From: Desulfobacterales bacterium
Lineage (GTDB): Bacteria; Desulfobacterota; UBA8473
Assembly: GCA_016209225.1 (NCBI GenBank)
Contig: JACQWO010000069.1
Location: forward strand, 101,324-165,323
Direction of reading: 5' to 3'
Length of the DNA: 64,000 nt
Of this stretch, positions 1 to 64,000 are shown piece by piece. Position 1 is the first letter of the stretch, and every line of letters starts with the position of its first letter. Below the pieces are notes generated by a model that was not told the origin of the DNA, searched no databases, and worked only from the letters and a program-made list of their open reading frames with translations. Made by a program: the position numbers and the translations under genes.

Positions 1-714
1 GATCTCAGTTTCCTAAAAACATGTATGACAGCAGGAGAAACCTGTCCCCTTTCCCTTATTAAAGAATATCAAAAGAGGAATATACCCATAAGACAGGTAT
101 TCGGTCAGACGGAGACCTCTATCGTACTGTGGCTTCCTGAGGAGGATTCTATCAGAAAGGCAGGTTCTGTAGGGTTGCCTGTGTTCCATAGTGATGTCAG
201 GGTGGTGAACAAAAAGGGAGAGGATGTGGTACCAGGAGAGATCGGAGAGATCATCGTAAAAGGTCCTATCCAGATGATAGGCTATTGGAACCTCCCGCAG
301 GAAACACAACAGACCATGAGGGATGGTTGGTTGTATACCGGAGACCTATCCAGGGTAGATGATGAGGGATACGTTTATATAGTTGACAGAGAAAGGGATA
401 TGTTTATAAGCGGTGGGGAGAACGTATACCCGGCAGAGATTGAAAAGGTCTATGCTGCCCATCCAAAGATTCTGGAGTCGGCAGTAATTGGGGTTGCTGA
501 TGAGGAATGGGGAGAGGTGGGCAAGGCCATAATTGCCTTAAAAGAGGGAGAAACTATGACGGAGAAAGAGGCCATTGATTTCTGTAATAGTAAGTTGGCG
601 AAATACAAGATGCCGAAATCAGTGGTTTTTGTTGATGAACTTCCAAAGACAGCGAGTGGAAAGATTAAAAAGGGACCGCTTAGAGAGAAGTATGGTAGAC
701 CTTCCCTCAATTGA
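1..714 (+). CDS. AMP-dependent acyl-CoA synthetase/ligase, C-terminal part (5' truncated by window edge)
   Basis: Frame open from base 1; GQTETS, YTGDLSRVDDEGYVYIVDRERDMFISGGENVYPAEIE and PKTASGKIKK motifs of the ANL superfamily. Confidence 0.93.
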   Translation, partial: DLSFLKTCMTAGETCPLSLIKEYQKRNIPIRQVFGQTETSIVLWLPEEDSIRKAGSVGLPVFHSDVRVVNKKGEDVVPGEIGEIIVKGPIQMIGYWNLPQETQQTMRDGWLYTGDLSRVDDEGYVYIVDRERDMFISGGENVYPAEIEKVYAAHPKILESAVIGVADEEWGEVGKAIIALKEGETMTEKEAIDFCNSKLAKYKMPKSVVFVDELPKTASGKIKKGPLREKYGRPSLN

Positions 715-953
715 GCATGACCGTTTGCTTTTTGATAGTCTGACGTTTTGTACCAGGGAGTGGGGCCTGTTACCCAATTTGAAGCTTGCTACCCTGTGTT
801 AGAGTGCAGGAGCGGATTAGGTGAAAATTAATTAGCTTCTAATTAGTTGCAAATGCATGGTAATTTGAAAACCGTCCCTACTACCCCATATAATGTTGCT
901 TGCGACCGCGTTGGCCATCGAGCCTAAATAGGCGGTATTAAGGAGGTGAACCT

Positions 954-1130
954 ATGAAGAATGTCGAAATGACGGTGGAACAAGGTATCCTTGTTATCAA
1001 AGTTGACCTTTCCAAAGAGTTCGGTCCTTCATCATCTGGAAAGACCATCATCATCGCCACCACAGAGGGAAATGTGTCTATTCCTGGCAAGGAAGAGAAG
1101 GTCGGACTGAACGTGTACCGCAAGAAATGA
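954..1130 (+). CDS. Small conserved-looking protein, 58 aa
   Basis: ATG after strong SD (AAGGAGGTGAACCT); MKNVEMTVEQGILVIKVDLSKEFGPSSSGKTIIIATTEGNVSIPGKEEKVGLNVYRKK. Below the ORF-track length cutoff. Confidence 0.75.
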   Translation: MKNVEMTVEQGILVIKVDLSKEFGPSSSGKTIIIATTEGNVSIPGKEEKVGLNVYRKK

Positions 1131-1234
1131 GACCGTGAGATGCTAATTTTTATAACTACGCTGGTGCCGCTGCTCATGTTGGTCAGTTTTAGAGCGTATT
1201 TATTCGACTGATCGTTCTGCTCTGTGACCAATAG

Positions 1235-1570
1235 TTACTTAGGGACGAAGTTACTTAGGATGTCCCCAAAGGTTCCCTTATTGAAATCCGCAACCGGGGG
1301 TTCGCGTTTGCGCTGCATTTTAAAATATAGGGATACAGCGTGCGCCGCCTGATTTTGCTGGAATGGGATCTGTCTTTTTTCCCGCAACTTGTCAATAAAC
1401 AAACGCACCCGATCAGCCCGGGCTTTGGGTACAGGATATTTGCCGCAGAAATCCAGAAAATATCTGAGCCACTTTTTATAGTCCGCACGCTGTATCGGCG
1501 CAACGGCTCGTTTTTCGAGAGTTGCATCAAACCTCGTCAGAACGGGAGCCGGAACAGGCAGCATCGGCAT
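1235..1570 (-). pseudogene. Integron-type tyrosine recombinase (IntI-like), N-terminal fragment only
   Basis: VPAPVLTRFDATLEKRAVAPIQRADYKKWLRYFLDFCGKYPVPKARADRVRLFIDKLREKRQIPFQQNQAAHAVSLYF matches the N-terminal SAM-like region of integron integrases; no catalytic domain follows. Confidence 0.8.
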
Positions 1571-1717
1571 TGAACAGTTAACCTCCTACTAATATATAAT
1601 TGATATTGAACAACTTAAATAATGTTGTAATATCATATAGATTTGTCAACAAAATTTAAATTTGATATTGACAGGCTCAAAACTTCCTGATATTGACAGG
1701 AAACTATTCAATATATT

Positions 1718-1746
1718 GTTCCCCCCTCGCTCCGCTCGGGGGGAAT
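1718..1746 (+). repeat. 29-bp hairpin repeat GTTCCCCCCTCGCTCCGCTCGGGGGGAAT
   Basis: Exact reverse complement present at 57407-57435. Confidence 0.9.
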
Positions 1747-1849
1747 GCGGCAGTTGAGCAGCGAACTCCTGATTTCCCCTTCGCTCCGCTGCGGGGAGAA
1801 CCAGGAGTTCGAGACAGATGCCCTTCGGGCACTGCTCAACTGCCGCATT
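1744..1849. repeat. 106-bp long inverted repeat (cruciform-capable)
   Basis: 18-nt perfect arms AATGCGGCAGTTGAGCAG / CTGCTCAACTGCCGCATT plus inner arms GAACTCCTG / CAGGAGTTC. Confidence 0.85.
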
Positions 1850-1865
1850 ATGAGAAGGATAAGAT

Positions 1866-2321
1866 ATGATAAACACGATAAAAACAACAGTAACAAAACA
1901 CAGTGTAGTGATAGGAATAACGCTAATAGTGTGGTTGCTGCTGCAAATCCTAAAGGAACTGTTGCCATTAGTCTTACCCTCAATTCTTCAAAATTCTCCA
2001 CCCAAATTAATCCTATTGCTGTTGGTATTATCCATGTTAGGAAATCTAATATTGTTGACATTGGTTATCCTAAATCGCAATAAAAAATTGAAATTAAAAT
2101 TTGGCATATATTGGGACAATGAAACTGATCCCAATCCTTACTGCCCTATATGTAAGGCACCATTACAGGTCGATGAACGTGCATTTACTTTCAATGAAGT
2201 GAATTTGGGTTCTTTAAAACTAACTTGTTTAAAATGTGAAAAACCCATTCCTATTAGGGATGACAATAGCCAGTATGTACCTTTTAAAAAGGCCAAAGAA
2301 CTTATTTTAAAATCTAGATAA
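1866..2321 (+). CDS. Hypothetical membrane protein with C-terminal zinc-ribbon-like CPIC...CLKC (putative integron cassette ORF)
   Basis: 151-aa ORF, N-terminal TM segments, two CxxC motifs; followed directly by attC-like site. Confidence 0.65.
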   Translation: MINTIKTTVTKHSVVIGITLIVWLLLQILKELLPLVLPSILQNSPPKLILLLLVLSMLGNLILLTLVILNRNKKLKLKFGIYWDNETDPNPYCPICKAPLQVDERAFTFNEVNLGSLKLTCLKCEKPIPIRDDNSQYVPFKKAKELILKSR

Positions 2322-2326
2322 AATTC

Positions 2327-2384
2327 ACATAACAACAAAATGCAGCGGATACTTAAAAACGTCCCGCTGATTACGGCGTTATCA
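2327..2384 (+). other. attC-like recombination site
   Basis: ACATAAC...AAT-g-CAGCGG(loop)CCGCTGATT...GGCGTTATCA; stem with one extrahelical base, imperfect core sites, directly after an ORF stop. Confidence 0.65.
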
Positions 2385-2441
2385 TATTAATTGACTAACA
2401 AGGTCTCTTTTGTTATCTTTTATAAATTGGAGGCTACTATT

Positions 2442-2690
2442 ATGAAAGAAAAACAATTGCTCGAAAGAATCGTACTGAACCCAAAAGTTATGGTAGGTAA
2501 GCCTGTCATACGGGGAACTCGTTTAACTGTCGATTTCATTCTTAATCTCTTGGCGCACGGGGCTACAGAGAATGAGATTTTGAATGAATACAAAGGCCTC
2601 ACCATTGAAGACATACATGCTTGCTTCCTTTTCGCCACAAAGTCCCTCAAGAACACTGAATTTATGCCGCTGATGGCGGAGTATTCCTAA
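2442..2690 (+). CDS. DUF433 domain protein (putative antitoxin)
   Basis: RIVLNPKVMVGKPVIRGTRLTVDFILNLLAHGATENEILNEYKGLTIEDIHAC; SD GGAGG; overlaps the next gene by 1 nt. Confidence 0.88.
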   Translation: MKEKQLLERIVLNPKVMVGKPVIRGTRLTVDFILNLLAHGATENEILNEYKGLTIEDIHACFLFATKSLKNTEFMPLMAEYS

Positions 2691-3040
2691 TGCGATTCCT
2701 CGTGGATGAATGTACAGGCCCAGCTGTTGCAGAGTGGCTGCGCAATCAAAAGCACGAAGTATTTTCGGTTTTTGAAGAGGCAAGAGGAATGGATGATGAT
2801 GGCATAATCTTGAAGGCACTTGAAGAAAATTGGATTTTGATCACAAACGATAAGGATTTCGGAGAAAAAGTATATCGAGATGGCCGACTTCACAGGGGTG
2901 TCATTTTACTTCGCCTTGAAGATGAACGTTCTCCATCAAAAATCCAAGTACTATCCCGCCTTCTAAGGACATACCCAGATCGACTGTCAAACACATTTGT
3001 CGTAGTCACGGAAAAGCAGATTCGTTTTGCCCGAAGGTAG
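2690..3040 (+). CDS. DUF5615 PIN-like family protein (putative toxin)
   Basis: MRFLVDECTGPAVAEWLRNQKHEVFSV...ILITNDKDFGEKVY; coupled to upstream DUF433 ORF. Confidence 0.88.
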   Translation: MRFLVDECTGPAVAEWLRNQKHEVFSVFEEARGMDDDGIILKALEENWILITNDKDFGEKVYRDGRLHRGVILLRLEDERSPSKIQVLSRLLRTYPDRLSNTFVVVTEKQIRFARR

Positions 3041-3053
3041 ATTAAAAGGAGAA

Positions 3054-3180
3054 GTCCCAACCAGTCAGTGCACCAGACCGGAAAAGCCGTGCCGTTTTTT
3101 ACATTAACGGCATTTTGTGTAAAACATCCAATTTTTCATCTTCCTTATAGCTTTTCCGGCTGGTGACTTTCACGTTCTGC
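3054..3180 (+). other. attC-like recombination site (long type)
   Basis: CACCAG-a-CCGGAAAAGC (3071-3087) pairs with GCTTTTCCGGCTGGTG (3150-3165) with one extrahelical A; outer TCCCAAC and GTTCTGC in core positions; directly downstream of the TA pair. Confidence 0.75.
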
Positions 3181-3240
3181 CGCTAGATAGTTGCTTGCAA
3201 TAGTCAGGCTGAAAAATGATCTGTACACAGGAGATTTGAG

Positions 3241-3492
3241 ATGAAACAACTTACGAGAATAACATTTGATCCAAATGTAATTGGAGGTAAGCCCTGCATT
3301 CGGGGTATGCGCGTGACTATAGGCTTGATTGTGGGGCTCATAGCTTCTGGCCACACCAAAGAAGAAATTCTGAAATTATATCCCTACCTGGAATCCCAAG
3401 ATATTAATGAAGCCCTCTCCTATGCTGCTTGGCGGGTCGAAGAAATCGAAGTTCCTCTTGTCCTGGCGTCGGCGCATGAAGGTATTAATTGA
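3241..3492 (+). CDS. DUF433 domain protein (second putative antitoxin)
   Basis: RITFDPNVIGGKPCIRGMRVTIGLIVGLIASGHTKEEILKLYPYLESQDINEAL; SD GGAG upstream. Confidence 0.88.
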   Translation: MKQLTRITFDPNVIGGKPCIRGMRVTIGLIVGLIASGHTKEEILKLYPYLESQDINEALSYAAWRVEEIEVPLVLASAHEGIN

Positions 3493-3545
3493 TATGAATC
3501 TTTCGCCAGTGTGGGAGAGTGTTCTAGAAGATGCACACGAAATTC
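3476..3545 (+). pseudogene. DUF5615 PIN-like toxin fragment
   Basis: MKVLIDMNLSPVWESVLEDAHEI resembles the family N-terminus, overlaps the antitoxin stop, then continues into unrelated sequence. Confidence 0.6.
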
Positions 3546-3624
3546 TGGGGACAGAATACTTGTGCGGCCGGGCAAGTATTATATTACCATGTCCCTTAGT
3601 ATGTGGGGGTAGCGCAACGGCAGT

Positions 3625-4314
3625 ATGGTCAAAGGATCTGATATCGATAACGTGGACTTTACAAGAAAACCGTCTTTAAGAAACGCCCGATTTACTGATT
3701 TTTTGATCCGGAAGAATGCTTTTGACGAAGGTGGTTTTAAAGGATGGGTCTTTTGTCCTGGGATGCTGTTTAACTCAACAGACAAATGGTGGGGAGATCA
3801 GGGGAAGCGTGATAAGCCCCATGAGGGATTGGATTTATGCCTCTACAAGGATCGGGAGGACAAGATTCTTCGTCTTGGTGAAAAGGCAAATATCCCCGTA
3901 ATATATGACGGCATAGTTGTTAGGATTGTCGATGATTTTCTTGGAAAATCGGTGATCATAGAACATTTATTTTCCGACTGTGATAACAATAGGTTCTATA
4001 CGATTTATGGTCATACAATTCCAGAAGACAATCTTCACGTTGGCAAAATAGTCAAGGAGGGGGATGTCATTGCAACCTTGGCTGACTCGAACAGCTTAAA
4101 AACAAACATCTTTCCCCATTTACACATCTCACTCGGGTGGACATCCAAAGCAATCTCATATGACAGATTGGATTGGGAAAACATTGGCGCTCCAAATACG
4201 TTGACGTTGTTGGATCCCCTGCAGGTTATTGATTGGCATTACCTTATATTGGCACGCGAAAATTGTAAAAAGTTGGGACTTCCGGTACGCCCCTTAAATA
4301 ATAAGATTCTCTGA
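3625..4314 (+). CDS. M23/LytM-like peptidase-fold protein
   Basis: HEGLDLCLYKD...GIVVRIVDD...IYGHT...GDVIATLADSNSLKTNIFPHLHISLGW resembles M23 HxGxD/HxH motifs. Confidence 0.6.
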   Translation: MVKGSDIDNVDFTRKPSLRNARFTDFLIRKNAFDEGGFKGWVFCPGMLFNSTDKWWGDQGKRDKPHEGLDLCLYKDREDKILRLGEKANIPVIYDGIVVRIVDDFLGKSVIIEHLFSDCDNNRFYTIYGHTIPEDNLHVGKIVKEGDVIATLADSNSLKTNIFPHLHISLGWTSKAISYDRLDWENIGAPNTLTLLDPLQVIDWHYLILARENCKKLGLPVRPLNNKIL

Positions 4315-4365
4315 TTTTTAAAAATTGTTCAAATCCAGTGCTCCCTTATAACAATGGTCTCCACC

Positions 4366-5715
4366 TCAAATATGCACATAGGCTGCCGCCTGGTCACCAG
4401 CCAGGTAACCTGTAGAAAAAGCGGCCTGAAGGTTATAGCCCCCCGTATCTGCATCTATATCCATGATTTCTCCGCAAAAATAGAGCCCGTCAATCAGTCG
4501 CGATGCCATCGTACGCGGATCAATCTCTTTCAGGGAAACACCACCGGCTGTAACGATGGCTGACGACATGGGAAGGGCAGATTTAACATTGAAGCGAAGA
4601 GACTTGAGCAGGTCAATGAGTTTTTCACGTTCTTCCGCGTTGATTTGATTCCCCGGTTTGTCCGGGGGGATACCCGTCATAACAACAAACGGCTCAACCA
4701 TCTTGGCAGGAAGCAATCCGTCAAGAATACGTCGATAGCTCCTTTTGCTGAAACGGTCAAAATCTCTCTGAAGGCGATCGCGAAGCTGGTTTCTGCCCAG
4801 GGCAGGTTTTAGATCGATGGAAACACTGACATGGCCATGCTCCAGGGCATCAACAACAACAAGACTCATAAGCAATGTAACCGGCCCTCCGATACCAAAA
4901 TGGGTAATCATCATATCGCCCATCCGGCTTTCGATAACTGGTCGGGGAGGACATTTCTTCCCTGTGTCTCGCCCTGTATCATGTGTCGGTGTCATAGAAG
5001 CGTCAATCTCATCTGACCTACACTGGAATGCCGTCAGACGGACATTGCAAAGGCTGACACCCTGCATAGACTTTGCGAGGGGGACTTCTTCGACAACGAG
5101 AGGCACCAACGCGGGGCGAAGCCCGATTATGTTATGACCAAGGGTAGCAGCTATTTTATACCCGTCCCCGGAGGAACCAGTAGCAGGATATGTTGAACCA
5201 CCGGTCGCTAGGATGACAGCCTTAGCTGGATACTCTCCCTCATCTGTTTGCACGCCCGTCACCCGCCTGTTAGTAACTTGAACCCCTTTAACCCTGGAAC
5301 CAGTCACAACCTGCACGTCCTGGTCACTGAGGAATTTTCTGAATGCATTAACTACATCGCCGGCACTGTCTGAAACCGGGAATATCCGTCCTCCACGTTC
5401 AATCTTCGTCTCTATGCCGTAGTGACTCAAAAACGCCAGTAGATCTTCTCGAAAGAAGTGATGGAAGGCACTATAGAGAAAGCGGCCGTTGGGACCATAC
5501 ATGGAGATGAATTCATCTATATCCTTGACGTTTGTAAGGTTACAGCGGGTCTTGCCGCTGATCAGGAGTTTCTGTCCCAAATTACGGGTCTTTTCAAGGA
5601 GAATGACTTTTGCACCTCTTTTGGCTGCTATACCTGCGCCCATCATACCCCCTGCTCCGCCACCGACTACAATAACATGCATATCAGAATCCTTCTTATT
5701 ATGAAAGCTATACAC
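4366..5715 (-). CDS. HI0933/YhiN-family NAD(P)/FAD-dependent oxidoreductase
   Basis: GGGAGGMMGAGIAAKRGAKVILLEKTRNLGQKLLISGKTRCNLTN; C-terminal LYFCGEIMDIDADTGGYNLQAAFSTGYLAG. Confidence 0.93.
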   Translation of the reverse strand: MYSFHNKKDSDMHVIVVGGGAGGMMGAGIAAKRGAKVILLEKTRNLGQKLLISGKTRCNLTNVKDIDEFISMYGPNGRFLYSAFHHFFREDLLAFLSHYGIETKIERGGRIFPVSDSAGDVVNAFRKFLSDQDVQVVTGSRVKGVQVTNRRVTGVQTDEGEYPAKAVILATGGSTYPATGSSGDGYKIAATLGHNIIGLRPALVPLVVEEVPLAKSMQGVSLCNVRLTAFQCRSDEIDASMTPTHDTGRDTGKKCPPRPVIESRMGDMMITHFGIGGPVTLLMSLVVVDALEHGHVSVSIDLKPALGRNQLRDRLQRDFDRFSKRSYRRILDGLLPAKMVEPFVVMTGIPPDKPGNQINAEEREKLIDLLKSLRFNVKSALPMSSAIVTAGGVSLKEIDPRTMASRLIDGLYFCGEIMDIDADTGGYNLQAAFSTGYLAGDQAAAYVHI

Positions 5716-5817
5716 GTCTCACTGACCCCTCACCACCTATTAAATACCATTTTTCTATATTTTAAAACACAAATTTATTTGATATGCTTCTTCTCCCGAT
5801 TAGTTGGGAGAAAGTGG

Positions 5818-5911
5818 TAGAGGATTCGAGGATTCAAGTGTTTGTTTTCTAATGATTTTATCAATGCTTTAAGCATTTAGCTCGAATCCTTGACCCCTTG
5901 AATCCTCTTCA
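5818..5911. repeat. Iterated-word intergenic palindrome (GAGGATTC word)
   Basis: AGAGGATTCGAGGATTCAAG ... CTCGAATCCTTGACCCCTTGAATCCTCT. Confidence 0.75.
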
Positions 5912-6060
5912 TCGACCAACTCTTTGGGAGATGAACCTTTGATATTTAAACCCACTACTCCCCCGTAATAAGCAGAACTAGTTATCTGAATAAATAAGAA
6001 ACGGTATTTTAGTCATTGACATAGGATGTACCATTTGATAATTAGTTTATCATGAGAAAT

Positions 6061-6236
6061 GAAAAATTTCCTTTGGAGCGAACATGAGCAGGATTTTTGG
6101 GGAACCCATCTTGACGAAGCGGAAGATAAGTATTTTCAGCTGTTTGAGTCCGAAGGGCGAGTTCCTGAAAATGCCTGAAGCAAGTCATAGATGGGTCAAA
6201 AAACCTGCACTAGAGAGCGGAAAAGGGAATTTTTCA
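6061..6236 (+). repeat. Diverged copy of ~210-bp palindromic repeat family
   Basis: Shares TTTTTGGGGAACCCATCTTGACGAAGC, TTTGAGTCCGAAGGGCGAGTT and ATAGATGGGTCAAAAAA landmarks; outer arms differ in sequence but still pair. Confidence 0.75.
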
Positions 6237-6374
6237 GTGTGAACTAATTTTGATATTAGATCGACAATTTAATTGACTAACACCCTTGAGAATGGTTAAA
6301 AAGAAAGGGGGTGGAGTAATCTTATTAATTGTTGTAGAAACCTATAAACATGACTAATTGGAGGTAAAATAGAA

Positions 6375-6803
6375 ATGGATATTATTTTGATTTGTCGAGA
6401 TGCTTTAGAGAATTCGGTCATTAGCAATATAGCTATGGCTATGGAAGCTAAGAAGAATGGAAGTAATGCAGGAATTGTGTTTACACAGGAAGCTCTGGTT
6501 GCTCTTACCGGAGGTTCTTTCCGATGGTCGCCTCTGATGGAAAACCGGGATACCAAGATAAAGGTATCAAAGAATGCAACAGCCATGGGTCTCCAAATAG
6601 CAAGCGAAAAAGATAAAAGGTGGATTGACATCTACCGTTTGCTCAAATCAGCTAAGGAAGCTGGGATTTTACTTATGGCTTGTCCCTTATGGTCACAGCT
6701 TTTGCAGGTAGAGGGTAAGCTCCCCCCTGAAATTAGTACTGTAGATTCGCAAACGTTATTCAAGGAAATGAACCAAGCAAAAATAATTATAGGAGGATTT
6801 TAG
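6375..6803 (+). CDS. DsrE-like family protein
   Basis: Rossmann-like ORF (LICRDALENSVISNIAMAMEAKKNG...GILLMACPLWSQLL); SD GGAGG. Confidence 0.55.
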   Translation: MDIILICRDALENSVISNIAMAMEAKKNGSNAGIVFTQEALVALTGGSFRWSPLMENRDTKIKVSKNATAMGLQIASEKDKRWIDIYRLLKSAKEAGILLMACPLWSQLLQVEGKLPPEISTVDSQTLFKEMNQAKIIIGGF

Positions 6804-6805
6804 CC

Positions 6806-7654
6806 ATGGCATGGTCAGAATGGGAACCCGTTACAAACATGGATCTTAAGGAGGTAGTATACCACAAGAAGTACAGAGACACCGGTGGTGGGGTAGCAAG
6901 GATAATGTTTAACCGTCCGCAAAAGATGAATGCCATGACGAACTTTGGCTGGGCAGAGATAGCTGAAACTGTTTCGGAAGCAAGCAACGATAAGAATATT
7001 GGGGTTGTGGTGTACACTGGTGCCGGAGCTCATTTCGGTGTTGGCGGTGATATGCAGTGGGAGGCTGGTGGTGGGCTTCAAGGTCCGGGGGGTATGGCCC
7101 TGGCAAGTGTTCCTGACTTTGATGGTGCAATTCAAAACTGCCTTAAGCCGGTTATCGCCGCTGTAAGGGGATATTGTATTGGTGGACATAACCATCTGGC
7201 CTATCACTGCGATTTCACTATCGCTGCCGATAACGCCATCTTTGGCCAGAACGGCCCCAGGGTAGCAAGCCCTGCCCACGGTCATCTGGTGGCTTCCTCG
7301 GCCTATGTTATGGGGCTGAAAAGGGCAAAGGAGATGTGGATGGTATGTCGTCAATACACTGCCCGACAGGCATATGAAATGGGCCTGGTAAATGCTATTG
7401 TCCCCGATGCAAAACTGGAAGAGGAGGTCGACAGATGGTGTGAGGATCTATTTGGCCTATCACCTACTTGTCTCCAGATCGTAAAACAGAGCTTTAATGC
7501 TGTTGGAAATGAGATACTGTGGACTACCAATAAGATACTATCTCTTATTGCGCCTGACTTCTTTGATCGACCAGAGGTTAAAGAGGCGCATGAGGCATTC
7601 TTTAACAAGAGGACCCCTAATTTCTGGAAAGATGCCAAAAAAGGTTCTAAGTAA
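6806..7654 (+). CDS. Enoyl-CoA hydratase/isomerase (crotonase) family protein
   Basis: GGVARIMFNRPQKMNAMT, FGVGGDMQWE, PVIAAVRGYCIGGHNHLAYHCDFTIAADNAIFGQ. Confidence 0.9.
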   Translation: MAWSEWEPVTNMDLKEVVYHKKYRDTGGGVARIMFNRPQKMNAMTNFGWAEIAETVSEASNDKNIGVVVYTGAGAHFGVGGDMQWEAGGGLQGPGGMALASVPDFDGAIQNCLKPVIAAVRGYCIGGHNHLAYHCDFTIAADNAIFGQNGPRVASPAHGHLVASSAYVMGLKRAKEMWMVCRQYTARQAYEMGLVNAIVPDAKLEEEVDRWCEDLFGLSPTCLQIVKQSFNAVGNEILWTTNKILSLIAPDFFDRPEVKEAHEAFFNKRTPNFWKDAKKGSK

Positions 7655-7894
7655 GATAGCATCTCTGAGAATAAAGTGGCAGGGTAGACTGGAGATTTTG
7701 TCTACCTTGCCATTTTTCACAGTGCCCTCACTTTATTGTAATTTTTGCTATTAAACCCTTTATTCGTGCGGAATGCATTAACTTTTTTTGCGCATGTCAA
7801 AACTGCAGAGAAATCAACATCTTCAGGGAAACTTACGATAGAACGGGGAGATCAAGAAAAAAGCTAAGGGCGGAAAATATTAGGTGACAAAATA

Positions 7895-8635
7895 TTGAAG
7901 ATCATGGTAACAAATGATGACGGCATCCATTCTCAAGGTCTGATAACCCTGACCGATGCCCTAAGGTCTATTGCGGAAGTATGGGTCGTGGCCCCGGATA
8001 GAGAAATGAGTGCTGTCAGCCATTCTTTAACTCTCCATAAGCCTCTTCGTGTAAAAGAGATTGCTCCTCAATGCTACTCTGTGAGTGGTACTCCTACGGA
8101 CTGCGTCAATCTGGGTGTTAACAGTATTTTGAAAGTTAGACCTGATTTAATTGTTTCAGGAATCAATAAAGGCGGGAACCTTGGAGGTGATACTGTCTAT
8201 TCCGGTACTGTTGCTGCTGCCCGAGAAGGAACTATGCTCGGCATACAATCTTTTGCCATTTCCTTGGTTGCGGGTAAGGACTTTAAATTTCAAACTGGCG
8301 CCGCCTTCGCTGTAAGACTTGCTAAGCATATCCTTAAAAACGGACTTCCTAAAGAGACATTTCTCAATGTAAATATCCCAAATAACGAGACAGATGTAAA
8401 TAACCCATATAGAATAACGAGACAGGGTAAAAGGCTTCGCGTCGGTTCTATCGTTGAAAAGGTGGATCCTAGAGGAGAGAAATACTACTGGTTTGGGAAC
8501 AGTAATATGGATTTCGAGGAGATAAAAGACTCTGATTCCCAGGCTATTGCTCAAAATTGTATTTCAATCACCCCACTCTGCCTGGATCTGACAGATTACT
8601 CCTTCACAGAAGAACTGTCCGCATGGGTTTTATAA
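7895..8635 (+). CDS. surE: 5'/3'-nucleotidase SurE
   Basis: MKIMVTNDDGIHSQGL, APDREMSAVSHSLTL, SGTPTDCVNLG, VSGINKGGNLGGDTVYSGTVAAAREG; TTG start. Confidence 0.95.
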   Translation: MKIMVTNDDGIHSQGLITLTDALRSIAEVWVVAPDREMSAVSHSLTLHKPLRVKEIAPQCYSVSGTPTDCVNLGVNSILKVRPDLIVSGINKGGNLGGDTVYSGTVAAAREGTMLGIQSFAISLVAGKDFKFQTGAAFAVRLAKHILKNGLPKETFLNVNIPNNETDVNNPYRITRQGKRLRVGSIVEKVDPRGEKYYWFGNSNMDFEEIKDSDSQAIAQNCISITPLCLDLTDYSFTEELSAWVL

Positions 8636-8754
8636 CAACAGTTTCCAATCCCCTTTCGGGAAGGGTTAAATTAAATATCTGGGATGTGAGCAAAGAGATT
8701 ATACAGGCAAAAAACGCAAGAGAGGCCGTTTCCCCAGGCTATCAGTTAAGGAGT

Positions 8755-8960
8755 GAGAGCTTTGGAGAAGTACCCCTTTTCGCTTCAGCATACATTTTTT
8801 GACCCATCTAAGCTCGCTCCATGGAAAGTTCACAAACTCACCCTTCGGGCTCAACCATATTAATTTTCTACATTCCGCTTGCTAAGAAGGGTTCCCCAAA
8901 AAATCTATGAATTCGCTCTCAGGGGACTTCCCCAAAGCTCTTGGCAGGTTGTGCAAAGGT
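8755..8960 (-). repeat. ~210-bp palindromic repeat copy
   Basis: GAGAGCTTTGGAGAAGTACCCC ... GGGGACTTCCCCAAAGCTCTTGGCAGGTTGTGCAAAGG; centre CCCTTCGGGCTC. Confidence 0.9.
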
Positions 8961-8969
8961 ATCGGAGTA

Positions 8970-9647
8970 ATGATTTCATCCAAAAGGAAATGCACAATAC
9001 TCTTTTTTCTGATACTTCTTACCGCCTGTGGCAGGGCCATATACGGTGTATACCATAGGGTGGAGCAAGGGCAAACCCTTTGGAGGATAGCCAAGACCTA
9101 TAATGCCGATATCCAGGACATATCTGAAATCAATGACATAGATGACCCAGCCGATATTGAAATAGGACAGAGGATATTTATCCCTGGGGCAAAAAGGGTC
9201 TTGAATGTAAGTGCCTATCCACAAGGAAAAGAGGACATCCCGGAAAAAAGTGGAATCTTTTACCATAAAGGTAGGTTTATCTGGCCTGTAAAGGGGGAGA
9301 TAACCTCGAGATTTGGTGTCAGAGATGTAAAGAAACACGATGGTATAGATATTAGGGCCCTAAAGGGTACACCAATTATGGCCGCAGATGACGGAAAAGT
9401 AATATACAGCGGAGAGGGGGAAAGGGGGTTAAGAGGCTATGGTAATCTAATCCTCCTCAGCCATAAAGACGATTACGTAACCGTCTATGCACATAATGAG
9501 TGTAATCTGGTTAAAGAAGGAGACGTTGTTAAAAAAGGCCAGAAAATAGCACTGGTAGGGGACACAGGAAGGGCCAATGGGACACACCTTCACTTTGAAA
9601 TACGAAAGGATAGAAAACCCAGAAATCCTATCTTCTTTCTACCATAA
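8970..9647 (+). CDS. LysM + M23 peptidase lipoprotein (NlpD/EnvC-like)
   Basis: Lipobox LLTAC; LysM HRVEQGQTLWRIAKTYNADIQDISEIN; M23 HDGIDIRALKGTPI...GTHLHFEIRKD. Track start (8907) lies in the repeat; ATG 8970 preferred. Confidence 0.9.
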   Translation: MISSKRKCTILFFLILLTACGRAIYGVYHRVEQGQTLWRIAKTYNADIQDISEINDIDDPADIEIGQRIFIPGAKRVLNVSAYPQGKEDIPEKSGIFYHKGRFIWPVKGEITSRFGVRDVKKHDGIDIRALKGTPIMAADDGKVIYSGEGERGLRGYGNLILLSHKDDYVTVYAHNECNLVKEGDVVKKGQKIALVGDTGRANGTHLHFEIRKDRKPRNPIFFLP

Positions 9648-9661
9648 TCGCCCCCACTAAA

Positions 9662-11356
9662 TTAACCCCTTTTGAACATCCTGTCTATCTCCTGATACGT
9701 TATCTTCCTCAAAATAGGCCTTCCATGGGGGCAGTTGGTAGAAGATACTACACTGTCCAGTTGTTGTAATAGGGTTTCAATCTCTCTGGGGCTCAGTCGC
9801 TGATTCGCTTTAATAGCCCCATGACATGCCATTAGAATCAGGATTTTTTCGATAGATTCCTCTAATTTGAATGACTTGCCGTAAGGATAGAGTCCATCAA
9901 TGATGTCCATGATAAGCTGGCGATAGTCTTTGTTGATTAGTATCTGGGGAACAGATTTGACTATAAAGGTATCCCCGCCAAACGGCTCTACCTCCAAACC
10001 CACTTCTGATAGTTTACTGGTGTGTTTCTCCAAAAATCTGGCTTCCCTATAGCCCAACTCGATGTGTTGAGGCACCAATAACCCCTGGGAGACAACATTG
10101 GACTTCAGGTGTCCTTCTTTTAACGCCTCAAAGATGATTCTCTCATGAGCTGCATGTTGGTCAACAAGGATTAATCCTTCATCGCACGAACAGAGTATAT
10201 AGGTGTCTTTAACCTGACTAATTGGGATCAAAGAAGAGAAGAAGAGAGGGAGAGGGGAAGAGGAATACACGGAAGGAGCCTCTGCTATTCTATGACGATG
10301 GTCTTCGACCTTTGAATCTACAGGTGGTATCTCATAAGGGATTACCAATCTTTCTTTAATCCACGGGGCTTTCCTCAAGGTGCCCTGTAGTGCCTCAACA
10401 ATAAGGTCATGGACCTTTTGCTGTTCTTTAAATCTTACCTCTCTCTTTGTTGGATGGACATTCACATCAACCCAATGAACCGGAATGTTGATAAATAGGA
10501 TTACTACAGGATACCTATTCTTCATTATTAAGGTTCTATATGCCTCCATAATGGCGTGATTAACTACCTTATCCCTGACAAATCGCCTGTTTACATAGGT
10601 ATAAATGGCTCTGCCCGTTGAACGTGTAAAATTGGGTTCAGATATGAATCCCCTAATATCTATAGCCTCTTGCGTCAGCAATACCTCGTACAGATTCTCA
10701 TAGACATCCCTGCCAAGCAACTCAGTCATTCTATTCATAAAATTTTTGGTAATAGGTGCATTGATGATTACCTTGCCATTATGAAGGAGTTTAAAGTGTA
10801 TCTCAGGATTTGCCAGGGCTGTCTGGGCAACAACATCAACGATGTGACCTAATTCCGTATTGTCTGTCTTTAGAAATTTTAATCTGGCTGGTGTATTATA
10901 AAAGAGATTGTTGACTTCAATGGTTGTCCCTTTAGGACAGCCCGCTTCAGAAACCTCCTTTATCTTTCCACCCTCAGAGTATACGTTGGTGCCCGCCAAA
11001 GAACCATCGGGCTTCGTTGTAATCCGCATTTTAGAAACCGATCCAATACTCGGCAGGGCTTCTCCCCTGAAGCCCATTGTGTTAATTCTAAAGAGATCCG
11101 CCTCCCGAAACACCTTGCTTGTAGAATGCCTTTCAATGGACAGTAAGGCGTCATCGCCTTCCATTCCTTCACCGTTATCCATTACCCGTATGGACCTTCT
11201 CCCCCCAGCTTTAATATCGATGATTATCTCTTTTGCCCCGGCGTCGATAGAATTCTCTACCAACTCCTTAACAACCGAGGCAGGTCTCTCTACCACCTCA
11301 CCGGCAGCAATCTTGTTAGCCAAGCTTTCTGATAAGATTTTAATTTTACCGGGCAT
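9662..11356 (-). CDS. mutL: DNA mismatch repair protein MutL
   Basis: IKILSESLANKIAAGEVVERPASVVKELVENSIDAGA, GFRGEALPSI, C-terminal ACHGAIKANQRL...CPHGRP. Confidence 0.97.
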   Translation of the reverse strand: MPGKIKILSESLANKIAAGEVVERPASVVKELVENSIDAGAKEIIIDIKAGGRRSIRVMDNGEGMEGDDALLSIERHSTSKVFREADLFRINTMGFRGEALPSIGSVSKMRITTKPDGSLAGTNVYSEGGKIKEVSEAGCPKGTTIEVNNLFYNTPARLKFLKTDNTELGHIVDVVAQTALANPEIHFKLLHNGKVIINAPITKNFMNRMTELLGRDVYENLYEVLLTQEAIDIRGFISEPNFTRSTGRAIYTYVNRRFVRDKVVNHAIMEAYRTLIMKNRYPVVILFINIPVHWVDVNVHPTKREVRFKEQQKVHDLIVEALQGTLRKAPWIKERLVIPYEIPPVDSKVEDHRHRIAEAPSVYSSSPLPLFFSSLIPISQVKDTYILCSCDEGLILVDQHAAHERIIFEALKEGHLKSNVVSQGLLVPQHIELGYREARFLEKHTSKLSEVGLEVEPFGGDTFIVKSVPQILINKDYRQLIMDIIDGLYPYGKSFKLEESIEKILILMACHGAIKANQRLSPREIETLLQQLDSVVSSTNCPHGRPILRKITYQEIDRMFKRG

Positions 11357-11481
11357 CGATGCCTCAAAATAATTTGTATATGCCTACGTTATCTGATTTT
11401 CACATAAAATATCCGGCATTAAATCTCCATGTCTTTAAATCTCTTATGAGGCTTTCCTGGCTATCTTTCTTGTCTAATCTT

Positions 11482-11634
11482 GATGGCTTCGTAAAAAGCC
11501 CATCTGCGGCGTTGCACTGCATCCTTCATCGTTGCGGCGTACCCCTAAGTACGCCTCACTCCTCAGGATTTGCGCGCCTTGCATCTGGAGCTTTTTACTT
11601 TGCCATCCCAATTTTGACTTTTTACGAGTCCATC
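11482..11634 (+). mobile_element. 153-bp MITE-like element with 6-bp TSD AATCTT
   Basis: TIRs GATGGCTTCGTAAAAAG / CTTTTTACGAGTCCATC; AATCTT at 11476-11481 and 11635-11640; near-identical 153-bp copy at 30853-31005. Confidence 0.88.
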
Positions 11635-12289
11635 AATCTTTACTGTCTGATATATACATCAAATTGAATTTTTTTTTTTCTTTTTTCAACGCATCAATCT
11701 TATTCCTATTGATGTTCTTCATCCTTATGTAAGCATGACGGAATCCTTCTTTTGCCTGTTCATACGATGTCATTATGCAGAGCATACGCCCTCCGTAGGA
11801 CCGTAGTACATCGGCAACTTCTTTAATAGAACCAGGCTTATCTTGAAGCTCAAATGCAAATTGGATACCACCCTGTCGAACGCCTGTCATACTGATAAGG
11901 ACCTTAAACACATCCGACTCCGTGATAATCCCTACCAGCTTTCCATCCTCCACTACAGGAAGTACCCCAATCTTTTCTTCTGACATAATCAAAGCCGCTT
12001 CCTCTACTGTATCTGTTTGAGAAATGGTTTTTAGGTTTTTCTTTGTCATAATGTCCTTAATCTTTATCTTATCTATAAGATAATTCAACTCGTTAATAGC
12101 CAGACTTGTAGCCTTGGATGCCGATTCTCTGTTAATATCGAGATTCGTTACAATCCCTATCAATTTCCCTTTTTTCACAACAGGCAGACGTCGGATCCTG
12201 TTTTCATTCATCAGCTTTATAGCCGTATGCATGGATTCATCTTCATCAATGGTGATTAAATTTGTTGTCATCCAATTCTTTACTAACAT
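11633..12289 (-). CDS. CBS-pair plus ACT-like domain protein (AcuB-like)
   Basis: MLVKNWMTTNLITIDEDESMHTAIKLMNENRIRRLPVV + second CBS repeat; C-terminal ACT-like ELQDKPGSIKEVADVL. Confidence 0.88.
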   Translation of the reverse strand: MLVKNWMTTNLITIDEDESMHTAIKLMNENRIRRLPVVKKGKLIGIVTNLDINRESASKATSLAINELNYLIDKIKIKDIMTKKNLKTISQTDTVEEAALIMSEEKIGVLPVVEDGKLVGIITESDVFKVLISMTGVRQGGIQFAFELQDKPGSIKEVADVLRSYGGRMLCIMTSYEQAKEGFRHAYIRMKNINRNKIDALKKEKKKFNLMYISDSKD

Positions 12290-12309
12290 ATTGAGACCTC
12301 CTTTATAAA

Positions 12310-12421
12310 CGGTTCACGGTTCACGATTCACGGTTTACGGCCGGCTACTTTGCGCTCTTCATATTTCTTCATCGCTCTCTAACCTTGAACCGTGAACCTT
12401 GGAACTTTGAACCTGAATAGT
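12310..12421. repeat. Iterated-word palindrome (GGTTCACGG word) with GTAACTATTCAGG terminus
   Basis: GGTTCACGGTTCACGATTCACGGTTTACGG ... CCTTGAACCGTGAACCTTGGAACTTTGAACCTGAATAGTTAC. Confidence 0.8.
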
Positions 12422-12481
12422 TACGACCTCCATTTAATGCTATTCGTTAAGTTTCTCCTTCAAAAGCTTATTAGGAGAGTA

Positions 12482-13426
12482 TTACGAATGAACCTTTCCA
12501 CCCAGCCACATCTCCAATATGGCCTTTTGGACGTGTAGCCTATTCTCTGCCTGGTCAAAAACGATAGAATGCCTTCCGTCGATGATCTGATCTGTTATCT
12601 CCTTTCCACGGTGAGCCGGCAGACAATGCATCACCAGCACGTCATTTTTCGCCTCAGCCACCAGCCTTTCATTAACTTGGTAGCCCTCAAAGATCATCAT
12701 CCTCTTTTCATATTCATCTTCCTTTCCCATACTCACCCAACTGTCGGTGGTGATTATGTCCGCCGACTTTACTGCCTGGAAAGGGTCCACCATCACTTCA
12801 ATGGGACAAGGAGACTCCCTTTTAGATGCCCTAATTATGTCTTCATCCGGGAGATACCCAGGAGGACAGGCTAGAGAGAGATGAAAATCCAACCTTGATG
12901 CCGCTTCAGCCCAGGAATTGGCTACGTTGTTACCATCACCTACATAAGCAATCTTAATGCCCCGGTATCTCCCCTTCTTTTCGATGATGGTGAAGATGTC
13001 GTTCAATATCTGACAGGGATGCAAGAGGTCGGTAAGACCGTTGATTACAGGGATTGAAGCGAACTCTGCCAGTTCTTCGGCAAGCTTTTGGGAAAAGGCC
13101 CTGATCACTATCCCATCAACATAACGGGACAAAACCCTGGCAGTATCGGCGATACTTTCTCCACGGTCAAGCTGCATATCTTTGGGGCTCAAAAACAGGG
13201 AATGCCCCCCTAATTGGTACATAGCAACCTCAAAAGAGACACGGGTTCTGGTGGAAGGTTTTTCAAAGATCAATGCCAGCGTCTTTCCTGAAAGGGGCTT
13301 CCAGACCACATTTTCTCTTTGTCTTCTTTTGAGCTCTGAAGCCTCTTCAAATATCCGATCCATCTCCCCTTTAGTCAGGGATGATAACCTCAATATATCC
13401 TTTTTCACCTGAACAATAGCCCTCAT
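12482..13426 (-). CDS. argF: Ornithine carbamoyltransferase
   Basis: FEKPSTRTRVSFEVAMYQLGG, HPCQILND, VMHCLPAHRGKEITDQIIDG. Confidence 0.96.
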   Translation of the reverse strand: MRAIVQVKKDILRLSSLTKGEMDRIFEEASELKRRQRENVVWKPLSGKTLALIFEKPSTRTRVSFEVAMYQLGGHSLFLSPKDMQLDRGESIADTARVLSRYVDGIVIRAFSQKLAEELAEFASIPVINGLTDLLHPCQILNDIFTIIEKKGRYRGIKIAYVGDGNNVANSWAEAASRLDFHLSLACPPGYLPDEDIIRASKRESPCPIEVMVDPFQAVKSADIITTDSWVSMGKEDEYEKRMMIFEGYQVNERLVAEAKNDVLVMHCLPAHRGKEITDQIIDGRHSIVFDQAENRLHVQKAILEMWLGGKVHS

Positions 13427-13439
13427 TCAATATTAATCG

Positions 13440-13597
13440 TAACTACTCAGGTAGGCACAAAGACACAGAGCAGAAAATGCAGGGACAAAGTTGCAAAGGC
13501 ACATAGGCACAAAGTCATAATATTGTTCTCTGCTTTGTGCCTTTGCCACTTTGTGCCTCAAGCTTGTGCCTTTGTCTCTTTGTGCCTGAACAGTTAC
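13440..13597. repeat. Iterated-word palindrome (GGCACAAAG word) with GTAACTACTCAGG terminus
   Basis: TAACTACTCAGGTAGGCACAAAGACACAGAG ... CTTTGTGCCTGAACAGTTAC. Confidence 0.85.
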
Positions 13598-13654
13598 AAC
13601 GGATAATGGCCAACTTCTGCTCCGACAGTGGTAGGGGGGGTGGGAGGGGCATTA

Positions 13655-13693
13655 ATATAGTTGGCTTGCCCATATTGAGCAAGCCAACTATAT
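13655..13693. terminator. Putative terminator hairpin downstream of hppA
   Basis: Perfect 15-bp arms ATATAGTTGGCTTGC / GCAAGCCAACTATAT. Confidence 0.65.
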
Positions 13694-13725
13694 CGCATTT
13701 GAAACTTATTGACAATTAATGTGTT

Positions 13726-16137
13726 TTATGTCTTCGGGATACGCATGCCGTAAAATGATCGTAATACAAATATCAGGCTTATCACAAAAAAGACACTCCC
13801 CACCCAACCTGCAATGCCCCTCATTCCTGGAGCGATTGCAATTTCCATGGCTAAAAGACCAAAAAGGGTGGTAAACTTTATGATAGGATTCAATGAAACT
13901 GAAGATGTATCCTTAAAGGGGTCTCCAACGGTGTCTCCAATAACGGTAGCTTCGTGCAAGGGAGTGCCTTTTTCCTTCAAATCAACTTCCACCACCTTCT
14001 TGGCATTGTCCCAACACCCGCCTGCATTAGCCATGAAAATAGCCTGGAACAGTCCAAAGACTGCAATCGAAATTAAGTAGCTAATGAAGAAAGATGCCGG
14101 AGCATTTGAAGTACCCGGCGAAGAAAAGAAAGCAAAGGCTAAGGTAAAGCAGAAGATGGCAACAAAGATATTGAACATCCCTTTCTGTGCATACTGCGTA
14201 CAGATTTTAACCACCTCTTTGGAACTCTCAGTAGAAGCGCTCAGCGTTGTCTTGTCATCGAGCTTTATGTTATCCTTTATATATTGAACCGCTCGGTAGG
14301 CACCGGTGGTTACCGCCTGGATCGAAGCGCCCGTAAACCAATAGATTACCGCTCCACCGCAGAGGAAACCTAACAAGGTGTAAGGGTTCAGTAGATTTAA
14401 AATGGTTTCCGGTTCAACACCTAATGTCTTTTTCAGAAGCAAAATCAAAGCGAAAATCATCGTTGTGGCGCCTACTACCGCAGTACCGATTAAGACCGGT
14501 TTTGCCGTGGCTTTAAAGGTATTACCGCAGCTATCGTTCTCTTCCAGTTGATGTTTTGCCGTATCAAAGTTTGGCTTGAATCCGAAATCCTTTTTAATTG
14601 CAGAAGAGATATTCGGGATCGTTTCAATCAGGGATAGCTCATAAATAGACTGGGCATTATCAGTAACCGGTCCATAACTGTCCACTGCTATGGTAACCGG
14701 CCCCATTCCAAGAAAACCAAACGCCACCAGACCAAAGGCGAAAATGGAAGAATAAATCATAAATGCACTAAGGCCGAAGGTACTGGTAAAATAGGCAATA
14801 GCCATCAAACCAGTGATAGCCATACCGAGCCAGAAAGCGCTGAAATTACCAGCCACAAGACCAGAAAGGATGCCAAGGGAAGCCCCCCCTTCTCGGGCTG
14901 CAGTTACTACCTCCTGACAGTGGGCTGACTTGGAACTGGTAAACGCCTTCACCAGCTCAGGGATAATTGCCGCTGCAAGGGTTCCACAGCTTATAATGAT
15001 CGAGAGCTTAAACCATAGATTATCAGGATATTGAGAAAGCTGCCAGTAACTGACGATAAATGTAACTATGATGGAAAGTATCGAGGTAATCCATACCAGG
15101 GAGGTAAGGGGGGCTTCAAAGTTGATACTTTTTTTGCCTCGGTTGACAGCCGTTGTGATCACTTTATTGATAAAGTAAGCACCAATAGAGGTAAGAATCA
15201 TCAGGATTCGCATTATAAATATCCAGGTGATGAGCTCTGCCTGGTATTGCTGGAAAACCCCTAAAACGATGAAGCTGATTAAAGCAACCCCTGTTACCCC
15301 ATAAGTTTCAAAACCATCGGCAGTAGGACCAACACTGTCTCCTGCATTATCACCGGTACAGTCAGCGATAACCCCTGGGTTTCTAGGGTCATCTTCCTTT
15401 ATATTAAAGACTATCTTCATTAAATCTGAGCCGATATCCGCAATTTTGGTGAAGATGCCGCCACACATACGAAGCACAGACGCACCGAGAGATTCACCGA
15501 TAGCAAAACCGATAAAGCAAGCGCCGGCATATTCACGTGGGATATAAATCAGAATCGCAAGCATCATAATTAGTTCCACACATACTAAAAGCAGTCCGAT
15601 GCTCATGCCGGATCTTAAAGGAATATCCAATAATTTTAATGGGTTGCCTTCCAGAGAGGAAAATGCCATCCGGCTGTTTGCAAGGGTATTCATCCTTATT
15701 CCAAACCACGCCACGCCATAAGAACCGAGTATCCCAACCACTGACCAGGCTAAAATTAGTAAAACCCCTTGGGCCGGCATCTGTTGCAAGACACCAAAAT
15801 AATAACCGATACACACGGCAATAAATATCTCCAGGACAAGCAAGAGCTTGCCTTGTTGGAGTAAATACGTCTTACAGGTCTGGAAAATAATCTCTGACAC
15901 ATCTAACATTGATTTATGAGCGGGCAAGCCTTTCACCTTGACGTATTCATAAAAACCAAAACACATACCCAGAAAACAAATGAGAAAACCTACCATTAAT
16001 AGGTTGTTTTGAGTCGCGGTTAGGACAGGAATATTAAGCTCTGCTTCACTTGCAAAGAGGGGTGATGCAAAAGACAGAAGAACAAAACTCAATATGCTAA
16101 AAATTACCCATTGCTTAGTCTTCAGCATTGAAATCAT
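13726..16137 (-). CDS. hppA: Membrane-bound ion-translocating pyrophosphatase
   Basis: CFIGFAIGESLGASVLRMCGGIFTKIADIGSDL, DDPRNPGVIADCTGDNAGDSVGPTADGFETYGVT, GDTVGDPFKDTSSVSLNPIIK. Confidence 0.97.
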   Translation of the reverse strand: MISMLKTKQWVIFSILSFVLLSFASPLFASEAELNIPVLTATQNNLLMVGFLICFLGMCFGFYEYVKVKGLPAHKSMLDVSEIIFQTCKTYLLQQGKLLLVLEIFIAVCIGYYFGVLQQMPAQGVLLILAWSVVGILGSYGVAWFGIRMNTLANSRMAFSSLEGNPLKLLDIPLRSGMSIGLLLVCVELIMMLAILIYIPREYAGACFIGFAIGESLGASVLRMCGGIFTKIADIGSDLMKIVFNIKEDDPRNPGVIADCTGDNAGDSVGPTADGFETYGVTGVALISFIVLGVFQQYQAELITWIFIMRILMILTSIGAYFINKVITTAVNRGKKSINFEAPLTSLVWITSILSIIVTFIVSYWQLSQYPDNLWFKLSIIISCGTLAAAIIPELVKAFTSSKSAHCQEVVTAAREGGASLGILSGLVAGNFSAFWLGMAITGLMAIAYFTSTFGLSAFMIYSSIFAFGLVAFGFLGMGPVTIAVDSYGPVTDNAQSIYELSLIETIPNISSAIKKDFGFKPNFDTAKHQLEENDSCGNTFKATAKPVLIGTAVVGATTMIFALILLLKKTLGVEPETILNLLNPYTLLGFLCGGAVIYWFTGASIQAVTTGAYRAVQYIKDNIKLDDKTTLSASTESSKEVVKICTQYAQKGMFNIFVAIFCFTLAFAFFSSPGTSNAPASFFISYLISIAVFGLFQAIFMANAGGCWDNAKKVVEVDLKEKGTPLHEATVIGDTVGDPFKDTSSVSLNPIIKFTTLFGLLAMEIAIAPGMRGIAGWVGSVFFVISLIFVLRSFYGMRIPKT

Positions 16138-16640
16138 TTTTTTTATCTCCTTTTTAAATTTAGTCTAGTCGTTTTTACTGCTTCTTCATCCTGATCAAGT
16201 TAAACCTTCAAAATCTCCTTTCCTCCCAGATTCTCAATGATTGATTTGACTCCGTTACATACACTATTACCTCCTTTTTATTGAATTCTGATTTGTTCGC
16301 CCTGAAAAATATCATCTTTCAGAACGGACTACATAATCTCAGGCCGTCCTTCCCGCTTGGGTGGCAACTTTTATCCGTTGACTATTGGCCTCTTCTTCGT
16401 TACTATCATATTGGATTTAGGTTGGCTATTAAAAACTAAGGGTTTTTAATCTACCAAATTTGGAGACCTATTACAATGCTTTTTTCAAAAATATTTAAGG
16501 CATAGAACCCCTGAGGCAGATCAAGGAAATTGGCATATTAGTTGCGTTCTCGTATCTTAGAAAATTTGTACCCGTGGTGATATGAGGGTAGCGATTTTTT
16601 ACTTAGAGATCACAGTACGCTTTTGAGAAAAGGTTTACCC

Positions 16641-18431
16641 ATGAAACTTAAGGGACCCCCCTCTGGAAGCAGCAATCAGACCGGCGGAGAGAGAGGGGGA
16701 AAGAATCATTATTCCAGACTATACCGGAAATTTGTGTTCCTTACCCTTATATGTTCCCTGGCTCCCCTTTTTCTGGTCGGTTGGGGTATCTACATTTACT
16801 ACTCCGGATTTTCCAGGATGAAGATAGAGAGCTACTTCAAGAGTCAGGTTGATCACCACCGGGGAATGATAGAACTGTTTTTAAGGGAACGAACCTCCGA
16901 TCTCCAATTGGTGGTTTTTACCCATTCTCCGGATTATCTGCAAAAACCCCCAAACCTCAGACGTATTTTCAACGTCATGAACCGAGAAGGTTGTTTTTTT
17001 ACGGACTTAGGCATTATTGACGACCAGGGAAGACATCTTGCCTATATCGGCCCTTACGATCTGATGGGGAAAAACTATTCAAAGACTTTCTGGTTTAAAG
17101 AAGTCATGAAAAAAGGGGTTTATATCAGTGATATGTTTATGGGGTTTCGGAATGCCCCGCACTTTATCATTGCTGTCCTCCGAGCTGAGGGAAACAGGAA
17201 ATGGATTTTAAGGGCAAGTATAGATACGGAATATTTTCGTTCCCTGGTTGAAAACGTCAAGATGGGCAGAACCGGCGAGGCATACCTTTCTAATCGGGAG
17301 GGGATATTGCAAACCACTCCCCGTTTCAGCGGTAAAATTATGGAAAAGGCACCCTTGCCGGCGGCGTTTTTCCATAAGGAAAGTGGAATCGGTATTTTAG
17401 AGACTGACAGAGATGATCCGAACCAGCAGTTTCCACGTCAGATAGTAGCCTATACATGGCTTGAAAATCCCCGTTGGAAGCTGGTGATAAAACAGGATTA
17501 TTCCGAAGCCTTCAGGGATGTAAATCATGCCAATCGGGCCGCCTTAATCTTCCTCCACTTAAGTCTCCTGGTCATCTTAATCATCTCTGTGATCAGTACC
17601 CGATATATGATTAAAGTCATAAAAAAACGAGACGAAGAGGCGGATCGGCTAAACAAGCAGCTCACCCAGGCTGGTAAATTGGCTTCCCTGGGCGAGCTCT
17701 CCGCAGGAGTAGCCCACGAGATCAATAATCCTCTGGCGATCATCCTGACCGAAAACCAGGTTATAAGGGATTCGATTGAGGAAACACCGACTCTAGACGA
17801 GAGCTTTAAAACGGAATTGTTTACATCTTTATCTCAGGTAGATGCCCAGGTGCAGCGTTGTAATCTCATTACCCAGAACCTTCTCAGGTTTTCGCGCCGC
17901 ACCGGATCCCGTCTGGAGACGGTAAATCTAAATGCCTTCCTTGAAGAAATCATCCAGCTTATGGAGGGGAGGGCAAAAGGAATGGGTATCCAGTTTTCTG
18001 CCGACCTGGAAAAGGATATCCCCTCCTTTCTCTCTGATCCATCCCAGCTTCAGCAGGTGTTTTTAAACCTTATCACCAATGCTTTTGATGCGCATGACGG
18101 GAAACCTTATGGAACCGTCAGTATCAGTACCCGTTCCAATAATCAACGCGAGGGGGTGGAGATTGTGGTTGCGGATACAGGTTCGGGCATCTCTCCTGAG
18201 AACATGGAAAAGATGTTCGACCCCTTTTTTACCACGAAGCCCGTGGGAAAAGGAACCGGATTGGGGCTTTCCATCACCTATAGCATCATCAAGCGTTTGG
18301 GAGGAGACATTTCAGTGCAGAGTGAGATAGGGAAGGGGACCCAATTCAATATCTTCCTCCCTTTCATGCCACCTGCCGACGTTCAAGAAAATTTGGATGA
18401 TGTTTTTGTAAATCCCCCCTCTTCTGCCTAG
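16641..18431 (+). CDS. Sensor histidine kinase with extracytoplasmic Cache-like domain
   Basis: N-terminal TM, periplasmic region, TM, then [19 protein letters not shown]1/G2 boxes ([34 protein letters not shown]). Confidence 0.93.
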
Positions 18432-18447
18432 AAAGGAGAAACCGAAA

Positions 18448-18858
18448 ATGAAAATACCCAGAATTCTCCTGGTTGATGATGAGGTGGCATTTGCCAACAA
18501 TATCCTGAAGCTTCTATCTAAAAGAGGGTATGATGTCATAGCTGTAAATGACGGAGCAAGCGCGATCCGTACCATCGGGGAAAAAAAGTTCGACGTTATA
18601 ATCCTTGATATGAAGATGCCGGGGATGGATGGTATTGCCACACTGAAAGAAATTAAGAAAAAAGAGCCTCTTGCAGAAGTGGTTATACTCACAGGTCATG
18701 GCTCTGTTGAATCGGGGATTGAAGGAATGCAATTAGGGGCTTTTGATTTTGTGATGAAACCGGTCAGCATTGAAGACCTCCATGAAAAGGTCTGCCAGGC
18801 GTACCAGAGAAGGTTGATCGAGGAAGAAAGAATCAAACAACAGGGATCCGGAAGGTGA
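18448..18858 (+). CDS. Response regulator receiver protein
   Basis: RILLVDDEVAFANN...DVIILDMKMPGMDGI...VVILTGHGSVE. Confidence 0.93.
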   Translation: MKIPRILLVDDEVAFANNILKLLSKRGYDVIAVNDGASAIRTIGEKKFDVIILDMKMPGMDGIATLKEIKKKEPLAEVVILTGHGSVESGIEGMQLGAFDFVMKPVSIEDLHEKVCQAYQRRLIEEERIKQQGSGR

Positions 18859-18864
18859 TATAAC

Positions 18865-19281
18865 ATGTCAAATTTAACACGAGTTCTTCTGATTGATGAT
18901 GAGAGGCTCTTTCTAGAGTCCTTAACCAGGGTCCTGCGGAAAAGAGGGATGGTTATTCACTCTGCTTACAGCGGATCTGAGGCCATTGCCATTATTTCTG
19001 CGGATAAGTTCGACGTCATTGTCCTTGATCTCAAGATGCCCGAGATGGACGGTTTGATGACCCTGAAAGCAATCCGGGATCGAGATACCCTTACACCGGT
19101 AATCCTCTTGACCGGTTACCTGGACATCGAACGTGTAACCGAGGCGCTGAAGATGGGCGTTACAGAACTTCTCCTCAAACCGTGTCCTGTGGAAACGGTT
19201 GTTTCCGCTATCGAGAATGCCCATGAGCGAAAGGCGATAGCAGAAGAGGCAGCAGAAAGGAGAATTAACGGCCCACGATGA
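18865..19281 (+). CDS. Response regulator receiver protein
   Basis: RVLLIDDERLFLES...DVIVLDLKMPEMDGLMTL...VILLTGYLDIE. Confidence 0.93.
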   Translation: MSNLTRVLLIDDERLFLESLTRVLRKRGMVIHSAYSGSEAIAIISADKFDVIVLDLKMPEMDGLMTLKAIRDRDTLTPVILLTGYLDIERVTEALKMGVTELLLKPCPVETVVSAIENAHERKAIAEEAAERRINGPR

Positions 19282-19282
19282 A

Positions 19283-19494
19283 GAGAGACCTTTGCATAAC
19301 CTGCCAAGAGCTTTGAAGAAGTCCCCTTAGAGCAAATTAATAGATTTTTTGGGGAACCCTTCTTAGCGAGCGTAATGTAGAAAATTCACATGCTTGAACC
19401 CGAAGGGCGAGTTTGTTAATTTTCAATGGAGCGAGCTTAGATGGGTCAAAAAATGTATGTTGAAGCGAAAAGGGGTACTTCTTCAAAGCTCTCG
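19283..19494 (+). repeat. ~210-bp palindromic repeat copy
   Basis: GAGAGACCTTTGCATAACCTGCCAAGAGCTTTGAAGAAGTCCCC ... GGGGTACTTCTTCAAAGCTCTCG. Confidence 0.9.
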
Positions 19495-19506
19495 AGGAAT
19501 TGATAT

Positions 19507-20997
19507 ATGCGAAAGGTTATTAGTTTGCGGGCACGCATAATACTGATCCTGTCTGTTCTGGTTTTAACTGTTATAGGATGTGGTGTAGTAACGATCTGGT
19601 ACGCAGAGGCTATAGAATCGCTTTTTACCAAAGTGGTTGATAAGGATGTAACCTCTTTCCGGGTAGCAGTCAACCTGGAAACTGCACTGGCAAGACAGAA
19701 GGGATTCACAAGCTATTATTTCATGGATGGTAATCCCGACTGGTTAAGACAACTGGAGCAAAATCACCAGATATTCAATAAAACCCTCAGGGAGGCCAGG
19801 GAGTCGGTACAAACAGAGATGGGAAGGAATATCCTGGACAGTATCGGGTCGGAGTATACCCTTTATAACGATTCACGCAGGCGGGTTATCGGGTTTTACC
19901 AGGGCGGGAACAAGGAAGCCGGCTTTAAGCTTCATATAAATATTCGCCGGCAATTCATAGCCATTTATAATCTTTGTGAGCAATATAAGGGTATCCATGA
20001 AAAGAGTATTGCCAGGGCCCGAAACGAGGTCCTTTCACGGACTCGATTTAACAACGCTATGATCATGGTATTTATACAGATTGCCGGCATGACCGGGGTA
20101 TTGCTCGCTTATATCCTCTTTAAACAGGTCTTAGAGCCTATTCGTCAACTGACCAGAGAAACACTTCCTGATGATGGCGACAGGATTCCTTCTTCAGACG
20201 AGGTGAAGACCCTGAGTCACCAGGTGTATGGTCTGATCAAGGATGTAGATCAGACGCAGGGCAGACTGGCCAGGAGTCAGGCTCATCTGGTGCAATCAGA
20301 AAAATTGGCCATGGTTGGAAAGCTGGCGGCAGGTGTAGCCCACAGTATCAGGAACCCTTTGACTTCGGTGAAGATTCGATTATTTTCCCTGGGGCGTGCC
20401 CTTTCCCTCTCTGCCGGCCAGAAGGAGGATCTCGAGGTGATTTCCGAGGAGATTCACCACATTGATACCATTCTGCAAAACTTCCTCGCTTTTTCCCGTC
20501 CGCTCAAGCCAAGGATGGAGAAAATCAGCCCCTCGGATGTGGTGGACCTGGCCTGTCAACTGCTCTGGCATCGCTTTGAATCCTCCGGCGTTGCGGTGGA
20601 GATCAGTCGTGAAAAGAGGCTCCCCTTGATTCCGGCAGATCCATATCAGTTGAAAGAAGTCCTGATCAACGTACTGGTCAATGCCTGCGAAATCATGACA
20701 AACGGCGGCGTCATTCGGATCGAAGAGGAAGAGGGTCAAGGAGATTCAGGGAGAGAGGTTATCATAAGGGTGATAGACAATGGTCCGGGTATCCCAGAAG
20801 ACATACAGGATAAGGTCTTTCTACCCTTTTTCAGCACCAAAGAGGAGGGAACAGGCCTGGGTTTAAGCATTGCCCTGCGGATTGTGGAAGAGCATGGCGG
20901 TCGGTTGGATCTCAGGTCACGGGAAGGAGATGGGGCGCATTTTGTCATCACTCTTCCCTGTAAGGAAAAGAACGATGGGAACTATCCTGATTGTTGA
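19507..20997 (+). CDS. Sensor histidine kinase
   Basis: [65 protein letters not shown]. Confidence 0.92.
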   Translation: MRKVISLRARIILILSVLVLTVIGCGVVTIWYAEAIESLFTKVVDKDVTSFRVAVNLETALARQKGFTSYYFMDGNPDWLRQLEQNHQIFNKTLREARESVQTEMGRNILDSIGSEYTLYNDSRRRVIGFYQGGNKEAGFKLHINIRRQFIAIYNLCEQYKGIHEKSIARARNEVLSRTRFNNAMIMVFIQIAGMTGVLLAYILFKQVLEPIRQLTRETLPDDGDRIPSSDEVKTLSHQVYGLIKDVDQTQGRLARSQAHLVQSEKLAMVGKLAAGVAHSIRNPLTSVKIRLFSLGRALSLSAGQKEDLEVISEEIHHIDTILQNFLAFSRPLKPRMEKISPSDVVDLACQLLWHRFESSGVAVEISREKRLPLIPADPYQLKEVLINVLVNACEIMTNGGVIRIEEEEGQGDSGREVIIRVIDNGPGIPEDIQDKVFLPFFSTKEEGTGLGLSIALRIVEEHGGRLDLRSREGDGAHFVITLPCKEKNDGNYPDC

Positions 20998-22414
20998 TGA
21001 TGATCATCAGTTGAGACAGAGCGTTGAAAAGCTTTTGACCGAGGAGGGTCATACAGTATTGACTGCCTCCAGCGGTGAAGCGGGTATCTCTGTAATAGGA
21101 TCTGCCATAGCCGACCTGGTTATCCTGGATGTGCGTCTACCCAAAATGACCGGTCTGGAGACGTTTCAGGCTATCCGGGAGATCGATCCAAGGCTTCCTG
21201 TAATCGTGATGACAGCCTTCGGCACTACCGAAACGGCCATCGAGGCGACCAAATTGGGAGCATTTGATTATGTCCTCAAGCCTTTCGATATCCCCGACAT
21301 TCTGACCCTTATTGAGCAGGCATTGGAGGCAGGTCGCCTTGTGCGCTCCAGGGTAGAGATGGATGTCGTTTCCAAGACGGCCTCTTCCGAGATCATTATT
21401 GGACAGTGCATGCCTATGCAGGAGCTTTACAAGACTATTGGACGGGTAGCTCCAACTGATGCCACGGTGCTCATCCGGGGTGAATCCGGGACGGGAAAGG
21501 AACTGGTAGCGCGTGCCCTTTATCAGCACAGCCTCCGGGCAGACAAACCTTTTCTGGTGATCAACTGCGTGGCTATCCCTGAAACCCTGCTGGAAAGTGA
21601 ACTGTTCGGGTACGAAAAGGGGGCATTCACCGGTGCGGTGAATCGCCGTATAGGGAGAATCGAACAGGCATATAGGGGAACAATATTCCTTGATGAAATA
21701 GGAGATATGCCATTTAGTATTCAGGCCAAGATACTTCGCCTGCTTGAGGAGAAGAGTATCGAGCGCCTCGGTGGACGTGAGCCTATCCCGGTGGATGTCC
21801 GTATTATCGCGGCTACCAACCGGGATCTGGAGACGGCCATTGCAGAGGGGTGCTTCCGGGAGGATCTCTATTACCGCCTAAAGGTGGTTACTATCCGGCT
21901 CCCCCCTTTGCGGGAGCGTCTACAGGATATTCCACGGCTTGCCGATCATTTTCTCGCCAGGTTTGCCAGAGACATGAACATGGATAATCCGGGAATGACC
22001 CTGGAGACAAAGGAGATGCTCAACCGTTATAACTGGCCCGGCAATGTCCGTGAATTGTCCAATGCCATACAAAAGGCCCTGATTTTCAGCCGGGGCTACC
22101 CCATTCGTCCGGAGGATATCTCCCAGGCCATTGAGGAGAAAAATGCAATGATCGGAAAGATAGAAGATCTTTGCCCCGAGGAGACAATCCGGCAATGGGT
22201 CCGCAGGGCACTCCTATCAGGAAATAATGAGTATGTATTTGATTCTTTGCGGGAGCGTCTCGCCAGTGTAATCATCCGCGAGGCGCTCGATATCACAGGC
22301 GGCAACAGAAGCCGTGCCGCGAAGCTCCTCGGTCTTTCCCGGCCAACCCTCCTGGCCAGAATTGAAAAATACCATCTTAAGGTAGAAACCTCGGTGAAAA
22401 CAGAGGAGATTTGA
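20975..22414 (+). CDS. NtrC-family sigma54-dependent response regulator
   Basis: Receiver [17 protein letters not shown]+ [42 protein letters not shown] (GAFTGA); C-terminal Fis-type HTH. ATG 20975 overlaps upstream kinase. Confidence 0.95.
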
Positions 22415-22462
22415 TGGCAGGAAACTTTACACATTGTAAAAAATCCTGACATACCTCTTAAT

Positions 22463-22566
22463 AGGCACAAAGGCACAGAGGCACAAAGTTGTCTCGCCTA
22501 TTTGTTGTCTAACTTCCTGATTAAAACTGCTAAGCATTCGTTTTTCCCTTTTTTCCTTTGTGCCTC
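22463..22566. repeat. Iterated-word palindrome (GGCACAAAG word)
   Basis: GGCACAAAGGCACAGAGGCACAAAG ... CCTTTGTGCC. Confidence 0.75.
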
Positions 22567-22693
22567 CGTACCATGGCACGTACTTTGCTAATCATACTGC
22601 CAGGTAAGGATGCAATCCCCGGGGTAAATAGATCGAGGTAAGTCAGGGTTTTTTTAAGGTAAGGTGGCAAAATCAGAGAAAGGAGATTATTCT

Positions 22694-23254
22694 ATGGCAG
22701 AAAAATCGAAAGCAAGGGGGGCAATTAAGTTTCTGTTCTGGCTGATAGTGGCGGTGGGGTTGTTTTATTACGCATTCCACTCCTATTATTCAGGGCAGAT
22801 GGTTTCGTGGTATTACTACAAGGCAGCCACGGATGGGTACGCTGTTCATACAGCATCCTTTAAAGACGCTTCGAAGGAGAAACCGGCGATGTTAGAGATC
22901 GGTTCCTTTGAGACTGTCCACGGCCTTCAGGCAGTGCCGGTCAAGAAGGGGGACCGTTTGCCCGTAAACACCGATGGGATCATAACTAGCGAGGTTCTAA
23001 AAAAGGGTAAACGGGCTAAGGTAGAGGACAGGTATCTAAAGGTGATGGTGCCCCAAGAGATGAAAGAGGCCAAAGGTTTTAAATACAAGGACACCTTTAA
23101 GCATAAAGGTATCAAGACGAATCCCTGGTCCGGGGCGTGGAATGTAGGGATGGTCCTGGTTATAGGATTGAGCCTCGGATTGCTGGCTGAGGGTTTCACC
23201 GATATGTTAGGATTTAAGGTGGAAAAGATTGAACATTTCGAAGGCATTCATTAA
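22694..23254 (+). CDS. Hypothetical membrane protein (two TM segments, extracytoplasmic middle)
   Basis: ATG after AGGAGA; TM IKFLFWLIVAVGLFYYAF and VGMVLVIGLSLGLLAEGF. Confidence 0.75.
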   Translation: MAEKSKARGAIKFLFWLIVAVGLFYYAFHSYYSGQMVSWYYYKAATDGYAVHTASFKDASKEKPAMLEIGSFETVHGLQAVPVKKGDRLPVNTDGIITSEVLKKGKRAKVEDRYLKVMVPQEMKEAKGFKYKDTFKHKGIKTNPWSGAWNVGMVLVIGLSLGLLAEGFTDMLGFKVEKIEHFEGIH

Positions 23255-23267
23255 AGGAGGTTGAACC

Positions 23268-24335
23268 ATGTTTGATTTTGTAATTGCAGGTATACAGGCG
23301 CCGATATTCCTCCTGGTCTTGACCGGCATGACGGTAGGCATGGTCGGCGGTTTTATCGGGGTAGGTGGCGGCTACATGGTCACACCGGCCCTTATTGTAT
23401 TCGGCTTCCCTGGCTACATGGCCTCGGGGATTGATATGACCCATATCGCGGGCAAGTCCGTCGTAGCTACGGTGCGGCACAGGCAGCTCGGTAATATAGA
23501 CTGGGTTCTGGGTCTGGCGATGGTGGGTGGAACTATGTTTGGGGTGGAACAGGGGGTCAGACTTCTCAACTACACCAAAAAGCTCGGACTTTCAGGTATC
23601 ATCCTTCTCACTGCTTCGGTGATCGTCATGATTGGTCTCTTTGTTTATACGCAGTTAGAGACCCAGAAATCAACCAAAAAGATCGGCGAGCTCGAAAAAG
23701 ACGGTAGAAAGGTTGGACGTGAGCTGAGCGTCAGCAAAGGGCCCAGGATATTCCAGAGCATTCCGCTATATCCCATTGTGCGCTGCCGAACGGCCCGTCT
23801 AGTGGTCTCCATGTGGGTCATCGTTCTTGTGGGCATTATAACTGGGGTACTGTCCGGATTCCTCGGTGTGGGAGGCGGCTTTGTCAGGGTGCCGGCGCTG
23901 GTCTATATTGTGGGCGCCTCGACACATATTGCCGTGGGAACGGATCTCCTGGAAATTGCGGTTTCAGGTGGTTATGGGGCTTTGAGACACTCGATGATGG
24001 GAAATGTGGATATGATTGCCGTCCTCTTCATGATCGTAGGGGCCATGTTCGGGGCACAATTCGGCAGTATTGCCACGTCCTTCGTACGCGGGCCTGCTAT
24101 CCGCTACATCCTCAGTTACTCCCTCATCCTGGCTACAACCGGGGCATTTTTAAGACTCTTCTACATGTTGACCGGCTCAAAGCACGAGGTACTCTCCTTC
24201 TTTGCCGTGGTCTTTACCCTTGGGGAGATGTTTTTTCTATGTTTTTTCATCTTTTCTCTGGTGATCTTTTCGCTCCGTTACCAGAAGGGGAAACCTGTCC
24301 CCGCATGGATACCCCCGCTGGTAGTGGCAAAATAG
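23268..24335 (+). CDS. TauE/SafE-family permease (sulfite/organosulfonate exporter family)
   Basis: Duplicated glycine-rich GGFIGVGGGYMVTPAL and SGFLGVGGGFVRVPALVYIVG; multiple TMs. Confidence 0.92.
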   Translation: MFDFVIAGIQAPIFLLVLTGMTVGMVGGFIGVGGGYMVTPALIVFGFPGYMASGIDMTHIAGKSVVATVRHRQLGNIDWVLGLAMVGGTMFGVEQGVRLLNYTKKLGLSGIILLTASVIVMIGLFVYTQLETQKSTKKIGELEKDGRKVGRELSVSKGPRIFQSIPLYPIVRCRTARLVVSMWVIVLVGIITGVLSGFLGVGGGFVRVPALVYIVGASTHIAVGTDLLEIAVSGGYGALRHSMMGNVDMIAVLFMIVGAMFGAQFGSIATSFVRGPAIRYILSYSLILATTGAFLRLFYMLTGSKHEVLSFFAVVFTLGEMFFLCFFIFSLVIFSLRYQKGKPVPAWIPPLVVAK

Positions 24336-24365
24336 CACTTGAACTTAGAAAAGGAGGACGGTATA

Positions 24366-24479
24366 ATGAAGTGGTTTATAAATAGTATGGTAGGGTATTG
24401 GGTCCTGCTGCTGGCAATCAGCCTGGGTATTGCCGCAGTGATCTATGAAGTGTGGCTCCGCGATACATTATTAAAGTAG
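24366..24479 (+). CDS. 37-aa single-TM small protein
   Basis: AAAGGAGGACGGTATA-ATG; MKWFINSMVGYWVLLLAISLGIAAVIYEVWLRDTLLK; sits between TauE gene and 24492 ORF. Confidence 0.6.
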   Translation: MKWFINSMVGYWVLLLAISLGIAAVIYEVWLRDTLLK

Positions 24480-24491
24480 GGAGGTTAAACA

Positions 24492-24686
24492 ATGACAAGA
24501 ATTATTGAAAACTTGGTTCTCTACGGGCTTTTACTATATTTCCTCTACGAATCCACGATCAAGGAATGGGATCCGTGGAATGCCTTTGTCGTGGTCTTTG
24601 TTCTCTTTGTAGCCGTTGTTACCACCCTGATGCCGAGTCTCCATGCCTCGAAAACCTCACCGGGTGAATATCCTTACGATGACTGA
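24492..24686 (+). CDS. 64-aa membrane protein
   Basis: GGGAGG SD; two hydrophobic segments; overlaps next gene. Confidence 0.65.
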   Translation: MTRIIENLVLYGLLLYFLYESTIKEWDPWNAFVVVFVLFVAVVTTLMPSLHASKTSPGEYPYDD

Positions 24687-25323
24687 AGAGGTAGATGCCC
24701 TCAGGGCCAGGATCAGGGAACTTTATCCTAAACGTGTCATAGGTGATCTCACCGAGAAGGCATTTCAGCACGAGCTGACCGAACGCACATTAGACCTCTA
24801 CCGTGCGCTCATCAGGATGAGGACGACAGAGGGGGAGGTCATCGTGAGGGAGCATCATGTTGTGCGGGCTCATTTTCGGCTGACCCAGTCGGTACTCAGG
24901 GAACCTGAGCAGGAGGCTGTCAGTATATTCGCAACGGATCGCCGTCTTTTCTACCTCAAATCCGTGCTGGTGCCTAACCGACCCCCCAGCGCCGATGAGG
25001 GGGACAATTTTTCAATTGAGGAAGTTTCCTTTGACCGTATCGAGTCGGTACATGTCCGACGCCAGGTAAGAGTAGGGGAGATGGGTGTGGGAGGGGCAAT
25101 GGTGGTCTTTGCCGTTCTTTTTTATCCTTATCTTTCTGTAACCGGTCCCTTTATGATAGGATTGGGAATTCTGGGGATGCTGCATGGCCTGCTCCTTCCC
25201 ACACGGTGGGTGGAGGTTAAGACCATTGACCCGGCTTCGGATCCGATCATGGTCTATGCCCTCCGCAAGAAGAGTGGCCGGGGGGTGGTGAGGTTCCTCC
25301 GTGAGAAAACGAGGCGACGATGA
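24643..25323 (+). CDS. Hypothetical protein with C-terminal TM hairpin
   Basis: 226-aa ORF; central strand-rich region (VSIFATDRRLFYLKSVLVPNR) then two TMs; overlaps both neighbours. Confidence 0.65.
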   Translation: MPRKPHRVNILTMTEEVDALRARIRELYPKRVIGDLTEKAFQHELTERTLDLYRALIRMRTTEGEVIVREHHVVRAHFRLTQSVLREPEQEAVSIFATDRRLFYLKSVLVPNRPPSADEGDNFSIEEVSFDRIESVHVRRQVRVGEMGVGGAMVVFAVLFYPYLSVTGPFMIGLGILGMLHGLLLPTRWVEVKTIDPASDPIMVYALRKKSGRGVVRFLREKTRRR

Positions 25324-25691
25324 AAGGGATTAAAGTACTTCTCGTTGACGATGAAGTTGATTTCACGGCCAGTCTGCGCAAGGTCCTCAGCCGTCGGGGC
25401 TTCGATGTGGAGGTGGCATCAGATGGGCTGTCTGCCTTGGCGCGGGTTGTTCAGGGGTACTTCGATGTGGTGGTACTCGATGTCAAGATGCCCGGGATGA
25501 ACGGTCTCCATGTCCTGTCAGAAATCAAACGCCTCTCACTGCCCACCCGGGTTATCCTCCTGACCGGTCACTCATCTTTAACTGAAGAGGAAAATACCTT
25601 GAAGAGCGGGGCCTTTGCCTATCTTTTAAAGCCATACCCGATCCTGAAACTGGTGGAAATGATAGAGGTTGCGGGGGCCAGGAAGCTGTAA
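25320..25691 (+). CDS. Response regulator receiver protein
   Basis: KVLLVDDEVDFTAS...DVVVLDVKMPGMNGL...VILLTGHSSL; 4-nt overlap with upstream gene. Confidence 0.92.
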   Translation: MKGIKVLLVDDEVDFTASLRKVLSRRGFDVEVASDGLSALARVVQGYFDVVVLDVKMPGMNGLHVLSEIKRLSLPTRVILLTGHSSLTEEENTLKSGAFAYLLKPYPILKLVEMIEVAGARKL

Positions 25692-25700
25692 ATCAGGACA

Positions 25701-28364
25701 ATGGATGATATAAAACCACCCAACAGTTCAGGAACCCCGGTTGAATGGCTGGGCAGGATAGCTGCCAAGCTGTGGCGCAGCATTCTTTTTTTCCTCGAAA
25801 TAGTCGGCATTCGCAGGGAAGAAAGCGTTGACCAGGCCGCCCAGATGGCCAGGCTGAAGCTCTATCACGCCGAATTCCGTAAACTTCTCTCCGCAAACAA
25901 CAGTTTCCTCGAAACTATGGCTGATCTGGAGCACAAACTCTTAAAAAGGGAATATATTGACCGCTCTTTCATAAAACGGAAGGTCATGCGTGCCATTGCG
26001 GATGTCCACGCCATGGTGGAGAGCCTGAATGTCATCTCTGATGCCCGCTATACCGATTTGAGAAAGGTACTGGAGCGGAACACGACTGCCCTAACGACTT
26101 TAGTTGAGGACTCAAGCCAGACGGTTCCTGCCGAACTCGTGCTGGAAATGTCTGCAATCTCCAGAAATCACTCCGATCTGGCAGGTAGTAAGATGGCAAA
26201 CCTTGGCGAGATAAGGAATGTCCTCCACTTACCCGCGCCGGACGGCTTTGTGGTTACCACCGAAGGCTTTCGACTGCTCATGGAGGAAGGCGGTATGCGT
26301 TCCTGGGTGCAGGACAGGCATATAGAACTCCTTTCCTCGGGGGATGTAGCAGGAATTAGCCGGGACATTCTAGAAATGATAAAAAAAGTAGAGATTCCCC
26401 TGGCTCTTAGGGAAGCCATAGTCAGCCTTTACGACCGGCTTGCCCGGAGAATTGGATCGAGTCCTTCTCTGGCAGTGCGCTCCAGCGCCCTGGGTGAGGA
26501 CACTGATTTTTCCTTTGCCGGTCAGTTTTTATCCCTCCTCAACGTAGGTCGGGATGAGCTGCTCGGCGCCTATCTCCGGGTAGTGGCAAGCCTTTACTCT
26601 CCTGAGGCGATCCACTACCAACTCCTCCACGGAATCCTGGGCGAGTCGGCAGAGATGGCTGTAGGTTGTATCACCATGGTGGATGCCCTGGCAAGCGGGG
26701 TTGTCTTTTCGAAGGATCCCAACCAGCCCGATTCAGGGCAGGTACTGATCCAGGCTATACGCGGGCTAGGGGTGCCTCTGGTGGAGGGGAAAACCTCGCC
26801 GGAGAGCATCTTCGTTTCCAGAGAAAATAGGGGATGCGTGATTACCCGAATCCCTTCACAGCAGAAAAGCCGTCTCGTCTCTTCCCCGGATGCCGGGCTG
26901 AAAGAGGAAACGCTCAGGCCGGAGGAGGTCGGGCAGGATTGTCTTACCGATGACGAAGCGAGGCAACTGGCACAGTGGGCTCTTAAACTGGAGACCCACT
27001 TCGGTGGACCCCAGGATATTGAGTGGGCGATGGATAACAACAGACAGATCATTCTTCTCCAGTCCAGACCATTACGTCTTTTCAAGCATGTCGTTCACAC
27101 CGATCTGCCTGTAGACGGTTTCCCCGTATTGGTGAGAGGGGGAGAGGTGGCATGTCCCGGCGTGGGCAGCGGACCTGCTGTACACATAGCTGAGGATGGG
27201 GACATCGTCAACTTCCCCATCGGCGGGGTTCTGGTTGCCAGACGGTCCTCGCCTAAGTTCATCCTACTTATGTCGAGGGCCAGGGCTATTGTTACTGACT
27301 TTGGGAGCACCACCGGCCATATGGCTTCCCTGGCACGAGAGTTTCGAGTGCCAACCCTTCTGAATACCAGGATAGCAACGCGTGAAATTCCTCCGGGTGC
27401 GATAGTCACCGTGGATGCAAACAACGGCTTTGTATATGAGGGTAAGCTTTCCATCAGGGAAGGGAAAGAGGGTGAAGAATGGGGGGTTGATTCAGGGGTA
27501 CAAAAGCCCCCCTCACCAAGGTTTCAACTCCTCGAGAGAGTTATCGAGCTTGTTGCACCTCTTTACCTGACAGATCCCAGTTCTCCTGAATTTACAGCAG
27601 ATAAATGCAGTACCCTCCATGATCTGGCCCGTTATATCCACGAAAAGTCCTACAAGGAGATGTTCATGATGGGCAAGAGGGTGGGGGATCTCCGAGCCTC
27701 CGGCTACTACCTGGATGTTTTCCTCCCTATTGATCTGTACCTTATCGATCTTGGGGGGGGTATTAAGGGAATGCCCAGGGGGCGGAGGGTAAAACCTTCC
27801 CAGATTGCCTCTGTACCCCTTGCCGCCCTTCTCAGAGGGATGCTGCACGAAAAGATACCCCGCTTTGGACCGAGACCTATGGACTTTCGGGGGTTATTCT
27901 CCATAATGATGCGCCATGCTGTGAACAGCCCGGAGACGGAATCAACCTTCCGTGACCCCTGCTATGCCATCATTTCTGATAATTATCTTAACTACACGGC
28001 TAGAGTCGGGTATCATTTCAGCGTTGTAGATACCTATTGCGGCAACACGCCGAATAAAAACTACATCAGCCTGACTTTCAGAGGTGGGGCGGCTGATTAC
28101 ACCCGCCGCAGTCGAAGGGCAAGGGCCATTGCCGGTATTCTCAGGGAGTACGATTTATCTGTCGAGGTAAGCCGCGATCTGGTCAATGCCCGGCTGGGTA
28201 AAGCAACCAGGGAAGAGACCGTCGGTCACCTGGAGATGATAGGAAGCCTATTTCAGTTCTTCAGGCAGATGGATGTTGCCATGACTAATGAGGATTCTGT
28301 CCAGCTGCTGAAGGATGCCTTCCTTCGGGGTGATTATGACCTTGAAAAGCTCATGGATCGTTAA
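25701..28364 (+). CDS. PEP-synthase/PPDK-like phosphotransferase (ATP-binding + phosphohistidine domains) with unrecognised C-terminal domain
   Basis: KMANLGEIRNVLHLPAPDGFVVTT, LAVRSSALGEDTDFSFAGQF, GGPQDIEWAMDNNRQIILLQSRP, STTGHMASLAREFRVPTL. Confidence 0.88.
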   Translation: MDDIKPPNSSGTPVEWLGRIAAKLWRSILFFLEIVGIRREESVDQAAQMARLKLYHAEFRKLLSANNSFLETMADLEHKLLKREYIDRSFIKRKVMRAIADVHAMVESLNVISDARYTDLRKVLERNTTALTTLVEDSSQTVPAELVLEMSAISRNHSDLAGSKMANLGEIRNVLHLPAPDGFVVTTEGFRLLMEEGGMRSWVQDRHIELLSSGDVAGISRDILEMIKKVEIPLALREAIVSLYDRLARRIGSSPSLAVRSSALGEDTDFSFAGQFLSLLNVGRDELLGAYLRVVASLYSPEAIHYQLLHGILGESAEMAVGCITMVDALASGVVFSKDPNQPDSGQVLIQAIRGLGVPLVEGKTSPESIFVSRENRGCVITRIPSQQKSRLVSSPDAGLKEETLRPEEVGQDCLTDDEARQLAQWALKLETHFGGPQDIEWAMDNNRQIILLQSRPLRLFKHVVHTDLPVDGFPVLVRGGEVACPGVGSGPAVHIAEDGDIVNFPIGGVLVARRSSPKFILLMSRARAIVTDFGSTTGHMASLAREFRVPTLLNTRIATREIPPGAIVTVDANNGFVYEGKLSIREGKEGEEWGVDSGVQKPPSPRFQLLERVIELVAPLYLTDPSSPEFTADKCSTLHDLARYIHEKSYKEMFMMGKRVGDLRASGYYLDVFLPIDLYLIDLGGGIKGMPRGRRVKPSQIASVPLAALLRGMLHEKIPRFGPRPMDFRGLFSIMMRHAVNSPETESTFRDPCYAIISDNYLNYTARVGYHFSVVDTYCGNTPNKNYISLTFRGGAADYTRRSRRARAIAGILREYDLSVEVSRDLVNARLGKATREETVGHLEMIGSLFQFFRQMDVAMTNEDSVQLLKDAFLRGDYDLEKLMDR

Positions 28365-29377
28365 CATATCCTCGGCAACTGCTCACCTGCCAGCATATCC
28401 AGGATTCTTGTGCCACCAATCCTTGTCCTCAGGCAGACCCTGCCGTTTAGCTCCGCCGCCACCTCACCAATAATTTCGCTTTCCTTTCCCAGGGGATTAT
28501 CTTTCATTCTTTTAAGCACCTCACCGGTACAATCCCGTTTCGCTACTACCACCATCTTCCCTTCATTTGCCAGGTATAAGGGATCAAAGCCGAGGAGCTC
28601 ACACACCGCTGCCACTCCGTCAGATACCCCTATCTTATCCTCATAGACCACGATACCCAGACCTATACCTTCGGCGATCTCATTTAGGGTAGTTGCCAGT
28701 CCACCCCTGGTAGGATCTCTCATAAACTTCACCCCATCTACCACAAGAATATCAGACGCAAGCTGGTTTAAAGGGGCAAGATCACTTGTAACCTGAGAGC
28801 GGAAAGGAAACTCCTCCCTGGCTAAAAGCACAGAAACTTCATGTTCCCCCACACTCCCTGAAATAATGATTCTGTCTCCAGCCTCAATCCCTTTCACGGA
28901 GAGGTCTTTTTTTACTATCCCAACACCGGAGGTATTGATATAAATCCTGTCTGCTCCGCCTTTCTCAACTACCTTGGTGTCTCCTGTAACTAAAAGTACC
29001 CTGGCAATTTGAGCCGCTTGAGCCATGGATAGGGCTATTTCTTCGAGCACCCGTCGATCCAATCCTTCCTCTATTATCAATCCACAGGAGATATATAAAG
29101 GCTCTGCCCCCATAACTGCCAGGTCATTCACTGTCCCAAAGACCGAGAGCTTCCCTATATCTCCTCCCGGAAAGAATATGGGTTTTACCACATAGGAGTC
29201 AGTGGTGAAGGCAAGCTTTGTTCCCCCTATTTCGACTATTGCTCCATCATCCTTTTCTGAAAGGAAAGGATTATTGAAATTTTTAAGGAAGACCTCATCA
29301 ATGAGCCTGTGAGATAGACTTCCCCCACTGCCATGAGCCAGGAGTATCTTTTTATGCATATTTGTAATAGGCGGCAC
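28361..29377 (-). CDS. hypE: Hydrogenase maturation protein HypE
   Basis: LLAHGSGGSLSHRLIDEVF, FTTDSYVVKPIFFPGGDIGKLSVFGTVNDLAVMGA, C-terminal RIGGTRILDMLAGEQLPRIC. Confidence 0.96.
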   Translation of the reverse strand: MPPITNMHKKILLAHGSGGSLSHRLIDEVFLKNFNNPFLSEKDDGAIVEIGGTKLAFTTDSYVVKPIFFPGGDIGKLSVFGTVNDLAVMGAEPLYISCGLIIEEGLDRRVLEEIALSMAQAAQIARVLLVTGDTKVVEKGGADRIYINTSGVGIVKKDLSVKGIEAGDRIIISGSVGEHEVSVLLAREEFPFRSQVTSDLAPLNQLASDILVVDGVKFMRDPTRGGLATTLNEIAEGIGLGIVVYEDKIGVSDGVAAVCELLGFDPLYLANEGKMVVVAKRDCTGEVLKRMKDNPLGKESEIIGEVAAELNGRVCLRTRIGGTRILDMLAGEQLPRIC

Positions 29378-30434
29378 AGGTTCCCTCGCTACTTACCATG
29401 CAGGGGCCCAAAGGAGAATAAGGGGTGCAATTTTCGCCAAAATGGGGACACTGATTCGGAACCTTCCTCCCCTTCAGTATCTCCCCGCAGATGCAACCTT
29501 CGTTTTCAACCGAAGGTCTTTCTTTCAAAGAAAATACCTCTCTGGCGTCGAGTTCTTTATACTCCTCCCCCATAGCATAGCCACTATTGGCTATTGCCCC
29601 GAGGCCCCTCCATTCACTATCTGTCTCGATAAACACCTTGTTTAGCAGGGCCATTGCCCCAGGGTTTCCATCATTCTTCACTGCCCTTTTGTACTGAACC
29701 TCTACAGCAGCCCTTTTTTCCTTACGCTGGTACAGAATCATACAGATACCCTGAAGGATGTCAAGGGGTTCAAATCCGCAGATGACCGAAGGGATGCCGT
29801 ATCCCTCAGCCAGGAAAAGATAAGGATTCACACCGATAATGGTACTCACATGGCCTGGCAGAATAAAGCCATCCACATTTAAATCACGATCTTCTGCCAA
29901 TAATCTCAGTGCCGGCGGGATCCGTTTATGGGCAGATAAGAGGTATAGATTCGAAATTCCCATTTTCTTAGCCTCTATAGCTGTTACTGCTACAGAGGGG
30001 GATGTGGTCTCAAAACCGACAGCCAGAAATACCACCTTTTTATCAGGGTTATTCCTGGCTATATTCAGGTCATCAAGGGGTGAATAAACCACCGCTATTT
30101 TTTTGCCTGCCGCCCTTTGCGTTTCCAGACTTGAACCCGAACCAGGAACCCGCATCATGTCGCCAAAGGTAGCAATTATCACATCTTCTATCTCTGACAG
30201 GGCAATCGCCTGGTCCAGGTAGGCAGCCGGGGTGACACACACCGGGCATCCCGGACCTGAAAGCAACCTTATTGACTTAGGAAGGAGGGATCTGATTCCT
30301 GAGCGGAAGATGATCATAGTATGGGTTCCACAGACCTCCATAATAGTCACTTCAGAATCTCCCAGAATGGATTCCATTTTTTTTATGAGGCGCAGGCAGA
30401 GATCCCGGTCCCTGAATTCATCAATATACTTCAC
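29352..30434 (-). CDS. hypD: Hydrogenase maturation protein HypD
   Basis: MEVCGTHTMIIFRSGIRSLLP, GPGCPVCVTP, GFETTSP, C-terminal Cys-rich region. Confidence 0.96.
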   Translation of the reverse strand: MKYIDEFRDRDLCLRLIKKMESILGDSEVTIMEVCGTHTMIIFRSGIRSLLPKSIRLLSGPGCPVCVTPAAYLDQAIALSEIEDVIIATFGDMMRVPGSGSSLETQRAAGKKIAVVYSPLDDLNIARNNPDKKVVFLAVGFETTSPSVAVTAIEAKKMGISNLYLLSAHKRIPPALRLLAEDRDLNVDGFILPGHVSTIIGVNPYLFLAEGYGIPSVICGFEPLDILQGICMILYQRKEKRAAVEVQYKRAVKNDGNPGAMALLNKVFIETDSEWRGLGAIANSGYAMGEEYKELDAREVFSLKERPSVENEGCICGEILKGRKVPNQCPHFGENCTPYSPLGPCMVSSEGTCAAYYKYA

Positions 30435-30459
30435 TTGAAATAGCCCCTATTTCAGAAAT

Positions 30460-30552
30460 CCAAATGTCAAAATGTCAAAATGTCAAAATTTTTGTTTCTA
30501 TCATTTGGACTTTGGGCTTGATTTGACATTTGAGCTTTGTCATTTGTCATTT
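30460..30552. repeat. Iterated-word palindrome (TGTCAAAA word)
   Basis: AAATGTCAAAATGTCAAAATGTCAAAATTTTTG ... TTTGACATTTGAGCTTTGTCATTTG. Confidence 0.65.
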
Positions 30553-30609
30553 ATATCAAGCTTGATTTAAACACTCAGCTATTTTCACGCTTTTTTGTTG
30601 CCCGTAGGG

Positions 30610-30837
30610 TCACGAGAGTGTTAAATCTGCGATCATCTCCTTTATCAGGGAAAGGGTCTCCTCTGCTTCCTTTTCGTTAACCCTGGCAATGGCAAAACCG
30701 GCGTGTACCAGGACATAATCCCCTGTGGATACACCATCCACCAGAACAAGGCTTACCTCGATCTTTGCCTCACCAATAGATACTGTACCCATTTCTCCTC
30801 GAACCTCCTCAACTCGGGCCGGAATACCAAGACACAT
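30610..30837 (-). CDS. hypC: Hydrogenase maturation chaperone HypC
   Basis: MCLGIPARVEEV...YVLVHAGFAIARV; GGAGGAG SD. N-terminal extension in the ORF track is repeat-derived. Confidence 0.93.
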   Translation of the reverse strand: MCLGIPARVEEVRGEMGTVSIGEAKIEVSLVLVDGVSTGDYVLVHAGFAIARVNEKEAEETLSLIKEMIADLTLS

Positions 30838-30852
30838 CACTCCTCCAACTTT

Positions 30853-31005
30853 GATGAAGTTGTAAAAAGTCAAAATTGGGATGGCAAAGTAAAAAGCTCC
30901 AGATGCAAGGCGCGCAAATCCTGAGGAGTGAGGCGTACTTAAAGCTACGCCGCAACGACGAAGGATGCAGCGCAACGCCGTAGATGGACTTTTTACGAAG
31001 CCATC
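30853..31005 (-). mobile_element. 153-bp MITE-like element with 6-bp TSD AACTTT
   Basis: AACTTT at 30847-30852 and 31006-31011; sequence nearly identical (reverse orientation) to 11482-11634. Confidence 0.9.
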
Positions 31006-33341
31006 AACTTTTTAAGGGCTACCAGTGCCTGTCCCAGAGATATCCCCCCATCGTTGGGTGGAACATCGTGGTGGGTGAGGACAAGAAACCCATTTTTCTT
31101 TAATCTGTCAACAGATGAATTCAACAATCTCACATTTTGAAAAACACCACCGCTTAATGCCACCGTATTTAAAGCTGTCTTTTCCCTTATCCATCTGCAT
31201 ACCTCAATGATAATAGTTGAGATGGTGTTGTGAAACCGTGCCGATATTATACCTTTCTCTGTCCCCGCTATAAGGTCATCTATTATGCCCCTTATTACAC
31301 CTTGAACCCTAATCGTTAAGGGCAAAGAGGGGCAGGGTTCAAAATTTTGAACCCCTACGGGGTATTCCCCTTTTTCTCCGTGAGAGGCCGCCATCTCCAG
31401 CTCTACTGCCGCCTGACCCTCGTAGTTTATCCTCTCCTTTATGCCCAGTATGGCCGATACTGCATCAAACAGCCTACCCATACTTGAGGTCAGAGGAGAA
31501 TTTATTCCTTTCTCTATGATCTGTTTAAATATATGAAGCCTTTCAATATCCCATCTTAAGTTAAGGCTATGAATCACCCCAAAGGCGTCATTGCCAAAAC
31601 TCTCCAAAAGGTAGGCGAAGGCCATCCGATAAGGCTCTTTGATTGCCTTCTCCCCCCCGGCCATAGGTACATATTCCAGGTGCGCCATCCTCTCAAAGGA
31701 GCCAAAATCCCCCACAAGAAACTCACCGCCCCATATGCGGCCATCCTCTCCATACCCTGAACCATCAAATATTACCCCTATAACCCTATCCGTTACACCA
31801 TTTTCTCCCAGGCAGGAGGCCAGATGGGCATGGTGGTGCTGAACCCCTACCTTTTCTCCTTCCTGAGCCAGGGCGTACCTGGTGGAAAGGTAATCGGGAT
31901 GTAGATCATAGCAGGTTACCTTCGGTCTCAGATGAAAAAGCCTTTTGAAATCTTCTATCCCTTCCTCGAAGGAACGGAGGGTCTCCAGGTTATCCAGATC
32001 CCCTATATGATGGCTTAAAAAGGCATGATTTCCTCTGGTAAGACAAAAGGTATTCTTTAATTGTCCCCCACATGCCAGAACCTCGCCTCCGGAAAGGGGT
32101 AGTGTTATCGAGAGGGGAACATAACCCCTTGATCTCCTTATCATCATTGGGGCGCCGTCGAATATCCGGGCTACAGTATCATCTGTCCTCTGGTAGATTT
32201 CTCTATTATGGAGCAGGAAATAGTCGGCAATCCTGCCTAACCTCAATATTGCCTCGGAATCGCGGTAGGCGATGGGTTCATCTGATATATTACCGCTTGT
32301 CATCACCAGAGGTCTCTTTACCTCTTTTAAAATCAGGTAGTGAAGGGGAGAATAGGGAAGCATAACCCCAAGGTATCTGTTCCCTGGCGCTGCCTCCTCT
32401 GAAATAAGATCGGAATCCCCCCTCTTCTTTAAAAGGACTATTGGCCTCTTAGGGTCAAGGAGCAAAGACTCTTCCTCCTTTTCCAGATGACAAAAGGCTT
32501 TTATCTCCTCAATCCCTTCCACCATCAGGGCAAAGGGTTTATCCTCACGATATTTTCTGCCCCGAAGCCTTGTCACCGCTTCCCTGTTGGTGGCATCACA
32601 GGCAAGATGGTACCCCCCAATCCCTTTTATGGCAACAATAAGACCCTGGAGGATGAGATGGGCTGCCTCATTGACAATGTCCTGACAATACACCCTTTTT
32701 CCGTTACAGTCTAAAAGGGATATCTCAGGCCCGCATTCTGGACAGGCATTTGGTTGAGCATGGAATCTCCGGTTCAGAGGGTCTTCGTATTCAGTTTTAC
32801 AAGGTAGACACATGGTAAATTCCGACATGGTGGTCTTGTCCCTGTCATAGGGGACATCCTTGATGATAGCAAACCTGGGGCCGCAGTTGGTGCAGTTAAT
32901 GAAGGGATAAAGGTATCTCCTGTCCGCAGGATCGAACAGTTCCTTAAGACAATCCTCACAGATAGAGATATCCGGGGAGACAGGAACAAACTGACCCTCT
33001 TCTCTGATGCTCTTCCTTATCTCAAACCTGATTTCTCCCTGAAGAGTAAGATTGTCTTTGATTTCTATATTTTCTATGCGGGCCAGTACAGGAGGATTCG
33101 CAGTAATTTCATTTACGAAGCCTTTCAGACTATGGGCATTGCCTTCAACTTCTATCTCGACCCCGGCTGAAGAGTTGCACACCCATCCTACCAGGTCATA
33201 TTTATGTGCCAGGTTGTAGACAAAGGGACGAAACCCAACCCCCTGGACTATCCCCTTTATCTTAATGGAAACCCGAATCTCATCTTTATAGTCTACAGTA
33301 GGGGCAGGTTTCAAACCTGCCCCTACAATTTTCCCAGCCAT
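30993..33341 (-). CDS. hypF: Carbamoyltransferase HypF
   Basis: Acylphosphatase IKGIVQGVGFRPFVYNLA, zinc-finger CxxC motifs, YrdC-like and Kae1-like HHHAHLASC; stop codon supplied by MITE. Confidence 0.95.
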   Translation of the reverse strand: MAGKIVGAGLKPAPTVDYKDEIRVSIKIKGIVQGVGFRPFVYNLAHKYDLVGWVCNSSAGVEIEVEGNAHSLKGFVNEITANPPVLARIENIEIKDNLTLQGEIRFEIRKSIREEGQFVPVSPDISICEDCLKELFDPADRRYLYPFINCTNCGPRFAIIKDVPYDRDKTTMSEFTMCLPCKTEYEDPLNRRFHAQPNACPECGPEISLLDCNGKRVYCQDIVNEAAHLILQGLIVAIKGIGGYHLACDATNREAVTRLRGRKYREDKPFALMVEGIEEIKAFCHLEKEEESLLLDPKRPIVLLKKRGDSDLISEEAAPGNRYLGVMLPYSPLHYLILKEVKRPLVMTSGNISDEPIAYRDSEAILRLGRIADYFLLHNREIYQRTDDTVARIFDGAPMMIRRSRGYVPLSITLPLSGGEVLACGGQLKNTFCLTRGNHAFLSHHIGDLDNLETLRSFEEGIEDFKRLFHLRPKVTCYDLHPDYLSTRYALAQEGEKVGVQHHHAHLASCLGENGVTDRVIGVIFDGSGYGEDGRIWGGEFLVGDFGSFERMAHLEYVPMAGGEKAIKEPYRMAFAYLLESFGNDAFGVIHSLNLRWDIERLHIFKQIIEKGINSPLTSSMGRLFDAVSAILGIKERINYEGQAAVELEMAASHGEKGEYPVGVQNFEPCPSLPLTIRVQGVIRGIIDDLIAGTEKGIISARFHNTISTIIIEVCRWIREKTALNTVALSGGVFQNVRLLNSSVDRLKKNGFLVLTHHDVPPNDGGISLGQALVALKKLMAS
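33298..33326. repeat. 29-bp perfect palindrome read in-frame at hypF N-terminus
   Basis: GTAGGGGCAGGTTTCAAACCTGCCCCTAC, encodes VGAGLKPAPT. Confidence 0.9.
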
Positions 33342-33442
33342 TACTTTTTCCCTACTTATGGCAATTCATAGCGACAACAGCGCATAGTGACAACAGCGCA
33401 CTTAAGTGCACTGTTTAAAGCGCTGTTTAAATGGACATTCCA

Positions 33443-34096
33443 CTAGTGTCTTCCCTCAACCTCTTTAACCAGCCATTCATACCAACCATCTAACCCACTC
33501 TCAGTTTTGCAGGAGATATCAAAGACACGCAAGTTAGGATTGATCTTCAGGGAATTCTGTCTCAGCCTCATGATATCACAATCACAGTAGGGTAAAAGGT
33601 CGATCTTATTTATAATTAATACCTGAGACTCGTGAAACATGAGGGGGTATTTCAGGGGTTTATCTTCTCCCTCTGCGATACTCAATATCATTACCTTCAT
33701 ATCTTCGCCAAGTCTGAATTCTGCAGGGCAGACCAGATTTCCTACATTCTCGATAAAGAGGATGTCAATATTTGTCAGATCAAGCTTCTCTATGGCCTGA
33801 TTGACCATGGCGGCATCGAGATGGCATGCGCCACCTGTATTTATCTGGACAACCTCGACCCCCTTTTTATGAATCCTTTCAGCATCCAGTTCTGTCTGAA
33901 TATCCCCCTCGATGACCCCGATCCTGACCCTGTCTTTTAAAGCAGAAATGCTTTTTTCAAGCAGCGTTGTCTTGCCGGCACCCGGAGAGCTCATCAGATT
34001 CATTACAACCGTACCTTTTTCCTTAAACAGTCTCCTGTTTCCCTCGGCAATCATATCATTGGCTTCTAATATATCCTTTACAATCTTTATCTTCAT
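33443..34096 (-). CDS. hypB: Hydrogenase nickel incorporation GTPase HypB
   Basis: MNLMSSPGAGKTTLLEKS, GDIQTELDAERI, NTGGACHLDA, NKIDLLPYC. Confidence 0.95.
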   Translation of the reverse strand: MKIKIVKDILEANDMIAEGNRRLFKEKGTVVMNLMSSPGAGKTTLLEKSISALKDRVRIGVIEGDIQTELDAERIHKKGVEVVQINTGGACHLDAAMVNQAIEKLDLTNIDILFIENVGNLVCPAEFRLGEDMKVMILSIAEGEDKPLKYPLMFHESQVLIINKIDLLPYCDCDIMRLRQNSLKINPNLRVFDISCKTESGLDGWYEWLVKEVEGRH

Positions 34097-34438
34097 CTAA
34101 TAAGCCTCCAGCTCTACTACCTGCAATTCCCTTCCAGAAATTATCTCCAGTCTATTTCCCATACAATTGGGACAGATAAAATCCAGTTCATCGAGAATAA
34201 AATCCAGTTGACAGTCATTACACCTATACCTTATGGGAACTGAATCGATCTCCAATACCGCTCCTTCTGCTCTAGTATCTCTGATTATGATCTCAAAACA
34301 GAATTTCAGGGATGCCGGTTCAATTGCAGCCAGTTTGCCTACCCTCATGCCTACTTTAGTGACCCTGGACAGGTTATTGACTAAAAGCTGCTCGTTTACT
34401 ATATCCAGAATATTTTGGGCAATGGATAGTTCATGCAT
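34097..34438 (-). CDS. hypA: Hydrogenase nickel metallochaperone HypA
   Basis: MHELSIAQNILDIV; CNDCQ...CPNC zinc site. Confidence 0.95.
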   Translation of the reverse strand: MHELSIAQNILDIVNEQLLVNNLSRVTKVGMRVGKLAAIEPASLKFCFEIIIRDTRAEGAVLEIDSVPIRYRCNDCQLDFILDELDFICPNCMGNRLEIISGRELQVVELEAY

Positions 34439-34523
34439 AAAAAGATACCTGTTCAGGGTTCACAGTTTAGGGTTCAGGGTTCAACGGATTTGGGGGCAGA
34501 CCCCTAAATCGCCATCGTGTATC

Positions 34524-34668
34524 AGGCCGGCCGCTTGTTTCTTGTTGCTTGTTATGCGCAAGAACTCGCTCAAACCCCATGAAAGATGATAGGAAGATAG
34601 ACCAATTGTCACAGTTATGTGATGCAAAAGTGTAGTTCATAAGAAGCAACAAGAAATTAGCGGCCGGC
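34524..34668. repeat. Iterated-word palindrome (CTTGTTGCTTGTT word with GGCCGGC)
   Basis: GGCCGGCCGCTTGTTTCTTGTTGCTTGTTATG ... CATAAGAAGCAACAAGAAATTAGCGGCCGGC. Confidence 0.8.
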
Positions 34669-34697
34669 AATGACAACGAAAAAAGGTTACACTCTTT

Positions 34698-36563
34698 TCA
34701 TCCTTTGGGGTAGAGGCGAAGGGGGGGGGATAAGGGAAGTATACAGGTGAAGCGGGTACCTTCCCCTATCTTGCTCTCTACATCTATACTTCCTCCCAAG
34801 CGATCAACGACCTCTTTGACAATGATAAGCCCCAGTCCGGTCCCATTCTCCTCTATGGCCTTGGCATTATCCGCCCTGAAGAACTCGGTAAACAGGCGAG
34901 GAATATCTTCCTGGGATATTCCGATACCCGTATCCGAAATCTCAAATAAGATATGGTTTTCCCCCTTCATCGAGAGGTTAATCCTGACCAATCCATCTCT
35001 AGGGGTATATTTAACAGCGTTAGAAACGAGGTTACTAAAAATTTCGTCCAGCAGTTCCTGGTTTCCAATCATAGTATTGCCGATTTCTTCAATCTCTGTC
35101 TTGAACTCTATCCCTTTCTCAATAGCTTCGGACTGGTATAACTGAACTACTTGTTTAAGTATCATAGAAGGGTTCAAACCGAGAAATTTTATTCTCTTAA
35201 TGGCCTTAATGTCATGATCGAACCTCAGAATATCGCTTATAAGGTTACCCAGGAGTTCTGCCCTTCTGTCCGTCCGTATCAGGAGTTCCTTCTGCTTCTC
35301 ATTTAACCCTCCCACGTAACCCCCTATGACGGTCTTCAGCATGCTTCTGATGGCATTAAGCGGGGAACGAATCTGGTGGACTGCCTTTTTGGTAAACCAT
35401 GATCTTGCAAGGCTCGATTGGAGATTTTCAATGGCCATCGCCGTGAGGTCCGTCATCAAGGAGAAAAACTTCGTATCTTCTTCATCGAATCGATACGTTT
35501 TGTCACTGTAGACGCATAATATCCCTGTAGAATCTTCTTCCGCCCGAAGGGGGAAACACAACATCGAGGCTATCCCTTCTTTCAGGATATCTTCAGGGTA
35601 TTGAAAGTAATCTTTCTCATCAATATGACTGATAGAATATGGAGACCCCTGGATTATCCTGAGGTTGATAGGGCTTTTTTCAATATCTATGCTTTCTTTA
35701 GATGTGTAGTCTCTGCTTAAGCCATATACGGAAGCGAATCGAAGCGTCCTCTTATCTTCATTCAAAAGCTTGATAGAGCAACCCTTAACACCCATAATCC
35801 TTGTTGCATATCGTGTTGCTGAGTCCATAAGCCCCTTGAGGTCAGAGTGGGAACCCATTTCCTTCACCATCTCATAGAGGGCTGTTAACTTGGTATTAAT
35901 CAAATCCAGTTCGTGGGAAACATCAAGCAAACTCCTTGCCTTTGTCCTCAGAGAGACTTTGACAGAGGTAATGAGAAATGCCGAGATCAGGATGGCAGCG
36001 GCAAATGTGAGGTATGGAATCGAGATGCCACTGGATCCATAGCGATAATGCAATAGGTGTATCTGGAACAGGACGGGTTTTAGAGGTAATATCCCTGTGT
36101 CCTGTAAGACAACCAGACCTCCAAGCGCCGCAATAACCAGCGCTCCATATAGATAGCAGCTAAGGGGGGGGAGGAGTATACCCGCTAAAATGATATGAAA
36201 GATGACAAAAATTAACAGGGGGCTGTAAACACCCCCTGTGAAATAAATCAGTGTATATAAACACAGAAGGTCTAAAGAGATCTGGGTGTGGGCAAAGACG
36301 GTGAAGGGTCTGACCTCCCTGGGCCTGAATGCCTCCAGTCGCTTCCCTATATAAAGGAATATTGTATTGTAGAAGAGAATAAAGACAAGGGCAATGTTTA
36401 AAGGAAGGATGGGCAGACTCTGTCCTCCGAGGTAGGCTGCCCAGGTTATTGCAATGGCTGTCCCTGCACCTATCCATCTGAGGTGGATGAACCAGAAGAC
36501 CCTCTCTTTGAGTTCCTGCCTGAAGAAAAGCTGCTCCTTAACCAGGTCGTATCCTACTTTCAT
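34698..36563 (-). CDS. Membrane sensor histidine kinase with GAF domain
   Basis: Multiple N-terminal TMs; GAF-like region; KKAVHQIRSPLNAIRSML; DTGIGISQEDIPRLFTEFFRADNAKAIEENGTGLGLIIVKEVVDRLGG. Confidence 0.92.
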   Translation of the reverse strand: MKVGYDLVKEQLFFRQELKERVFWFIHLRWIGAGTAIAITWAAYLGGQSLPILPLNIALVFILFYNTIFLYIGKRLEAFRPREVRPFTVFAHTQISLDLLCLYTLIYFTGGVYSPLLIFVIFHIILAGILLPPLSCYLYGALVIAALGGLVVLQDTGILPLKPVLFQIHLLHYRYGSSGISIPYLTFAAAILISAFLITSVKVSLRTKARSLLDVSHELDLINTKLTALYEMVKEMGSHSDLKGLMDSATRYATRIMGVKGCSIKLLNEDKRTLRFASVYGLSRDYTSKESIDIEKSPINLRIIQGSPYSISHIDEKDYFQYPEDILKEGIASMLCFPLRAEEDSTGILCVYSDKTYRFDEEDTKFFSLMTDLTAMAIENLQSSLARSWFTKKAVHQIRSPLNAIRSMLKTVIGGYVGGLNEKQKELLIRTDRRAELLGNLISDILRFDHDIKAIKRIKFLGLNPSMILKQVVQLYQSEAIEKGIEFKTEIEEIGNTMIGNQELLDEIFSNLVSNAVKYTPRDGLVRINLSMKGENHILFEISDTGIGISQEDIPRLFTEFFRADNAKAIEENGTGLGLIIVKEVVDRLGGSIDVESKIGEGTRFTCILPLSPPLRLYPKG

Positions 36564-36855
36564 AAAGGACAGTCCCTTTCAGCCTGTTATCAAAATTCCT
36601 TTCCGCTTTGTCTAAAAACGTTTTCATGCCCATTTAAAGAAGTGTTTATTTGGTCAACAGCCCGTCAAATTTTAACTCCCCTTTGTCTGCACCAGAGTGA
36701 TCGATTTGATTAAGCCCTCTGGCAACTGGCAATATGGCCATTTTTTCATAATTTTTTTTCCTCCAGTAAACAAAATGGTTTCTCTTGCCTCTTCCTAGCT
36801 AGATAGCTTTTACTGCTTAACTAAAATCGAACCCTTTGATCCTATTCCTCAATCA

Positions 36856-38055
36856 CTACTCAGCCTTCCTCCAGTCTGTTATGGCGACATATCTTCCGCT
36901 GGCGGGGTCAGCCCTGTATATCCGGGATGAGTCTCCACCTTTATGGCTTTCCGCACTATAAGAGATATGACCACAGAGCCCACCAGTATTATAATTCTTA
37001 ATACCCTCAAGGGCATTTATCAGGGCTTCTTCATCGAGATTTCTGCCAGCCCTTTTTAAACCTTCTACTAGCATAGTGTTGCAAACCCAAACATAGGTGT
37101 ATATGGTGCCACGGTAGGGTTTTTCCGTCCCAGGGTGATATTTCAGGGTGATTTTTCTCATCTCTTCCACACCCTGCCCCTTACCATACCATGGAGATAT
37201 AGCATGAACAGAGTAAAATTGATTTGCTGCTTTACCAATAGCATTTATTTCCTCTGAAAGCATTGTACTCCAAGCACCAAAAACCGGTATCTCTAATCCC
37301 ATCTTTCTTAAATCCCTGAGCAGAACAATAGTTGTTGAGGTAATACCTCCGGCATGGACTATGATATTCGCTTGGTACCTTTTTATACTCATCACCTGAG
37401 TTGTGGCATCAATAGCGCCAGGGGCTAATACCTCTTTTGTTACAGGTGTTATATTGTATCTCTTAAGTCTCTCTATTGCAGCTACAAGCTCCATCTTTCC
37501 GTTATCAGTATCAGGATAAACCAGGGCAACCTTGGGTTCTTTCAATTTAAAGTCTCTAATTATATAATCGATGAGAACCCTCGTTTGATTTGCATAGGTG
37601 TCCATACCACCAAATATATACCTCTTAGAAGGGACAAAAGCAATCTCAGGCATTACACCGGACATAGTTGGCAGCTTCTCTTTCTCAATGTGTTTCCACA
37701 AGACATTAAGGCAACTAGCAGACCCAGGTCCCATCATGGTGAATACTCTATCTTTGTAAACCAGCTTCTTAAAAGCAGCAATGGCAGCTGGAATCGCATA
37801 ACGGTCGTCTTCTACAATTAAATTCAACTGTCTCCCATTGACACCACCGTTATCGTTAATATGCTTAATATAGGTCCTTATTGATTCAGCCCAGAGAGTA
37901 CCAAGACTCCCTGCAGGGCCAGTTATAGGAGCAATTGTGCCTATCTTTATCTCTTTGTCTGTCACCCCTCGTACTTCAGCGTTAACAGGATGAGCACAGA
38001 ATAAAGTCAAAACTGTAAGCAAAATTACAACCAGTACGAAAACAACTTTTTTCAT
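36856..38055 (-). CDS. Branched-chain amino-acid-type ABC substrate-binding protein (no adjacent permease)
   Basis: Signal peptide MKKVVFVLVVILLTVLTLFCAHPVNA; EIKIGTIAPITGPAGSLGTLWAESIRTYIKHINDNGGVNGRQLNLIVEDD. Confidence 0.92.
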   Translation of the reverse strand: MKKVVFVLVVILLTVLTLFCAHPVNAEVRGVTDKEIKIGTIAPITGPAGSLGTLWAESIRTYIKHINDNGGVNGRQLNLIVEDDRYAIPAAIAAFKKLVYKDRVFTMMGPGSASCLNVLWKHIEKEKLPTMSGVMPEIAFVPSKRYIFGGMDTYANQTRVLIDYIIRDFKLKEPKVALVYPDTDNGKMELVAAIERLKRYNITPVTKEVLAPGAIDATTQVMSIKRYQANIIVHAGGITSTTIVLLRDLRKMGLEIPVFGAWSTMLSEEINAIGKAANQFYSVHAISPWYGKGQGVEEMRKITLKYHPGTEKPYRGTIYTYVWVCNTMLVEGLKRAGRNLDEEALINALEGIKNYNTGGLCGHISYSAESHKGGDSSRIYRADPASGRYVAITDWRKAE

Positions 38056-38216
38056 AATTTTTCCCCTCCAATAAACAAAATGGTTTCTATTAACCGCGTT
38101 CCGCCAGATAGCATTTGCCCAGTTAGAAAGCCCCATCCTTCAGGGCGGAGACAGAACACCCCATTAGTAAATGATATTTCTAACGGGGTGTAGAAGAAAA
38201 TACCCTCCCAAACCCT

Positions 38217-38633
38217 TTAACAGGGTGTATCTACCCCCTTGATAATGGACTGGACTGTTGAAAGCAACTTTTCAGGATCTACCGGTTTTTCCATAAAGTA
38301 CGAGACCGGCCAGCTTTCGCCCAGTATATGCTGAAACCTTTCAGGACCATCTTCCGCCATCTTTTGTGTAAAGCCCGTTTCCAAAATGATGGGGATATTC
38401 CTATACTGGGGATCATCTCTGAGTTTGTATGCAAGATCGAATCCCTCTGTGTCTGTGCTCATCATAACGTCCAGGATGATGAGATCGGGTGTCTTTTCCT
38501 TAATCTTCGCATACCCTTCCTTTCCATTATAAGCGTATCTCACTGTAAAATCTTTGCTTTCCAGGATGATACGGAGAGAGTTAACTACATCCCTGTCATC
38601 CTCAATTATAAGTATGTCTCTTCCCGTGCTCAT
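38217..38633 (-). CDS. Response regulator receiver protein
   Basis: DILIIEDDRDVVNSLRIILE...DLIILDVMMSTDTEGFDLAYKL. Confidence 0.9.
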   Translation of the reverse strand: MSTGRDILIIEDDRDVVNSLRIILESKDFTVRYAYNGKEGYAKIKEKTPDLIILDVMMSTDTEGFDLAYKLRDDPQYRNIPIILETGFTQKMAEDGPERFQHILGESWPVSYFMEKPVDPEKLLSTVQSIIKGVDTPC

Positions 38634-38781
38634 TATGTTCCTCCTGTTTGGTGTTCATTGCCCCTCCTGTTTAGACATTCATGGTATCACAAAAAACTCA
38701 TTTTGTCAGTTTGTTTTTCAAGTTAAGTGCCTAAAGTGAGCTAAAGTTTAAAGTGCCTAAAGTTATTTAAAATGGAAATCC

Positions 38782-39261
38782 CTATGACCCCAAATCCCTG
38801 TCAAGAAATTTCACTATCTCAACAACTACCTCAAATACCCTATCTTCAACCTCTTTGGTAAGTCCCTCTCCGATGTCAAAATCCTCCCCCTGAACAGAAA
38901 TCATCCATGCCTCTGGACTTTCGTTATACAGAGATTGGAGAAGACCCAGGAGAAATGCCGGATTAAAATGGTGCGTCAGGTAGGATAAACTCCTGAGTTC
39001 AGGCTCCACCCTGGTCCATTCCCATCCCCCTCTCAATTCGTTCACAGCAGCATCAACAAATATAATTAAAGTTGCATCCTGTAGTTCGAAAACCAGGTCC
39101 GGCTCAAGTTGATGAAGGGCAAAAAAATGGATTCCCTCCTTGTGTTTGAATATATCTCTTAATTTTGTAACTGCATACTGACCTATTCCGTCGTCCCGGC
39201 GTTGGGGGTTGCCATAACCTATAATCCATATGGAAGATTGTTTGGTTTCCGCATTGGGCAC
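38782..39261 (-). CDS. Hydrogenase maturation protease (HoxW/HyaD-like)
   Basis: IWIIGYGNPQRRDDGIGQYAV; DATLIIFVDAA; HHFNPAFLLGL. Confidence 0.9.
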   Translation of the reverse strand: MPNAETKQSSIWIIGYGNPQRRDDGIGQYAVTKLRDIFKHKEGIHFFALHQLEPDLVFELQDATLIIFVDAAVNELRGGWEWTRVEPELRSLSYLTHHFNPAFLLGLLQSLYNESPEAWMISVQGEDFDIGEGLTKEVEDRVFEVVVEIVKFLDRDLGS

Positions 39262-39264
39262 GAC

Positions 39265-40695
39265 TCAGTCCCTTTGCACTTCATCTATAAGTTCTCCATT
39301 GAAATTGTATATCTGAATCTTAAGGGGCATCTTGCCAACAGCATGGGTTGCACACGACAGGCAAGGGTCGTAGCAGCGTATTGCCCCTTCAACCCGGTTT
39401 AACATCCCCTCCTCCACTTTGCCCTTGTGGATGTATTCCTTGGCTACAAGCTCAACGGAACGGTTCATGGCAATGTTGTTATGCCCTGTCGCAACAATTA
39501 AATTGGCCTTGGTAATCTTGCCGTACTTGTCCACTCCGTAGTGGTGAACGAGTATTCCCCGGGGAGCCTCGATGACTCCGATACCCTCATTGTTGGCCGG
39601 ACCAGTAGTGATCCTGATATCGGTGCCACAGATACCCGGATTTTTCAGGAGTTCCTCAGCCCGCTCCAGGCAGTAGAGAAGCTCAATCTGCCGGGCATAG
39701 TGGTAGAGGAGCGTACAGCCGAGGAGCCCTTTCTCTGTAAGCTTCCTGAAGTTCTCAAGCTCCTTGTTTGCCTTAGGGGTAGCAATTTTGGTCGCCGCAT
39801 TCACCCTAGCAAGGGGACCGACCCGGTAACAGCCCTTTGGGTAGCCCTGGGGTTTGTAGTAGGGGAACTTCATGTAGGACCATGGCTCAACCTTCTCGCC
39901 AATATAATCAAGGTAGTTGGCAGGATCGAACTCGACGAGCATCTTTCGGTTGCTGTCCACAATCCGCCAGTTGCCATCGTAGAGGGCGATACAGCCATCC
40001 TTATCCACGAGCCCCGCATAGTTCGACTCAAAGTTCGCAAACCGCTTCACTTCGTCCAGATTCTTCTCCTGCCACTCCTTCAAAAGATCAATGGCGAGCT
40101 GACATGTCCCGTATGCCTCATCGAAACCGGCAAGGAGCCGATCACGGTCAGATTCGTAAAGGGCGTTGGTCACCCCGCCGGGAACGGAGAATGCCGGGTG
40201 GACCTTCTTGCCGCCAAGGGCCTTGATGATCTCCTGACCGTACTTGCGGAGCTTGATACCCTTGACGGCCGCATCCGGGAATTTCCCGATCACTCCCACC
40301 ACGTTACGCACGGCGGGATCGGCATCCCATCCAAGGAGGAGGTCCGGGCTAGCCAGGTGAAAGAAGTGGAGGGCATGGGACTGGATGTATTGTCCCTTGT
40401 GCAGCAGTTTCCGCAGCAGATATGCGGTCTCCGGGATTTGGACCCCAAGGATTGCATCACATGCCTTAGCGGAAGCCAACTGATGACTCACAGGACAGAT
40501 ACCACATATCCTCTGGGTAATTATCGGCATCTCCTCAAAGGGTCTCCCCTGGCAGAATCGTTCATATCCCCTGAATTGAGTCACATGGAATCGGGTATCT
40601 GTTACCTCACCGTTACCGTCCAGAAAAATAGTGACCTTCCCATGCCCTTCTAATCGACTTATGGGGTCTATAGTTATCTTTTGTACTGTTGTCAT
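39265..40695 (-). CDS. [NiFe]-hydrogenase large subunit (HoxH/MvhA-like)
   Basis: DPISRLEGHGKVTIFLD, RICGICPVSHQLAS, C-terminal DPCLSCATHAVGKMPL with cleavable tail. Confidence 0.95.
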   Translation of the reverse strand: MTTVQKITIDPISRLEGHGKVTIFLDGNGEVTDTRFHVTQFRGYERFCQGRPFEEMPIITQRICGICPVSHQLASAKACDAILGVQIPETAYLLRKLLHKGQYIQSHALHFFHLASPDLLLGWDADPAVRNVVGVIGKFPDAAVKGIKLRKYGQEIIKALGGKKVHPAFSVPGGVTNALYESDRDRLLAGFDEAYGTCQLAIDLLKEWQEKNLDEVKRFANFESNYAGLVDKDGCIALYDGNWRIVDSNRKMLVEFDPANYLDYIGEKVEPWSYMKFPYYKPQGYPKGCYRVGPLARVNAATKIATPKANKELENFRKLTEKGLLGCTLLYHYARQIELLYCLERAEELLKNPGICGTDIRITTGPANNEGIGVIEAPRGILVHHYGVDKYGKITKANLIVATGHNNIAMNRSVELVAKEYIHKGKVEEGMLNRVEGAIRCYDPCLSCATHAVGKMPLKIQIYNFNGELIDEVQRD

Positions 40696-40707
40696 AAGGG
40701 TACCTCC

Positions 40708-41253
40708 TCAGTCAAAATGCATCATTTCGGTTGGAAGGACAGGTATCCTGCCCTGCAGGATCTCTGTCAAAGAATAGGCAATTGCCTCCGTGGAGGGTGG
40801 ACACCCTGGCACATATACATCGACCGGTACTACCCCATTAACCGGGAGTACTTTATCCAGAAGGGGGGGGATATCTTCATGCATGGGAATCGCCCCTTCC
40901 ACGGTGCTTTCAGTTTCGATGTAGCCATACCTCAGCACCTCATCCTTAGGGATCCAGTTGCGTAAAGTGTTAATGCCACCAAAGACTGCACAGTCTCCCC
41001 ATGCAATAAGTATCTTGCAAGATTTCCTAAGTTTCTCGGCAATCTCTACCTGTTCTTCGTTTCCAATGCCACCCTCAATAATACCAACGGTAACCTCCTG
41101 AAAGTCAAAATTCTTGAAGTCGGTAATGGGGGTAACAGTTAGATCTACAGCCGAAAGAATATCCAATAGGCCTTCATCCAGATCCAGAAAGGACATATGG
41201 CATCCTGCACATCCCTCTAACCATACTGTTGCTACTTTTGGCTTTCCCATCAA
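40708..41253 (-). CDS. [NiFe]-hydrogenase small subunit (HoxY-like)
   Basis: VWLEGCAGCHMSFLD, IAWGDCAVFGGI, VYVPGCPPSTEAI. Confidence 0.95.
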   Translation of the reverse strand: MMGKPKVATVWLEGCAGCHMSFLDLDEGLLDILSAVDLTVTPITDFKNFDFQEVTVGIIEGGIGNEEQVEIAEKLRKSCKILIAWGDCAVFGGINTLRNWIPKDEVLRYGYIETESTVEGAIPMHEDIPPLLDKVLPVNGVVPVDVYVPGCPPSTEAIAYSLTEILQGRIPVLPTEMMHFD

Positions 41254-41288
41254 TAAACCTCCATTCCTGGTGTTCCGTGTCGGTGTCG

Positions 41289-41341
41289 GTAGGGGCGGGG
41301 TTATTCCCGCCCGCTAGGGACGGGAATAACCCCGCCCCTAC
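41289..41341. repeat. Perfect 21-bp-arm hairpin between hydrogenase genes
   Basis: GTAGGGGCGGGGTTATTCCCG - loop - CGGGAATAACCCCGCCCCTAC. Confidence 0.9.
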
Positions 41342-43401
41342 TAATACATTAAAAATGGACCAAGTTCCATCTCTTTTTCTACCTTTTTACGTAGTTCCTT
41401 CCATGTTTTGAAGTCAGGACGAAATTTGGTTCGGTCAGCCAGAGCCACCATGGTTTGCCATGACCCCTTTACTCCTTCGGGAGGATTAAGTACCTTTTCC
41501 CTGTAGCTGAATTCTATGCCGTCCAGAGAGGTATATGTTCCATCCTCCTCTATCCAGAGGGGTTTTGGAATAATGACATGGGCCTTATCAGCCAGTGTCT
41601 CCGGGAAATAGGGGCTCATAACACCAAGAAAATCAAGTCCACTGAAGCGATCCGGAAGGTCTGAACTTAAGGTTTCTTCTCCACCCAGAAGCATAAGTCC
41701 GCCCCTCCATTTGTCTTTGCCATTTATCCCTTTACGGGAAGAAAGTCCCAGCCTCCATGCTCCAGCACTGTTTCCCTCCGGCTTCAGGATAATAAGCCTC
41801 AGGGTGTTCTCAGGAAGAAGACCCTTGAAAAGAGCCAGCTTTATGAGAGGTATCAGCCCTGATGGATCATCAGTGCCAGTCAATGCCTCTCCTGCAATAA
41901 TTATGGGATTGTATGATTTGGCAAATATCCTCACCATGTCATAGAAGGTTCCTCTGTCTTCCCAATTCAGACCTTCCCCTTTTAGCAGGCCTGGCACATC
42001 TGCCCTTTCCACTTCACGGGAAGATTCTTTAGCAGAAGCAATGACTTCCTCCAAAAGGGCTTTGATAAATAAGGGTTCTTTACCATTCCTCGGTGATAGG
42101 TATAAGGACGTCCATGGACGCATAAAATCTGTTTTTCCTATGATAGCCAGTTTAACACCTTTCTCCATGACACATCTGTGTATAAGGGATGAGATGAGGG
42201 GCTGACTTTTATAGGGGTCTGCACCTACTGCCAGGATGAAATCGGATTCAAGGATACTCTTCCATGATGCCTCCTTGAAAGTCTTTCCCACGTCCTCCAT
42301 TGCCCTTGAAATGGTTCTCATGTGGTCTCCGTCCAGGGTATCTATGTAGCCGGAAGCCCAGCCCCCGGACATGATATCCCTGAAGAGAACAAGTTCCTCA
42401 TTGGAACATCGGCTTGATGCAAGCCCGAAGATAGCCTTACCACTGTATGTATCCCTGATAGTACCTAGCTTCTCAGCTACTAAGTCAAGGGCATTTTGCC
42501 ATGTCTCTTCTGCCCATGTCCCATCCTTCCTTCGAACCCTGGGCTGAAGGAGGCGTGTTCCAATCGTCTTAAAGGGTTCAAATCTCCCCTTATAGCATAG
42601 TTGCCCAAGGTCTGGGCTTCCGCCATTTAGAGAAAGCTTGCCTTCAATCTTCAGCAGGTTGTTATCCTTGACAAAATGGAGCGTTGGGCATAGTAATCCA
42701 CACTGGGGGCAAAAGGAGTCAACAGTCTCCCAGTCCTTTGTGTGTCCTTTAACCGCATAATGTGTCCTATAGCGATTGTATATTGCCCCTGTTGGGCACA
42801 CCTGCATGCATACACCGCAAGAATAGCAGGTGGATTCTCCTCTTTCTTCATTGAGGTCCAGACCGATAAGGGAATCAGGGCCCCTATTTTGAAAATTCAG
42901 CACATAGGCTCCTGCTATCTCCTGGCATCCCCTGATGCACCTTCCGCATAAGACACAACGATTATGGTCTATGGCCATGTATTCACTTGTTATATCAACG
43001 GGAAATGCCTGGTAGGAAGAAGAGACAGTGAGATGGTCCATCTGCATCTCATAGGCCAGACTCTGGAGCTCACAATCTCCACTCTGGGCGCAGAACATGC
43101 AGTAATGGTTTCTCTCGGCAAACATGAACTCAAGGATGGTTCGTCTGGCTTCGATGATCCGATCGTTGGATGTGACCACCCCCATCCCTTCTCTAACGGG
43201 CATCACGCAGCTGGCAACCAGTCTGGGAGCCCCATCTGCTTCCACCACGCAGAGCCTACACCCCCCCCAATTGGAGAGGCAAGGATGGTGGCAGAGGGTG
43301 GGAATACGAATGCCGTTTTGCTGCGCTGCATCCAGGATTGTCGTACCTTCGTCTACCACTATCTCTCTTTCGTCAATCTTCAGATTTACCTTCTTCTCCA
43401 T
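41341..43401 (-). CDS. NuoG/HoxU-like iron-sulfur subunit with molybdopterin-oxidoreductase-like C-terminal region
   Basis: [2Fe-2S] CHHPCLSNWGGCRLCVVE; His-Cys region; CVLCGRCIRGCQE; CYSCGVCMQVCPTGAIYN; FCPQCGLLCPTLHFVKDNNLLKIEG. Confidence 0.92.
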   Translation of the reverse strand: MEKKVNLKIDEREIVVDEGTTILDAAQQNGIRIPTLCHHPCLSNWGGCRLCVVEADGAPRLVASCVMPVREGMGVVTSNDRIIEARRTILEFMFAERNHYCMFCAQSGDCELQSLAYEMQMDHLTVSSSYQAFPVDITSEYMAIDHNRCVLCGRCIRGCQEIAGAYVLNFQNRGPDSLIGLDLNEERGESTCYSCGVCMQVCPTGAIYNRYRTHYAVKGHTKDWETVDSFCPQCGLLCPTLHFVKDNNLLKIEGKLSLNGGSPDLGQLCYKGRFEPFKTIGTRLLQPRVRRKDGTWAEETWQNALDLVAEKLGTIRDTYSGKAIFGLASSRCSNEELVLFRDIMSGGWASGYIDTLDGDHMRTISRAMEDVGKTFKEASWKSILESDFILAVGADPYKSQPLISSLIHRCVMEKGVKLAIIGKTDFMRPWTSLYLSPRNGKEPLFIKALLEEVIASAKESSREVERADVPGLLKGEGLNWEDRGTFYDMVRIFAKSYNPIIIAGEALTGTDDPSGLIPLIKLALFKGLLPENTLRLIILKPEGNSAGAWRLGLSSRKGINGKDKWRGGLMLLGGEETLSSDLPDRFSGLDFLGVMSPYFPETLADKAHVIIPKPLWIEEDGTYTSLDGIEFSYREKVLNPPEGVKGSWQTMVALADRTKFRPDFKTWKELRKKVEKEMELGPFLMY

Positions 43402-43419
43402 TGGATATCCTCCAAAATT

Positions 43420-46400
43420 TTACATTGTTTCAATATCGCACCGCAGACACCGACGTGCCTCTTCCATAGCAATTTTGCTTGAAAACCCCATCTCTACTTC
43501 TTTAAAATTTCCAATTCTTTCTGCCGCAGGGATTTCTGGAACAGGAGTCCTTGGCATCTCCGGGGTCTCCTCATCGATTACCATGGGAATCTCTATCTCA
43601 TCCTCAAGGGGTGGTATATACGGAGGCTCTGTATAACGCTTCCTGACAGCAGCATCTATCTCATTGGCAGCATGATGACCTGCTGCTATTGCTTCCACAA
43701 CCGTAGCAGGACCTGTAACCGCATCTCCCCCCCCAAAGATCATTGAATCACTGACACATGTCTGTGTGCCTTTCTTTATCTCCAGAAGCCCTCTCTTAGA
43801 GATTTTGGGGTCGTCTTTTTCGGCAGGGAAAGGGAAAACCGGCTGCTGGCCAATTGCAACAAGCGCCTGGTCCACATCCAGGGAAAACTCAGCTCCTGGT
43901 ACAGGCAGAGGTCTTCTTCTGCCACTGGCATCAAATTCACCCAGAGACATCCTCTGGCAGATGACCTTCTGCACATGGCCATTCTCACTCAAAAACCTGA
44001 TTGGAGCCACAAGATATTCGATCTTTACCCCTTCCTCTTCGGCAGCCTGTATCTCTTCTTCCTGAGCCGGCATATCCTGACGAAGTCTGCGATAAAGTAT
44101 GGTAACCTCTTTTGCGCCACACCTCAGGGCAGAGCGTGAAGCATCGATAGCCGAATTGCCCCCTCCAATAACTGCCACACGTTTTCCTGTCTTCGGCTTT
44201 TTTCCCAGGTTGAGTTCTCGAAGGTATTCTACGGCTCCCCAGATACCTTCAAGATCTTCGCCGTCCGCGTCAACCTGGGTGCTCCGCTGAGCTCCAATAG
44301 CCAGATAGATGGCATCGAACTCCTTTTTAACCTGGTCCCATGAGATATCCCTGCCTACTTTTGTGTTGCATCGGAGTTCCACACCCAGGGCCAGGATATC
44401 TTCGATCTCAGCTCTCAGGACATCTCTGGGAAGCCGATATTCCGGGATGCCCCATCGGAGCATGCCTCCTGGTTCTGGAAGCTCCTCGAAAACAACTACC
44501 GCACAACCCCTCAGAATAAGGTCTTTAGCAGCGGTCATACCAGAGGGACCAGCACCGATAACTGCAATCCTTCCTTTCCTGGTTACAGGTACCCTGTTTA
44601 CAGGCGGCCTCCTGGTATTATCCGTAATAAACCGCTTAAGGTACTTTATGTTCACGGGTTCATCCAGGGTGGACCGCCTGCACTTGAATTCGCACTTGTG
44701 GTCGCATACCCTGCCACAGACACTGGGGAATGGGTTGGTTCTGAGAAGGATTTTATAGGCATCGTCTAACCGCTCAGCCCGAACCAAGGCAATATAACCT
44801 GGGATATCCATCCCCAGGGGGCAGGTGTGCTGGCATGGGGATTTAAAAAAGGCCGAACACACTACGGCAGGGCAACGCTTTTCACGAATATGCGCCTCGT
44901 ATTCGTCCCTAAAGTAACGGAGAGTGGAAAGCACGGGGTTGGGAGCCGTCTGTCCCAGTCCGCACAGGGCTGTATTCTGAACGATAGAAGCCCATCGCTC
45001 AAGGGTCTCTATGTCTCCCACCTCGCCTTTGCCCTCGCATATTCCGGTCAATATCTCCAGCATCTTCTTCGTGCCCACCCGACATGGTGTGCATTTGCCA
45101 CAGGACTCTTCCTGGCAGAATTCCATGAAAAATCTGGCCACATCTACTATACATTTATCTTCGTTCATAACGATCATGCCGCCAGAGCCAACGATTGCTC
45201 CAAGCTGGGTAATCGTTTCATAATCGACCGGTGCGTTCAAATGCTGGGCGGGTATACATCCTCCGGATGGTCCACCCAACTGAACAGACTTGAACCTTTT
45301 TCCTTCGGAGATCCCCCCCCCTATATCATGGACGATAGTCCCTATAGACGTTCCCATGGGCACTTCTACCAGTCCTACATTATTCACATCTCCTGTAAGG
45401 GCAAAGACCTTTGTCCCTTTACTTCTCAAGGTACCAAGACCGGCATACCATTTTCCTCCATTAAGGATTATCTGGGGTATGCTTGCCAGGGTCTCTACGT
45501 TATTCAGAACCGTCGGTTTTTTCCACAGGCCCTGTATGGCAGGGAAGGGGGGTCTGGGCCTGGGCATACCCCTTTTCCCCTCGATGGAGGTCATAAGCGC
45601 TGTCTCTTCTCCACACACAAATGCCCCTGCTCCACGGTAAACCTCCAGATCAAAACTAAACCCGGACCCAAGGATATCCTCTCCAAGGAGGCCATATCCC
45701 CTTGCCTGATCAATGGCAAGGTTCAGCGTCTTTACGGCAAGAGGATATTCCGCGCGGCAGTAAATATAGCCCTGCTTGGCCCCGATGGCCTTAGCTGCTA
45801 TGATCATCCCTTCAAGTACTGCATGAGGGTCTGACTCCAGGACACAACGATCCATAAAGGCTCCGGGGTCCCCTTCGTCGGCATTACAAAGGACATATTT
45901 GACATCTCCGCGGGATCTTGCGCAAAACTCCCATTTCATTCCGGTGGGGAACCCTGCGCCTCCCCGACCTCTAATCCCTGACACCTTAACTTCCTTAATG
46001 ATTTCATCAGAACTCATCTGGTACAGTGCCCTGGCAGCCGCAAAATATCCATCCATGGCTATGTATTCTTCTATCTTCTCTGCCTGGATCAGACCACGAT
46101 TCCTCATGACACGCAGTTCCTGCAAGCCAAAGAATGGAATCTGCTGAATCGGAGGTATTGCCTCGCTTTTCGGAGATGGAGGGCCCTCGAATGCTTTCTC
46201 CTTTTGTTCCCAACCTCTAGAAAATGCCCATTCCAGGATTACCTGGCTTCCCAATACGTGCCTTTGGAAGATTTGGCGTGCTTTTTCTTCGTCCACTTCT
46301 GCATATTTTATAGACTCTTCGCCAAGTCTATCTATAGTGACAAGGGGTTCACGGTTGCAGATGCCTGCACAACCAGATGTGGTTATGAGGATGTCAGTTC

Positions 46401-46578
46401 TCCCAGAGGAGTTGAGTTCTTCCCTGAGGGTTGCCAAAACATTCTCTGCGCCAGAGGCGATCCCGCATGTGCCCATGTGGACTGTTATGCGGCAGGTGTA
46501 CCCTTCAGCATCCAGTACCGAGAACCTGAGGACAGCCCCCCTTATCCTATAAAGATCCTCTATCTTCAGCTTTTGCAT
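43420..46578 (-). CDS. HoxF/NuoF flavoprotein fused to GltD-like NAD(P)H:acceptor oxidoreductase
   Basis: NuoF GIRGRGGAGFPTGMKWEFC, ADEGDPGAFMDR, ESCGKCTPCRVGTKKM; C-terminal SPCQHTCPLGMDIPGYIALV, IAVIGAGPSGMTAAKDLILRGCAVVVFEELPEPGGMLRWGIPEYRLP. Confidence 0.95.
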   Translation of the reverse strand: MQKLKIEDLYRIRGAVLRFSVLDAEGYTCRITVHMGTCGIASGAENVLATLREELNSSGRTDILITTSGCAGICNREPLVTIDRLGEESIKYAEVDEEKARQIFQRHVLGSQVILEWAFSRGWEQKEKAFEGPPSPKSEAIPPIQQIPFFGLQELRVMRNRGLIQAEKIEEYIAMDGYFAAARALYQMSSDEIIKEVKVSGIRGRGGAGFPTGMKWEFCARSRGDVKYVLCNADEGDPGAFMDRCVLESDPHAVLEGMIIAAKAIGAKQGYIYCRAEYPLAVKTLNLAIDQARGYGLLGEDILGSGFSFDLEVYRGAGAFVCGEETALMTSIEGKRGMPRPRPPFPAIQGLWKKPTVLNNVETLASIPQIILNGGKWYAGLGTLRSKGTKVFALTGDVNNVGLVEVPMGTSIGTIVHDIGGGISEGKRFKSVQLGGPSGGCIPAQHLNAPVDYETITQLGAIVGSGGMIVMNEDKCIVDVARFFMEFCQEESCGKCTPCRVGTKKMLEILTGICEGKGEVGDIETLERWASIVQNTALCGLGQTAPNPVLSTLRYFRDEYEAHIREKRCPAVVCSAFFKSPCQHTCPLGMDIPGYIALVRAERLDDAYKILLRTNPFPSVCGRVCDHKCEFKCRRSTLDEPVNIKYLKRFITDNTRRPPVNRVPVTRKGRIAVIGAGPSGMTAAKDLILRGCAVVVFEELPEPGGMLRWGIPEYRLPRDVLRAEIEDILALGVELRCNTKVGRDISWDQVKKEFDAIYLAIGAQRSTQVDADGEDLEGIWGAVEYLRELNLGKKPKTGKRVAVIGGGNSAIDASRSALRCGAKEVTILYRRLRQDMPAQEEEIQAAEEEGVKIEYLVAPIRFLSENGHVQKVICQRMSLGEFDASGRRRPLPVPGAEFSLDVDQALVAIGQQPVFPFPAEKDDPKISKRGLLEIKKGTQTCVSDSMIFGGGDAVTGPATVVEAIAAGHHAANEIDAAVRKRYTEPPYIPPLEDEIEIPMVIDEETPEMPRTPVPEIPAAERIGNFKEVEMGFSSKIAMEEARRCLRCDIETM

Positions 46579-46597
46579 AAGTAAACTCCTTCTTTAA

Positions 46598-47101
46598 TTA
46601 ATCATAATCTTCTAAGATGTCAGATATCTTTGTTGGTTTAACCTGCTTAAATGTATTATTATCGATAACCATTGTTGGGGCAAGACCACAGGCACCAATA
46701 CAACGGACAGTGTCCAGGGAAAAACGCCTGTCATCTGTAGTACTTCCAGGGCCAACCCCTAGAATTCCAGAAAGTTTTTCCATGTTTCTTTTGCCCCCTC
46801 TGACATAACAGGCCGTTCCAAGACAGACCCTCACAGTATGCCTTCCCTTCGGGACCATCGTAAAAAAAGAATAAAAGGTGATAACCCCATAGACTTCGCT
46901 AAAAGGAATCCTGAGACCGATGGCGATCCTTCTCTGTATGGATTTAGGAAGATACCCAATGGCCTCCTGTATCTCCTCCAGCGCAGGGATCAGCGCCCCA
47001 GGTTTTCTAGCGTATCGCTCGATGATGGTGTCTACAGAAGCTATATCTTCTGCAGAAAATTCTTGTTCCTCAACTATTTCTGACGTCGCCTTCTCCACCA
47101 C
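46598..47101 (-). CDS. HoxE/NuoE-like [2Fe-2S] subunit
   Basis: GVITFYSFFTMVPKGRHTVRVCLGTACYVRG ... TVRCIGACGLAPTMVIDNNTF. Confidence 0.94.
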   Translation of the reverse strand: MVEKATSEIVEEQEFSAEDIASVDTIIERYARKPGALIPALEEIQEAIGYLPKSIQRRIAIGLRIPFSEVYGVITFYSFFTMVPKGRHTVRVCLGTACYVRGGKRNMEKLSGILGVGPGSTTDDRRFSLDTVRCIGACGLAPTMVIDNNTFKQVKPTKISDILEDYD

Positions 47102-47140
47102 AGAAATTACCTCCTTTTAAGAAGTTATATGTAAAATCCT

Positions 47141-47314
47141 CTGTCTTTTTTGAACTCAAGAATTGTGCCAAAAGGGAAAAGTATTTGATGAAAAAATAAC
47201 CAGTTGAAAAGACAGGGTAAATTGTTCGCCAACTATAAACAAGGGAAAAGGATTAGATGGGGAAACGGACTTTCTTGTAAACATCCAGGTTACACCCTGT
47301 CAACTGGCGATTGC
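47141..47314. repeat. ~175-bp dispersed repeat copy A (upstream of hoxE)
   Basis: High identity with 56221-56398, e.g. AACTATAAACAAGGGAAAAGGATTAGATGGGGAAACGG and TTGTAAACATCCAGGTTACACC. Confidence 0.92.
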
Positions 47315-47323
47315 CTTTTAGGG

Positions 47324-47436
47324 AACTACTCAGGTAGATAGACTGAAGTTTAGGCTATAGACTATTAGCCTACTTCAGCCTACAGCTTACAGACTATTAG
47401 GCTACTACAGTCTTCAGCCTAAACACCTGAGTAGTT
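47324..47436. repeat. Palindromic element with ACTACTCAGG ends and TTCAGCCTA word interior
   Basis: AACTACTCAGGTAGATAGACTGAAGTTTAGGC ... ACTACAGTCTTCAGCCTAAACACCTGAGTAGTT. Confidence 0.85.
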
Positions 47437-47482
47437 ACTGGCGTTTTATACAAACCGAAAAGGCATTGGGGCAGAAACCTGT

Positions 47483-48292
47483 TTAATACTGAGCATCGGG
47501 AAAAGTACATACTTTTCGAGGCTTATCAATCATTTTGTACATTTTTGGGGAAAACCATGCCCCTTCAAGTATTTCGTCATCAACAACATTGAGGATGCCA
47601 TCATGAATTGCCCAACTTCGCCCACGGATCGATCTATGAAACCCTGTCTGTCGAAAAGGGGAAGAACCATTCAACTTATCATGGAGGATATTTCCGGGCT
47701 GAAAAAGTTCATGGATGCGTTTCATCCTTAGAAGCCCTTCAAAATAAGAAAAGCCATACATCTCATAAATAATGGCGTTATGATAGAAAAGGGCATCTAA
47801 GACGATCGACTTTATTCCCATAATCCGGGCGAAGTGCTCCAGACAATTGATGAATTCGCCGGTTAACCTGAGTCCTCTTCTAACCTGGCCCGGAGCTAAC
47901 CCCGCTTTCAGGGCTCTTACCTCTTCATTTATATTTCGGGATGCCCGTCCAAAAAGAGTGTCCTTTCCCATCATATCAACATCAGTGTTAAACCTCTCGC
48001 TATCAGGATCATTCATAATTATAAAATCGAGACAAAGCTGAGTTCTGTCCGTGGTGTCGGATATCTGGGAAAAGAAGACACTATCATGGTCTGTCGCCTC
48101 CCGCTTTACTTCGATAATGGCTGCATTGTCTTTCGGCGGACAATAAAATCGAACCAGACGCTCTTGTCTTTCATTAATGAAAAGAACCGGGCTAATGCGA
48201 TAACGATGAAATATTGAAGGTGGAATTATAACACGATAAAGACCTTCTTTTTCAACATCTGAGAGGTGACTTATTTTATATATCCAGGACAT
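47483..48292 (-). CDS. Hypothetical protein with GNAT-like segment
   Basis: 269-aa ORF; segment MGIKSIVLDALFYHNAIIYEMYGFSYFEG resembles an acetyltransferase core. Confidence 0.55.
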   Translation of the reverse strand: MSWIYKISHLSDVEKEGLYRVIIPPSIFHRYRISPVLFINERQERLVRFYCPPKDNAAIIEVKREATDHDSVFFSQISDTTDRTQLCLDFIIMNDPDSERFNTDVDMMGKDTLFGRASRNINEEVRALKAGLAPGQVRRGLRLTGEFINCLEHFARIMGIKSIVLDALFYHNAIIYEMYGFSYFEGLLRMKRIHELFQPGNILHDKLNGSSPFRQTGFHRSIRGRSWAIHDGILNVVDDEILEGAWFSPKMYKMIDKPRKVCTFPDAQY

Positions 48293-48315
48293 GTTCTCGA
48301 CTTCAGGGATTGAGT

Positions 48316-49371
48316 TTAAACAGTTTGCCCTACAATCTTTCGGATAGCCTCCTCTCCACCCAGGAGATGGAGAAATCGTTTGAGCTTATAGACATCTTTA
48401 CTGGTGATATGTATTTGCCGATTCTGAAGCTTATCCATGGTAGTAAAGGTATCGTAGGGGGTCGAAATCAATGGGATGCCGAAATCCTTGCAAGTATTGA
48501 TTACAATGGGAGCCGGCTTTCGTCCTCCGGTCAACAAAATACCGGTAACAACAGGGGGAATAAAAGGTACAGGTGAATTATCCACTGTTGGTCCAAGAAG
48601 GATAATTTTGTTAAAAACCCTGCGGAATAAATTTAATGAGCCCTGAAGGTGAGAGGGACTGATGGAGGTGTTTTCCACCAGGCTATCCAGGCGTTCTTCT
48701 CCTGTCAGCACATCGCCCTTAACGATATCAACGATGTGACGAATGGTTAAACAAGCCAGAATCCGATCTTGAGGCACAACAAAGACAACGGGCAACCCCC
48801 TTTCTTGAAAGAGGGGAACAAGTTTTTGGCGGACAGATTCCAGGCTATCAGGTGAAACCCGATTAATGATTACGATCTTGACTCTTCCGTTCAAGAACGA
48901 GTCTACGGCCAGCACTGAATATATAGACATGCTCTCACTCTGAAATTTATCGACCAGCAGAACCGGAGAGTCGAACTGTTTTACAAGATGACCATCGGGC
49001 AAATAAGGGGAGTCAGAGTCATAAAAAATCTGCTCTGACCCCATAATTACGAGAGCATCTTTTTCTTCCTTCACGACTTCATAACTTTTTTTGATGTTTT
49101 TAATCTGTTCCTTCCTGGTGGCTTCATCTCCTGGAGATTCTTCCGGGACAACCGGAGAGATGAGTTCTAAATCTTCCTGAAGACAAAGATACTCTTTCAT
49201 TAAAAGAGCGTCTTTATCTATTATTCGTCCATCTTTAATCATGGGACGGGTGACAAAGGGCTTAAAAAAACCTGTCCGCATGCCTTTTGAATGAAAAATC
49301 TCCGCCATAACCCATGCTGCCAAACTCTGTCCCGATTGGGTGCCAGTGGAACTAATTAAGATTTTATGCAT
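48316..49371 (-). CDS. P-loop (BioD/Pta-N-like) protein with DRTGG-like domain
   Basis: ILISSTGTQSGQSLAAWVMAEIFHSKGMRTGFFKPF ... GILLTGGRKPAPIVINTCKDFGIPLISTPYDTFTTMDKL. Confidence 0.8.
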   Translation of the reverse strand: MHKILISSTGTQSGQSLAAWVMAEIFHSKGMRTGFFKPFVTRPMIKDGRIIDKDALLMKEYLCLQEDLELISPVVPEESPGDEATRKEQIKNIKKSYEVVKEEKDALVIMGSEQIFYDSDSPYLPDGHLVKQFDSPVLLVDKFQSESMSIYSVLAVDSFLNGRVKIVIINRVSPDSLESVRQKLVPLFQERGLPVVFVVPQDRILACLTIRHIVDIVKGDVLTGEERLDSLVENTSISPSHLQGSLNLFRRVFNKIILLGPTVDNSPVPFIPPVVTGILLTGGRKPAPIVINTCKDFGIPLISTPYDTFTTMDKLQNRQIHITSKDVYKLKRFLHLLGGEEAIRKIVGQTV

Positions 49372-49390
49372 TATCTTCCTCAGTTTTGAA

Positions 49391-49603
49391 GAGAGACCCT
49401 TGCAAAACTATTTATGCTTTGAAAAAGTATCCCCTTAGAGCGAATTGCATAGATTTTTTGGGGAACCCATCTTAGCGAGCGTAATGTAGAAAATTCACAT
49501 GGTTGAGCCCGAAGGGCAAGCTTGTGAATTTTCAATGAAGCGAGCTTAGATGGGTCAAAAAATGTATGTTGAAGCGAAAAGGGGTACTTTTTCAAAGCTC
49601 TCG
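49391..49603 (+). repeat. ~210-bp palindromic repeat copy
   Basis: GAGAGACCCTTGCAAAACTATTTATGCTTTGAAAAAGTATCCCC ... GGGGTACTTTTTCAAAGCTCTCG. Confidence 0.92.
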
Positions 49604-49610
49604 AAGAGTA

Positions 49611-49976
49611 TTATTCCAAAGAATTTTTTACTAAGTCAAGGAGACGCTGGGGTGCGATGGGTTTTGGCAAAAATAGGTTCGCGCCGGCATCGATACCCTT
49701 TTGCGTATCATCCTTGCTGCTCTTGGCTGTGAGTATAATAATGGGAACAGTACGGTATAGCTCGATTTCCCTGATTTTTCGGCAGAGCTCGAACCCATCA
49801 ATACCCGGCATGATAATATCCAGCATCATAAGGTCAAATTTTTCCTCACCTACCTTTTCCAGAGCAACCTGACCGTTTAAGGCGGTTGACACCTCGTAGC
49901 CACAGGGCTTGAGCAGCTCTTCCAGGGCTATCAAAACAAGCTCATCATCATCAACAACAAGAATCTTTTTAGACAT
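49611..49976 (-). CDS. Response regulator receiver protein
   Basis: KILVVDDDELVLIALEELL...DLMMLDIIMPGIDGFELC...PIIILTAKSS. Confidence 0.93.
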   Translation of the reverse strand: MSKKILVVDDDELVLIALEELLKPCGYEVSTALNGQVALEKVGEEKFDLMMLDIIMPGIDGFELCRKIREIELYRTVPIIILTAKSSKDDTQKGIDAGANLFLPKPIAPQRLLDLVKNSLE

Positions 49977-52347
49977 TGCCTGTATTTCCTTTCTCTATTG
50001 AGTTGTCGCTGGCAATCGCGGGGAGGATGACCCTAAAGGTAGCCCCCTTTCCCACCTCGCTATCCACCTCTATCCGGCCTCCATGCTTTTCTACAATACC
50101 ATAGCAGATAGAGAGACCAAGGCCTGTCCCGCTCCCTACTTCTTTAGTTGAAAAGAACGGATCAAATATCTTGTACTTAATTTCCGGTGATATCCCTGGA
50201 CCTGTATCGGTAAACGAAATGATGACCTCCCCTGGCGCTCCATCCTTAGATCGGTAAAAAGAACGGATTATGAGTTCCTTATCTGATTCCTGCTTGTCTA
50301 AAGCATCCCTGGCGTTACTGATGATGTTTAAAAAAACCTGTTCGAGTTGAGAGGCGCTTCCTGTCACCTCGGGTAATTGGGAGGAAAAATCCTTTACTAT
50401 TTTAATACTGTGATCGAGGAGTTGCTGTTCAGTTATAAGGAGAGAATTGTTTATCGGTATCCTTATATCTAAAGGTTCAAAATGCGTTTCCGTTTCTCGT
50501 GAGAACTCCCGGAGATGGTTAACAATGGTGGCGATACGATCATTGCAGCGACCTATCAAACCTATCAGTCTTTCATTGGGGCAGTCTTGATGGAGATTCT
50601 CTCTGATACGATAAAGGATAGTCTGGGATGCCATGAGGGGATTGTTTATTTCATGTGCTACACCTGAAACCAGATCTCCCAGTTCCCGCATTTTGGCGCT
50701 TTGAATAAGGGATGCCTCAGCTTTCCGGAGATCTGCCTCCAGCTTTCTTTTTTCGGTCAGGTTCTGGAAAATACCCACCGTTCCTATGGTTTCCCCCTTA
50801 AAATTTTTTAAGAGGGCGGCAGATGTATTAATGGGAATCTCTCTGCCATTCCTGTCAACCAGGGTCATCTTATAATTGCTGAATTTATGGTCACGACGGA
50901 GGCTGCTCATGATCTTTCGAGCCTCGGCTATTCCGTCCAGATAGACAATAGAAATATGCTTACCGATAACCTCCTCCTTCTTGACATGAAGAATATCTTC
51001 CAGTCCCCTGTTAATACGAGTAAGAATCCCTTTCCGGTCAGTTGTTATGATTCCATCTACTGAGCTTTCGAGGATATTTTCTAAATAGTCTTTTGTCTCT
51101 TTCAATTCTTGTTCCAGACGTTTTCGCTCGGTAATATCCCGTGATATTTCCAGGTATCCAAAAAGTTCACCCTTGGCATTCCTCATAGCGGTTATCACCG
51201 TCCGACCAAGAAACCTTCCCCCGTCCTTTTTCCCTCGCTCTGCCTCTTTCTCTATTGCCCGCCCCCTTCGTAATCCTTGCAATTCTTCCCTTTCAAGGAG
51301 ACAATCCTCGCTATTAGCGTAAGTCTTGGAAATATTCTCTCCGATCATCTCTTCCCTTGTCCACCCGAAAAGGTTTCTGGCGCCCATATTAAATTCCAGG
51401 ATTTCTCCTTCAATATCAACGGCAACAATGGCATATTCAGTGGAGCTCTCTAAGATATTGGTCAGTAGTGTCGATATTTTTTTATACTCTTCTTTTGAAT
51501 CTGCGAGCTCCTGAGTCCGCTGGGTTACAGCCTGTTCTAAATTTTGGGTGTACTTCTGAATCTGTTCTCCCATACAATTAAAAGAGTGCGCCAGTTGACC
51601 GATTTCATCCTGTTGGGAAATGTCAACCCGAAGGGAGAACTCCCCTTCTGCCATTCGGGATGAAACCCTGGTCAACTGCAGAATTGGACGGGTTAGAAAA
51701 CGTGCCAGTATAATCGTGAATATCAAGACTATTCCCAGGCTGGCTGTGGTTAAAATGATAACAGTCTTTTCAGTATCATAAACCGCCTTGAAGATCTCCT
51801 CCTCATAGCTTCCGGCTGCTATAATCCACCCCAATTGGGGCAGATAGCGAAACTTAACAATCTTTATCCGGGGAGAGGTCTCCCCCAGTTCCACATTAAT
51901 CCACGGGTATCGAATCTCTCCTGTCTTTGATCCCCCTATGGAGATCGCCTTTTCAATCATCTCCTTGATAAAATAATTGCCCTTGGAATCTTCCCAGTTG
52001 CTAATATTTTCCCCCTCCTTAGTGGGGTGGATGATCAGGTTACCCTGCCGGTCCAGTACATAAGCATAGCCGGTCTTTCCGATAACAATACTTTTCACAA
52101 TTTCCCTTATCTTGGAAAGCTGAGGGGGTGGAATTAAGGAAGTATTTTCTGCGACTGATAAGTTGATTTCACAAAGGGCGTGGAGGGTATTAACAATATT
52201 TTCCAATTTCTGATCTTCCCCTGCTTTTAGAGTTGAGCTGAACTCACTTGTTGCGAGGAAAGAAAATAAAATCAAGGGGATGATAACTAAAAGAGAGATA
52301 ACAAAGATAAGTTTATTTCTAAGTCTCCAGTCAGAGAATTTTTTCAT
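49969..52347 (-). CDS. Cache-HAMP-PAS-PAS histidine kinase
   Basis: Cache-like [30 protein letters not shown]; two [56 protein letters not shown]. Upstream ORF extension is repeat-derived. Confidence 0.93.
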
Positions 52348-52381
52348 GGGCAAAGGTAGGATAAGAAAGCTATGAAATAAG

Positions 52382-52592
52382 CGAGAGCTTTGAAAAAGTA
52401 CCCCTTTTCGCTTCAGCATACATTTTTTGACCCATCTAAGCTCGCGCCATTGGAAATTCACAAACTCACCCTTCGGGCTCAAACATGTGAATTTTCTACA
52501 TTCCGCTCGCTAAGAAGGGTCCCCAAAAAAATCTATGTAATTCGCTCTCAGGGGACTTCTTCAAAGCTCTTTGCAGGTTGTGCAAAGGTCTT
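52382..52592 (-). repeat. ~210-bp palindromic repeat copy
   Basis: GAGAGCTTTGAAAAAGTACCCCTTTTCGC ... GGGGACTTCTTCAAAGCTCTTTGCAGGTTGTGCAAAGG. Confidence 0.92.
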
Positions 52593-52640
52593 GTAAGCTT
52601 GTTAAAATATAGATTATTTTACGAAAAAAGTCTACCTCTT

Positions 52641-53939
52641 TTATTTGTTTGCCATATACTCAGTTTTAAAGCCTTTCAATGTAAAAGTGAGGGAGGCGCC
52701 AACAATTAGCATAATCCCTGCTATTACAAACGAAGATGTAAAGCTTCCTTTACCGGCGGCCTGTAACATTTGGGATACTCGGCTCAACACAAATCCGCCG
52801 ACACCCCATGCAGTAAAAAGAATACCGTAGTTTATGCCGAAATTTTTTAGCCCGTAGAGGTCCTTTGCAAATGATGGGAAAAGCGATAGATTTGTTCCGT
52901 AATTGAACCCGATCAAGGTGGCAAGAAGTATAAGGACACCGGCATATGTGTTTTCAGAACTCACAATGGGGATGGCTACAAACATTAAAACGGCCTGAAA
53001 CATAAGCATAATAAACAGGGTAAGGCTACGACCAATTTTATCTGAGAGCATCCCTGCAATTATACGTCCAGCGGCATTTCCAATAGCCAGGATCGCAACA
53101 GCCACAAATGCAGTTTCTCCCATACTTTTTTTTGCCATTCCGGCAACGCTGCTGATAACCATCAAGCCTGCCCCAGATCCTATAAAATAGATAAACCACA
53201 TTATATAAAACGAGGGCGACTTCATCATCTCCGAAGGCTTAAAATCTCTTTGAGTCAGGACTGATTCGACCGGTTTCAGAGCTTTATCTTCTCTGTCTAT
53301 AGCCTTAGGTAAAGAAGAGGCTGAATTCGAAAGTAAAAAGTCGTGTGGTGGATTAACAAGTTGTGTTGCAAGCCCACACACAACAATAGGGAATGCAATC
53401 CCGAAGAACAGCATAGCGTTTTGCAGTCCCCATATACTCAAGAGATATTCTGAAAGCGGTGCGATATATACAGAGGCAAGGCCAAACCCAGAGACTACCA
53501 ACCCTGCAATTAGTCCTGTCCTCGCGGGAGGAAACCACTTGAGCGCAGGCGGGGTGGCAGCCGAGTAACCGAACCCTATTCCAGTGCCGGCCAGCACGCC
53601 AAAACCAATAACCCAACTTACATAGCCTGTTGTCTGTGAAATCCATATAAACCCGATCCCTACCAAAATACCGCCGATTATTGCTGTCAGCCGAGGACCG
53701 AACCTATCCTGACACTTTCCAGCCAGAATCATCATAAAAGCGAAAACCAGACAGCAAACAGAGTACGGGTCATTGAGTTGAGCAATGTCCCATTTAAAGC
53801 CCCCTTCTACGCCAGTCTCAATCGATTTTCTTATCGCACCCTTAAAAATACTCCAGGTATAGAGGATTCCGAGAGCCAGATTAATCCCTGTACCGGAAAA
53901 CGTAACAATCCATCCCTTGTTCTTAATTGAGTTTGCCAT
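52641..53939 (-). CDS. MFS transporter, oxalate/formate antiporter (OFA)-like
   Basis: GWIVTFSGTGINLALGILYTWSIFKGAI; GFGYSAATPPALKWFPPARTGLIAGLVVSGFGLASVYIAPL; ~12 TMs. Confidence 0.9.
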   Translation of the reverse strand: MANSIKNKGWIVTFSGTGINLALGILYTWSIFKGAIRKSIETGVEGGFKWDIAQLNDPYSVCCLVFAFMMILAGKCQDRFGPRLTAIIGGILVGIGFIWISQTTGYVSWVIGFGVLAGTGIGFGYSAATPPALKWFPPARTGLIAGLVVSGFGLASVYIAPLSEYLLSIWGLQNAMLFFGIAFPIVVCGLATQLVNPPHDFLLSNSASSLPKAIDREDKALKPVESVLTQRDFKPSEMMKSPSFYIMWFIYFIGSGAGLMVISSVAGMAKKSMGETAFVAVAILAIGNAAGRIIAGMLSDKIGRSLTLFIMLMFQAVLMFVAIPIVSSENTYAGVLILLATLIGFNYGTNLSLFPSFAKDLYGLKNFGINYGILFTAWGVGGFVLSRVSQMLQAAGKGSFTSSFVIAGIMLIVGASLTFTLKGFKTEYMANK

Positions 53940-54109
53940 AGCCTTATTCCTTTCTTCTGTTTTAACGGAAAATATCTCATTGAGCATGGTAGGGTGGTTT
54001 TGCTTGGCATTAGCAAATGGTCAATATTCAACTACTCAAGTTCCTGGATGCTCGAATTATCCTTGAGACGCTAGTGGGTTTGTTCGAGCTCTACAGGCAA
54101 AATACAAAG

Positions 54110-54142
54110 AAAGGAGCCCAGCAGGGGGGCTTGGGCTCCTTT
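54110..54142. terminator. Putative terminator downstream of acs
   Basis: AAAGGAGCCCA - loop - TGGGCTCCTTT directly after acs stop. Confidence 0.75.
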
Positions 54143-54156
54143 GGGTTATTTACGCT

Positions 54157-56121
54157 TTATAGACGTTTCTTAACAAGGATATCCACCACGCTTGGATCGG
54201 CGAGGGTAGATGTGTCCCCAATATTTGAGATGTCCCCTGCAGCGATCTTCTTGAGGATTCGCCGCATGATCTTGCCGCTTCTCGTTTTGGGCAGTGCGTC
54301 CGCATAATGAATTTTATCAGGAGCGGCAATAGGACCGATCTCTTTTCTCACATGAGCAACAAGCTGCTTTTTCAAGTCATCGGTTTGATCTACTCCCAAT
54401 TTCAGGGTCACAAAGGCATATATCCCCTGGCCCTTCAATTCATGGGGATACCCCACAACCGCTGCTTCAGAAACCGTAGGATGGGATACCAGGGCGCTTT
54501 CGATCTCTGCCGTCCCCATCCTGTGACCGGACACGTTTATTACATCATCCAACCGACCCATCACCCAGAAATACCCATCCTCATCTCGCCTTGCCCCGTC
54601 TCCCGTGTAATAAATACCGGGGAACCGGGTGAAGTATGTTTTATGGAAGAGTTCATGAGCTCCATAGACGGTCCTCATCATACCCGGCCAGGGTTTTTTG
54701 ATGCAAAGATAGCCCCCCTCATTTTCTTCAGCCTCAGAACCATCTTCCCGTAACACCACAGCATCAACACCGGGGAATGGCATGGTGGCTGAACCAGGCT
54801 TGGTCGGTATAGCCCCTGGTAGAGGAGTAATGATAATGCCTCCGGTCTCTGTCTGCCAATAGGTATCCACAATGGGGCAGCGTTTTTTCCCAATCACCTT
54901 ATGATACCAAATCCATGCCTCCGGGTTGATTGGTTCACCCACTGTGCCCAACAGGCGAAGGCTGCTCAGGTCACGTTTATCAGGCCATTCATCCCCTTCC
55001 CTTATCAAGGCACGCAATGCTGTGGGGGCGGTGTAGAATATGTTGACCCCGTATTTTTCCACGACCTTCCAGAATCGGTCAGGCTCAGGCCAATTAGGGA
55101 CTCCTTCGAACATAAGGGTGGTAGTGCCAACCGACAAGGGACCGTAAACAATGAAGCTATGACCGGTCACCCAGCCAATATCCGCCGTGCACCAGAAGAT
55201 GTCCTCATCCCTCACATCAAAGATCCACTTCATGTTGGCATGGATATAAGTGAGATATCCTCCGATAGTATGGAGCACCCCCTTCGGCTTTCCGGTGCTG
55301 CCGCTGGTATAAAGAATGTAAAGGGGATCTTCTGCATCCATGACTTCTGCCGGACAATCGGCATTAGCCTCTGCCATCAGTTCATCCCACCAGAGGTCTC
55401 TTCCCTCTTTCATAGGGGTATCTTTATCAATTCTCTTTACCACTACCACCTTCTTAACGTCCGGACAGTCCTTGAGCGCATCATCAGCATTAACTTTAGA
55501 AGAAAGGGTTTTGCCGCTTCGGTAACCGTAATTGCTGGTAATGAGAAAGGTGGATCGACAATCGATAATCCGGTCCCGTAAAGAGTCAGCGCTAAATCCA
55601 CCGAAAACAACGCTGTGAATAGCGCCTATTCGGGCGCAAGCCAACATAGCGATTGGAAGCTCTGGTATCATAGGGAGATAGATGGTAACCCGATCTCCCT
55701 TTTTTACCCCCAGTTTTTTCAGAACATTGGCGAATTTACAGACCTCACGGTAAAGCTCTTTATATGTGAAAGTGCGGCTTTCTCCCTCCGGCTCCCCTTC
55801 CCAGATCAGAGCGGTTTTGTCTCTCCTGGGGGTGTCAAGATGTTTGTCCAGACAGTCTTTTGATGCATTAATCTTTCCATTAATAAAAAATTTTATATCA
55901 GCTTTGTTAAAATCCCATTCCCAGAATTTGTCCCAGCGCTTATCCCAAAGCATGGCATCTGTTATCTTCTCCCAAAACGCCTCTGGATTTTCCACCGATT
56001 CCCTATGCATCTTCTTGTATTCATCCATACTTTTTACTGCCGCTTTCTGTTTAAACTCATCCGACGGTTCAAATACACGATCTTCAACCATCATTGATGT
56101 AATGGTTTTTTCCTCTGCCAT
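54157..56121 (-). CDS. acs: Acetyl-CoA synthetase
   Basis: [91 protein letters not shown]. Confidence 0.97.
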
Positions 56122-56220
56122 AGTTAATTACCTCCTTTGATAATGTTAAAACCAGGAACATGTACCGACTTATTGATCTGGTTGAGGATTCTTGAAACCC
56201 AATACCATAATTATGCTTTT

Positions 56221-56398
56221 CTGTCTATTAATGAACTCAAGAATTATGCCAGAAGGGAAACGTATTTGATGAAAAGAAACAACCGGTTGAAAAGACAGGC
56301 TAAATTGGTCACCAACTATAAACAAGGGAAAAGGATTAGATGGGGAAACGGCTCTTTTTGTAAACATCCAGGTTACACCACGTCAACTGGTGATTACC
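56221..56398. repeat. ~175-bp dispersed repeat copy B (upstream of acs)
   Basis: High identity with 47141-47314. Confidence 0.92.
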
Positions 56399-56521
56399 TC
56401 CCCCCAACCTGCCCCAAAATAACCCATGGACTCAGCCCTCCAATTAAGTAAAAAAAAAAAAAAAAAATACGCACTTTGTCATTTCGACTGGAAGGAGAAA
56501 TCTTATAACTCATTGATTTTT

Positions 56522-56564
56522 ACAACAGCGGGCTTAAGCCCGCTGTTGTAAGCCCGCTGTTGTC
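56522..56564. repeat. Palindrome ACAACAGCGGGCTTAAGCCCGCTGTTGT plus extra half-arm
   Basis: 28-bp perfect palindrome followed by AAGCCCGCTGTTGTC. Confidence 0.85.
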
Positions 56565-56798
56565 ACATAGCCAATGAAAACTTCTTTTTCCTGTTACTGT
56601 CACCCTAAAGATTACACCCGATGCTTTCATTCTGGGGCTTGAGGGAAATAAAAAGATAAAAAAAATCCATATATCTAAGAGAGTTATCAGTTATGCTCCT
56701 CTGCCGGTAATATTTGGCATATATCTTGAATTGATAAAAAGTCTTAAGCCCCCTTTTTGGTGGCAAAGAAACGGCATATTGGGTCAGAAAAGGTAATA

Positions 56799-57017
56799 AT
56801 GAAGGAAAAGAAAGTAAAAGACATCCTTCTTCCCTTTAAGGAAGGCATACCGCTTTGTCCCTCAGTGACTCTAAACGATAAGATTGTGCAGGCCATTGAG
56901 TTGATGGTTAATAACGACCTCAAGTGTATTGCTGTAATAGAGAATCAACGGCCAGTGGGAATGGTTTGCCTTAAAGATGCTTTGCAGGAGATGGGTCTAC
57001 AGGTTACAGACAGGTAA
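56799..57017 (+). CDS. Short CBS-domain-like protein
   Basis: KVKDILLPFKEGIPLCPSVTLNDKIVQAIELMVNNDLKCIAVIENQRPVGMVCLKDAL. Confidence 0.65.
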   Translation: MKEKKVKDILLPFKEGIPLCPSVTLNDKIVQAIELMVNNDLKCIAVIENQRPVGMVCLKDALQEMGLQVTDR

Positions 57018-57119
57018 ATTACTATTCATATTTACTATTCATATTTGACCTTTAGGTAATAACCTTAAGCACTCTGTTATCTGCCGGTGCGGGTAAAAAA
57101 TCAAATGAGTTTTTCTCTA

Positions 57120-57359
57120 TTATAGGGAATATACAGCCATAGGAATTTCGCTTTCTGCTTTTCTCCTGCCACAAACACTTGATTCTATGGTTTTAAGAAC
57201 ATTAGCTGTATAGTATTTTGTGCCGCATTTTTTGCATACGCCAACTGGCACATTTTTGATAAGCACATACTTATCGTCTACCTTTCGGGGCAGGTCAATT
57301 ATTTTTTCAACAATTGAACCATTGCAATATTCGCATTGCTCCCCCTCCCAAAATCCCAT
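57120..57359 (-). CDS. YgiT-type zinc-finger protein (MqsA-like antitoxin half)
   Basis: CEYCNGSIVEKIIDLP...VPVGVCKKCGTKYYTANVLKTIE; no adjacent toxin partner seen. Confidence 0.8.
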   Translation of the reverse strand: MGFWEGEQCEYCNGSIVEKIIDLPRKVDDKYVLIKNVPVGVCKKCGTKYYTANVLKTIESSVCGRRKAESEIPMAVYSL

Positions 57360-57406
57360 TTTAATCCCTCCTTTCACTTCCTTTAGGCTTATCTTCATAA
57401 ACAGTT

Positions 57407-57435
57407 ATTCCCCCCGAGCGGAGCGAGGGGGGAAC
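57407..57435 (-). repeat. 29-bp hairpin repeat, exact reverse complement of 1718-1746
   Basis: ATTCCCCCCGAGCGGAGCGAGGGGGGAAC. Confidence 0.9.
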
Positions 57436-57488
57436 GATCAAGCTAAGCTGCGGCGTGAAACGCCGTCAGCTTCAGCGATTGGTTAGGC
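57432..57488 (-). other. attC-like recombination site
   Basis: Minus strand GCCTAACCAATCGCTGAAGCTG-A-CGGCGTTTCACGCCGCAGCTTAGCTTGATCGTT: RYYYAAC present, stem with one extrahelical A; distal core degenerate. Confidence 0.8.
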
Positions 57489-57500
57489 TCAGATATAATA

Positions 57501-57773
57501 TCATCTGAAAAGTTGAGAATGACTTCCTGTACGATAAAGAACAAGTTCATCATCCTCTATTGCATAAATCAGGATCCAATCAGGTTCGATATGACAATCA
57601 CGCTTATTCTCATATTTGCCGCTGAGTGGATGGTCATGGTATTCAGGAGGTAATTTCCGTCCTTCCGCAAGTTCTTCAACAATACTCAGTAACTTCTCAA
57701 TATCTTTCCCACTTCGTAAAAGTCGTTTAATATCTTGTTTGAACTGGGTTGTTCTCCGAATAATCAACTTCAA
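57501..57773 (-). CDS. YafQ/RelE-family toxin
   Basis: RTTQFKQDIKRLLRSGKDIEKLLSIVEELAEGRKLPPEYHDHPLSGKYENKRDCHIEPDWILIYAIEDDELVLYRTGSHSQLF. Confidence 0.93.
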   Translation of the reverse strand: MKLIIRRTTQFKQDIKRLLRSGKDIEKLLSIVEELAEGRKLPPEYHDHPLSGKYENKRDCHIEPDWILIYAIEDDELVLYRTGSHSQLFR

Positions 57774-58033
57774 GGTAACAAATCCTTTCGTAATTCTTCG
57801 ATGGAATGAAATACAGGCATAGCGGATTTATCTTCGGCAAATGCTTTCAAAGTCGTTTCATTCGGGATTTCAAGCTTGTCAAAACTACGTCGAATATCTT
57901 CATCTTTCAGAATATATCGTGCGACGGTCAGCCGGTCTTTTTTCGGCAATGCACGAGATACCCGATAAAACGCCTCTCCCGTACTGATTGTTACAGATTG
58001 AGATTTTTCCGATTGTTTTTTTGATGTCAACAT
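57770..58033 (-). CDS. RelB/DinJ-type antitoxin
   Basis: 4-nt overlap with YafQ-like toxin; KDRLTVARYILKDEDIRRSFDKLEIPNETTLKAFAEDKSAMPVFHSIEELRKDL. Confidence 0.8.
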   Translation of the reverse strand: MLTSKKQSEKSQSVTISTGEAFYRVSRALPKKDRLTVARYILKDEDIRRSFDKLEIPNETTLKAFAEDKSAMPVFHSIEELRKDLLP

Positions 58034-58058
58034 CTTTAAATTTCCCCCCTTTTTTTAA

Positions 58059-58114
58059 GCCTAACACAAAGTTCACCGGGAGCGTAAGCGATCCGGTGGA
58101 ACGACTGGTTAAGC
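58059..58114 (-). other. attC recombination site (near-canonical)
   Basis: Minus strand GCTTAACCAGTCGTTC-C-ACCGGATCGCTTACGCTCCCGGTGAACTTTGTGTTAGGC: RYYYAAC and GTTRRRY both perfect, one extrahelical base. Confidence 0.9.
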
Positions 58115-59074
58115 CTCGTCTCTATCATGAAAGTGATACCAAGATACCAAATGCCGTTTCATGTCCTTAGATGGATCAATAATACACAGTAGTCTTTTCA
58201 ATTGTTTCTTGCTGTCTGAAAGCCACCAATTGATGATATTGCTCTTGTCTGTCTGGTCAGGTCTATTTATCCAGAACACGTTCGACAATTCTTTCGGGTC
58301 ATTTCGCTTAAGTTCCAGTTGTTCAGAAATAGCGCCCGCGATTAGGTCCGAAACTGACAGAAAATCCTCGATCTGCATGGTGCCGTTGTCACAGCGAGAC
58401 GTTCCACAGCGGCAGTGACCAAGAGAAAAACTAAGATATAGGCTGCTAATCCAACCGAAGAGCTGAGTAAGGTCAATCACGCGCTGATCGTTTGCCGCTA
58501 TGCTGTCCTCATCCGTAAACCATAATACATCTTGTCCTGGTCTACATAGCCCAGATAGAAGGAAACTGAGGAAATGGGTGGCTACAAATGCTTTTTCGAG
58601 AACACTTTTCTTCCACTTTGTGAATGAGGCAAAGTCTGGGTTTGTAAGATCCAATGGAGGGTTCGGAAAGATAGATTCAGAGCGCTTATTCATGGCCACT
58701 GAGAAAGAGAGTCCCTCAAGGGTATCGGCTGCCTGTAACAACGGTACTAATGCCTTTTGTCTTTGAATGTCGTTTAGTCGTTTAAAGGACATCCGCCGGG
58801 AATCCGAGAAAAAAGTCTCTCTAATTGCTATTCGTTTCCGTTCCCAGCTTTGCCATGCATCTAACGAAACGAGTAAGAAGGAATACACTATGTAGGGAGA
58901 ACGCGACGATTCACCGCTGTAGTCAGACCCAAGCAAAAGAGTATGAGCGCGGCGAAGATTCGGTAGACTATCCGCATTAGTGTTCTGTAACTGCAAGAGG
59001 TTTCGATTGAGAATATCAAAGATGGTTCTATCGGGAACCGGCACCGGATTCCAATATGCATGTGAAGTATTCAT
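58109..59074 (-). CDS. Hypothetical 321-aa protein (integron cassette ORF)
   Basis: Stop codon lies inside attC; CRCGTSRCDNG cysteine cluster; no family recognised. Confidence 0.7.
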   Translation of the reverse strand: MNTSHAYWNPVPVPDRTIFDILNRNLLQLQNTNADSLPNLRRAHTLLLGSDYSGESSRSPYIVYSFLLVSLDAWQSWERKRIAIRETFFSDSRRMSFKRLNDIQRQKALVPLLQAADTLEGLSFSVAMNKRSESIFPNPPLDLTNPDFASFTKWKKSVLEKAFVATHFLSFLLSGLCRPGQDVLWFTDEDSIAANDQRVIDLTQLFGWISSLYLSFSLGHCRCGTSRCDNGTMQIEDFLSVSDLIAGAISEQLELKRNDPKELSNVFWINRPDQTDKSNIINWWLSDSKKQLKRLLCIIDPSKDMKRHLVSWYHFHDRDEA

Positions 59075-59088
59075 ATTTTATCTTTTAG

Positions 59089-59095
59089 GCTTAAC
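59089..59095 (-). other. Core-type GTTAAGC (GTTRRRY) 15 bp upstream of the cassette ORF start
   Basis: Perfect consensus core without flanking palindrome; possible attI-side junction or relic. Confidence 0.45.
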
Positions 59096-59264
59096 AATTA
59101 ATATACGTAATACTTAATTACCCTGCTGACAAACATCACTATTGAAAAGATATGTGTAATTTTATAGTTATTGATGATCAAAGTCAAAGGTTATTCTTGA
59201 AAATATCCCGATAATATGCTTATTATCATAAAACACATAATACGTATAATAGCGTTGCTTTGAC

Positions 59265-59355
59265 CGGAAGCGGGGATACTTGGGGACGGACGCACTTGGG
59301 GACGTTGGGACGCACTTGTACTTGTGTACTTGGGGATTGTACTTGGGGTTCTATT
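59265..59355. repeat. Iterated (TACTT)GGGGAC word region
   Basis: ATACTTGGGGACGGACGCACTTGGGGACGTTGGGACGCACTTGTACTTGTGTACTTGGGGATTGTACTTGGGG. Confidence 0.75.
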
Positions 59356-59603
59356 TGTGATATTTATAGCCATAACGTTGTTCAGCCCTCTCGATTGCCT
59401 TCGTAACACCCGATGTATTCACGCCTGCCCCGCTGGGGCGGTAGGCAAGCAATGCACAGGCAGATGTTCGCTTCAAAGGGAATTTTTTCACTTTTCAGGA
59501 TGAACTCAATTAATATTGACTTTATTATGAACAAACTATATATACAATGAAACCCCATTGGATTAATTGGCATATTAAAAACGAATGGAGGAAGGGGAGA
59601 TTT

Positions 59604-60362
59604 ATGAAGGCATTAATTGGAAAATGGCTCCTTTTGTTGGTGTTCTTATTTCTATCATTATCGATAACCAGTTGTTTTTGGACAAAAGAGAGGAAGGTTA
59701 ATACCGTTGAGGGGTTGTTTAATCAAGCTTTTGCTTACTATCAAGATGAAAAATACAGAAAAGCACGGGAGGCCTTTGAGGAACTGAGAGACAATTACCC
59801 TTTAAGTAAATATTCCATTGTGGCAGAGCTGAGGATAGCCGACTCCTATTATCACGAAAAGGAATACAGTGAGGCCATAGCTCATTATGAAGATTTCAGA
59901 AAACTCCATCCCACCAATCCCGTTATCTCTTACGTCATATATCAGACAGGTATGTCTTATTTTAAACAGATTCTATCCATAGACCGGGATCAAACATTCA
60001 CTGAAAACGCCGTCAAACAATTTGAATATCTTATCTCCAGGTATCCTTCCACCACTTATGCAAATTCAGCCCAGAAGATGCTGGAAATATGCAAAGAGAA
60101 GCTGGCCCAGCGTGAGTTTTATGTGGGGCGTCTCTATTTTAAAGGAAAGAAATACACCTCAGCTCTCTACAGGTTTAAAGGGATATTAGAAAATTATCCT
60201 AAAGCCAGCATTACAGACACGGTATACCTCTATGTTGGAGAGTCCTATCTGTCCCTAGAGGAGAAAGAAAAAGCAAAGACTGCGCTTGCTCATTTGGTGG
60301 AAAACTATCCGAAGAGTGAGCACTACGGTAAAGCTCAGAAGCTTTTGGCAAAACTCAGGTAG
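59604..60362 (+). CDS. BamD-like outer-membrane assembly lipoprotein
   Basis: Lipobox SITSC; TPR-like repeats AREAFEELRDNYPLSKYSIVAELRIADSYYHEKEYSEAIAHYEDFRKLHP. Confidence 0.88.
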   Translation: MKALIGKWLLLLVFLFLSLSITSCFWTKERKVNTVEGLFNQAFAYYQDEKYRKAREAFEELRDNYPLSKYSIVAELRIADSYYHEKEYSEAIAHYEDFRKLHPTNPVISYVIYQTGMSYFKQILSIDRDQTFTENAVKQFEYLISRYPSTTYANSAQKMLEICKEKLAQREFYVGRLYFKGKKYTSALYRFKGILENYPKASITDTVYLYVGESYLSLEEKEKAKTALAHLVENYPKSEHYGKAQKLLAKLR

Positions 60363-63006
60363 CGGCAGTTTTCTTAACTATCTCATAAATACTCTCTAGT
60401 GCTTTATCAAGATATTTCAAGTTGTTTCCCCCGGCCTGAGCCATATCTGGTCTGCCGCCACCACTTCCACCAACCATTCCGGCAATCTCATTTATTATCT
60501 TGCCTGCATCAAATCTATTGGTAATATCTTTTGTAACCACAAGAACCAACATGATATCTTTATCCTTTTGCCCAGCAAGGAGGACAATTCCTGATTTCAA
60601 TCGACCTCTCAACTTGTCAGCTAACTCCCTTAAGCCTTTTTGGTTATCTATATTTACCTTTACAGATAATACGTTAATCCCTTCAACCTCCTTAATCAGA
60701 TCTAACAGGTCTTCTGATTGCTTGCTTGCAAATCTGCCTTGAAGAGACTCTACCTCCTTCTCCAGATTTTTGTTATGCCGGAGCAGCTTCTCTACTTTGT
60801 CTACTATCTCATCCTTCCTGGCTTTCAGGATTAATCCAATCTCTTCTAATATGTCTTCTTCCTTGTTTATGTGCCTTAATGCCTCCTCACCTGTTAATGC
60901 CTCTATCCTCCTTACCCCAGCGGCGATACCGGATTCGTTGATTATCTTAAAAATACCAATGTCCCCTGTGCGTCTTGTATGGGTACCCCCACAGAGCTCC
61001 TTGCTATAACCAGGTATTTCCACAACCCTCACTTCATTGCCGTATTTTTCCCCAAAAAGGGCTGTGGCCCCGCTTTCTAAAGCCCTTGTAACTGGCATCA
61101 CGTGCGTTTCAATCTCTATGTTTTCCCTAATCTTTTGATTGACCCGTTCTTCTACCATAAGGAGCTCTCTACTGGTTATCTGAGAGAAATAGGTAAAATC
61201 GAAACGGAGCCTTTCAAAGGCAACAAGGGATCCCGATTGTTTAACATGGTCTCCCAACACCTCCCTCAGGGCAGAGTGGAGCAAGTGGGTCGCTGTATGG
61301 TTGTTGGCAATTTTTTGTCGTTTATCTTTGCTGAGGCGAAAAGATACTTTGTCATCCTTTTTAATAGAACCCTTTTTGATTTCACCTCTATGAACAATCA
61401 AATTTGGCAGGGGCCTCAAGGTATCCTCTACCTCAAAAAAAAGGAAATCGTTTATGATTGCCCCAGTATCTCCAATCTGCCCCCCTGATTCCCCATAAAA
61501 AGGGGTATGTTTTGTCACAACTTCAATATAATCTCCCTCATAAGCGGATTCCACTTCCTTGCCATCCTTAATAATGGCCAGTACGGAGCCTGATATGTCA
61601 ATGCCCTCGCTTTCATACCCGGAAAAGGAGGATTCAATTTTATCCTTGACAAGCCTTTTATATATCTCAGAAACTCCTTCTTCACCCGACCCTTTCCATG
61701 ATTCTTTTGCCCTCTTTCTCTGTTCATTCATAGCCTTTTGAAACCCTTTTTCATCAATTGCAAACCCTTCATCCTTCACCGCGTCACATGCCAGATCTAC
61801 TGGGAATCCGTAGGTATCGTAGAGTTTAAAAAGCAGATAGCCTGGAATTTGTTTTTCCTTACTGTCCTTTAATCTTTCCATCTCTTCATTCAATATGGCA
61901 AGACCACTACTCAGAGTCTGGGAGAAACGTTCTTCTTCATTATGGATGATTTTGGCTATATAATTCCTTGCATTTGCAAGTTCAGGATAAGCTTCCCGCA
62001 TAACATCCACCACAGTGCCTGAGACTCTATACAAGAAGGGTTTATCCAGACCCAGCATCTTTCCATGACGGGCAGCTCTCCTCATAATACGCCTAAGGAC
62101 ATATCCTCTACCCTCATTGGAAGGCAGCGCCCCGTCCCCTATGAGGAAGGTTATAGCCCGGCTATGATCTACTATAACCTTCATGGAGACATCATCTCTC
62201 TGATTGTCATCATACTTTCTTTCGGAAATCTCCTCTACAAAGTCAATCAATACCTTAAACAGGTCAGTATCATAGTTGGTCTTTACCCCCTGGACAACGG
62301 CGCTTATCCTCTCCAGTCCCATACCTGTATCAATGCTGGGCTTGGGAAGAGGGGTCAATGCTCCATCTGAGTTGCGGTCAAATTGCATAAAAACCAAATT
62401 CCATAGTTCTAAGAACCTATCACAATCACACCCCGCCTTACAGGTGGATTTTCCACATCCCACATCCTTTCCCTGGTCTATCAGGATCTCTGAACAAGGG
62501 CCACAGGGTCCCGTCTCTCCCATTGCCCAGAAATTATCTTCTTCTCCCATCCTGATAATCTTACTATCTGGCGCTCCAATCCTATCTCTCCAGATATCAA
62601 AAGCCTCATTATCATCCTTAAACACGGTAATCCACATCTCATCATGAGGAAGACCCAATTCCCTGGTCAGAAACTCCCAACTCATCTCAATTGCCTCTTC
62701 CTTAAAATAATCACCAAAAGAAAAGTTGCCCAACATCTCAAAGAAGGTATGATGACGCGCAGTTACCCCTACATTTTCCAGATCATTGTGTTTGCCCCCC
62801 GCCCGAACACATTTTTGAGACGTTACAGCCCGGGAATATTCCCTCTTCTCTTCCCCCAAAAACACCCCTTTGAACTGAACCATACCCGCATTGGTAAATA
62901 GTAGAGTTGGGTCTTGTTTAGGGATTAATGAGGAACTACCGACTATCGCATGTCCCTTTTTTTCAAAGTACTTCAAAAATCTTTGTCTTATTTCACTGCC
63001 TGTCAT
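60355..63006 (-). CDS. alaS: Alanyl-tRNA synthetase
   Basis: SEIRQRFLKYFEKKGHAIVGSSSLIP, FTNAGMVQFKGVFLG, HTATHLLHSALREVLG, CGGTHTRRTGDIG, GGSGGGRPDMAQAGG. Confidence 0.98.
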   Translation of the reverse strand: MTGSEIRQRFLKYFEKKGHAIVGSSSLIPKQDPTLLFTNAGMVQFKGVFLGEEKREYSRAVTSQKCVRAGGKHNDLENVGVTARHHTFFEMLGNFSFGDYFKEEAIEMSWEFLTRELGLPHDEMWITVFKDDNEAFDIWRDRIGAPDSKIIRMGEEDNFWAMGETGPCGPCSEILIDQGKDVGCGKSTCKAGCDCDRFLELWNLVFMQFDRNSDGALTPLPKPSIDTGMGLERISAVVQGVKTNYDTDLFKVLIDFVEEISERKYDDNQRDDVSMKVIVDHSRAITFLIGDGALPSNEGRGYVLRRIMRRAARHGKMLGLDKPFLYRVSGTVVDVMREAYPELANARNYIAKIIHNEEERFSQTLSSGLAILNEEMERLKDSKEKQIPGYLLFKLYDTYGFPVDLACDAVKDEGFAIDEKGFQKAMNEQRKRAKESWKGSGEEGVSEIYKRLVKDKIESSFSGYESEGIDISGSVLAIIKDGKEVESAYEGDYIEVVTKHTPFYGESGGQIGDTGAIINDFLFFEVEDTLRPLPNLIVHRGEIKKGSIKKDDKVSFRLSKDKRQKIANNHTATHLLHSALREVLGDHVKQSGSLVAFERLRFDFTYFSQITSRELLMVEERVNQKIRENIEIETHVMPVTRALESGATALFGEKYGNEVRVVEIPGYSKELCGGTHTRRTGDIGIFKIINESGIAAGVRRIEALTGEEALRHINKEEDILEEIGLILKARKDEIVDKVEKLLRHNKNLEKEVESLQGRFASKQSEDLLDLIKEVEGINVLSVKVNIDNQKGLRELADKLRGRLKSGIVLLAGQKDKDIMLVLVVTKDITNRFDAGKIINEIAGMVGGSGGGRPDMAQAGGNNLKYLDKALESIYEIVKKTAAT

Positions 63007-63020
63007 TACCGATCCCCAAA

Positions 63021-63081
63021 TCAGGAGTCAGAAGTCAGAATGGAAATAATTTTTTTTCTGGATTCTGACTCCTGACTTCTC
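63021..63081. repeat. Iterated-word palindrome (GAGTCAGAAGTCAGAAT word)
   Basis: AGGAGTCAGAAGTCAGAAT ... ATTCTGACTCCTGACTTCTC. Confidence 0.8.
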
Positions 63082-63193
63082 AAGTTTGTTACGAAGCAAC
63101 TAACTTGATAGTATAGGAATTTCCTTTTTAACAAGAATAGTGTGCCGTGGACAGGGTAACTTACCCCGCCAGAAAAAGATTTTCTAACGGGAC

Positions 63194-63607
63194 TTAGAAA
63201 GGTATGTCATCCTCAGTATCAAAACTCGCATCCTGTTTAGGACTACCCTCAAAATCCTTCTTAGTCCTATCTTGGTCAGCAGGGCTTCCTAACATCTGCA
63301 TGTTGGAAGCAACAACTTCGGTTGCCCATCTCTTGTTGCCCTCTTTATCTTCCCATGAACGGGTCTGTAACTCGCCTTCAATGTAAACCTGCTTGCCTTT
63401 TGACAGGTATTCCCCGCATATCTCTCCCAGCCTTCTCCATGCTACGATACGGTGCCACTCTGTTTTCTCTTCCTTTTCCCCCTTTTGATTGGCCCATTTC
63501 TTAGTGGTGGCTATGCGGAAAGTAGCTACAGCCGTTCCATCGCTGGTATATCTTACTTCCGGGTCCGCTCCCAATCTGCCGATTAGCATTACCTTATTTA
63601 CTGACAT
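63194..63607 (-). CDS. ssb: Single-stranded DNA-binding protein
   Basis: [38 protein letters not shown] ... acidic tail DTEDDIPF. Confidence 0.97.
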
Positions 63608-63711
63608 GGCTCCCTCCCTGTTCCTGCCTAAAATGGAAAAAACTTGACAAAGATAAGAATTTAATTAGGATATTTGTAACATAATTATTTCTAAATTCCA
63701 AAGATTTTATT

Positions 63712-63865
63712 GAGACTTTTGCAAAACTATTCATGTTTTGAAAAAGTACCCCTGAGAGCGAATTGCATAGATTTTTTGGGGAACCTTTCTTAGCGAGCGT
63801 AATGTAAAAAATTCACATGTTTGAGCCCGAAGGGCGAGTTTGTGAATTTTCAATGAAGCAAGCTT
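63712..63865 (+). repeat. ~210-bp palindromic repeat copy, truncated
   Basis: GAGACTTTTGCAAAACTATTCATGTTTTGAAAAAGTACCCC...AATTTTCAATGAAGCAAGCTT, then switches to GATGGACTCGTAAAAAGTC. Confidence 0.85.
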
Positions 63866-64000
63866 GATGGACTCGTAAAAAGTCAGGCATCCCTTATGCA
63901 GTCATTATGAGCGGATGCCCATAACGACGGTCAAATAGGGTGAAAATTTTTCTCAGTTGGCCCCAAGCCTTCGAAAAACGTTCTTTGACAACATAAATAG
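63866..64000 (+). mobile_element. Possible end of an element sharing the 153-bp MITE terminus (runs off window)
   Basis: GATGGACTCGTAAAAAGTC matches the MITE right TIR, preceded by AAGCTT (AANNTT-type target); sequence then differs from the MITE. Confidence 0.5.

Follow-up and report, generated by a model that had tools for sequence, protein, structure and literature searches.

Integrons are bacterial gene-capture platforms, and several kinds of incomplete array and of associated mobile element have been described that resemble parts of the locus studied here. Integrase-less cassette clusters (CALIN) are recognized by IntegronFinder 2.0 from a threshold of two attC sites (PMC9024848). Cassettes devoid of genes (ORF-less) have been reported from Vibrio superintegrons (PMC11014356) and oral metagenomes (PMC6557892), whereas other mobile elements that are not cassettes are found at the same recombination sites: IS1111-attC insertion sequences target attC sites (PMC11187229 and references therein), and group II introns have been found associated with them (PMC7923331).

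In this work, we analysed a 64-kb stretch of DNA (the window), in which the region 57.1-59.3 kb shares with CALIN the presence of two attC sites, cassette genes all in one orientation and the lack of intI, but differs from them in that an attI is retained and in that a structured, gene-less element of about 130 bp adjoins its final attC. Since the attI is still there, the array is recognizable as an integron that has lost its intI, and we consider it highly probable that a degraded chromosomal integron, together with a structured element carried as a passenger, accounts for the locus as a whole. As a locus, an integron relic is a known kind of thing and belongs to a common class; the new part, as far as we searched, is the structured gene-less element, a remnant of which ends this array and a full copy of which starts the other cluster of the window (1.2-3.2 kb). 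With gene-less cassettes the element shares its small size, its lack of coding sequence, its place at cassette positions of arrays and a 3' end resembling attC, but here one conserved, covarying structure of ~130 bases recurs in many copies and several phyla, its body is complementary to its own attC arm, and it also occupies attI and non-attC sites. It resembles the IS1111-attC elements as a mobile element at attC sites, yet it is protein-less, about 130 bp long and also found at the attI crossover base. The attC-associated group II introns are likewise non-cassette mobile elements at attC, but the element displays no intron, reverse transcriptase or Rfam match at gathering score.

To recognize attC sites, a covariance model (R1) was trained on 20 attC sites, all located outside the 64-kb window, with pairing over 3 bp, an extrahelical base, 6 bp, a second extrahelical base and 4 bp, plus AAC/GTT; the training alignment predicts 13 pairs, 11 of which show compensatory change. 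As the training sites are attC copies adjoining the structured element, R1 was also run on genomes outside the training set. A scan of both strands of the window with filters off gave three strong matches, two of them being the sites proposed by the sequence-only reading (57433-57488, minus strand, 56.9 bits, E=2.3e-12; and 58063-58114, minus strand, E=4.1e-8) and the third belonging to the other cluster; a fourth match (1795-1849, E=0.011) falls on the 3' end of the structured repeat. Both proposed attC sites are real, having been recovered at their coordinates by a covariance search with a model trained without them. A plain core-and-hairpin search was dropped in favour of the covariance model because its chance matches were too many: the bare RYYYAAC...GTTRRRY hairpin search yields 0-3 matches in Markov shuffles of the window, and the RYYYAAC core alone is below chance expectation; the significance of the sites therefore rests on the full attC model and on context.

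The context agrees with what had been read from the letters. The attC sites directly follow minus-strand ORFs, the toxin stop lying 12 bases before attC 57432-57488 and the stop of the 321-aa ORF (TAA, 58109-58111) falling within the R'' box of 58059-58114, and the GTTAAGC core ahead of the latter ORF is located at 59089-59095. On the minus strand, the 5' arm of each site carries the extrahelical base (C in GTTC[C]ACCGG for 58059-58114, G in GCT[G]AAGCTG for 57432-57488), so that their orientation equals that of the genes. The left attC departs from GTTRRRY and has the right core GTTCCCC, since a multi-copy repeat, namely the structured element, begins directly after the G of that core. The coordinates of all features are collected in the table.

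Table. Features of the cassette array at 57.1-59.3 kb and of the other cluster of the window.
Feature	Position	Strand	Remarks
attI and presumptive promoter region, type B, intI missing	59089-59275	-	crossover G|TT at 59095/59094
Cassette 1, 321-aa protein of unknown function	58109-59074	-	no Pfam, PADLOC or NCBIfam match
attC of cassette 1	58059-58114	-	R'' GCTTAAC and R' GTTAGGC, both canonical; R1 E=4.1e-8; strict core/hairpin scan
Cassette 2 gene 1, presumptive antitoxin, 87 aa	57770-58033	-	by position beside toxin only
Cassette 2 gene 2, YafQ-family toxin, 90 aa	57501-57773	-	PF15738 E=1.3e-33
attC of cassette 2	57432-57488	-	R'' GCCTAAC, right core hybrid GTTCCCC; R1 E=2.3e-12
First hairpin of element (remnant)	57407-57434	-	100% over 28 bases to full copy
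YgiT-type zinc-finger protein, 92 aa	57120-57398	-	TIGR03831 E=6.9e-10; probable third cassette
Truncated IntI of other cluster	1235-1570	-	weak match to TIGR02249, PF13495
attI of other cluster, type A	1571-1718	+	85-89% identical attI in C27
Complete element copy	1719-1849	+	first after the attI of the other cluster; R2 143.9 bits
attC of other cluster	2327-2380	+	R1 E=2.3e-9

Read on the minus strand from 59.3 kb, the array comprises a 187-bp leader, the core G|TTAAGCC, the 321-aa gene and its attC. Next come two small genes with the second attC behind them, then a hairpin of 28 bases and, last, the gene for a YgiT-type zinc-finger protein. The leader recurs at several places in this genome and elsewhere in the genus, including copies of 96% identity on contigs C53 and C91, and in most copies reaching the core end the match ceases at or just after G|TT, giving way to differing sequence. 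In the same-genus genome G004 (contig C1), a homologue of the leader is the immediate neighbour of a divergent IntI of 442 aa, which scores 417 bits against TIGR02249 (cut-off 265), and beside the C53 copy the first codons of intI (ILPDFQKYLV) are retained before the sequence decays; the leader is therefore an attI. The possibility that the repeat at 59.1-59.27 kb is a dispersed miniature transposon was rejected, since G004:C1 carries the same repeat beside intI. A TIGR02249 search of the own genome found no intI near C64:158-161 kb, nor any match in contigs C53, C91, C37 and C68. With two attC sites and no adjacent integron-integrase gene, the array deserves its earlier description as an integrase-less, CALIN-like cassette cluster.

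Type-B leader copies occur on C53, C91, C37 and C68 (L113, L253, L244 and L250), some of them heading cassette arrays, and these copies represent either repeated intI loss or attI dispersal. The array behind the type-B attI of C53 (L113, 2825-3625) encodes, besides a DhiT-like toxin pair, a 266-aa protein that has no family match and whose C-terminal half appears TIR-like by eye. An intI fragment at the end of C62 was considered as the missing intI of the array and rejected, as it is of the C19/C13 type.

The array holds two to three captured genes, for which the roles given here are predictions from sequence. The 321-aa protein, already listed as unknown, matched no family in Pfam, PADLOC or NCBIfam. 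Its relatives, with 25-42% identity, are mostly hypothetical proteins from rhizobial and Burkholderia-type plasmids, and one is present in another genome of the phylum (G134, 29%). It is absent from the same-genus relatives; the viral contigs searched gave no confirmed relative, no convincing relative was found among solved structures, and the single-sequence fold prediction was unusable (mean pLDDT 35). Regarding the small-gene pair, formerly described as RelBE-like toxin-antitoxin, the toxin is borne out as a YafQ-family member, while the antitoxin is proposed by position and has no family match. The pair thus shares with YafQ modules a toxin of this family and an adjacent small gene, but differs from them in that the partner lacks a match to an antitoxin family. 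The YgiT-type gene, not found at this locus in same-genus relatives and not followed by an attC, is probably a third, truncated cassette whose attC is missing.

Synteny was compared in four same-genus genomes. The bamD-alaS block is conserved rightwards from about 59423 in all four (91-94% for the bamD query), and three of them preserve the acs-CBS block as far as 57044. G004 is the most complete of these relatives; it has the two blocks on separate contigs, next to other genes. Most of the intervening 2.4 kb was not found in the same-genus relatives, with the exception of the attI leader; the cassette block is missing at this place in all four. The array is therefore placed at a rearrangement junction, as seen in the draft assembly of 95 contigs. 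The end of the CBS-domain gene is present twice in the genome with 96% identity (window 56791-57044 and L097 4078-4290), the second copy lying on contig C62 between a regulator gene, which follows CBS in relatives, and a broken intI. Both ends of the break are thus flanked by integron pieces: the array at one CBS copy and, at the other, a broken intI that belongs to a different type. Short dispersed repeats, occurring in great number across the genus, are located at 56520-56570 and 59430-59510, one of them being palindromic (CAGCGGGCTTAAGCCCGCTG). Three same-genus relatives share stretches of 100% identity with the MAGs Deltaproteobacteria CG_4_8_14_3_um_filter_43_13, Deltaproteobacteria SURF_34 and X2_MetaBAT.32.

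Turning to the structured element, we collected 70 copies from this genus and public MAGs (including L108, L111, L113 and L157-L236), which span Desulfobacterota-, Nitrospirota-, Nitrospinota- and Armatimonadota-type MAGs and measure 118-135 bases in nearly all cases. Some copies, in MAGs bearing the labels Thermodesulfovibrionales, Desulfobacteraceae and Armatimonadetes, share 94-96% identity with the complete copy of the window, and the remnant at 57407-57434 is detected by model R2 with 29.5 bits (E=1.3e-4). The base before the element is G in 53 and A in 13 of the 70 copies, TT follows it in 68, and the majority of copies end A|TT, not G|TT. An attC lies immediately upstream in 39 of the 69 copies with enough flank (two further script matches, judged to be attI, were left out of this count), against 36 of 669 control GTTR positions; in held-out genomes, a model-detected attC ends at the element start in 6 of 16 full copies. 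At least five copies are located at an attI beside intI or an intI fragment. Homologous attI and attC without the element exist, one such empty site being the attI of C27. In most copies the upstream boundary is thus the G|TT of an attC or attI, as for a gene-less cassette, with a minority of copies at other sites. Within the phylum, the element was found in 17 of 395 genomes, and a near-complete IntI is present in 9 of the 17 carriers versus 133 of the 378 other genomes, a weak association among incomplete genomes.

The fold of the element consists of a terminal hairpin, a long outer stem and two inner hairpins. Its stems covary, with 58 two-sided changed cells versus 16.4 in shuffles, and 96.9% of cells are paired versus 41-49% when slid; covariation also extends to the pair formed by the final base of the element and the base that follows the first hairpin (T-A 13, C-G 5). 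Among the 16 held-out copies, 8 have an R1 match over their final ~55 bases, so that their own 3' end scores as an attC, and the window copy gives only the weak fourth match mentioned above. The element may hence be read as a putative gene-less cassette with start TTCTCC/TTCCCC, body, attC and end (A/G)|TT, its attC having the R'' GGAGAAC and the L arms GTT[C]GAG[A]CAG / CTGCTCAAC. In 65 of 67 copies, R'' is complementary to the element's own start at five or more of the six positions, which a circular cassette would need; the constancy of R'' is partly due to selection, as the collection pattern itself included GGGAGAAC. Furthermore, in 60 of 67 copies the body contains a stretch perfectly complementary to the attC arm, and the attC fold and the whole-element fold therefore compete. 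A search of Rfam gave no match at gathering score, the best sub-threshold match being GA-cis (E=0.0055, 23.9 bits versus 34.7 needed), and no prior description of the element was found in the literature searched, which hardly extended to subscription journals.

Five near-identical copies with identical high scores were found in a single MAG, Desulfobacteraceae CSMAG_2745 (L176, L198, L215, L224 and L235), at CTTG|TT or CTTA|TT sites with no attC ahead, as if recently multiplied outside integrons; IntI may have used these as secondary sites, or another enzyme may have been at work.

As to how the element moves, it would most likely spread as a passenger cassette, with IntI recombining it into the G|TT of attI, of attC and occasionally of other sites. 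Given the weak association with IntI and the CSMAG_2745 copies without attC, movement by IntI is our leading reading rather than a demonstrated one, with IntI as the candidate enzyme. We lean towards a family of selfish gene-less cassettes, composed of a self-complementary hairpin with a 3' attC, which would use IntI in trans to multiply into attC, attI and secondary sites, would cross phyla and would live on integrons as a non-autonomous parasite. The alternative of a miniature element that owes its movement to a transposase, either an attC-targeting one (for instance IS1111-like) or a single-strand one, seems to us unlikely, albeit deserving of attention: members of IS1111 that target attC are known (PMC11187229), copies away from attC exist in CSMAG_2745, and most copies end in A|TT. 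Nevertheless, the element is positioned at the IntI crossover base of attI and not at attC alone, its 3' end scores as attC in half of the held-out copies, and its R'' fits its own start as in a circular cassette; nor was an autonomous parent element bearing such ends noticed. It is also too short to contain a transposase gene, and so is not itself an insertion sequence. If the element does move as a cassette, integrons would have their own minimal parasite, the features that an attC needs for mobility would become testable, and odd 'imperfect' attC cores such as the one observed here would be explained as hybrid junctions; its movement could also help to explain cassette-type DNA at sites outside arrays.

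Similar weighing applies to the array. In the order of events that we infer for a degraded integron, the cassettes would have entered singly, IntI recombining a folded attC with the G|TT of attI; with intI lost, the array keeps its attI and probably its promoter (59275-59089), ends on the left at the genome rearrangement, and would be mobile only via another IntI of the cell acting in trans. The sequence-only reading had instead suggested either insertion at secondary sites or splitting of one integron. Insertion of the cassettes at a secondary (attG-like) chromosomal site that was never part of a platform is improbable: it would agree with the lack of a nearby intI and with the missing block in relatives, but the first cassette is joined at the G|TT of an attI, and the sequence to the right of that first core is the repeated leader which lies beside intI in G004 and beside intI codons in C53. 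The retention of attI with loss of the integrase thus argues for a degraded integron. That the sites are chance hairpins or an assembly artefact is barely credible; simple core-and-hairpin searches do give chance matches and the genome is a draft, but the E values of 2e-12 and 4e-8 were obtained from a model without these sites, an attI lies alongside, and the block is interior to a 165-kb contig. Because its attI survived, the lost platform of this degraded integron can be traced to a related genome, making the relic more useful than most.

A split of one integron by rearrangement would account for two clusters within one 64-kb window that both contain sequence of the same structured element. 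We regard it as very improbable, since each cluster has its own attI and these are unrelated in sequence (local score of 18 versus a shuffled mean of 19.4), and the clusters are therefore not halves of one integron. Their integrase lineages also differ, as the IntI remnant of the other cluster resembles, at attI, the C19/C13/C62 lineage and not the G004:C1 type; the structured element, moreover, occurs genome-wide. Closeness, which had been taken as suggesting splitting or insertion at secondary sites, carries little weight, for the genome contains 44 attC matches over about 20 contigs, making two arrays within 54 kb unremarkable. At C27, an attI with 85% identity over 158 bp to that of the other cluster has an ordinary cassette at the same G|TT. 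Finally, two pairs of small adjacent genes, DUF433/DUF5615-type by eye, are found at 2391-3679 of the window.
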